A DNA stretch of 29,739 nucleotides from IMG/VR virus record IMGVR_UViG_3300021960_007761, positions 1 to 29,739 of that record, one strand, 5' to 3'. The translations under genes and the position numbers were made by a program. Of this stretch, positions 1 through 29,739 are shown in pieces. How positions within the stretch are numbered: position 1 is the first letter of the stretch; every line of letters starts with the position of its first letter. Below the pieces are notes generated by a model, which saw nothing but the letters and a program-made list of their open reading frames with translations, was not told where the DNA came from and made no database searches. This stretch comes from a virus.

Positions 1-211
1 CAGAATTAGGAAACTCTTTACGAATATCGTCGATACTCTTGATTCGTCGGACATTCTCGGTGCATTCTTGAACTAACATGCAACCCAAGGCATCCATACT
101 ATAGAATCCTTTTTTTAACTTAGACTCTCCTGCGAAGGAGTGACTAGCGTTCAGACAAATACCAGTCAGAGTCAATGTCAAAACACTTTTCCAATTTGTA
201 AACATTCTCAT
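1..211 (-). CDS. Secreted protein with signal peptide, 3' end cut by window edge
   Basis: Translation from the ATG at 211 gives an open frame to the window edge (70 codons seen). The first 27 residues form a clear signal peptide: a basic start (MRMFTNWKS), a hydrophobic core (VLTLTLTGICL) and a likely cleavage after SHSFA. The mature part contains KKGFYSMDALGCML followed by QECTENV, with two cysteines. A Shine-Dalgarno-like AGGA lies 9 nt before the ATG. The start is nested 68 nt inside the 86-aa upstream gene in another frame, so the two are probably translationally coupled. Exported small proteins of this kind occur in cyanophages but I know no function. It is too short here to classify further. 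Confidence 0.6.
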   Translation of the reverse strand, partial: MRMFTNWKSVLTLTLTGICLNASHSFAGESKLKKGFYSMDALGCMLVQECTENVRRIKSIDDIRKEFPNS

Positions 212-404
212 TGTGTGTTTCCTGTAAGTAAGTTTGAAAATGAGATTCAATATTGTCTGTATTTTTGTTTCCCTGACTGACCCACATATTACAGAATTCA
301 TACACTGCTCTACAATGTTCGTCAAGGTGGTGTTTAAGGGCACGGAAAACCGCACCCCTTAACTGCATTCTTTCATCTGAGAACCGCCAGTCGTCACTAT
401 TCAT
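144..404 (-). CDS. Hypothetical protein, 86 aa
   Basis: An open frame of 86 residues from the ATG at 404. The protein is soluble, rich in His, Asn and Asp/Glu, with no signal peptide or membrane segment. A helical N-terminal half (QLRGAVFRALKHHLDEHC) has two cysteines close by (EHCRAVYEFC). I do not recognise a family beyond a general resemblance to small conserved cyanophage proteins. It follows the lysine-rich 127-aa gene with a 41-nt gap and overlaps the next secreted-protein gene by 68 nt in a different frame. No strong ribosome site is visible near 404. Confidence 0.6.
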   Translation of the reverse strand: MNSDDWRFSDERMQLRGAVFRALKHHLDEHCRAVYEFCNMWVSQGNKNTDNIESHFQTYLQETHNENVYKLEKCFDIDSDWYLSER

Positions 405-445
405 CAGCTTAATACAAGTCTCTTTACATAGTTATAAGAGTATTG

Positions 446-829
446 CTACTGTATCATACCAGCGCCAGAATTCCAGCCACCAGGTCCAGATTGGAAGTTT
501 TCCGATCCACCAACATTCTCTTGCCAAGTTGCCCAGTGTTTGGAAGCACGAGCATACATCTGTTGATGAATATCTTGTGCTTCCTTTTTAGGTTGTGCTG
601 CTTCGATAAACTTTTGCTCTTCGATCTTTTGAGCAACGTGCTTTTGGTAAGCAATGACCTTTTCAGTTTTCACAGCATCGGAAAACCAACTGTCAGTAGG
701 AGTGACTACAGGAGCAGCAACTCCAGTATAAGAAGGTTTCGGAGTTTCAACCTTCTTTGGTTCATCATCAATAAATTCACTCCTGGGAATGAATACCTTT
801 TTCAGTTTTCCGATTACTTTCTTAATCAT
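446..829 (-). CDS. Hypothetical lysine/glutamine-rich protein, 127 aa
   Basis: The ATG overlaps the stop of the lysozyme gene as ATGA (826-829), so the two are probably co-translated. The N-terminus is strongly basic (MIKKVIGKLKKVF). A Pro/Thr/Val-rich middle follows (residues about 25-47). Then comes a charged helical segment with coiled-coil character (about 53-100) and a Gly/Ser/Asn-rich tail ending GMIQ. No catalytic motif, signal peptide or membrane span is seen. Linkage to the endolysin-like gene suggests a role late in infection, as a virion or lysis accessory protein, but this rests on position only. Confidence 0.7.
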   Translation of the reverse strand: MIKKVIGKLKKVFIPRSEFIDDEPKKVETPKPSYTGVAAPVVTPTDSWFSDAVKTEKVIAYQKHVAQKIEEQKFIEAAQPKKEAQDIHQQMYARASKHWATWQENVGGSENFQSGPGGWNSGAGMIQ

Positions 830-1440
830 GTCCAGACAAGTTTTTTGGTATAGTTGTAAGCATACTGTTCACGAGCACCTTTGATTCCCCAACCTAACCA
901 GTAATATGCGCCAACCATATACTGATGTATTGGTTGACCATGACCTTCAAATTCGGGAAGAATCTTTTGGAACTGTGGTTCGTTAATCATATAACGGGTT
1001 TGACCTGCAATAGAAGATGGATCACATTCATACTTTTTACAGAACTTACCAAGACCATTATACCTAGCAGTAGTAGTCCATTGGATCAAACCATAACCGC
1101 CACGAAGGCATTGATGATAAGGAACGCGAGCACCACCCTCACAGATATTTGGGTGGAAATTAGATTCCGATTTGATGTTACCCATGATTGTAGCAAGGGC
1201 ATTACGATCAGAAATGTTTGTTCTCTCTTGAAGTTGTTGGAGGACATACTTCTCATTGTTATTACATCCAGGGCACTTCCAAGACTTCTCAATCACTTCA
1301 ATAGGGATTGCCTTTCCCTCATTAACTTTCACATCTATCATTGCAACCTGTGGGGGTGCCGAGATCTCACTGATTGATGGATAGGCACAAGCAGCAACAG
1401 GAACTGCAAGAAGTGAAAGAATAGATATTTTTTTAAGCAT
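826..1440 (-). CDS. Lipoprotein-like lysozyme (phage tail lysozyme / Phage_lysozyme2 type), 204 aa
   Basis: Residues 1-18 look like a signal peptide with a lipobox-like end (VPVAAC18), so the protein may be exported and lipidated. The C-terminal two thirds match the phage tail lysozyme family: MGNIKSESNFHP with the likely catalytic Glu92, then GGYGLIQWTTTAR (about 114-126), and a WLGWGIKGARE helix near the end. It should cut peptidoglycan. Several cysteines (C56, C59, C100, C111, C134, C139) could form disulfides in the periplasm. It heads a short operon and is preceded by a structured leader, a late-type promoter (1519-1526) and a sigma70 promoter (1558-1586). It could be the lysis endolysin or a virion-associated hydrolase. 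Confidence 0.75.
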   Translation of the reverse strand: MLKKISILSLLAVPVAACAYPSISEISAPPQVAMIDVKVNEGKAIPIEVIEKSWKCPGCNNNEKYVLQQLQERTNISDRNALATIMGNIKSESNFHPNICEGGARVPYHQCLRGGYGLIQWTTTARYNGLGKFCKKYECDPSSIAGQTRYMINEPQFQKILPEFEGHGQPIHQYMVGAYYWLGWGIKGAREQYAYNYTKKLVWT

Positions 1441-1444
1441 TAAA

Positions 1445-1511
1445 TCTTTTGAACTCTACATCCGTCTAGGCAAAGGAGAGATTCCTCTTTCTCAAGAGGC
1501 AGTGCCCACGG
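1445..1511 (-). promoter_or_regulatory. Candidate structured 5' leader RNA of the lysozyme operon
   Basis: Read on the minus strand, the leader folds into nested helices. CCGT (1508-1511) pairs with ACGG (1462-1465). GGGCA (1503-1507) pairs with TGCCT (1468-1472). Inside is a perfect 6-bp hairpin, CCTCTT/AAGAGG (1484-1489 with 1494-1499), capped by a GNRA-type GAGA loop. The loop favours the minus strand. An ACGGATGTAG box follows the closing helix. It resembles the ACGGAAGTAG core of cyanobacterial glutamine riboswitches (glnA / Downstream-peptide class), but the rest of that consensus is not evident. Function is unproven. Confidence 0.4.
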
Positions 1512-1518
1512 CTCACGT

Positions 1519-1526
1519 TATTTAGA
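1519..1526 (-). promoter_or_regulatory. Probable late promoter TCTAAATA for the lysozyme operon
   Basis: TCTAAATA on the minus strand differs from the T4 late promoter TATAAATA at one base. It lies directly after the terminator U-tract and about 80 nt before the lysozyme ATG, so transcripts would carry the structured leader at 1445-1511. Confidence 0.45.
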
Positions 1527-1554
1527 AAAAAAAGGGGAGACTTGTATTCTCCCC
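1526..1554 (-). terminator. Intrinsic terminator just downstream of the 1558-1586 promoter
   Basis: On the minus strand GGGGAGA (1548-1554) pairs with TCTCCCC (1534-1540) around a 7-nt loop and is followed by eight T residues (1526-1533). It ends transcripts from the peroxiredoxin gene. It also lies in the first ~25 nt of any transcript from the promoter at 1558-1586. Confidence 0.85.
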
Positions 1555-1557
1555 AAA

Positions 1558-1586
1558 ATTATAACAAATTTTTTGTCCTTTGTCAA
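1558..1586 (-). promoter_or_regulatory. Canonical sigma70 promoter, TTGACA-17-TATAAT
   Basis: Perfect -35 (1581-1586) and -10 (1558-1563) hexamers with a 17-bp spacer. The TGA stop of the peroxiredoxin gene (1583-1585) lies within TTGACA. The predicted start is about 1551, at the base of the terminator hairpin, which is an unusual arrangement. Confidence 0.75.
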
Positions 1587-2110
1587 ACAAGTTCGAGTTC
1601 CAACACAGAGGAACGGATATAGTTCAGGACATTCTCTGGTGTTGATGCTTCGTAGGGATCAGAGTCTGCGTTGTCGCGCATACCTTCTTCAACGAAGATT
1701 TTCTCAATGACTCCATCATTAACGACAGCAGCATAACGCCAACTACGCTCACCAAAGCCAAGATTAGACTTATTGACCAGGTAACCCATTGAACGGGTGA
1801 AGTAGGCATTACCATCGGGGATTAAAGTAACTTTCTCAATACCCTGGTCTTTGCCCCAGGCATTCATAACAAAGCCGTCATTAACAGAAAGGCAGTAAAT
1901 AGCGTCGATGCCAAGAGAAGCAAATTCATCGTACTTTTCCTCGAATCCAGGGAGCTGATAAGCACTGCAAGTAGGAGTGAATGCACCAGGTAGACTAAAA
2001 ATAACCACACGCTTACCACTAAAGAGATCGGCAGTTGTGCGAGTAACAAACTCACTGTTCTCACGGAACACAAATTCTACTTGGGGTACTTGATACTGTT
2101 CTTTACGCAT
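1583..2110 (-). CDS. Peroxiredoxin, Prx5-like (thiol-specific peroxidase), 175 aa
   Basis: Reduces hydrogen peroxide and organic hydroperoxides through a cysteine thiol. The active-site segment PGAFTPTCS (41-49, peroxidatic Cys48) followed by LPGF is the hallmark of the Prx5 group. GERSWRYAAVVNDG further on carries the conserved Arg of the active site. Length fits the family. Start choice: the ATG at 2110 has an AGAAG-like ribosome site 5 nt upstream. An in-frame ATG at 2125, directly after the previous stop, would add five residues but has no ribosome site. It is the last gene of the ferredoxin/hli group and may protect the host photosystem during infection. The stop codon is inside the next promoter. 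Confidence 0.9.
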   Translation of the reverse strand: MRKEQYQVPQVEFVFRENSEFVTRTTADLFSGKRVVIFSLPGAFTPTCSAYQLPGFEEKYDEFASLGIDAIYCLSVNDGFVMNAWGKDQGIEKVTLIPDGNAYFTRSMGYLVNKSNLGFGERSWRYAAVVNDGVIEKIFVEEGMRDNADSDPYEASTPENVLNYIRSSVLELELV

Positions 2111-2125
2111 TTTTACTTCTATCAT

Positions 2126-2254
2126 TTAATTAGTTGGATTGTAGGCGGGAATCATCATACCCCCACCAAAGTCATCATCATCGTCAGCATCATTATTGCC
2201 AAGGGCACTGATCATTAACCACATCCCTAGCATCATGGTTGCCAACAATAACAT
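2126..2254 (-). CDS. Small membrane protein with acidic tail, 42 aa
   Basis: The ATG at 2254 overlaps the stop of the 35-aa hli gene as TGATG, and GGAG lies 7 nt upstream, so this start is well placed. The protein is one hydrophobic span (MLLLATMMLGMWLMISAL), then a short linker with five consecutive Asp and a Gly/Met/Pro-rich end. An upstream in-frame ATG at 2260 sits too close to GGAG. I do not recognise a family. Coupling to hli suggests a membrane partner of the photosynthetic complexes, which is inference. Confidence 0.65.
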   Translation of the reverse strand: MLLLATMMLGMWLMISALGNNDADDDDDFGGGMMIPAYNPTN

Positions 2255-2361
2255 CACCATACTCCAGGGATGATTTGACCAGTTGCGGCATAAGAAACCA
2301 TTGCGGCAATGATGCCGATCATGGCTGCCCAACCATTAATACGTTCTGCTTTTTCGTTCAT
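2254..2361 (-). CDS. hli: High-light-inducible protein, minimal form, 35 aa
   Basis: A single chlorophyll-binding helix. ERINGWAAMIGIIAAM (residues 6-21) matches the ExxNGxxAMxGxxAA signature of hli proteins, and the tail VSYAATGQIIPG is also typical. A strong AGGAG lies 7 nt before the ATG at 2361. Hli proteins bind chlorophyll and carotenoid and protect photosystem assembly under stress. Phage copies are thought to keep the host photosystem working during infection. At 35 residues it is near the lower limit for the family and has almost no N-terminal extension. It lies 15 nt after petF and overlaps the next gene by one base. Confidence 0.85.
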   Translation of the reverse strand: MNEKAERINGWAAMIGIIAAMVSYAATGQIIPGVW

Positions 2362-2376
2362 TTGTTTTCTCCTAAA

Positions 2377-2667
2377 TTAAAGATTTTCTTCTTGTTCGGT
2401 GAGGATTACGCAGTCACTAGTGGGATATGCTACACAGGTAAGAACCCAACCTTCTTCGATTTGATCATCATCAAGGAATGATTGTTCGCTATTATCTACG
2501 GTGCCAGAGATGAGTTTCCCTGCACAAGCACTACAAGCGCCTGCTTTGCACGACGAAGGGAGGTCAACACCTTGCTCTTCTGCTGCTTCAAGGATGTATT
2601 GATCCTCTTCACAAGTAATGATACTTTCGGTGCCGTCAGGAGACTGGAGAGTAACATTGTATGCCAT
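2377..2667 (-). CDS. petF: Plant-type [2Fe-2S] ferredoxin, 96 aa
   Basis: A full-length photosynthetic ferredoxin with all four cluster ligands: Cys40, Cys45 and Cys48 in CKAGACSAC, and Cys78 in [12 protein letters not shown]. The N-terminal beta segment ([10 protein letters not shown]) and length match cyanobacterial PetF. It carries electrons from photosystem I to reductases such as those for bilins, nucleotides or nitrogen. It is first in an operon with the short hli, a small membrane protein and peroxiredoxin, driven by the promoter at 2731-2759. The ribosome site is weak (GGAA). It is the only obvious small electron donor in the window, which matters for the iron-sulfur dehydrase in the glycan island. 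Confidence 0.97.
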
Positions 2668-2730
2668 TAGTAAGTTTCCGATAATTGATTAACTGAGTGC
2701 GCCAACAAAACGAAGAAGGCGACACTTGTT

Positions 2731-2759
2731 ATTGTAAAGATAATTGAAGTCATTGTCAA
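2731..2759 (-). promoter_or_regulatory. Sigma70 promoter for petF operon, TTGACA-17-TACAAT
   Basis: TTGACA (2754-2759) and TACAAT (2731-2736) are separated by 17 bp, about 65 nt before the petF ATG. This is a strong match to the host housekeeping promoter and implies early transcription. Confidence 0.75.
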
Positions 2760-2762
2760 GTA

Positions 2763-2957
2763 TCAGAAGACGCCGAAGTAAAGATTGCCAGTCAGAGCAT
2801 AAGAGAGGAATCCTGCGACGATACCCATCATTGCCCAGCGTCCATTGGTGCGCTCTTTAACCATGTTAGGAGACAGCATCCCGTAATTCTCATAGTACAT
2901 TACGGGTTCTTTGGCAAACATATTCTGTTGCCCATGTTCATTAGTTGTTACAGTCAT
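2763..2957 (-). CDS. hli: High-light-inducible protein, 64 aa
   Basis: Single-helix chlorophyll-binding protein. ERTNGRWAMMGIVAGF (35-50) holds the ExxNGRxAMxG core, followed by LSYALTGNLY. A polar N-terminal extension of about 34 residues precedes the helix. I start it at the ATG at 2957. A longer frame from a TTG at 2996 is ruled out because it would run through the -10 box (2985-2990) of its own promoter, upstream of the transcript start. It should support photosystem repair in the infected host. Confidence 0.93.
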   Translation of the reverse strand: MTVTTNEHGQQNMFAKEPVMYYENYGMLSPNMVKERTNGRWAMMGIVAGFLSYALTGNLYFGVF

Positions 2958-2984
2958 TGTAGTTTTGTGAAGAACTGTTACATA

Positions 2985-3013
2985 ATTATATAGCAAATAT
3001 AAAGGGGCGTCAA
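2985..3013 (-). promoter_or_regulatory. Sigma70 promoter for hli, TTGACG-17-TATAAT, inside a terminator
   Basis: The -35 TTGACG (3008-3013) occupies the loop and first arm base of the terminator hairpin at 3004-3018. The terminator's T-rich tail lies in the 17-bp spacer. The -10 is TATAAT at 2985-2990. Confidence 0.75.
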
Positions 3014-3018
3014 GCCCC
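2995..3018 (-). terminator. Intrinsic terminator after the 45-aa membrane protein gene
   Basis: GGGGC (3014-3018) pairs with GCCCC (3004-3008) around the loop TTGAC, followed by TTTATATTT. The loop doubles as the -35 box of the hli promoter. Confidence 0.7.
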
Positions 3019-3051
3019 CTGTGTTTCGGTTTCCCGACATATTAAGTATAA

Positions 3052-3189
3052 TTACTTACCAATACAAAGGTCTCCTGCTTTTGAGTGTGCATCATAGTGT
3101 GCATGAGTATGCACAGTTTGCACAATGAGCAAAAATCCCAACAACACTGTAGGGACTAACCAGATTTCGTTAAGGAATTTTTTAAGCAT
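3052..3189 (-). CDS. Small single-span membrane protein, 45 aa
   Basis: The frame from ATG 3189 starts MLKKFLNEIW. A hydrophobic helix follows (LVPTVLLGFLLIVQTV), then a His-rich stretch (HTHAHYDAH) and a polar C-terminus with one Cys. The pattern of positive N-terminus, hydrophobic span and polar end supports a real gene, and a terminator follows it. The start is odd: the ATG directly abuts the seven-T tail of the preceding terminator and has no ribosome site, so expression would rely on read-through or a nonstandard start. I know no family for it. Confidence 0.55.
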   Translation of the reverse strand: MLKKFLNEIWLVPTVLLGFLLIVQTVHTHAHYDAHSKAGDLCIGK

Positions 3190-3214
3190 AAAAAAAGGGG
3201 GACCGAAGTCCCCC
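3190..3214 (-). terminator. Intrinsic terminator of the beta-barrel-like gene
   Basis: GGGGGAC (3208-3214) pairs with GTCCCCC (3197-3203) around a stable TTCG tetraloop, followed by seven T residues (3190-3196). Confidence 0.92.
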
Positions 3215-3232
3215 ATATTATAGCACAGGAAA

Positions 3233-3589
3233 TCAGAAGGAGTACTTCAGACCAGCCTTGGTGCCGTAGGAGTTGGTCGTGCCATTGACGAAGCTGATTT
3301 CGCCATAGACACCCAGCTTGTCGGTTGCTGCAATAGAGCCACCAGTTTTAGCGGAGAACTTGGTTTCAGCAGCGCCACCGTCAGGGGAGATGACCGAAGG
3401 ACCACCTTGGATGTACCAAGCAGCAGCACCAGAAGTGCCTTCGTAACCTACGTGGAAGTCAGTCGTAGTGCCAGTGTAGTCACTGCCAGCAAAACCACTG
3501 TTTGCTTCTACATTAACGTAGGGTCCTGCCATTGCAGCACCAGCGAAAAGGGGAGCAGTAGCGAGTACTGCGAATGCGGATTTAATCAT
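3233..3589 (-). CDS. Secreted small beta-barrel-like outer-membrane protein, 118 aa
   Basis: A textbook signal peptide (MIKSAFAVLATAPLFAGAAMA) with cleavage before GPYVNVE. The mature part alternates short polar/aromatic strands and Gly/Ser/Thr-rich turns, and ends in LKYSF with a terminal Phe, the usual signature of proteins inserted by the BAM machinery. At about 97 mature residues it is half the size of a normal eight-stranded barrel, so it may pair up or be a partial barrel. The leader is about 110 nt with several hairpins, and a TAACGAGG ribosome site precedes the ATG. It is transcribed from overlapping early and late promoters at 3704-3737 and closed by a strong terminator, so it is probably highly expressed late. 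Confidence 0.8.
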   Translation of the reverse strand: MIKSAFAVLATAPLFAGAAMAGPYVNVEANSGFAGSDYTGTTTDFHVGYEGTSGAAAWYIQGGPSVISPDGGAAETKFSAKTGGSIAATDKLGVYGEISFVNGTTNSYGTKAGLKYSF

Positions 3590-3611
3590 TTTAGATACCT
3601 CGTTATTTTCT

Positions 3612-3678
3612 CGCAGAGTTATACCTGCGGATGTAAAGAGACTCGACGTGTCTCTGTTTGGACTCGGGACTAGGCGAG
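3612..3678 (-). promoter_or_regulatory. Hairpin-rich 5' leader of the beta-barrel-like gene
   Basis: Three short inverted repeats occupy the untranslated leader: 3612-3616 with 3625-3629 (CGCAG/CTGCG), 3638-3642 with 3650-3654 (GAGAC/GTCTC), and 3663-3666 with 3675-3678 (CTCG/CGAG). They may stabilise the mRNA or control translation. No known RNA family is recognised. Confidence 0.35.
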
Positions 3679-3703
3679 TAGTTGAGGCTTCGTCACGAAT
3701 ACT

Positions 3704-3737
3704 TATTTATAATACCTTAAGAATTGAGATTTGTCAA
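3704..3737 (-). promoter_or_regulatory. Overlapping early (sigma70) and late (T4-type) promoters
   Basis: TTGACA (3732-3737), a 17-bp spacer and TATTAT (3709-3714) form a sigma70 promoter. A perfect T4 late box TATAAATA (3704-3711) overlaps its -10. The TGA stop of the upstream glycosyltransferase (3734-3736) is part of TTGACA. Confidence 0.75.
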
Positions 3738-4552
3738 CTCTGGTTTTGGGCGGCGGAGTTTTCGGTTATCCGACCCAAGTAAGGATCATACTGCATCTGA
3801 TCACGGATGTCAATGTTTGCACCATTCTGCTGCCAATAGTTTAGCAGTGCATCATGAGGTGCTTTATGGAAAATGGTCAAGTGCTCCTGATGGATTGCAG
3901 AACCCATCTCAAGGTTATACAAGAAGATTGGAATGGTATAAGTTTTGCCCGTTTCCAGAATAGTATCTTCAGAAACAGCTCTTGGTTTCACACCATTATC
4001 CAACTTAAATTTATCACCACGAATGTGATGCTTCACCATCTTTGCTGCATGATGTCTACTAATCAAGTAAACAGCAGCAGAGAAATCATTGATAAACTTC
4101 AAATGCAACTTAACATGAATATCACCAGTACAAATAGTGGTCATCTGCACACAATCCCAATCATATGGAATGAGTGAGAAAAACTCTGTCCAGGTGAAGT
4201 TCCAGTATCTTGCAATATCAAAGTTCACATCATCTTCAACAATGATGCAATAGTCATCATCAGTTTCTTCGTAGAAATGTTTGATTGCTTTAAGGTGTGA
4301 CATGCAGCAACCAAGTTCATTTTGAGTTATGTCATCAGGAATTCTTCCTTTTAAATGACACGAAACATCATCTATCCTGCCATCAAATCCAGAGATGCGA
4401 GTATGATTTTCAATTTCCCAATATTTAAATTGGCGCTCCATGTACTCCCGACGATGTGTGTCAGAGTCAAGATTCAACCAGTAAATATGAGGAATGCCTT
4501 TTAACTTATAGGCAGACTTATTTTTATCAAGCAGTAATTCTTGTCCAGTCAT
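3734..4552 (-). CDS. Glycosyltransferase family 25 (LPS/glycoprotein type), 272 aa
   Basis: GT25 enzymes move a hexose, often galactose, onto LPS or protein glycans. The family pattern is clear: IYWLNLDSDTHRREYM near residue 25, NELGCCMSHLKAI (78-90), and the acidic metal/nucleotide-sugar motif VEDDVNFD (105-112). Length is normal. It is the last gene of the 28-gene glycan operon and its start overlaps the preceding fucosyltransferase-like gene by 26 nt. Acceptor and sugar cannot be told from sequence. Its stop codon is embedded in the -35 box of the next promoter. Confidence 0.88.
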   Translation of the reverse strand: MTGQELLLDKNKSAYKLKGIPHIYWLNLDSDTHRREYMERQFKYWEIENHTRISGFDGRIDDVSCHLKGRIPDDITQNELGCCMSHLKAIKHFYEETDDDYCIIVEDDVNFDIARYWNFTWTEFFSLIPYDWDCVQMTTICTGDIHVKLHLKFINDFSAAVYLISRHHAAKMVKHHIRGDKFKLDNGVKPRAVSEDTILETGKTYTIPIFLYNLEMGSAIHQEHLTIFHKAPHDALLNYWQQNGANIDIRDQMQYDPYLGRITENSAAQNQS

Positions 4553-5339
4553 CGGGAATCAAATCTTTAGTGTCGTTCTTTTTTGTATATCCAGTGCCGA
4601 ACCACTGAACAGGAGCAATAACTTTTTTATTTGAGTTATTAGAAAGCCATGCAGCCCACCAAGAGAATGATGAGTTTGCAATAATAAAATCATCACAGAG
4701 AGACATTAAGCACATGTCAACTCTGTTGTCAGAGTTTTCTGAAATTAAGAATCTATCATCAGCAAAAATTTCCTGCTGTTCACACCACGCAGGATCGTCA
4801 GAGAACACAATTACATTACGATCTTCGCCAAAGTGCTTCAATGCTGCCTCATAGTACTCAAGAGTACAGGGAGGATGGTTCGCACTGTTGCTTACGTAGT
4901 CGGTGCGACGAACATGAAGAGCGATTGGATTCTCTACAGACTCAATCATCTCTTTACAAGGTTCAATAATTTCATCCTTAAAAGTAAAGTCCTGACGAAT
5001 CTCATTCTCAATGTGCTTGAAGTATTTTTCTGACTGAAAAAATCCTTGTAAGCTCACATGATCTGGGCAAAGACGAAAGAGTTCCTCATCAAAGTGAAAG
5101 AATCTCTCTCCAACAACAGGAGCATGACCATTATTCAACAGTCCTACATTTACTTGTAAGTTAAACGAATCAAATAACTCGGTACGAAGTTTGTTACCAA
5201 TTCCATCATCCACTGCTTCAGTGTAATTTGGAATAATAATGTCTGCTCCAATGTTTCTTGCTATTCCTTTTAGAGCAGCGTACTGGAACATTTGGTTTCC
5301 AAGTCTACCCAATCTTCCAAGTGCATTAAATCCTATCAT
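4527..5339 (-). CDS. Alpha-1,2-fucosyltransferase-like (GT11), copy 1, 270 aa
   Basis: GT11 enzymes transfer fucose from GDP-fucose. The N-terminal GRLGNQMFQYAAL (from residue 11) and the nucleotide-binding HVRRTDY (142-148; HxRRxD) are diagnostic, as is NSSFSWWAAWL near the C-terminus. It is a paralogue of the GT11 gene at 6139-7035; both share the QSEKYFKHIE segment. Because the island carries a GDP-mannose 3,5-epimerase rather than an obvious GDP-fucose synthase, the donor could be host GDP-fucose or GDP-L-galactose. Overlaps both neighbours by 4-26 nt. Confidence 0.92.
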   Translation of the reverse strand: MIGFNALGRLGRLGNQMFQYAALKGIARNIGADIIIPNYTEAVDDGIGNKLRTELFDSFNLQVNVGLLNNGHAPVVGERFFHFDEELFRLCPDHVSLQGFFQSEKYFKHIENEIRQDFTFKDEIIEPCKEMIESVENPIALHVRRTDYVSNSANHPPCTLEYYEAALKHFGEDRNVIVFSDDPAWCEQQEIFADDRFLISENSDNRVDMCLMSLCDDFIIANSSFSWWAAWLSNNSNKKVIAPVQWFGTGYTKKNDTKDLIPDDWTRITA

Positions 5340-6142
5340 CTTAATTGTTCTCTACGTTTTTTTAGATAGTCTTGACTTTGATAATAACTTATCAGTTGAT
5401 TTTTGTCAAATGTTTTAATAGTATTCCAAAGTTGAAAATTGTTATTGAAGTTTGGATTACTGAACCAAGAGTTGTGTGTTCTACTATGCTCTAAATGATA
5501 AACATAATTGTCAACTCTTGCAATGCGATTTCCCATTATACTCATGCGGAAATAAAACTCATCATCTTCACAACCCCACGATACAAAATTCTCATTCATC
5601 ATGAAGCAATCAATGTACCTTTGGCGATTGATAAATTGTGACCAACCAATCGTTGAGTTTGATAATGTTTTATTCTTATCAAGTACACAAGTGTCCATGG
5701 TATTCATGAACTCATTGTAGATTTGCATATTGTATTCTGCTTTCCACTGATAGATTCCACAAGCATACGGATACACTACATCTGCTTGATTATCATTGAT
5801 AAGACCATATGCCTGGTGGTATGATGAGACTGGAAGAATACAATCTGCATCATAGTTTGCAACAACTTTAGTGTCAGCCGCGACGATCAAATCATTCAGA
5901 ACTTTACTTTTGCAAAATAGAGGAGCGTTATTTTCCTCATACAAATAAGTTAAATTTTCAATACTAGCGTGCTTCTTAATCTCTGGAAGAGCACGAAATC
6001 TAAAAGTGTCTCTACCAGAAACTTCTTTTACGATTACCTTTGCTGGCACATGTCTCAACAAATAAGAAACAGAAGATATGATATTTCTCAATCTATCTTC
6101 TGTTTCAATTCTTGTTGGGATGAGGAAAGTTAGATCCATCAT
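5336..6142 (-). CDS. GT2-like glycosyltransferase with galactosyltransferase C-terminal (GT7C) motif, 268 aa
   Basis: A GT-A fold enzyme. It opens with LTFLIPTRIETEDRL as in GT2, has the metal-binding DAD (98-100) in ANYDADCILP, and the GCEDDEFYFRM segment (190-200) typical of the C-terminal domain of beta-galactosyl/N-acetylgalactosaminyltransferases. A YHLEHSRTH histidine cluster follows (215-223). The two GT11 paralogues flank it directly with 4-nt overlaps, so the three probably build one side chain. Donor sugar is unknown; a UDP-hexose is the natural guess from the GT7C motif. Confidence 0.82.
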   Translation of the reverse strand: MMDLTFLIPTRIETEDRLRNIISSVSYLLRHVPAKVIVKEVSGRDTFRFRALPEIKKHASIENLTYLYEENNAPLFCKSKVLNDLIVAADTKVVANYDADCILPVSSYHQAYGLINDNQADVVYPYACGIYQWKAEYNMQIYNEFMNTMDTCVLDKNKTLSNSTIGWSQFINRQRYIDCFMMNENFVSWGCEDDEFYFRMSIMGNRIARVDNYVYHLEHSRTHNSWFSNPNFNNNFQLWNTIKTFDKNQLISYYQSQDYLKKRREQLR

Positions 6143-7035
6143 TGCTGAATTCTCTCCTCGGGAATCTTCTCAACAAGCCAAGATTCGGGAATGAGATCCT
6201 TAAGATTATTGAACGCAAGACGAGAACCAAACCAAGGATCTTGTGCAATCACTTTCTTGTCCTTCTTCTTTTGCAACCATGCACCCCACCAGGAAAGGGA
6301 AGAGTTTGCAATAATAGCATCATTGCACATAGTCATCATGCAAAGGTCATAGTATGGCACCAGAGACCTCTCCATACCACCTGTTCCATTCATTACCTGA
6401 TTGGGGTAGTAGATGCGTGTTTCAGACAGATAGAAACGATCTTTCTTAAACAAACTCTGACTCTTCACCCAGTCCAAGTCATCAGAGCAAATGAGGACAG
6501 GACGATTATCATTGAAATGCTTGTCTAAAAGATATTCATAGTGTTCTACTGTTGGCATAGGATACCAATCTGGACGACCAACATTATCACCACGACGAAT
6601 GTGAAGAAGAATAATTTCTCCATTGAACTGTTCCATATATTCAGCACAAGGTTCATAGATCTCATCTCTGAATTCAAAGTCTTCACGAATTGAATCTTCA
6701 ATGTGCTTAAAATATTTCTCTGATTGACGATATCCATCAATGTTCACATTGTCTGGACAGTTATTAAACAACTGCTCATCAAATTCAAATCCAGGTTCAT
6801 CCAGACTATCAGGAGCCACGACAAAACCAGGAGCGACTTTGCCAATTAGTCCAGTGTGTTTTACATTCTTCAATTTGAAACAATCAAACAAACCATAGTT
6901 GGCATAGTTTGGTGTATCCGCAGGAGGAATACAGAACTCTAAATTATTATTTGCTGCAATACCTCTCAAAGCAGCATACTGGAACATTTGGTTGCCTAAA
7001 CGACCATTAGTTCCAAGGCGATCATATCCAATCAT
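6139..7035 (-). CDS. Alpha-1,2-fucosyltransferase-like (GT11), copy 2, 298 aa
   Basis: Shows the GT11 signatures NGRLGNQMFQYAAL (10-23), HIRRGD (145-150) and NSSLSWWGAWL. It is about 28 residues longer than copy 1, mostly through an insertion near residues 210-225. The divergence between copies suggests different acceptors rather than a recent duplication. The gene overlaps the dehydrogenase upstream and the GT2-like gene downstream by 4 nt each. Confidence 0.92.
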   Translation of the reverse strand: MIGYDRLGTNGRLGNQMFQYAALRGIAANNNLEFCIPPADTPNYANYGLFDCFKLKNVKHTGLIGKVAPGFVVAPDSLDEPGFEFDEQLFNNCPDNVNIDGYRQSEKYFKHIEDSIREDFEFRDEIYEPCAEYMEQFNGEIILLHIRRGDNVGRPDWYPMPTVEHYEYLLDKHFNDNRPVLICSDDLDWVKSQSLFKKDRFYLSETRIYYPNQVMNGTGGMERSLVPYYDLCMMTMCNDAIIANSSLSWWGAWLQKKKDKKVIAQDPWFGSRLAFNNLKDLIPESWLVEKIPEERIQQ

Positions 7036-8189
7036 AATTGTACAACAAAAACTGGTTCAGTAATATTATCTTTATTATCAACAAACTTCACTCTTTCCCC
7101 ATAAGAAGTTACGAGGTAATCATAAATTTGGTCAATAACACGTTTGTCATTATGAATATAAACAGAGTGTCCCCTGTCAAGCAAGTCTAAACACAAACGG
7201 TATTGCTGACTTTCAGTTAGAATGTCAGTCCCTTTTTTGTAACTAATATAGTCAAAATAGAAAGGTATTCCTTTGCCATTTAATTTTTCATAGAAATCAC
7301 AAACAAACTTTGCGTGTTCGTTATTAATTCCATCAGTCACATATCCAAGATTATATTCCATTCCAAGACTTTTTGCAAAGGCAGCGAATGCCCTATTGTC
7401 TCTTGGCAAACATGGTCCACCATATCCAAGACCATAATTCAAATATCGTCTGCCAATCCTTGTGTCAGCGCCAATAGCGCCTAACACACCAACAACCTCA
7501 TCTCCACATCCAGCCATTGTCAGAACATCGCCCAACATATTTGCATAACTGATCTTTGTGGTAAGAAAACAGTTTACTGCAATCTTCGTGATTTCAGCAG
7601 CAGTTGTTGACATCGTACAAACAATCGCTCTGCTAGTCTGAATTCTCTCATACAGTTTACGGATGTCCCTGACGATTGGACTATCAAATCCAATTTCAAG
7701 ATCGTATCCAAGCAATACCATGTCAGCATTGCGAAGATCATTCACAATACTCCCTTGAGCAATGAACTCTGGATTATAGAAAACCTTGACGTTCCTAGGA
7801 AGATTCTGTTTAAACTTATCACAGTCGCCAGGATTAACGGTACAACCAACTACAAAATATTTTCTATCTTCAATACCAGAAAATTCTTCAACAACGTCCC
7901 AAACAGAAGAAACATCATAAGACCCATCTTGCAATGATGGAGTAGAAACCAGTGTATAGATTAAGTCACATTGTTCAATAACTTCTCTATTATCAGTGGT
8001 TGCTCTAAATTTTACTGCCTTGCGGAGAAGAGTATCTACCTCTGGTTCGTTAGTATCAATTCGTCTTTCGTTCAATTGATTAACATAATCTTCTCTAATG
8101 TCAGAAACCAAGACATCATATCCCGCTGCTTCACAAAGAAGAGCAAAGCAAATGCCAAGTCTGCCTGCACCAATTACGCCGATTTTCAT
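7032..8189 (-). CDS. UDP-glucose/GDP-mannose dehydrogenase family protein, 385 aa
   Basis: Oxidises a nucleotide sugar to its uronic acid with two NAD+. The N-terminal Rossmann motif GAGRLG (8-13), the VGCTVNPGDCDKF region (114-126), NPEFIAQGS (139-147) and the active-site GYGGPCLPRDN with Cys260 match the family. The usual GGSCFPKD is here GGPCLPRD. The C-terminal domain is a little shorter than in typical Ugd (about 440 aa). Substrate could be UDP-glucose, giving UDP-glucuronate, or a UDP-HexNAc. It follows nadE, an interesting pairing because this enzyme consumes NAD+. Confidence 0.85.
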   Translation of the reverse strand: MKIGVIGAGRLGICFALLCEAAGYDVLVSDIREDYVNQLNERRIDTNEPEVDTLLRKAVKFRATTDNREVIEQCDLIYTLVSTPSLQDGSYDVSSVWDVVEEFSGIEDRKYFVVGCTVNPGDCDKFKQNLPRNVKVFYNPEFIAQGSIVNDLRNADMVLLGYDLEIGFDSPIVRDIRKLYERIQTSRAIVCTMSTTAAEITKIAVNCFLTTKISYANMLGDVLTMAGCGDEVVGVLGAIGADTRIGRRYLNYGLGYGGPCLPRDNRAFAAFAKSLGMEYNLGYVTDGINNEHAKFVCDFYEKLNGKGIPFYFDYISYKKGTDILTESQQYRLCLDLLDRGHSVYIHNDKRVIDQIYDYLVTSYGERVKFVDNKDNITEPVFVVQL

Positions 8190-8926
8190 AGTTTAAATGT
8201 AGGAATGGGTTGCATTTTATGTTGATTGAGAGAACTGAATTTTAACAACGCACCGAGACCTGGACCATCTCCAGTCTCCATTGCTTCTTCCAATTCAGCA
8301 TAAGAAGAACCAAGTTGATCTTCATCAGTTCTTCCATCATCCCATAGACCATCAGTTGGTTGTGCTTCAATAATTCTTTGGTCAATACCAAAGAACTTTC
8401 CAAGTTCCCATACTTCAGTCTTGTAGAGATCTGCGATAGGAGCAATATCAACTCCACCGTCACCATATTTAGTATAGAATCCTACACCATAATCTTCTAC
8501 TTTATTTCCAGTGCCAACAACAATTCCACCAACGGTTCCAGCAACTTGATACAAAGTCACCATACGAATACGAGAACGACTATTAGCAAGAGCATGATTA
8601 TCTGAACCAAACTCCCTCATGCTAAATTTAAAAATTTCAAAAGTTTTTGTTAGGTCAAACTTATGAGATATCACATTTGTATAATTGCTCTGAAGCCATT
8701 CAAGATGCAGATCAGATAAACTTTCCTGTTCTTCTTTTTGATGAATTGGCATTCCTAGAGCATATGTTGGAAGTCCAGTTGCAGCAGCAAGCGTAGAGAC
8801 AACTGCGGAATCAATTCCACCAGACACTCCAACAACAAATGCTTTTATATTATTAGTTACTGCATAATCCCCCAACCAGGTGACAATGCGACCAGCAAGT
8901 TTTTGATAATCAGTGATTCTGTTCAT
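8186..8926 (-). CDS. nadE: NAD+ synthase (ammonia-dependent type), 246 aa
   Basis: Makes NAD+ from nicotinic acid adenine dinucleotide, ATP and ammonia. The PP-loop SGGIDSA (35-41), the GTGNKVEDYGVGFYTKYGDGG segment and DGRTDEDQLGSSY before the C-terminus are hallmarks. There is no glutaminase domain. The start at 8926 has GGAG 6 nt upstream and sits one base after the previous stop; a longer frame from a TTG at 9010 would lie inside the cupin gene. Finding it inside a sugar operon is unusual. It may supply NAD+ for the dehydrogenase and epimerases next to it or act on a related acid substrate. Confidence 0.92.
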   Translation of the reverse strand: MNRITDYQKLAGRIVTWLGDYAVTNNIKAFVVGVSGGIDSAVVSTLAAATGLPTYALGMPIHQKEEQESLSDLHLEWLQSNYTNVISHKFDLTKTFEIFKFSMREFGSDNHALANSRSRIRMVTLYQVAGTVGGIVVGTGNKVEDYGVGFYTKYGDGGVDIAPIADLYKTEVWELGKFFGIDQRIIEAQPTDGLWDDGRTDEDQLGSSYAELEEAMETGDGPGLGALLKFSSLNQHKMQPIPTFKL

Positions 8927-8927
8927 T

Positions 8928-9284
8928 TTAATCTCCAAGAGTGATTCTAAAACTATCCTCTTCAAAGTGTTGTGTTGAAAACTCAAAAAGTTCGGTGTCT
9001 TTATGGGCAAGCATTTGATGTCTCATTCCTACAGGGATATGAAAAGTGTCTCCCTCTGATAGGAATATTTTATCTGCTATTTCCTGATAGTCACCAAAAG
9101 AATAAAACAATTCTATCATACCTTTATGAATATAGAAAGTTTCATCCTTTACTTTATGATAATGCCATGAGCATTTCTTTCCTTTTACGAAGAATAAAAG
9201 TTTTCCACAATACTCTTCTTTGTTTACTAACCATTTTTCATATCCCCATCCTTTGGGGACAAATTTAGTTTGCGAAGAAGTCAT
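8928..9284 (-). CDS. Cupin-domain sugar isomerase-like protein, 118 aa
   Basis: A single-domain cupin. The metal-binding residues are visible: HYH (41-43), Glu48 and His89 in IPVGMRHQM. The GWGYEKWLV opening and the overall order resemble the C-terminal cupin of bifunctional mannose-6-phosphate isomerase/GDP-mannose pyrophosphorylase and small mannose/lyxose isomerases. A role in supplying phosphomannose or a similar sugar is plausible given GDP-mannose 3,5-epimerase in the same operon, but the exact reaction cannot be set from sequence. Confidence 0.72.
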   Translation of the reverse strand: MTSSQTKFVPKGWGYEKWLVNKEEYCGKLLFFVKGKKCSWHYHKVKDETFYIHKGMIELFYSFGDYQEIADKIFLSEGDTFHIPVGMRHQMLAHKDTELFEFSTQHFEEDSFRITLGD

Positions 9285-9606
9285 CAGAATTTACCGCTTT
9301 ATCATCTATGTAGTAGTCTCCAGAGGGTTTGCCCATAAACAAGTCATGATATTTACATTCCCAAATGCGAAGTTGCAATTCAGTCAACTGTTTCCACCTT
9401 GCCTCTGCCAATTTTGCATCATTGGAGTAAGTTCCCATCCCCCTTGCTGTTAGATAAGTTATGTGGTTTCCTTCATCGTATAGTTGATTTATACGTTCAA
9501 TCCTCTCCTTGATTGGAGTAGCACCAGTATACCTAGACTCTTTAGTTTCTCCAGGTGTACAAATGGTTTTGTCAATATCAATCACATATCTCTTTGACAT
9601 CTTCAT
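9265..9606 (-). CDS. HAD-superfamily phosphatase-like protein, 113 aa
   Basis: Motif I is DIDKTIC (Asp10 and Asp12), motif II is YLTARG, and the acidic motif is YYIDDKAVN, all in order for a small cap-less HAD enzyme such as capsule-biosynthesis phosphatases. DxDKT in place of DxDGT is seen in that subgroup. It lies after the heptose-phosphate kinase, where a heptose bisphosphate phosphatase (GmhB role) would be expected, so it may fill that step. It overlaps both neighbours. A second start two codons in (9600) is possible. Confidence 0.75.
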   Translation of the reverse strand: MKMSKRYVIDIDKTICTPGETKESRYTGATPIKERIERINQLYDEGNHITYLTARGMGTYSNDAKLAEARWKQLTELQLRIWECKYHDLFMGKPSGDYYIDDKAVNSDDFFAN

Positions 9607-10336
9607 CTTTTAATACATAAGTTCCAAAGTTTTGAACAGCAATAGATGCTGCTTTATTAGCGTATGGTATTGCTTCCTCCATTCTACCACACTTAAGATA
9701 AAAGTAAACTAGAGCTGCAAGAAATGTGTCACCTGCACCAACAACATCAAACACATTTACTTTCTTTCCTGGATAAGTAATGCCCTCAAATTCAGCACCA
9801 TTTGATCCTTTTGTAATAATCAAATTGTCATGTTTACTTTTCAACAGTTTAGATTCTGCTTCGTTGATTTTAATGAAACAATTAGATTCTGGAAGAATTG
9901 TTTTTTTACTATCAACAAAAACAGGGAACCTTGAATTAAAGACTATCTCAAATAGTTTTGATTGGGTGATGAATCCCTTATCATAGTCGGAGATGACAAC
10001 AGCATCGTATTTCTCTTTTGGTATTTCATATTCTAAAGACTCCATTGACTTAAGAGTTTTCTCTTCATCAACTCTCAAAATCTGTTGATTATATCTTTCA
10101 TCAATATAGCGAGTCTTCACAATCTTTTCTTGATTGGTAAGAATATAAACATCCATTCCGAATGCCATTAGATTTTCTCTGACATTCCATGCCATTCCTT
10201 TCTTAACTTCTTTCCTACCATACTTTAGTATGGGGACAGGAGCTTCTGGATTTAATCTTTCACATGTCCCATAGACATATTCATCGGTGCAACTATCCCC
10301 GATCAATAATACTTTGAATTGTTTTTGTTGTGGCAT
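9578..10336 (-). CDS. Heptose-7-phosphate kinase-like (HldE domain I / PfkB), 252 aa
   Basis: PfkB-type sugar kinase matching the first domain of HldE, which phosphorylates D-glycero-D-manno-heptose 7-phosphate at C1. GDSCTDEYVYGTCERLNPEA (13-32) with NPEAPVPIL is diagnostic of that domain, and GAGDTF (200-205, catalytic Asp203) closes the ATP site. It is about 60 residues shorter than the usual domain. The adenylyltransferase half is the separate upstream gene, overlapping by 44 nt. I use ATG 10336; a GTG at 10342 is also in frame. Confidence 0.85.
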   Translation of the reverse strand: MPQQKQFKVLLIGDSCTDEYVYGTCERLNPEAPVPILKYGRKEVKKGMAWNVRENLMAFGMDVYILTNQEKIVKTRYIDERYNQQILRVDEEKTLKSMESLEYEIPKEKYDAVVISDYDKGFITQSKLFEIVFNSRFPVFVDSKKTILPESNCFIKINEAESKLLKSKHDNLIITKGSNGAEFEGITYPGKKVNVFDVVGAGDTFLAALVYFYLKCGRMEEAIPYANKAASIAVQNFGTYVLKDEDVKEICD

Positions 10337-10691
10337 AATCACCTATTCTATCAAAGAATTTAAGTTCAGCAGCATAGTAAGATCCAATCACAGACTTACC
10401 TTTCCAGTCAGATCCTACCACCATTATATCAGGTTTGTAGGATTTAATCATGTTTTCTAACTCTTCATCACACGAAAAGATATCAACAGTGTCCACTGCT
10501 TTTAAATTTTCCAGAAAGAACTTTCGTTCTTCTTGTGTATGTATAGGTCTTGTAGAACCTTTCTTTTCTCTCACTCTGTCATCACTATCAATCCCAACCA
10601 GCAAAAAATCTCCTAAACTTTTTGCATAGTTTAGGAGTTCAAGATGACCACGATGGAGAATATCAAATGTCCCGTTGACGAAAATATTCAT
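10293..10691 (-). CDS. Heptose 1-phosphate nucleotidyltransferase-like (HldE domain II), 132 aa
   Basis: A cytidylyltransferase-fold enzyme: NGTFDILHRGHLELL (6-20) holds HxGH (13-16), and STRPIHTQEERKFFL is the second substrate loop. It matches the C-terminal adenylyltransferase half of HldE, which makes ADP-heptose, although glycerol-3-phosphate cytidylyltransferase shares the motif. Pairing with the adjacent HldE-type kinase favours heptose activation; the nucleotide (ADP, CDP or GDP) is unknown. It overlaps the preceding epimerase gene by 29 nt. Confidence 0.82.
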   Translation of the reverse strand: MNIFVNGTFDILHRGHLELLNYAKSLGDFLLVGIDSDDRVREKKGSTRPIHTQEERKFFLENLKAVDTVDIFSCDEELENMIKSYKPDIMVVGSDWKGKSVIGSYYAAELKFFDRIGDYATTKTIQSIIDRG

Positions 10692-11511
10692 AGCAGTCTT
10701 TAATACCTTTTTCTAATCCTTCATACTTTATACAAGAAATATCATTTGGAGATCCACAATATGGAAACTCATTATAATTCCCCTGCTTAACAATCTCAAC
10801 TTTATGATCATCAAGATTGTTTATCATTTCAGCAATTTCACTTAAATAATATTTCTCTTTATACACACAGTTAATATCACGATTATAAGTTTCTTTGCCC
10901 ATCTTCAAATAGTAACTGATAATCTTATAAAGATCATTTGCATAGATGAAATCAATCTTACGATCTTTAAAAATCTCTATGTTTTTATGATTAATGTAAT
11001 TGTTAATATTAGTATTGAAGAATCTTGTTTGTTCTTCATGAGGTCCAAAGCATCCAAAGATTCTTAAGTTGATTCCTTTAGGATGATTTAGAACTCGTTT
11101 AGCAATACAATACTTTGAGAATCCATAATTATCAGCAGGAATAACTCTACCAAAATCTCCTGGACGTGGTTCTTCAACTGGAGCTGGGCGACCATAAGAA
11201 GCACCGCTGTCTAGATTGATGAACATCTGTGTGTTGTCAACATGTCTGAAAATATTTTCAAACATATGCATATTAGTGTAAAAGACTGAAGAAGTATCCT
11301 CAATCTCTCTACGACCACCTACAATAGCACCATGAATAATAGCATGATATTTTTGACCATTAAACAGAGAATCAACCTCACTTGTGATTTCTAATCTAAC
11401 TTCATGGGAACGTGGTCTTACAATTTCCCATCCATCTTTCTCCAACAGAGGAATAATCTGGCGTCCAAGAAACCCATTGCCGCCAGTAAAAAGAATCTTC
11501 TTATTTGTCAT
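10663..11511 (-). CDS. NAD-dependent sugar epimerase/dehydratase (extended SDR), 282 aa
   Basis: An SDR that alters a nucleotide sugar. TGGNGFLG (9-16) binds NAD(P), and Tyr129/Lys133 in DNYGFSKYCIAK form the YxxxK catalytic pair. INLDSGASYGR supplies the Ser/Thr position. The C-terminal half is divergent, AT-rich and Asn/Lys-rich, so the substrate cannot be named. The ATG at 11511 lies in the tail of panB; a GTG at 11526 would add five residues. It could be the reductase or epimerase that finishes the sugar begun by the E1 dehydrase and TPP enzyme upstream. Confidence 0.85.
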   Translation of the reverse strand: MTNKKILFTGGNGFLGRQIIPLLEKDGWEIVRPRSHEVRLEITSEVDSLFNGQKYHAIIHGAIVGGRREIEDTSSVFYTNMHMFENIFRHVDNTQMFINLDSGASYGRPAPVEEPRPGDFGRVIPADNYGFSKYCIAKRVLNHPKGINLRIFGCFGPHEEQTRFFNTNINNYINHKNIEIFKDRKIDFIYANDLYKIISYYLKMGKETYNRDINCVYKEKYYLSEIAEMINNLDDHKVEIVKQGNYNEFPYCGSPNDISCIKYEGLEKGIKDCYEYFRQRDI

Positions 11512-12367
11512 GCTTCCATCCAGCACCTTGTCCTAATAGTTTCTCAAGTTCTTCCTCTTTAATCTCATAGAAGTTTTCATCGGAAGGAAACTTAAGATCA
11601 CGAACTTCATTCACATAATCAGTCAAAGCAGACTGAATCATCTGCCCCGCCTCACAGTATCGTTTCACAAACTTGGACTTGAACTCCCAGAACAATCCTA
11701 CCAGGTCATGCATGATGACTAGTTGACCATCCACCTTGTCACCAGCACCAATTCCATATACAGGAATCTCAAGACTGTTGGCAATCATTTCAGCAGATTC
11801 TCTAGGCATACCCTCAAGAAGTAAGAAGGTACATCCAGCGTCTTGTAGACTCAAAGCCTGATCAAGAATAACTTTTGCCTGGTCAGCAGTCTTACCTTGA
11901 ACGCGATAACCACCAAGTTTAGCGCGAGTATGAGGAGTCAGTCCAAGGTGACTCATCACCATGATGCCAGCATCACAGATTGCTTTGACCCTTTCTACCA
12001 TGCACCCTTCTACCTTGACAGCATCCATGCCAGCCTGAATGAAGTCACCAGCGTTCCTCACTGCTTCTTCGTTAGAAACTTGATAGGACATATAAGGAAG
12101 ATCACCGACAGTAAATGCACGGTTTGCACCACGCGCTACTGCTCTAGCAGACCGCAGCATATCATCCATTGTAACTGGAATAGTGCTTTTGTATCCCAAG
12201 GTAGTCATACCAAGAGAATCACCAACCAAAATCCAATCTACTCCAGCATTATCTGCCATTAGTGCCTGCGGATAATCATAAGCAGTGACACCAACAGTTT
12301 TTACTTTATTCTGTTTTTGTTTGCGTAACTTCAGAATAGTTACTTTATCTTTATTATCAGCAGGCAT
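11501..12367 (-). CDS. panB: Ketopantoate hydroxymethyltransferase (PanB family), 288 aa
   Basis: PanB adds a hydroxymethyl group from 5,10-methylene-tetrahydrofolate to 2-ketoisovalerate on the way to pantothenate. The match is strong throughout: VGDSLGM (48-54) followed by an STIPVTMDDM stretch, MSHLGLTPH, LGGYRVQGK, and IPVYGIGAG with DGQLVIMHDLVGL. Length is normal for the family. What is odd is the setting: it lies directly after an acetolactate-synthase-like TPP enzyme in a glycan operon with no other pantothenate gene. It may act on a different 2-keto or 4-keto compound, or boost coenzyme A supply. Confidence 0.92.
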   Translation of the reverse strand: MPADNKDKVTILKLRKQKQNKVKTVGVTAYDYPQALMADNAGVDWILVGDSLGMTTLGYKSTIPVTMDDMLRSARAVARGANRAFTVGDLPYMSYQVSNEEAVRNAGDFIQAGMDAVKVEGCMVERVKAICDAGIMVMSHLGLTPHTRAKLGGYRVQGKTADQAKVILDQALSLQDAGCTFLLLEGMPRESAEMIANSLEIPVYGIGAGDKVDGQLVIMHDLVGLFWEFKSKFVKRYCEAGQMIQSALTDYVNEVRDLKFPSDENFYEIKEEELEKLLGQGAGWKHDK

Positions 12368-12368
12368 A

Positions 12369-14054
12369 TCAATCTAGTGGGTTAATTATCATATTATCAT
12401 AAAACTCTTCTCTAGGCAAGAATGGATACATATCCTCCAAAGGTTTTGCAGTGATTGTTCCATCATCATTTTTCTTACCCATAAGAGTAGGGACAACTTC
12501 TTGCCACTTCTCACAGAAGACTTCACAAACTACTGGACCATCATAATCCAGAGTGTATTTAATTGCTCCTTCTAGTCCATCAGCATCAGCATAAGCATAT
12601 TCAATTCCAAAACTTTCAACCACCTTACGAATGTTTGGAATTGATACTCCACTTTGCTCATCGGTTCCAATTTCTCTTCCCTCAAAGAATTTCTTTTGAG
12701 TAGTTCTGATGGATAAGTATCCGTCATTGTTCCACACAAATAGTTTAACAGGAAGACGATAATGTGCAATGGTTTGAAGTTCTTGAAGATTCATCATAAA
12801 AGAACCGTCACCTGTCACTCCAATCACATCAGAACCTTTTGCGAAAGCAGCGCCAATACATGCTGGAATAGTGAATCCCATTTCTGCTTGAGCACTGGAA
12901 GTAATGTATCTTTGATCATCTTTGATAGATGTTGCTTGAGAGCAAACGTAATATGCAGATCCTGCATCAGAGATTACAACGTCGTCAAACCTCTTCAGTT
13001 TATTCAAACAATGAGTGAAGTAATAAAGATCTACTTTTTCTGTAGGATTCTTCTCTGGACAAATTGGCCAAGCACCCCTCCAGCGAAGACAAGTTTCATT
13101 CCAAGAAGTTCGTTCTCTCTTGAAGATGTTATTCTGAAGAAACTTTTTAGCATCAGAATGAATAAACCGATCAATCTTTACAGTTTCTTTTGAGTGCTCA
13201 TCACTATCAATATCTACAACAATTACTTTTGCATCTCTAGCAAAGGTTGAATAGTTGTATCCAGTGACAGGAACAGGAAGTCTGCAACCAATCACAAGCA
13301 ACAAGTCACAGTTCTGCATTGCAAAGTTGCCTGCTCTTGTTCCTTTAATCCCAACTCTACCAACAAAGTTTGAGTTGTTAGATTCAATTAGGTCAACTCC
13401 ATTATAGGAAGTCACGACTGGAATGTTAGATCTGCGTACAAACTCACGGAAAGAAAGTTTTGCATCAGCACAATTGATTCCATTACCAGCAAGGATCAAA
13501 GGTCTTTCAGCCTTTCTGATTTCCTCTTCAATACTAAAACAAGGAGCACCTTGGACATCCATAGGGACATCAATCCAAACAGGACCAGGACGACCAGAAG
13601 TTGCAATCTCAATTGCGTCCTTCATAATCTCACCAATATCCTCTGGGTGATGAACAACACATGCCATCTTGGTAATTGGCATCACCAAATCAATAATGTT
13701 TGCTTCTTGAACTCCAAGGTTTCTTACACCAGGACCTGCCATGTGATTTTTATTGACATTGCCAGAAATGAAAATGACAGGAACACTATCCTGCCATGCA
13801 TCAAGAAGTCCAGTGATTGCATTAGTGCCACCACATCCAGTGGTTAAGCAAACAGCACTTACGCTATTGGTGTACTTTGCATATGCAACTGCACCCATTG
13901 CACATGCTTGCTCGTGATGATTACAGATTGGTTTGATTTTCTCATGAGCAGCAATTGCATCATTCAAATACATTGCACCACCACCAGTTACAAGAAAGAT
14001 GTGATCACATCCAGCCTTGTAAACCTGATCAATAATATAATCTGCTACTCTCAT
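12369..14054 (-). CDS. TPP-dependent enzyme, acetolactate synthase-like, 561 aa
   Basis: Carries the three thiamine-enzyme domains. Glu48 in CNHHEQACAMGA activates the cofactor. The middle domain holds RPLILAGNGI. GDGSFMMNLQELQTI (415-429) with WNNDGY binds Mg-TPP. Overall order is that of AHAS/IlvB proteins. Because it sits next to an E1-type sugar 3-dehydrase with a 4-nt overlap, the closest functional analogue I know is YerE, which adds a two-carbon unit from pyruvate to a keto sugar to make the branched sugar yersiniose. True acetolactate synthesis, linked to PanB, is the alternative. No regulatory subunit is present. Confidence 0.85.
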   Translation of the reverse strand: MRVADYIIDQVYKAGCDHIFLVTGGGAMYLNDAIAAHEKIKPICNHHEQACAMGAVAYAKYTNSVSAVCLTTGCGGTNAITGLLDAWQDSVPVIFISGNVNKNHMAGPGVRNLGVQEANIIDLVMPITKMACVVHHPEDIGEIMKDAIEIATSGRPGPVWIDVPMDVQGAPCFSIEEEIRKAERPLILAGNGINCADAKLSFREFVRRSNIPVVTSYNGVDLIESNNSNFVGRVGIKGTRAGNFAMQNCDLLLVIGCRLPVPVTGYNYSTFARDAKVIVVDIDSDEHSKETVKIDRFIHSDAKKFLQNNIFKRERTSWNETCLRWRGAWPICPEKNPTEKVDLYYFTHCLNKLKRFDDVVISDAGSAYYVCSQATSIKDDQRYITSSAQAEMGFTIPACIGAAFAKGSDVIGVTGDGSFMMNLQELQTIAHYRLPVKLFVWNNDGYLSIRTTQKKFFEGREIGTDEQSGVSIPNIRKVVESFGIEYAYADADGLEGAIKYTLDYDGPVVCEVFCEKWQEVVPTLMGKKNDDGTITAKPLEDMYPFLPREEFYDNMIINPLD

Positions 14055-15331
14055 TTTTCAAAAGAAGAAGTGATGGTTCCAATGTAATCAATCATTGGTT
14101 TCGTAATGGTAGGAGAACAACCAACAAAGAAAACAAGATCAAGAACTTTACATGCATTTGGATAGTTCTTGTAGTAATCAAGGTGACTATATCCAGGGTG
14201 CATCAGGATATTTCCAGCAAAGTAATTTCTAGTTTGAATCTTATTACTTTCCAGATGTTGAGTTAGTTTGTTTTTAGTTTCCTTACTATCACAGATAATA
14301 GGAACACCAAACCAACTAGTCTCTGCTTGTGGGCGTTCGTTTACACTACGAATACCAGGAATCTTTTCAAAGTGTTCTTGAATGAGTTGTTTGTTTTCCC
14401 GACGAATCCTATGAATCTCATCTTGTTTCTCAATCTGAATTGATCCAATAGCACCTTGGAAATCCATTGGTTTCAGGTTATACCCCATTTGACTGTAGAC
14501 ATACTTGTGGTCAATGATTCCATCATAGCGATCAATCCAATTATCAAATCGCTTACCACAAACACCACAAGACAGAAGATTCTGTGCGCCTACGCAATAG
14601 CAATCACGACCCCACCAAGCAAGACTACGGGCGATAGAAATAAGTTCTTCATCGTCAGAAGAGATCATACCACCCTCACCAGTGCAAATGTGGTGTGCAG
14701 GATAGAAAGAACAAGATGCAGAGATGGCATGGTCAGTCAGGAAGTTTCCATTCCACTTACTACCAAGAGTGTCGCAGTTGTCTGCAATCAAATGAATCTT
14801 GTACCTATCACAGATGTCAAGAATAGCATCAAAGTCATAAGGATTGCCAAGAACTGGTGAGGAGAACAGACCTCTGGTTTTAGTAGAGATCTTATCTTCA
14901 ATTTCACTCACGTCCCAGTTAAGATCGCTAAAGTCAATATCAACGAATACTGGTTTCAATCCATTCTGAACGATAGGAGCAATCGTCGTAGGAAATCCAA
15001 CGCAAGACACAATGATCTCATCACCATCTTGCCACCCAAACCTTTTCTTGAGTGCTGCAATCATTACCAGGTTTGCGGATGAACCAGAGTTCACCATCAA
15101 AGAATGTTTCTTATTAAACCTCTTTGAGAAGTTGCGTTCAAACTTACAAACCTCTTCACCAGAAGCCAACCATTTACCCTGTAGGAAAGACTTGAAAATA
15201 GACTCAAGTTCCCTGTTGTCCCAGTAAGGACCAGAATAGTAGACAGAAGATTGTCCAGGAATGAACTCTCCGCTGTTGGCAAGATAAGGTGGAGTTGCAC
15301 CTTTTACAAGACTTTCAATAATACTATCCAT
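14051..15331 (-). CDS. RfbH/AscC-type E1 3-dehydrase (DegT family, PLP/PMP and [2Fe-2S]), 426 aa
   Basis: DegT/DnrJ-fold enzyme in which the PLP lysine is replaced by histidine: SFYPAHHICTGEGG, with His213 at the Lys position. This marks CDP-4-keto-6-deoxyglucose-3-dehydrase (E1, RfbH). The cysteines fit its iron-sulfur site: Cys186, then 57 residues to Cys244, one to Cys246, and Cys255/Cys258 just after, in the GRDCYC...CGKRF region. It would remove the C3 hydroxyl of a keto sugar using electrons from a partner. The usual E3 reductase partner is not in the window. Start at the ATG 15331 overlaps the GT8-like gene by 8 nt. Confidence 0.9.
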   Translation of the reverse strand: MDSIIESLVKGATPPYLANSGEFIPGQSSVYYSGPYWDNRELESIFKSFLQGKWLASGEEVCKFERNFSKRFNKKHSLMVNSGSSANLVMIAALKKRFGWQDGDEIIVSCVGFPTTIAPIVQNGLKPVFVDIDFSDLNWDVSEIEDKISTKTRGLFSSPVLGNPYDFDAILDICDRYKIHLIADNCDTLGSKWNGNFLTDHAISASCSFYPAHHICTGEGGMISSDDEELISIARSLAWWGRDCYCVGAQNLLSCGVCGKRFDNWIDRYDGIIDHKYVYSQMGYNLKPMDFQGAIGSIQIEKQDEIHRIRRENKQLIQEHFEKIPGIRSVNERPQAETSWFGVPIICDSKETKNKLTQHLESNKIQTRNYFAGNILMHPGYSHLDYYKNYPNACKVLDLVFFVGCSPTITKPMIDYIGTITSSFEK

Positions 15332-16181
15332 TAGTAACCTCGTTCAAATAATCATTAACTTCTTTTGATAGGACGGAGGACATCCAGTTTCTAAATCCAC
15401 CAGCGGATCTATTGAGTTCTGCCGCTAAACCTCCACCAGCTTGGTGAAGAACTTTGATGCACATTGATTCTCCAGTGACAGGATCATCAAGGTACAGTCT
15501 ATCATCTTTTACGTAAATTTGCGACCAACTTTCCCAATGATTGTTGCCAGTTCCCCAAACGTTAGACAGTCCATACGAAACTCCACTTCCTTGTTCATCA
15601 ATGATCTTTGAAGTGTAACTACTACTGTGAAAGATTTGATTCAGAGTATCATTCTCATCACCAATACCATGAGCATAGGGATTTGTTTCTTTAATCTTTG
15701 CAGATTGTTGATTGACATCATGCCAATCCTCCCAAAACTCTTTATTGTTTGCCGCAATTAATCCAGCATTAATAAACCCCTGCATTGGAATTTGAGATCC
15801 ATCTCCAAATGGTTCAAGATGAGTAATCGTAATCCCAGAGTGAGATCCTGCTTTATTAAAACTGTTGTTATTACGAACACCAATCACATCAGCATCACAC
15901 TCGAACAGTTCAGTCATCGGTCCAGCGACAACCGCATCAGCATCCAAGTGAATGACCATATCATAATCATCAATATATGGAAGACAAGTCGGTGCCATCA
16001 TCCAAATAGGACGCATCCAAGGAGAATACTTCTCATTGATTTCATTTGTCATCTTGGTATCAACGATGACATGATCAACTTCAGGATGAAAATATTTTAC
16101 AGAGTTTACTAACTTTTCCACTCCAAGTAATTCTGCATAATCATCAGTACACCAAGTGGAAATAAGTATTTTTTTAGTCAT
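15324..16181 (-). CDS. GT-A glycosyltransferase, GT8-like, 285 aa
   Basis: Begins ILISTWCTDDYAELL, as in GT8-type enzymes, and has the DxD metal motif in IHLDADAVV (Asp80 and Asp82). NAGLIAAN follows in the usual place for substrate binding, and LHQAGGG near residue 250 could supply the second metal ligand (His). Length is normal. It probably transfers a hexose from a UDP donor. The gene lies between the E1 dehydrase and a group of methyltransferase-like genes; ends overlap by 1-8 nt. Confidence 0.75.
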   Translation of the reverse strand: MTKKILISTWCTDDYAELLGVEKLVNSVKYFHPEVDHVIVDTKMTNEINEKYSPWMRPIWMMAPTCLPYIDDYDMVIHLDADAVVAGPMTELFECDADVIGVRNNNSFNKAGSHSGITITHLEPFGDGSQIPMQGFINAGLIAANNKEFWEDWHDVNQQSAKIKETNPYAHGIGDENDTLNQIFHSSSYTSKIIDEQGSGVSYGLSNVWGTGNNHWESWSQIYVKDDRLYLDDPVTGESMCIKVLHQAGGGLAAELNRSAGGFRNWMSSVLSKEVNDYLNEVTNG

Positions 16182-16819
16182 TACGATACTGATCCAACTA
16201 CAAGATTTTGTGCTTCATCGTCAATATTTCTAGAAAGTGGGAAAAGAATAATGAATCCCTGCTTGTTATATGACTTCACGACATAGTGAGTTTCATCAAA
16301 TAATTCATCAATAAATTCAATACCATCACCACCATACTTCTTCCTGTCTACCCATGATCCATCTTCAAAAGGACCGTCCTCATAAATGCGAAGATCATCA
16401 ATCACAAATACATCGTTCTTAACGTCTTTGTTGTTGACAATAATCTCTAGTTCTTTTTTAAGAGGAAGTCTTTTATCAAGATCTGGTTCATCACCATATG
16501 ATGCCATACCAAAGTCAGCACCAGGAAAGTGAGCGTCTAACCAAAACAAAGTATTTCCTTTTAGGGTAGGAACAATTTCTAAAAGAACATCCGATGATTG
16601 ACCAAGGTGCCAGTTCACATTAGTGAGATACGAAAAAGAAATTTTATTCCTTTCGTAAATTTCTTCAATGATTTCAATAGTATGAACATTTAGATTACTA
16701 TTAATTGAAGAAACTGATCGGACAACTTCTGCAGCTCCAGTTCCAGTTTCAACAAAATTCTTAATGTCATAAAAGTCAAGAACATTCTTGACTTGGATTG
16801 CTTCGTTCAGTTGTCCCAT
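16181..16819 (-). CDS. Class I SAM methyltransferase-like protein, 212 aa
   Basis: A Rossmann-type start, NFVETGTGAAEVVRSV (21-36), corresponds to motif I with the acidic residue preceding GxG. VHTIEIIEE provides the strand-2 acidic residue, and FWLDAHFPG the later motif seen in sugar O-methyltransferase-like proteins. FVIDDLRIYED continues that pattern. It probably methylates a sugar hydroxyl, though the family also contains proteins without proven activity. The start at 16819 directly abuts the preceding stop. Confidence 0.65.
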   Translation of the reverse strand: MGQLNEAIQVKNVLDFYDIKNFVETGTGAAEVVRSVSSINSNLNVHTIEIIEEIYERNKISFSYLTNVNWHLGQSSDVLLEIVPTLKGNTLFWLDAHFPGADFGMASYGDEPDLDKRLPLKKELEIIVNNKDVKNDVFVIDDLRIYEDGPFEDGSWVDRKKYGGDGIEFIDELFDETHYVVKSYNKQGFIILFPLSRNIDDEAQNLVVGSVS

Positions 16820-17311
16820 TTAAATTTTTTCTCCTACCACAATAAAGGAATGATTGAGATCTCTTTGACTGTTAAAAATATTAGTATAACCGTTTTCTTT
16901 CATAAAATCAACCACCATCTCTGGAACGAATGCATGTAAGTGTTTTCTATTGTTCCAAGGTCTCCAATATTTTTGATCATAATGAGGAAGATAAAGAAAT
17001 AGAACACCTCCACTGCGAATCTTTTGAGTCCAGTAGAGTAGAGTCCCTGCCCAATCTGGAACATGTTCTAGACAATGACTAGAGAAAATATAGTCAACCT
17101 GTTCATCGGGTAGATTATTTGCATCATATGGATCATCAAAATCTAAATCAATCGGAATAGATCCAGGAAAGGACCATTCGGATTTCATGCATCCGATGTC
17201 ATATCCTTTACCCTCACAGAAGTGTTTGGCATAAGGAATAGCAAATTGAGATGCATTACCAATACTTTGAAAATGAGGATATGTATCTCCTCCATACTCG
17301 ATTACTTGCAT
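16820..17311 (-). CDS. SAM-dependent methyltransferase (type 11), short, 163 aa
   Basis: GKGYDIGCMKSEW is motif I, IPIDLDF holds the acidic strand-2 residue, VDYIFSSHCLEHVPD is the typical post-motif, and SGGVLFLYLPHYD the late strand. The protein is small for the fold but complete from motif I to the C-terminal strands. Such enzymes are common in LPS clusters as sugar methylators. Overlaps the upstream GT9-like gene by 10 nt. Confidence 0.78.
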   Translation of the reverse strand: MQVIEYGGDTYPHFQSIGNASQFAIPYAKHFCEGKGYDIGCMKSEWSFPGSIPIDLDFDDPYDANNLPDEQVDYIFSSHCLEHVPDWAGTLLYWTQKIRSGGVLFLYLPHYDQKYWRPWNNRKHLHAFVPEMVVDFMKENGYTNIFNSQRDLNHSFIVVGEKI

Positions 17312-18009
17312 AGCATTGTGTGTGGTTTTTTAAATAGGTAATCAATTTCAGTTTTGTTCTTCTCATCGTGAGCATATATTACATACTCATCATATGAAGT
17401 ATCAAGAACTTCTATGATATAGTTAATAGCAGTATTAATTGTATGAATTTTCTTTGCTTTTTCTAGAACTTTACACCAATCAAATAAAGTAAACCCATCG
17501 ATTATTTTTAATTCAACAACTGGCATATCAAACTGATCAGCAGACAGCAATTTACTATCTCGGATATCAGTGTTATATAGATTGTTTATAAAAACAAATT
17601 CAGAGTCATCATTCAATCCAAGGACATTATAATACAATTCATTTTCTTTATCAAGATCCCTTTCAAACTTAAAATAATCTTGCCAGTCATGATGAGAAAT
17701 ATCCATCATGTAGTATTTTGAACTCATGATTTTTCCATTATTGTGCGTTATATCTGCAGTAGCAAGACTGATAAACGCGGCTTCCATTCCTACACTACAA
17801 CCACCAGCACGATCAAATATATCCTTTCCAGGAAACATGTCGTCTGTTGTTGGAAAATAGATGTCTCTAATATATTTTCCAATCCAAGCAATGTCAGGTC
17901 TCAATGGCCAAATAACTTGATATCCATTTTGCATCATTACTCTAGCAATCTTTTGGCAAAAGAATACATCACCAATGCCAGCAGGTTGTTTTATTACACA
18001 AGGTCTCAT
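17302..18009 (-). CDS. Glycosyltransferase-like protein (GT9/heptosyltransferase fold), 235 aa
   Basis: The N-terminus VIKQPAGIGDVFFCQKIARV matches the GxGD loop that opens GT9 (ADP-heptose transferase-type) proteins, followed by an alternating alpha/beta pattern. The C-terminal half is divergent; the late HTINTAINYIIEVL could be the donor-site helix. It is shorter than a typical GT9 enzyme (about 330 aa), so it may be a reduced or regulatory relative. Start: the ATG at 18009 overlaps the FkbM stop as ATGA; a TTG nine bases upstream is less likely. Confidence 0.55.
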   Translation of the reverse strand: MRPCVIKQPAGIGDVFFCQKIARVMMQNGYQVIWPLRPDIAWIGKYIRDIYFPTTDDMFPGKDIFDRAGGCSVGMEAAFISLATADITHNNGKIMSSKYYMMDISHHDWQDYFKFERDLDKENELYYNVLGLNDDSEFVFINNLYNTDIRDSKLLSADQFDMPVVELKIIDGFTLFDWCKVLEKAKKIHTINTAINYIIEVLDTSYDEYVIYAHDEKNKTEIDYLFKKPHTMLCK

Positions 18010-18761
18010 TTTCCCCAATTTTCCTCAAGATAATTTTTACCAAAAATACCAGTGCCAACGTTTCCATCAACAAATGGAGGAAGGTCTTTATCCACTCTGA
18101 CAAAAACGGAATCTCCCCAACCTTGATTCCTATATGATGAAGACATTTCTTTAACTTCAAAATTTCTATCCTTCAACCAAGAAACAATATCATCATGATT
18201 TGCACCACTTCTATGCCTATCATCATAAGAAGTTTCAAGGTCAATAACGTTCACATGCTTGAGATATTTCTCATATCCTTTTAGAACATCTAATTCAGAT
18301 CCCTCGGCATCGATGTTCAAGAAATCATACTCGGCAGGATCAATATTGTTTTCATCAAGCACAGTTGCCAGAGTTTTTGTTTGAACTTTAATGGATGTGT
18401 GCTTATTCCATGAGGGTTGTCCTTGATATAAACTCGATCCCTCACCCGCAAAGTAGAAATTCCTTATCTCACCATCTTTATCAGAGGTAAATTCATTAAA
18501 ACACTTGAATCCCCACTTGTCAGCAACAGGTTTCGCCATCGTTTTATAGACATCTGGATTCGCTTCGATGCCAACAACCTTGTTCCCTACCAGTTTTGTG
18601 TAGCATCCGTACTCAACAAAGTCCCACATACCCACATGAATGATTCCTTTGATGCCTACATTGATACGCTCAAAGATTCCAGTGTACTCTGCAGTGGGAT
18701 GATGCCAGACAGCATACCCAGTCTCTTTGTTCCAAGAAGCGTATGGTCCTAGCATACTCAT
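18006..18761 (-). CDS. FkbM-family methyltransferase, 251 aa
   Basis: GIIHVGMWDFVEYGCY is motif I, VVGIEANPDVY provides the SAM-binding acidic residue, and YDFLNIDAEGSELDVLKG is the diagnostic FkbM segment. FkbM enzymes methylate hydroxyls on sugars or polyketides. In glycan operons they usually cap O-antigen-type chains. It overlaps the GT10 gene by 4 nt upstream and the GT9-like gene by 4 nt downstream. A second in-frame ATG at 18755 is possible. Confidence 0.88.
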   Translation of the reverse strand: MSMLGPYASWNKETGYAVWHHPTAEYTGIFERINVGIKGIIHVGMWDFVEYGCYTKLVGNKVVGIEANPDVYKTMAKPVADKWGFKCFNEFTSDKDGEIRNFYFAGEGSSLYQGQPSWNKHTSIKVQTKTLATVLDENNIDPAEYDFLNIDAEGSELDVLKGYEKYLKHVNVIDLETSYDDRHRSGANHDDIVSWLKDRNFEVKEMSSSYRNQGWGDSVFVRVDKDLPPFVDGNVGTGIFGKNYLEENWGK

Positions 18762-19558
18762 TTTAAATACCTCGTGTAAATAAAGTCCTCAAGAATTTCC
18801 ATTTCCTTTGCCCTTTCAAGATTGTCCCTAATGGCATCCATTTTACTATAGTAAATATCTTCGGATACGTCAAATTCATCACTCAATATAATAATACCAT
18901 CAAGATTGAAGTGCTCACCAATGTCAGGAGCACCAAGATAAACAGGAATAGTTCCTGTTGCAAAGCAATCAAGAATCTTTTCGGTAAAGTAAGTTTCATA
19001 TTGACCATTCTCAATCGCAACCGAGAACATATAATCACATAATCCTTCTTCTTTCAGTTCAATCTCATTAAACCCACGACCATAAAGATCTACTTGATCA
19101 CCAATCTTCTCAACCCATTCAAGCCTCTTAACGTGACCCTCACACATCCGTTTGTTAGATGCGATCATAGAAATCATCTTTGATTTCTCATAGATCTTTG
19201 GTTCTTGAATCCAAAACCCTTGAGCAGGAACCCACTTATACTTATCACCTAAAGCAAGAAGTCTCTGATCATGTGTAAAAATAGTGTCGTAAGTATCCTC
19301 TACGAGTTGTCTATTTTCAATAATACTTTCAACAAGTCCAGGTTTAATAAACTTAGATTCTAAAAGCCAAAGATATTTTGGTCCAGTTCTATTATCTTGA
19401 ATACCATCATTAATAGTATTGTCAATGTAGAATGTGGCGTCACCACCATCAGAGACCCATTCAATATATTTTGATTCTTTCCCATGAACAGAATATCCTT
19501 TATTACCACCAGTCAAGTGAGTAAAAGTATTTCCAACTAAGTTAATTTTTGTTTTCAT
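18758..19558 (-). CDS. Alpha-1,3-fucosyltransferase-like (GT10), 266 aa
   Basis: The C-terminal donor domain is clear. YMFSVAIENGQYETYFTEKI (176-195) followed by LDCFATGTIPVYLGAPDI is the GT10 signature that binds GDP-fucose. The N-terminal acceptor half is divergent, as usual. With two GT11 genes and a GDP-mannose 3,5-epimerase in the same operon, the glycan probably carries fucose or L-galactose in several linkages. Overlaps both neighbours by 4 nt. Confidence 0.88.
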   Translation of the reverse strand: MKTKINLVGNTFTHLTGGNKGYSVHGKESKYIEWVSDGGDATFYIDNTINDGIQDNRTGPKYLWLLESKFIKPGLVESIIENRQLVEDTYDTIFTHDQRLLALGDKYKWVPAQGFWIQEPKIYEKSKMISMIASNKRMCEGHVKRLEWVEKIGDQVDLYGRGFNEIELKEEGLCDYMFSVAIENGQYETYFTEKILDCFATGTIPVYLGAPDIGEHFNLDGIIILSDEFDVSEDIYYSKMDAIRDNLERAKEMEILEDFIYTRYLK

Positions 19559-19929
19559 GGTTTATAATTTGGTAATATTTTTTGTTCATTTATATCACTA
19601 TTTGTGATCTTGTTGATTTCAGACTTAAAAGCAAACCGTTTATCATTAGTATGATATACTAATCTAGCAAGTCTAACAAACTCCTCATCAAAATTGTGAT
19701 TATTTTCATGGACTCTTAGTGCATCTTCAATGTCCCACAGTTTTTGATTAACATCACGAAGACCATCAATAACCTCCGATGGAACATTGAGTTCTTCAAC
19801 GATTGGAGAAAGATGCGTCATCTCTTTTACAATCTGCTCAGACTTCTGTTCGCTATCAGAGTTGCGAAGTTTGATCTCCAAGATGGTAAATTTATCTACA
19901 ATCTCTCCATTTGATACTTCGATTTTCAT
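19555..19929 (-). CDS. DUF6165-like protein, 124 aa
   Basis: Opens MKIEVSNGEIVDKFTILEIKL, a pattern I recognise from DUF6165 proteins that lie beside glycosyltransferase genes in cyanobacteria and other bacteria. The rest is helical and strongly charged (LWDIEDALRVHENN, FVRLARLVYHTNDKRF) with no catalytic motif. Function is unknown; the constant link to glycan genes suggests an assembly or regulatory partner of a transferase. Four-base overlaps on both sides. Confidence 0.72.
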   Translation of the reverse strand: MKIEVSNGEIVDKFTILEIKLRNSDSEQKSEQIVKEMTHLSPIVEELNVPSEVIDGLRDVNQKLWDIEDALRVHENNHNFDEEFVRLARLVYHTNDKRFAFKSEINKITNSDINEQKILPNYKP

Positions 19930-20543
19930 ACTTTTTTAAATATGCCAGTCAAAATATTTGTATAATTTTTATGATTTTTACGAGTTATATCTTCAATATT
20001 GCAAATATTAATAGTCTCATAACCCATTCTTGTCATAAATTTCTCAAGAGAAGTTTTATTAAAGTGCCATAGATGCTCATCTGGTTTTCTGTGTTTCCAA
20101 TTTTCAAACCACTCATCATCAAAATAATGACAATCAGGAACCGAAATACACACGTATTTACAAGACAAATCTTTCACAAAAGAAATGTCTTCCATGTGTT
20201 CTAAAGAATCAAAAAAAGTAATTACTTCATAAGATTGAGAGAATAGACTTTCAGAAAATTTGCATCCATCAGGAACTGGCCATCCAGATATATCATATCC
20301 ATATCTATCAACTATATCTCCGCAAGCTTCCAAAAAAGCTCCTGCACCATACCCAACATCAAGAACGCTTTCTGGAATATGCCCAATGCTTCCAATGATA
20401 TATCCTAACCTAAGATTAGAAGTATATCTCGTACACTCTTTAATGTCTTTATAATAGTCATTATAGTGTCCAGTGTAGTCAAATGGATTTCTTTCTATCT
20501 GATAGATTACACCATCTTCATTTGACGCATAATTTTCAATCAT
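19926..20543 (-). CDS. Class I SAM-dependent methyltransferase, 205 aa
   Basis: SVLDVGYGAGAFLEAC (59-74) is motif I. EVITFFDSLEHMED is the usual post-motif, and CISVPDCHYF with HLWHFNKTSLEKFM matches the late part of type-11/type-23 sugar methyltransferases. The ATG at 20543 has GGAG 7 nt upstream and overlaps the preceding gene by 8 nt. A TTG at 20555 also opens the frame but lies further from a ribosome site. Probably methylates a sugar in the glycan made by neighbouring transferases. Confidence 0.83.
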   Translation of the reverse strand: MIENYASNEDGVIYQIERNPFDYTGHYNDYYKDIKECTRYTSNLRLGYIIGSIGHIPESVLDVGYGAGAFLEACGDIVDRYGYDISGWPVPDGCKFSESLFSQSYEVITFFDSLEHMEDISFVKDLSCKYVCISVPDCHYFDDEWFENWKHRKPDEHLWHFNKTSLEKFMTRMGYETINICNIEDITRKNHKNYTNILTGIFKKV

Positions 20544-21447
20544 TATTTTCTCCAATTAAAAAATCCAATTGTTTAATATCAAACTTTGATAGTTTAAATT
20601 CTATCATATTCCTAGTATATATCCCATCAGACAAACTGCATGATTCATATAAAGCTCTTGTCGGGTCTTTCATTTTTGGATCATGATAGTCCACAAAAAA
20701 AGCAATTTTTAAAAAATGAAAATATTTCAAAAGAACGAATATACCCGATATTTGTCCAATAGTTACAAGATTTTTATGTCTTGAGCAGTATTTTAACAAA
20801 TCATCTAGTTCAAACTTATCCAGTTTTTCAGTGTCTTTGAATGTTTTTTGATTTAAAAACACATCTGTTTTTTTAGTCCAATTAACAAAAACTCTATATC
20901 CTTTTGATTTCATTTTTTGAACAATGTCTTCCCAAAAAATATCATCAAGTTGATAAGAGTCACCTCTTTCTGGAAAAAGAATACATGTTTTTTCTTCAAT
21001 GTCTTTTTCTATATTTGCGTAACTATTAATCTTTTCAAGAATACCTGATTCTTGCAAATTTTGTAAATGACACCAAAGTTTGGGTGGCATGTGTGCAACT
21101 TTTAATTTTCCAAGAGTATGAGCTTGATTTAGAATATTAATATCTTGAGGGTAGAATCCATTACATGACATTAGGACTTCATCCTGTGGAATTGGATATC
21201 CATCATTTAAAGGATATACATCAACTTGGGTGCATTTGGCAGTCCCTGGAATAAAATTTTCTAGAACAAATTTAATCGCACCAAAATTTCTTGGAGGACA
21301 AAGAATTTTATATGGCACTGGAGACCTTGATTCCAAAAAAAGAACTGCATCAATTGCATCACCCATTCCCCATGCCATCAAATAATAATTATCATTTACA
21401 AAATTCAAATGATCGCAATTATCTATTGTTAAGTATTTCACTGACAT
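20536..21447 (-). CDS. Putative GT-B glycosyltransferase, GT9-like, 303 aa
   Basis: YLMAWGMGDAIDAVLFLE corresponds to the N-terminal GxGD-type loop of GT9 proteins. The middle ILFPERGDSYQLDDIFWEDI, followed by VQKMKSKGYRVFVNW, mirrors the donor-domain start of heptosyltransferases. VTIGQISGIFVLLKYF fits the late donor loop. Similarity is by pattern only, so I rate it cautiously. The gene is AT-rich, with many Lys/Asn codons, like the next gene upstream; both may have arrived together. Confidence 0.55.
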   Translation of the reverse strand: MSVKYLTIDNCDHLNFVNDNYYLMAWGMGDAIDAVLFLESRSPVPYKILCPPRNFGAIKFVLENFIPGTAKCTQVDVYPLNDGYPIPQDEVLMSCNGFYPQDINILNQAHTLGKLKVAHMPPKLWCHLQNLQESGILEKINSYANIEKDIEEKTCILFPERGDSYQLDDIFWEDIVQKMKSKGYRVFVNWTKKTDVFLNQKTFKDTEKLDKFELDDLLKYCSRHKNLVTIGQISGIFVLLKYFHFLKIAFFVDYHDPKMKDPTRALYESCSLSDGIYTRNMIEFKLSKFDIKQLDFLIGENND

Positions 21448-22310
21448 AGGGTTTTCTCCAGTTCATCAAAGGTTTCTTTACTAGATTTTGTATGAATATT
21501 TTTTGCTTTGTATATTTTTCTATTGTAAAAAATAGACAAGTCACTCTTGTGATTATTTTCTTCGTGTTGAGAAATTATTATTTTCTTTCCATCTGAAACA
21601 TTTTTATCATGCATGGAAGAAAACATAAATGGTCCACCAACTCTTCCAATAATTATATCACAATAAAGACTTAAGTAAAAGTTATGAAGAATATCACATT
21701 CATGACTTCCAAAAATATTAGGTGTGTAGAAAAGATTATTGTTGAGTATTATCTTTTCATCAATTTCTTCTTCATTGGTATAAAGAAAATCGTAATCAGG
21801 AAATAAATTTGAAACTCTAACCAAGTAACTTTTATATTCATAATTATCTGTTTGATTTGATCGGACTCTTTGATTAAAAATTATAACCTTTTTATTTTTA
21901 GTCTTGCCAAACAAATCTATTAAAGATTTTTCTTTGTCAGATATAGCACTGTTAAAATTTATTCCAAGATTATCTGGTATTTCAACATCAAATCCATGCT
22001 TGTCATAGATTCTCGTCCAGAAAAATCTTGCCACGGAAAATTGATCTTCCAAAGAATAGTCCGAAGGAACTTCCCAACCAGCATACTCGGAATTACACAT
22101 CCAGGTTGGAATGTTAATGTCTCCACAAAGGTCTTCTGATGGATTCAATCCATCAATGCATCCAATCAAACTATCATGAAACCTAACACCATTTCCATTA
22201 ACACACTGATAGTATTCATTATTTGGATATTTCTTTATCAAAAGATCTACGAATGGTAAAGTCAGTAAAAAATCTCCAATGTGCCCTTCAGTATAGAAAC
22301 AAATTTTCAT
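21438..22310 (-). CDS. Putative GT9-like glycosyltransferase, 290 aa
   Basis: Starts MKICFYTEGHIGDFLLTLPF, close to the GDxLLTLP opening of heptosyltransferase-family proteins. The donor-domain strand KKVIIFNQRVRSN and a late IIGRVGGPFMFSSMH loop fit a GT-B fold. It is very rich in Asn, Lys, Ile and Tyr. The sugar is unknown; ADP- or GDP-heptose would suit the HldE-like pair in the same operon. Overlaps neighbours by 4 and 10 nt. Confidence 0.6.
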   Translation of the reverse strand: MKICFYTEGHIGDFLLTLPFVDLLIKKYPNNEYYQCVNGNGVRFHDSLIGCIDGLNPSEDLCGDINIPTWMCNSEYAGWEVPSDYSLEDQFSVARFFWTRIYDKHGFDVEIPDNLGINFNSAISDKEKSLIDLFGKTKNKKVIIFNQRVRSNQTDNYEYKSYLVRVSNLFPDYDFLYTNEEEIDEKIILNNNLFYTPNIFGSHECDILHNFYLSLYCDIIIGRVGGPFMFSSMHDKNVSDGKKIIISQHEENNHKSDLSIFYNRKIYKAKNIHTKSSKETFDELEKTLCQ

Positions 22311-22648
22311 AAACCAGTATCCCTTTTTAAATTATATGCATATGCTGTTTTAAGTCCACTTGGTTTCGTATCATTAAAGAGAACTCTCTCTCCAACTGGA
22401 AGATCATAAAGGATGTAATCATACTTTATTCCATTCTCTAAAAGAAACTCTTCAGTTTCTTTGCGAAAGTCGGAAGACCGTGCAGTAAGTATAATAACTT
22501 TATCATCTTCTAGAATATTTGTAAAGAATTTGGAAACACCAGGTAGGAGTTCATCTCCACCATTCTTGTAACCATTATGTTTAACTAGAGTTCCGTCAAG
22601 ATCAAAGATCCAAGTTTTGTTCAATGAAGAGAGTTCGCTTGTGTCCAT
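22307..22648 (-). CDS. HAD-family phosphatase, 113 aa
   Basis: All small-HAD motifs are present: FDLDGTLV (Asp16 and Asp18), VIILTARSSD, and LFNDTKPSG for the acidic end. No cap domain. It directly follows the nucleotidyltransferase-kinase fusion, overlapping by 28 nt, and probably acts on the same sugar-phosphate intermediate. In the KdsD-KdsB-KdsC style pathway the phosphatase would be this gene, but no KdsA is present. Confidence 0.83.
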   Translation of the reverse strand: MDTSELSSLNKTWIFDLDGTLVKHNGYKNGGDELLPGVSKFFTNILEDDKVIILTARSSDFRKETEEFLLENGIKYDYILYDLPVGERVLFNDTKPSGLKTAYAYNLKRDTGL

Positions 22649-24138
22649 AATTCACATCCCCTATAAAACGCATAAAGAACAGCATCAATATCTTCTTTCA
22701 CATATCCAGTGAGAGATAACCAAATTGTTGAATTTATAATTTCCATTTCTTTTCTGCTCATCCCAGATCTCTCAATTACAAGATCTTCAAATTCTTCATA
22801 TCCATTTGATGATATTTGTAACTCAATGTCGTCTCCAGAATACTTGACTCTAAACTTTTTGGAGTTAATTGAATCATAGTTGCCAGAGACGGAATAGTAA
22901 AACTTCGACCAATCATATCTTCTATCGCCATACATTTCAGTAGATCCAAAACTACCACGAGGATCAATGAACCAGATTTGATTATTAGAATCTACTAAAG
23001 TATTACTGAAACTACAATCACCATGTATAAAATTATAATTTTCAATATCAACTAAAGAACTTATTACATCCTCAAAGTTGGATAGATTGTAGATTGGATT
23101 CTGACAGTGTTTTCCATTGATTTTGATTGTGGGATTGTTTACGAATGGAATAATCTTTTTAACTTCAGAAACTCTTTGATGTGCCTTTGAAAAATAAACA
23201 TTCATACATTCTCCAGGAGAAGAGTTTGTACTACCAAGTTTGTGCAGAGAGTCTAAAGCATCACAATAATTTTCAATAATTTCTTCCTTATTTTCCTCTA
23301 CTTGCCACAGGTGCTTTCCATCAATTCGTTCAATGATTAATGGATTAGTAGAATAAACTTGCGGAACCCTGTCAAACTTACCATTTACAAATGCATACCA
23401 CTTCTTCTCAACCTCATGAACCTTATCATACTTGGGATCAATACACTTCTTGTATACTTTATCCTCAACAATTTCAACTTTATTAAAGTAACGATGGTTG
23501 ACTTTCTTTGAGAGAAGTTCTTCATATTTTTCTTTTTCGCCAACCTCAAAACAATCATGATTGTAGAAGACTGTCGTATCTTTGGGTAGATAATTATCAG
23601 TCAAAAATCCTCTAACCAGTGATTTTTCTGTGGTGATTTTTTCAAACTTTGATTTATCTTTGAAAGCGAAGAAACCAGATACTCCACATGTTGTAGAAGA
23701 CTCGTGTACAAATCCATCATCATACTTCCATCTACATTTAAATGAATCGGACAGACCAACAAGAAGTTCATTATCAAAAACAAACTCCTGTTCCTTTTCA
23801 AAAAATAAATCAGACCAAGTTAGAATAAAGGGTTCGTTGTCAGGAATATATTCAACGGCTTCCTTTAGTCCAGCAGCAGTTCCATTTTCTTCAGTACGAA
23901 TAATTTTATAGTCATGATGTTTACAGAAAGTTGAAAGATAATTATCCAGTACATCTACCAGATGATCACCAATAATAATTACTTTTCTATTTTTGTAGAC
24001 GTTCATTGTATTGACTATCATAGGAACATCATTGATAGGAACCAGACACTTTGGTCTATTCTCCGCATAATGTCCCATTCTGGTTCCTTTGCCACCAGAT
24101 TGTACAATAACGTAATTAATTTCTGAAAAACTAATCAT
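22621..24138 (-). CDS. Fused nucleotidyltransferase and APH/choline-kinase-type phosphotransferase, 505 aa
   Basis: Two domains. Residues 1 to about 215 are a sugar-nucleotidyltransferase: QSGGKGTRMG (13-22), RPKCLVPI, and the metal-binding LTWSDLFF (106-113). Residues about 220-505 are an aminoglycoside phosphotransferase/choline-kinase fold: HGDCSFSN (372-379, catalytic Asp374) and WFIDPRG (389-395). One chain could therefore phosphorylate and then nucleotide-activate a small substrate, as LicA plus LicC do for phosphocholine or AmgK plus MurU for MurNAc. The substrate is unknown. Its start overlaps the KdsD-like gene by ATGA, and a HAD phosphatase follows. Confidence 0.85.
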   Translation of the reverse strand: MISFSEINYVIVQSGGKGTRMGHYAENRPKCLVPINDVPMIVNTMNVYKNRKVIIIGDHLVDVLDNYLSTFCKHHDYKIIRTEENGTAAGLKEAVEYIPDNEPFILTWSDLFFEKEQEFVFDNELLVGLSDSFKCRWKYDDGFVHESSTTCGVSGFFAFKDKSKFEKITTEKSLVRGFLTDNYLPKDTTVFYNHDCFEVGEKEKYEELLSKKVNHRYFNKVEIVEDKVYKKCIDPKYDKVHEVEKKWYAFVNGKFDRVPQVYSTNPLIIERIDGKHLWQVEENKEEIIENYCDALDSLHKLGSTNSSPGECMNVYFSKAHQRVSEVKKIIPFVNNPTIKINGKHCQNPIYNLSNFEDVISSLVDIENYNFIHGDCSFSNTLVDSNNQIWFIDPRGSFGSTEMYGDRRYDWSKFYYSVSGNYDSINSKKFRVKYSGDDIELQISSNGYEEFEDLVIERSGMSRKEMEIINSTIWLSLTGYVKEDIDAVLYAFYRGCELWTQANSLH

Positions 24139-24707
24139 TTCAATTTTCCTATACTTCCACCAGGATGATTAAAAACAAACTGTTCCATAGTAAGTTGCTT
24201 TCTATTTGAAATCTCACAAGCAACAGATTGCAAAAATATAGTGAAGATTGCAATTGACGATGTTGGAACTATATTCAAGTGATCGGCTTCACTATCAACA
24301 TGAAGATTAATGTCCAGAAAGGAATATTCATTCGCTTTGTTTCCTGGATTTGAATGTATAGAAACAATCTTACAATCCTTTCTTTTAACGTAATATAAAA
24401 AATTCAGTAGTTCATCAGTATTCCCACTCTTTGACACTGCAACTAGAACGTCATCCTCACCAATGACTCCCATATCACCGTGAACACTGTCTACAGAATT
24501 AATGAAGAAACAAGAAACACCAATAGAAGAAAAGGTCGATGCTGCTTTTGCTGCAACATGACCATTCTTTCCAATTCCAGTAAAAAATATTTTACCTTTG
24601 CAGTTTATGAGTAGGTTTACAAATTCTTCTACTACATCAAAATCAAGAACATCAAGAGATTTGTTGATAGAATCAACATGAGATTTATAAAATTTTCTTA
24701 CAGACAT
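24135..24707 (-). CDS. kdsD: KdsD/KpsF-type sugar-phosphate isomerase (SIS domain), 190 aa
   Basis: Interconverts ribulose 5-phosphate and arabinose 5-phosphate in Kdo-type pathways. TGIGKNGHVAAKAA (43-56), SVHGDMG (74-80), VSKSGNTDELL (91-101) and the closing HPGGSIGK (181-188) match KdsD. It has only the SIS domain and lacks the two CBS domains of full-length KdsD (about 320 aa). The ATG at 24707 overlaps the previous stop as TGATG. A frame from 24758 would extend into the upstream gene and is less likely. No KdsA or KdsB is nearby, so the product may feed another path. Confidence 0.85.
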   Translation of the reverse strand: MSVRKFYKSHVDSINKSLDVLDFDVVEEFVNLLINCKGKIFFTGIGKNGHVAAKAASTFSSIGVSCFFINSVDSVHGDMGVIGEDDVLVAVSKSGNTDELLNFLYYVKRKDCKIVSIHSNPGNKANEYSFLDINLHVDSEADHLNIVPTSSIAIFTIFLQSVACEISNRKQLTMEQFVFNHPGGSIGKLK

Positions 24708-25774
24708 CAAACTCTGTGGTGAATAACTTTGTCGGAATACATTTGAGAATGAATCCATTCATAAGTCTTACGAATACCATCTTCAAGTGTCTGCGAATAA
24801 TCCCAACCAAGTTTTTCGCGGATGAGATCGTTATTGGAATTACGTCCACGAACACCAAGAGGTCCATCAATATGATTCTTTTCTACGTTCTTACCAGCAA
24901 CCTTGGCAGCAGTATCTACAAGTTGATTGATGGTGACCATCTCTTCAGAACCAATGTTCACAGGACCCATAAAGTCACTGTCCATCAGACGACGAGTTGC
25001 TTCAATGCATTCATCAATGTACAGGAAGGAACGTGTCTGCAAACCATCTCCCCACACGTCTATGGTTCCACCTTCGCAGGATAGTTCTGCGACTTTACGA
25101 CAGATTGCTGCTGGGGCTTTTTCTCTTCCCCCAGTCCAGGTTCCTTCTGGACCAAAGATATTGTGATAGCGGGCAACACGAACAGGAATACCATAATTCC
25201 TATTGTATGCAAAATAAAGTCTTTCAGAGAATAGTTTTTCCCATCCATATTCGGAGTCTGGGTTGGCGGGGTATGCAGATTCTTCGCGGCAATCGGGATT
25301 GTCGGGATCCAATTGATTGTGCTCTGGATACATGCAAGCAGATCCAGAATAAAAGATTTTGGTTTTGTTTTCGTCCTTTGTTTCGTTCCACTTTCTCTGT
25401 TCTTCAAGAACGTTCAAGTTGATGGAAACGGAGTTGTGCATAATGTCCGCATCGTTCTCGCCAGTGAAAACGAAACCTGCACCACCCATATCAGCAGCGA
25501 ACTGATAGATCTCATCAAAGGTGCCAAGATACTTATCTACAATATTTGCGTAGAAATTGTTGTAAGGACCCGCATAACGAACGCAACGAGAAACAAATTT
25601 AACATCGCGAAGGTCTCCCCGAATAAATTCATTCGCTTCACTGATACCATATTCAGGATACTTGAGATCAACACCACGCACCCAATAACCTTCGGCGCGA
25701 AGACGTTTGACCATATGACTTCCAATGAAACCACCAGCACCAAGTACAAGTGCTGTCTTCGTGTAATCGCTCAT
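24707..25774 (-). CDS. GDP-mannose 3,5-epimerase-like SDR, 355 aa
   Basis: Extended SDR close to plant-type GME, which turns GDP-D-mannose into GDP-L-galactose. GAGGFIGSH (12-20) binds NAD; AADMGGAGFV, SGSACMYPE (Cys147), the Tyr176/Lys180 pair in SEYGWEKLF and GTWTGGREKAPAAICRK are all characteristic of the family. It is the first gene of the 28-gene island. The promoter -10 is only 27 bp before the ATG, so the leader is short, and I see no ribosome site. Its product could feed the GT10 and GT11 transferases downstream. Confidence 0.9.
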   Translation of the reverse strand: MSDYTKTALVLGAGGFIGSHMVKRLRAEGYWVRGVDLKYPEYGISEANEFIRGDLRDVKFVSRCVRYAGPYNNFYANIVDKYLGTFDEIYQFAADMGGAGFVFTGENDADIMHNSVSINLNVLEEQRKWNETKDENKTKIFYSGSACMYPEHNQLDPDNPDCREESAYPANPDSEYGWEKLFSERLYFAYNRNYGIPVRVARYHNIFGPEGTWTGGREKAPAAICRKVAELSCEGGTIDVWGDGLQTRSFLYIDECIEATRRLMDSDFMGPVNIGSEEMVTINQLVDTAAKVAGKNVEKNHIDGPLGVRGRNSNNDLIREKLGWDYSQTLEDGIRKTYEWIHSQMYSDKVIHHRV

Positions 25775-25800
25775 GAAAAATGAAAACTCATATAGTATGT

Positions 25801-25829
25801 ATTATACAAAAAAAGACGGTTGTAGTCAA
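25801..25829 (-). promoter_or_regulatory. Sigma70 promoter of the glycan island, TTGACT-17-TATAAT
   Basis: -35 TTGACT (25824-25829) lies across the 5' arm and loop of the terminator hairpin, the T7 tail forms part of the 17-bp spacer, and -10 TATAAT is at 25801-25806. It is the only strong promoter I find for the 22-kb operon. Confidence 0.75.
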
Positions 25830-25834
25830 CCGTC
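25808..25834 (-). terminator. Intrinsic terminator upstream of the glycan island
   Basis: GACGGTTG (25827-25834) pairs with CAACCGTC (25815-25822) around a 4-nt loop, followed by seven T residues (25808-25814). It ends transcripts from the small-gene region and shares sequence with the island promoter. Confidence 0.88.
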
Positions 25835-25856
25835 TCTATAAGGTCTTTCATGCACG

Positions 25857-25940
25857 CCACTTGCTCTTTTACCAGAAGCAAGAAACTGGGCGGGAGTTAA
25901 ACCCCATCCGCACCACTTGCTTTTGGGAAAAGCAAGAAAC
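25857..25940 (-). repeat. Two tandem hairpin repeats in an untranslated region
   Basis: Two copies 56 nt apart (25857-25886 and 25913-25940) share GTTTCTTGCT at one end and AGCAAGTGG at the other on the minus strand. Copy 25913-25940 forms a perfect 9-bp hairpin, CTTGCTTTT/AAAAGCAAG, with a CCC loop. The other copy keeps the 6-bp base CTTGCT/AGCAAG with a changed loop, which suggests selection on the stem. They lie between the stop of the 67-aa gene and the terminator, so they are in its 3' UTR. There is no other gene in 25783-25941. Confidence 0.7.
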
Positions 25941-25941
25941 C

Positions 25942-26145
25942 TCAAATGTTGATTGGAATTTTTCTGTTGATCTGTCTAATTAATTCGTCAACCTTCGCTT
26001 CCAGTTCTGCGATTCTTTTAGCATCACCACCACCCCCATTACAAGGAGTGTGTGCTTTTGCTTCCAGCACTTGAAGACGCTTTTCAATTTCACTTGAAAT
26101 TTTTGGACTATTATTAGAACCAGTATTTGTTCCTTTAGTTGCCAT
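25942..26145 (-). CDS. Hypothetical coiled-coil protein, 67 aa
   Basis: A polar Ser/Asn/Thr N-terminus leads into two heptad-type helices, SSEIEKRLQVLEAKAH (17-32) and AKRIAELEAKVDELIRQI (42-59), joined by a PCNGGGG linker. Similar short coiled-coil proteins occur in cyanophages but I know no function. No ribosome site is visible. A TAAATA late-like element lies about 26 nt upstream (around 26172-26177). Its 3' UTR carries the tandem hairpins and the terminator. Confidence 0.7.
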   Translation of the reverse strand: MATKGTNTGSNNSPKISSEIEKRLQVLEAKAHTPCNGGGGDAKRIAELEAKVDELIRQINRKIPINI

Positions 26146-26166
26146 AGTTATAAAAAATTAACTCTT

Positions 26167-26259
26167 AAGATATTTAGTTTTAAGGGGTCGTTTGACTCCA
26201 CCACCTAGTTTTACGAACTAGGAAACGCGAGGGTCTATTGACCATCCCGACCAGGGTTT
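26167..26259 (-). promoter_or_regulatory. Leader region with hairpin and weak late-type box
   Basis: Between the 82-aa and 67-aa genes, CCTAGTT and AACTAGG form a perfect 7-bp stem with a 5-nt loop (about 26205-26223), and GGTC-AATA-GACC forms a smaller one. ACTAAATA near 26171-26178 is a weak match to the late promoter. No coding frame is convincing here. Confidence 0.35.
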
Positions 26260-26508
26260 TTAGAGACTCTCCATGTCTTCATCGTCCCTCACATAGCAAG
26301 GAACTCTGTCTGGATCTAACCACTTCGCATACTCAATGTCTTCCATAGCAGTAGTACATTGTAGACCATTATCAAAAAGATAAATGTCATTCCAGCGTTT
26401 GGTGTATTCGTTTTGTTTTTGCATACGGTAATCAGGTTTACCGTTGATCTCTAGAATACCTGCTTCAATGAAGCGATATCCTTCACGTTCAAAAAGAACT
26501 TTGGTCAT
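26260..26508 (-). CDS. Hypothetical acidic protein, 82 aa
   Basis: A soluble, acidic protein with many aromatics (FEREGYRF, RWNDIYLFDNG, EYAKWLDPDRVPCYVRDDED). No signal, membrane segment or known motif. The ATG overlaps the previous stop as ATGA (26505-26508), so it is translated with the 71-aa gene. It falls in the early small-gene region of cyanophages, where host-takeover proteins are common, but its role is unknown. Confidence 0.7.
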   Translation of the reverse strand: MTKVLFEREGYRFIEAGILEINGKPDYRMQKQNEYTKRWNDIYLFDNGLQCTTAMEDIEYAKWLDPDRVPCYVRDDEDMESL

Positions 26509-26720
26509 GCAACCTCAACAGACTCAAGATCACTAGCAACGTACTCCATAAGCATTTCATAATCATCCAGAGGATCACCAGAGAACACTACACCTTCGTT
26601 TTCGTAGTAGCGGCGAACCTTTTTGAAAAGTTTCGGATTCTTTACATCAAGGTAAAAATCACCATTTGCTGCACCACGAAGGGTTTGAACGTCTTTCTTA
26701 AATTTTGAAGTGAGAGTCAT
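26505..26720 (-). CDS. Hypothetical protein, 71 aa
   Basis: A small soluble protein: basic N-terminal half (SKFKKDVQTLRG, FKKVRRYYENEG), acidic C-terminal half (DPLDDYEMLMEYVASDLESVEVA). I do not recognise it. It is the first gene after the promoter at 26743-26772, with a leader of about 15 nt and no ribosome site. It is coupled to the 82-aa gene by a 4-nt overlap. Confidence 0.7.
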   Translation of the reverse strand: MTLTSKFKKDVQTLRGAANGDFYLDVKNPKLFKKVRRYYENEGVVFSGDPLDDYEMLMEYVASDLESVEVA

Positions 26721-26742
26721 TGTTTTGAATGTTGACCTGACT

Positions 26743-26772
26743 ATTATAAGGGTTTGACAGGGGTTCTGTCAA
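26743..26772 (-). promoter_or_regulatory. Sigma70 promoter TTGACA-18-TATAAT directly after a tRNA
   Basis: -35 TTGACA (26767-26772) starts two bases after the tRNA 3' end and is one arm of an inverted repeat, TTGACAG-AACCC-CTGTCAA. -10 TATAAT is at 26743-26748. Confidence 0.7.
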
Positions 26773-26773
26773 G

Positions 26774-26846
26774 TGCTGGTTGTGGGGATCGAACCCACCT
26801 CACATCGATTATGAGTCGATTGCATTCGCCAGATTGCTAAACCAGC
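26774..26846 (-). tRNA. tRNA with CAT anticodon (Met or lysidine-type Ile)
   Basis: Acceptor GCTGGTT/AACCAGC, anticodon stem ATCGA/TCGAT with loop CTCATAA (anticodon CAT), T arm GTGGG-TTCGATC-CCCAC, discriminator A. The paired G1-C72 argues against an initiator tRNA. Choosing Met or Ile2 needs a trained model. CCA is not encoded. Confidence 0.93.
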
Positions 26847-26850
26847 AAGG

Positions 26851-26922
26851 TAGGACTGCAGAGAATTGAACTCCGTTCACACCGTTATAAGCAGTGGGCT
26901 TTAACCAATAAGCAACAGTCCC
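26851..26922 (-). tRNA. tRNA-Ile(TAT)
   Basis: Acceptor GGGACTG/CAGTCCT, D arm GCTT/AAGC, anticodon stem CACTG/CGGTG with loop CTTATAA (TAT), T arm CGGAG-TTCAATT-CTCTG, discriminator A. It reads ATA, a rare codon in many bacteria but useful in an AT-rich phage. Confidence 0.9.
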
Positions 26923-26926
26923 AGGA

Positions 26927-27103
26927 TTAAGATGCTTCGTTGTTCTGTTCAGTATACATGCGTATGAGTTCATCATCCGCAGGAACCATTACCGCTCTTT
27001 CACCTGTTTCTATGTTTTCTACGCCTATCGTCTCACCATTTTCTACTCTTTCCAGAAGAGCGTCCCAATTCTCTTGCCAGTATTCCACCGAATAAAAATT
27101 CAT
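26927..27103 (-). CDS. Phd/YefM-like antitoxin (orphan), 58 aa
   Basis: YSVEYWQENWDALLERVENG, then ETIGVENIETGERAVMVPADDELI, follows the Phd/YefM pattern: an N-terminal strand, a helix with LLERVENGE, and a beta hairpin ending in AVMVP. Such proteins bind DNA as dimers and neutralise a partner toxin. No toxin gene is adjacent: both flanks are tRNAs. Similar YWQENWD proteins occur in cyanophages. The start is ambiguous: ATG 27112 would add MST. Neither start has a ribosome site, and a TCTAAATA late-like box (27112-27119) touches the start. Confidence 0.75.
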   Translation of the reverse strand: MNFYSVEYWQENWDALLERVENGETIGVENIETGERAVMVPADDELIRMYTEQNNEAS

Positions 27104-27121
27104 AGTTGACATATTTAGACA

Positions 27122-27195
27122 TCGGGGTGACAGGATTCGAACCTACGACTTCTGCTTCCCAAAAGCAGCGCTCTACCAAACTGAGCTACACCCCG
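27122..27195 (-). tRNA. tRNA-Pro(TGG)
   Basis: Acceptor CGGGGTG/CACCCCG, D arm GCTC/GAGC, anticodon stem CTGCT/AGCAG with loop TTTGGGA (TGG), T arm GTAGG-TTCGAAT-CCTGT, discriminator A. It has its own promoter at 27213-27241. Confidence 0.96.
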
Positions 27196-27212
27196 TTGTT
27201 GTTTACCTGATA

Positions 27213-27241
27213 ATTATACTACTTCTTGTGCCCACTGTCAA
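27213..27241 (-). promoter_or_regulatory. Sigma70 promoter for tRNA-Pro group, TTGACA-17-TATAAT
   Basis: Perfect hexamers at 27236-27241 and 27213-27218 with a 17-bp spacer. It is inside the 3' end of the 50-aa membrane-protein gene, whose TAG stop (27219-27221) directly abuts TATAAT. Confidence 0.78.
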
Positions 27242-27371
27242 ATGGAGCCCAGTGTTGCCAGTTGTATTTGTGGACTGCCCAAATTCCCATAATAGGTACG
27301 AAGACCATAATGTAGCAAATAAATCCAAGAAATAAATCGTTGTTTAATGCTGCTGCTGCGAAGTGTCCCAT
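27219..27371 (-). CDS. Small membrane protein, 50 aa
   Basis: From the ATG at 27371: an Ala-rich start (MGHFAAAALNN), one membrane span (LFLGFICYIMVFVPIMGIWAV) and an aromatic polar tail (HKYNWQHWAP). An AGAG-type ribosome site lies just upstream. It overlaps the 74-aa gene upstream by 28 nt in another frame, and its 3' end holds the tRNA promoter. The aromatic tail after the span suggests a protein at the membrane surface; function unknown. Confidence 0.65.
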   Translation of the reverse strand: MGHFAAAALNNDLFLGFICYIMVFVPIMGIWAVHKYNWQHWAPFDSGHKK

Positions 27372-27568
27372 TTTTCTCTAAAGTATCGATCTACGTTGCT
27401 TAAACAATCTAATGGTGCTTGTTCTGCTGCGTGTGCCCAATCATAACAAAAGTCAATCATGCTAAATGTTAAATGATCAACTCCATATATTCTTGCAAAT
27501 GAAGATGTTGCAAAATGGAACCTAACTCTAATGTGCGGTGCCATTCCCCTTATAGTGTTCTGATTCAT
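27344..27568 (-). CDS. Hypothetical protein, 74 aa
   Basis: Starts at ATG 27568 (MNQNTIRGMAPH), about 9 nt after an AAGG site. The frame can be opened further to a TTG at 27592, which is less likely. The protein is soluble and rich in aromatics and His (RVRFHFATSSFARIYG, MIDFCYDWAHAAEQ), ending in a Gln/His tail. No known motif. Out-of-frame overlaps of 41 nt with the 43-aa gene upstream and 28 nt with the 50-aa gene downstream make this a very compact region. Confidence 0.55.
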   Translation of the reverse strand: MNQNTIRGMAPHIRVRFHFATSSFARIYGVDHLTFSMIDFCYDWAHAAEQAPLDCLSNVDRYFREKWDTSQQQH

Positions 27569-27659
27569 AGTAGTGCCCCTTCTTTGAACCAAAGTAAATT
27601 GTAGTTAATACAAAAGGTATTGCAACTATAATGAGTGCTTTTCCTAACAAATGTTCCAT
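27528..27659 (-). CDS. Small single-span membrane protein, 43 aa
   Basis: The ATG at 27659 overlaps the upstream stop as TAATG. Residues 8-23 form a membrane helix (ALIIVAIPFVLTTIYF) followed by a basic, Tyr/His-rich tail (GSKKGHYYESEHYKG). The layout matches the neighbouring small membrane proteins. Function unknown. Confidence 0.6.
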   Translation of the reverse strand: MEHLLGKALIIVAIPFVLTTIYFGSKKGHYYESEHYKGNGTAH

Positions 27660-27838
27660 TACTTGCCTTTAAGTAGTTCTTCTATTCGTCTGCGTGTTTC
27701 TTCAGACTTTTTTTGTTCTCTTTCACAGTGTCTATATCCACGATGACCTCTCATAATCATTGTGCCTTGATAGAACATCGTGGCAGCGAATACTAATAAC
27801 AATACAATACCAATCAGTTCAGGGTAATGTTGAGCCAT
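27659..27838 (-). CDS. Small membrane protein with charged C-terminal helix, 59 aa
   Basis: From the ATG at 27838: MAQHYPELI, then a membrane span (GIVLLLVFAATMFYQGTMIM), then a long charged helix (CEREQKKSEETRRRIEELL). The N-out/C-in layout with a coiled cytosolic helix fits a membrane anchor that binds a partner. Overlaps: 25 nt with the 66-aa gene upstream, 1 nt (TAATG) with the 43-aa gene downstream. No family recognised. Confidence 0.65.
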   Translation of the reverse strand: MAQHYPELIGIVLLLVFAATMFYQGTMIMRGHRGYRHCEREQKKSEETRRRIEELLKGK

Positions 27839-28014
27839 GGTAGTACTGGTGGAATGACGCCAATAAGTCTCAATAGTCCTTCAGCAAATAAAGCAAGAAC
27901 CACCCAACCGACGCACATACTAATGATAGAAGCATTACGGTTGTGTTGTCGTATTGCTGCATCGATCATCTCCTGAACTTCAGCACGACTTATTAATTCG
28001 TCTTGAGGTTCCAT
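27814..28014 (-). CDS. Small membrane protein, 66 aa
   Basis: A charged N-terminal helix (MEPQDELISRAEVQEMIDAA) precedes one or two membrane spans (SIISMCVGWVVLALFAEGL and LIGVIPPVLPWL). The ATG at 28014 overlaps the previous stop as TGATG; a GTG at 28017 is better spaced from GGAG and cannot be excluded. Part of the chain of overlapping micro-genes. Function unknown. Confidence 0.7.
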   Translation of the reverse strand: MEPQDELISRAEVQEMIDAAIRQHNRNASIISMCVGWVVLALFAEGLLRLIGVIPPVLPWLNITLN

Positions 28015-28163
28015 CACGGTTCATCTCCAAGAAACTTTGCTAAAGGATCTCTTCTTGTCTTCAATATTTCACATGCCCTGTAGTAAAACATATTGTCTGT
28101 GTTGCCAGACTGCTCGAAGGTTTCCTTGATCTTCACCCAGTTTTCATAGGTGCGTTGATCCAT
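28014..28163 (-). CDS. Conserved-type small protein, 49 aa
   Basis: MDQRTYENWVKIKETFEQSG, followed by NTDNMFYYRACEILKTRRDPL, is a helical, soluble pattern that I associate with short conserved cyanophage proteins. It starts the chain of overlapping small genes and ends with a GGAG that serves as ribosome site for the next. A possible but imperfect promoter lies upstream (TTGACT at 28211-28216, TATA-rich segment near 28186-28195, spacing 19-21 bp). Confidence 0.72.
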   Translation of the reverse strand: MDQRTYENWVKIKETFEQSGNTDNMFYYRACEILKTRRDPLAKFLGDEP

Positions 28164-28276
28164 AGGTTTTGAGTTGTAGTACTACTATATACTAATCAAC
28201 TACCTTTCAAAGTCAACAATTTGTGTTCATTACGTAACACTGTTGAAGAAATTGTTAAGAATTTAACAAAAATAAA

Positions 28277-28361
28277 CGGAAAGGGTGGGATTCGAACCCA
28301 CGGAAGCTTTCACTTCGCTAGTTTTCAAGACTAGAGCCTTAAACCACTCGACCACCTTTCC
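28277..28361 (-). tRNA. tRNA-Ser(TGA)
   Basis: Acceptor GGAAAGG/CCTTTCC, anticodon stem CTAGT/ACTAG with loop CTTGAAA (TGA), a long variable arm as expected for Ser (85 nt in all), T loop TTCGAAT, discriminator G. Downstream, GTTAA-ATTC-TTAAC could form a weak hairpin. Confidence 0.96.
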
Positions 28362-28366
28362 AAGTT

Positions 28367-28612
28367 TTATCGGACATCAAAGTCCAATCTACGGACTTTA
28401 CGTTGTCTTCTTGCCTCTTGATAGGCAAGATCTGAAGATGAAAGAACATTCTTTTGTTCTTTCTGTGTAGAGTTTAACATAACTACTCTACTTAAGTCAA
28501 CTGCTGTAACACTATCACCTTTTACAGTCATCATATTTGAACAACCACAAACCTGAGTTTTATTTGTGCTACTTAACTCTTTATTACAATCTCTGCATCT
28601 TACTACTAACAT
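28367..28612 (-). CDS. Small zinc-ribbon-like protein, 81 aa
   Basis: The N-terminal part holds two cysteine pairs, VRCRDCNKEL (Cys6, Cys9) and QVCGCSNMM (Cys22, Cys24), that could bind one zinc. MMTVKGDSVTAVDLSRVVML follows, and then a basic tail (EARRQRKVRRLDFDVR). I recognise the CxDCNKEL and VDLSRVV pattern from cyanophages. A good GAGGAACA ribosome site lies before the ATG, and a GATAAATA late-type box lies at 28643-28650. Function unknown; nucleic-acid binding is plausible. Confidence 0.78.
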   Translation of the reverse strand: MLVVRCRDCNKELSSTNKTQVCGCSNMMTVKGDSVTAVDLSRVVMLNSTQKEQKNVLSSSDLAYQEARRQRKVRRLDFDVR

Positions 28613-28642
28613 TGTTCCTCATCCAGTTCAAAGCAAGTGATT

Positions 28643-28650
28643 TATTTATC
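28643..28650 (-). promoter_or_regulatory. Probable late promoter GATAAATA
   Basis: One mismatch to the T4 late box, about 30 nt before the ATG of the zinc-ribbon-like gene and just after tRNA-Val. Confidence 0.5.
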
Positions 28651-28652
28651 AA

Positions 28653-28724
28653 TGGGCGATGAGGGATTCGAACCCCCGACCAATAGAATGTAAATCTACT
28701 GCGCTACCGCTGCGCCAATCGCCC
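28653..28724 (-). tRNA. tRNA-Val(TAC)
   Basis: Acceptor GGGCGAT/ATCGCCC, D arm GCGC/GCGC, anticodon stem GTAGA/TCTAT with loop TTTACAT (TAC), T arm GGGGG-TTCGAAT-CCCTC, discriminator A. Confidence 0.95.
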
Positions 28725-28727
28725 TGG

Positions 28728-28800
28728 CTCCCCCACCTGGACTCGAACCAGGAACCCCAAAGTTAACAGCTTCGTGCTCTGCCAATTGAGCTATAGAGGA
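28728..28800 (-). tRNA. tRNA-Asn(GTT)
   Basis: Acceptor TCCTCTA/TGGGGGA with two G-T pairs, D arm GCTC/GAGC, anticodon stem CGAAG/CTTTG with loop CTGTTAA (GTT), T arm CCTGG-TTCGAGT-CCAGG, discriminator G. Confidence 0.95.
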
Positions 28801-28819
28801 ATGAGTCCCTAAAAAGGGA

Positions 28820-28891
28820 AGCGGAATATCGGATTCGAACCGACGACATTCAGCTTGGAAGGCTGACGTTCTACCACTGAACTAATTCCGC
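28820..28891 (-). tRNA. tRNA-Gly(TCC)
   Basis: Acceptor GCGGAAT/ATTCCGC, anticodon stem TCAGC/GCTGA with loop CTTCCAA (TCC), T arm with TTCGAAT, discriminator T. A small hairpin TCCCT-TTTT-AGGGA follows at about 28805-28818, between this tRNA and tRNA-Asn. Confidence 0.96.
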
Positions 28892-28897
28892 AATTGA

Positions 28898-28925
28898 GAC
28901 AATCAAGTTTTGAAGTTTGATTGTC
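28898..28925 (-). repeat. 9-bp perfect inverted repeat between two tRNA genes
   Basis: GACAATCAA (28898-28906) and TTGATTGTC (28917-28925) are separated by 10 nt. It fills the gap between tRNA-Arg and tRNA-Gly. No U-tract follows, so it is not a standard terminator; an RNA-processing hairpin or a protein site fits better. Confidence 0.6.
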
Positions 28926-28927
28926 AA

Positions 28928-29001
28928 CAGGCAAGGAGGGATTCGAACCCCCGACCTACGCATTAGAAGTGCGCTATTCTGATCCGCTGAACTACTTGCC
29001 C
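28928..29001 (-). tRNA. tRNA-Arg(TCT)
   Basis: Acceptor GGGCAAG/CTTGCCT, anticodon stem GCGCA/TGCGT with loop CTTCTAA (TCT), T arm GGGGG-TTCGAAT-CCCTC, discriminator G. First tRNA of the group in transcription order. Confidence 0.96.
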
Positions 29002-29036
29002 AAGTTGTCAAATTCCCAATGGCAATAAAGATGGAA

Positions 29037-29246
29037 TTAACTTCTCTCAACCCCATCAATGTAATTATTGTACTCCTCTTCGGAGATTTCGTCAAGACTT
29101 ACGATTTCAAGTTCTGGGTCATGAGGTTCTATCCATTCAACAAACTCCTGATAGATTGCAAGAGAATCACCGATAGGAATTTCGTCATTAACACGATTGA
29201 TAGACCACTCCCTAACGTGAGCAACGATGTCTTCAGTCTCCATCAT
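29037..29246 (-). CDS. Hypothetical acidic protein, 69 aa
   Basis: Start at ATG 29246 (MMETEDIVAHVREW), with GGAA 10 nt upstream; ATG 29243 also fits. A longer frame from 29312 is excluded because that TTG is the -35 box of this gene's own promoter and would not be in the transcript. The protein is soluble and very acidic (EFVEWIEPHDPELEIVSLDEISEEEYNNYIDG). No family recognised. It is followed 35 nt later by the tRNA group, so the promoter probably serves both. Confidence 0.65.
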   Translation of the reverse strand: MMETEDIVAHVREWSINRVNDEIPIGDSLAIYQEFVEWIEPHDPELEIVSLDEISEEEYNNYIDGVERS

Positions 29247-29283
29247 AATAGTCTTTTCCAAAGAACCTGTTGAGGATGTTGTT

Positions 29284-29312
29284 ATTATAGTTTCCTTCAC
29301 ACCAGTTGTCAA
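29284..29312 (-). promoter_or_regulatory. Canonical sigma70 promoter, TTGACA-17-TATAAT
   Basis: Perfect hexamers at 29307-29312 and 29284-29289 with a 17-bp spacer. The stop TGA of the upstream oxygenase-like gene (29309-29311) is inside TTGACA. Confidence 0.78.
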
Positions 29313-29739
29313 GAGTAATTTCTTTTTTCACAAGAACTGTAATCGTACCATGTTAAAATTTTAAACAACACCCTTGGATTTTCTTCAGTAAAATCTTCAG
29401 TTATGTCTCCACAATGAAATAGATCTGCTGGATAAACGATTGCTTGATTTGGTTTATACTCAATACTATCAATCAATTTAATTTGTAAATCTTTTTTGGT
29501 ATCAAGAAACTCTTTTACTTTTTTTCTATTCACTGTTTTATTGTCATAATAATCCATCAATTCATATTGCAAATTTGTTGTGTAATAGTTCCATTCTTTT
29601 TCCATCACAGCACTACAACGTTTGTAATCCTTGAAAGAATAAAAATTCGTTATTACGGGAACATCATTTAAATTAACTAAACAAATATGCTGTAAAGTAT
29701 TGTTCTTTTTAACATCATCAATATGAGGATAATAATTTG
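29309..29739 (-). CDS. 2OG-Fe(II) oxygenase-like protein, 5' part outside window
   Basis: The minus-strand frame stays open to the window edge, so the internal ATG at 29605 is not the true start. The visible part begins NYYPHIDDV, giving the H-x-D iron motif. About 110 residues later come FHCGD, with the distal His, and NPRVLFKILTWYDY, with the Arg that would hold 2-oxoglutarate. The order and spacing match small prolyl-hydroxylase-like dioxygenases, which are common in cyanophages. The substrate is unknown. The end overlaps the next promoter. Confidence 0.72.
   Translation of the reverse strand, partial: NYYPHIDDVKKNNTLQHICLVNLNDVPVITNFYSFKDYKRCSAVMEKEWNYYTTNLQYELMDYYDNKTVNRKKVKEFLDTKKDLQIKLIDSIEYKPNQAIVYPADLFHCGDITEDFTEENPRVLFKILTWYDYSSCEKRNYS

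Follow-up and report, generated by a model that had tools for sequence, protein, structure and literature searches.

The glycan island of this phage contig is headed by a compact block that directly follows a wcaG RNA, and this block is likely to be an intrinsic terminator interlocked with a sigma-70 early promoter, a wcaG-linked unit that ends or gates incoming transcription and starts transcription free of wcaG. It lies on the minus strand at 25,801-25,837 of the window (the whole 29,739-nt stretch analysed, from IMG/VR record IMGVR_UViG_3300021960_007761), where the minus-strand letters read AGAGACGGTTGACTACAACCGTCTTTTTTTGTATAAT. The predicted terminator (25,812-25,837, minus strand; AGAGACGGTTG ACTA CAACCGTCTTT TTTT) consists of 11 pairs, a 4-nt loop and T7. 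Its hairpin folds as RNA at -14.6 kcal/mol (z -5.5), and stem covariation in relatives points the same way. The nested promoter (25,801-25,829, minus strand) matches the consensus at 11 of 12 positions and is conserved in position among relatives. Its -35, TTGACT (25,829-25,824), has TTG in the hairpin arm and ACT in the loop, the 17-bp spacer contains the T-tract, and the -10, TATAAT, follows at 25,806-25,801, from which a transcription start near 25,794 would be expected. All the parts named in a preliminary description of this DNA are present, on the minus strand, which it did not specify, and its proposal that one block serves as both terminator and promoter at the head of the island agrees with where those parts are located. 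Given 12 minus-strand promoters of at least 11/12 in 29.7 kb and about five terminators, an arithmetic estimate predicts roughly 0.04 promoter/terminator overlaps in the window. Two are seen, and the nested layout is real and more than chance.

The contig is similar to T4-like phages of Synechococcus, among them S-SM2, Bellamy and S-T4. Directly 5' of the terminator, and overlooked in the preliminary description, is a wcaG RNA (RF01761; 25,846-25,944, minus strand), which Rfam matches over its full length (model positions 1-98) at 98.2 bits against a gathering score of 42. Only 8 nt separate its 3' end from the terminator hairpin. The order is thus wcaG, then the terminator together with the gene's own promoter, then a nucleotide-sugar epimerase (PF01370; 24,707-25,774, minus strand), the first gene of the glycan island. 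A sugar isomerase and then a nucleotidyltransferase come after it, within a long run of minus-strand genes. On the other side of wcaG, the stop codon of a 67-aa ORF of unknown function (phrog_35121; 25,942-26,145, minus strand) touches the start of the RNA. Upstream of this ORF is a late-type motif, ACTAAATA (26,171-26,178, minus strand). The motif was checked in S-SM2, where [AC]TAAATA shows enrichment ahead of virion genes, usually at 20-45 nt from the start codon, with 60 occurrences on the gene-rich strand versus 6 on the other. Further upstream is a divergent second wcaG-like RNA (26,190-26,280, minus strand), whose 38.7 bits fall short of the gathering score of 42. Relatives often carry variant units, marked by GGTCGGGA and GTGGTGGAGTC motifs, in tandem immediately ahead of wcaG. 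They lie no more than 60 nt away in 47 of 84 cases, and some loci have a small gene separating the units. These divergent units are possibly an undescribed class of companion RNA.

The upstream unit has an early promoter of its own, TTGACA-18-TATAAT, at 26,743-26,772 (minus strand). It matches the consensus at 12/12 positions and has counterparts in S-SM2 (12/12) and Bellamy (11/12). This promoter lies behind a tRNA-Met, and its -35 also falls in an inverted repeat, TTGACAG AACCC CTGTCAA, here without a T-tract. The suggestion that the two units are mutually exclusive in time finds no support, since this consensus promoter belongs to the upstream unit. Both units should be on early because both have consensus early promoters. 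Occlusion of the nested promoter by a polymerase paused at the U-tract, which had been offered as the cause, would be geometrically possible.

Recurrence was assessed in two sets of relatives: the regions upstream of 80 epimerase relatives and 120 loci fetched by a wcaG 14-mer, the latter sampled blind to terminators. Among the 60 wcaG RNAs recognised in the 14-mer set, 54 are closely followed by a terminator, and at 44 the hairpin holds a -35 whose -10 is exactly 17 bp away. The epimerase set gave 41 wcaG RNAs, 40 with a terminator and 35 with a nested promoter. The distance from wcaG to the terminator is 6-20 nt in 85 of 93 cases. Of the 94 terminators in the two sets together, 77 have a -10 located exactly 8 nt past the point where the T-tract starts. 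The module precedes epimerase, cytidylyltransferase, cupin and other genes, and genes of several families lie upstream of it. Parts of the module also occur apart in relatives. For instance, the promoter is found without a hairpin at three loci, and at three others (L064, L068 and L309) the terminator behind wcaG is followed at once by a late motif (ATAAATA or CTAAATA) with no early promoter. A terminator followed by a promoter in tandem was seen at only three loci, and S-T4 carries a nested block without wcaG. The separate occurrence of the parts indicates that the terminator and the promoter have distinct functions, even though the two are usually interlocked. In S-SM2, which has 11-15 terminators, strong nested sites stand before the epimerase (143541) and hli03 (167141, 12/12). 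At three further loci (L294, L315 and L235), a G+C-rich hairpin with TGACC in its loop and no T-tract lies 3' of wcaG, and what follows it reads as a tRNA-like gene.

The stem itself has been kept by pairing, not by letters. Arms diverge widely among relatives (AGACGG, GGTGGG, GAGGAG, GGAGAG, AGATCC and others), while 98.5% and 100% of cells are paired. Compensatory changes are frequent, with 52 and 20 cells altered on both sides, a level reached in 0 of 500 shuffles, and every slide of the pairing partner leaves only 27-67% paired. The columns of the -35, the U-tract and the -10 stay fixed while the arms covary. Three main -35 types are found in the relatives, TTGCAT, TTGACA and TTTACA, and the commonest, TTGCAT, has only 3 of 6 consensus bases. 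The anatomy of the block, its conservation, its compensatory changes and the separate occurrence of its parts can all be read from the sequences. Two other identities were considered for these elements. The inverted repeat is unlikely to be an operator for a sequence-specific protein, as its arms vary while pairing is kept. A T4 MotA-type middle box was dropped as an explanation of TTGCAT, as its spacing to the -10 does not fit.

The window has a second nested hairpin and promoter at 2,985-3,020 (minus strand), identified from sequence, fold and relatives, just before a high-light-inducible protein gene (hli, phrog_178; 2,763-2,957, minus strand). Its hairpin (3,020-3,002; AGGGGGC-TTGAC-GCCCCTT) encloses the -35, TTGACG (3,013-3,008), and a 17-bp spacer leads to the -10, TATAAT (2,990-2,985). 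The preliminary description had called this the same design. The order of parts and their recurrence bear that out, whereas the hairpin has a weaker fold (-11.3 kcal/mol, z -2.5) and the T-run is broken: the tail reads TTTATATTT, while many relatives have TTTATTTTT. Termination at this second site is less certain because of its weaker hairpin and the lack of a clean T-run. Among distinct hli relatives, 32 of 57 combine a promoter of at least 9/12 with a hairpin that covers the -35, and in a few others the -35 falls at the 3' arm. A layout of this kind had been expected to recur in related phages, and it does so for both sites in the window. Elsewhere in the window, at 1,519-1,586 (minus strand), a terminator (GGGGAGAATACAAGTCTCCCC, T8) lies 3 nt past a 12/12 early promoter, so placed that the start point would fall in its 5' arm, and a CTAAATA late-type motif comes directly after the T-tract. 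Judged from its letters, this may be another register of the composite idea.

A wider scan used the pattern TTGAC, ten bases, T6, two bases, TATAAT, and a site was counted as nested when it formed a hairpin of at least 6 pairs. IMG/VR contains at least 118 distinct pattern sites, some of them interrelated, and 22 of the 118 listed are nested versus 0.42 expected. In bacterial and archaeal genomes, 1 of the 120 listed pattern sites is nested versus 0.48 expected. Both scans are samples and not censuses, and among the matches listed viral contigs often show the nested layout, whereas bacterial genomes rarely do. Lactococcus phage WRP3, which is not T4-like, carries two nested terminator/promoter sites, which suggests that the layout has arisen independently.

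T4-like phages have composite promoter-terminator cassettes called PeSLs (promoter-early stem-loops), reportedly described by Arbiol in 2010 and Comeau in 2014. Like a PeSL, the present block joins a sigma-70 early promoter and a stem-loop in one intergenic cassette, the terminator being predicted from fold and U-tract. It also lies between genes of the hyperplastic region of a T4-like phage and recurs before different genes. PeSLs reportedly mediate recombination in which blocks of genes are exchanged, and on that point the loci show the module ahead of several kinds of gene and behind several gene families. Direct reading of RB49 gave registers in which the -10 is in the stem loop or a terminator and promoter stand in tandem, and a strict automatic scan of that genome returned only weak nested cases. 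In contrast, the hairpin here contains the -35, the spacer is taken up by the U-tract with the -10 after it, and a wcaG RNA is coupled to the cassette. Identity with PeSLs of the RB49 kind was rejected on this difference in register. The passages of PMC4503421 consulted note an early promoter and stem loops in cyanophage S-PM2 and describe them as far less dense there than PeSLs are in other T4-like phages. Literature searches by phrase for overlapping promoter-terminators returned nothing useful. PeSL-type composites are already known, and the register with the -35 in the hairpin and the coupling to wcaG appear to be a new variant when set against PeSLs as represented in titles and in those passages.

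The RNA itself fits its family, matching the model over its whole length with a high score and lying upstream of a wcaG-type epimerase gene. Passages of PMC2864571, PMC9602691 and PMC9964418 present wcaG as a cis-regulator of downstream genes, and those main-text passages make no mention of a terminator or promoter behind it. Here, unlike in that published description, both lie between wcaG and the gene. The ensemble also resembles the leader of a transcription-attenuating riboswitch, in that a structured RNA is followed by a close intrinsic terminator and then by biosynthetic genes. It differs in that no anti-terminator was found and in that the leader would be bypassed by a second promoter set within the terminator.

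Activity of the terminator and of the promoter is inferred, as would be any influence of wcaG on read-through. Transcription from the upstream genes would traverse wcaG, form the hairpin and stop at the terminator, to a degree perhaps set by wcaG. RNA begun at the nested promoter would start past the U-tract and carry neither hairpin nor wcaG. With the -35 in the hairpin and the start point beyond the U-tract, the island's own promoter would be insulated from its own terminator, and in many marine viruses of cyanobacteria much of the RNA of the sugar-making genes probably lacks wcaG, the element assumed to control them.

What wcaG does in such an arrangement can be read in several ways. It could be a 3'-end element of the upstream RNA, serving in protection, in processing or as an RNA product, with the terminator merely ending the unit and the link to glycan genes reflecting the site of insertion. 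This is a reasonable possibility, though we do not lean towards it. It would account for the start of wcaG coinciding with the upstream stop codon in the window, in Bellamy and in several other loci, for the downstream gene having its own promoter, and for wcaG plus terminator at L064 and L068 preceding a small non-glycan ORF with a late motif. However, the genes upstream of wcaG belong to several families while those downstream are mostly glycan genes, and at two loci that lack the terminator wcaG stands where a 5' leader would, 14-16 nt ahead of a start codon. The same bias in downstream genes, together with the 6-20 nt gap, favors a true riboswitch or attenuator, in which wcaG and the terminator sense a metabolite or signal and switch read-through while the nested promoter supplies a fixed basal or early output. 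Weinberg et al. rated wcaG a possible riboswitch (in the part of PMC2864571 consulted). We nevertheless regard this reading as rather unlikely, as the terminator arms vary freely while wcaG is constant. In an arm-swap duplex test, each arm paired with its own wcaG plus spacer at -9.63 kcal/mol and swapped arms at -9.46 (difference -0.17, s.e. 0.28), so that no anti-terminator pairing beyond that of swapped arms was detected between wcaG and the terminator arms. Mutually exclusive aptamer and terminator structures were not found, and a switch that works without direct pairing is compatible with these results.

Doubtful, in our estimate, is a reading in which wcaG gates read-through at the terminator and the built-in promoter acts as a bypass, so that one operon could be reached both by a route under sensing and by one free of it, the two packed into a single cassette of about 150 bp that moves between glycan islands. 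The TTGAC or TTGCAT loop might, finally, be kept for RNA reasons, such as loop pairing or protein binding together with wcaG, and not as a -35. A few wcaG loci, such as L294, have a T-less hairpin with a TTGACC loop and no good -10, as this would predict. We give the idea very little credence, as hli, S-T4 and phage WRP3 show the layout, TATAAT at 17 bp included, in the absence of wcaG, and relatives that lack the hairpin still keep the -35 and -10.

An interlocked terminator and early promoter behind wcaG, the arrangement that we favor, has consequences for how this RNA is studied. wcaG is an orphan riboswitch candidate that has been assumed to control the gene that follows. If a terminator carrying that gene's own promoter stands behind most copies of this RNA, wcaG belongs to the upstream transcript, and reporters in which wcaG and the stretch next to it are fused to a gene would be confounded by the nested promoter. 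For the phages themselves, the nested layout would offer a compact means of insulating neighbouring units in small genomes, since RNA that reads through would make the hairpin and self-initiated RNA would not.
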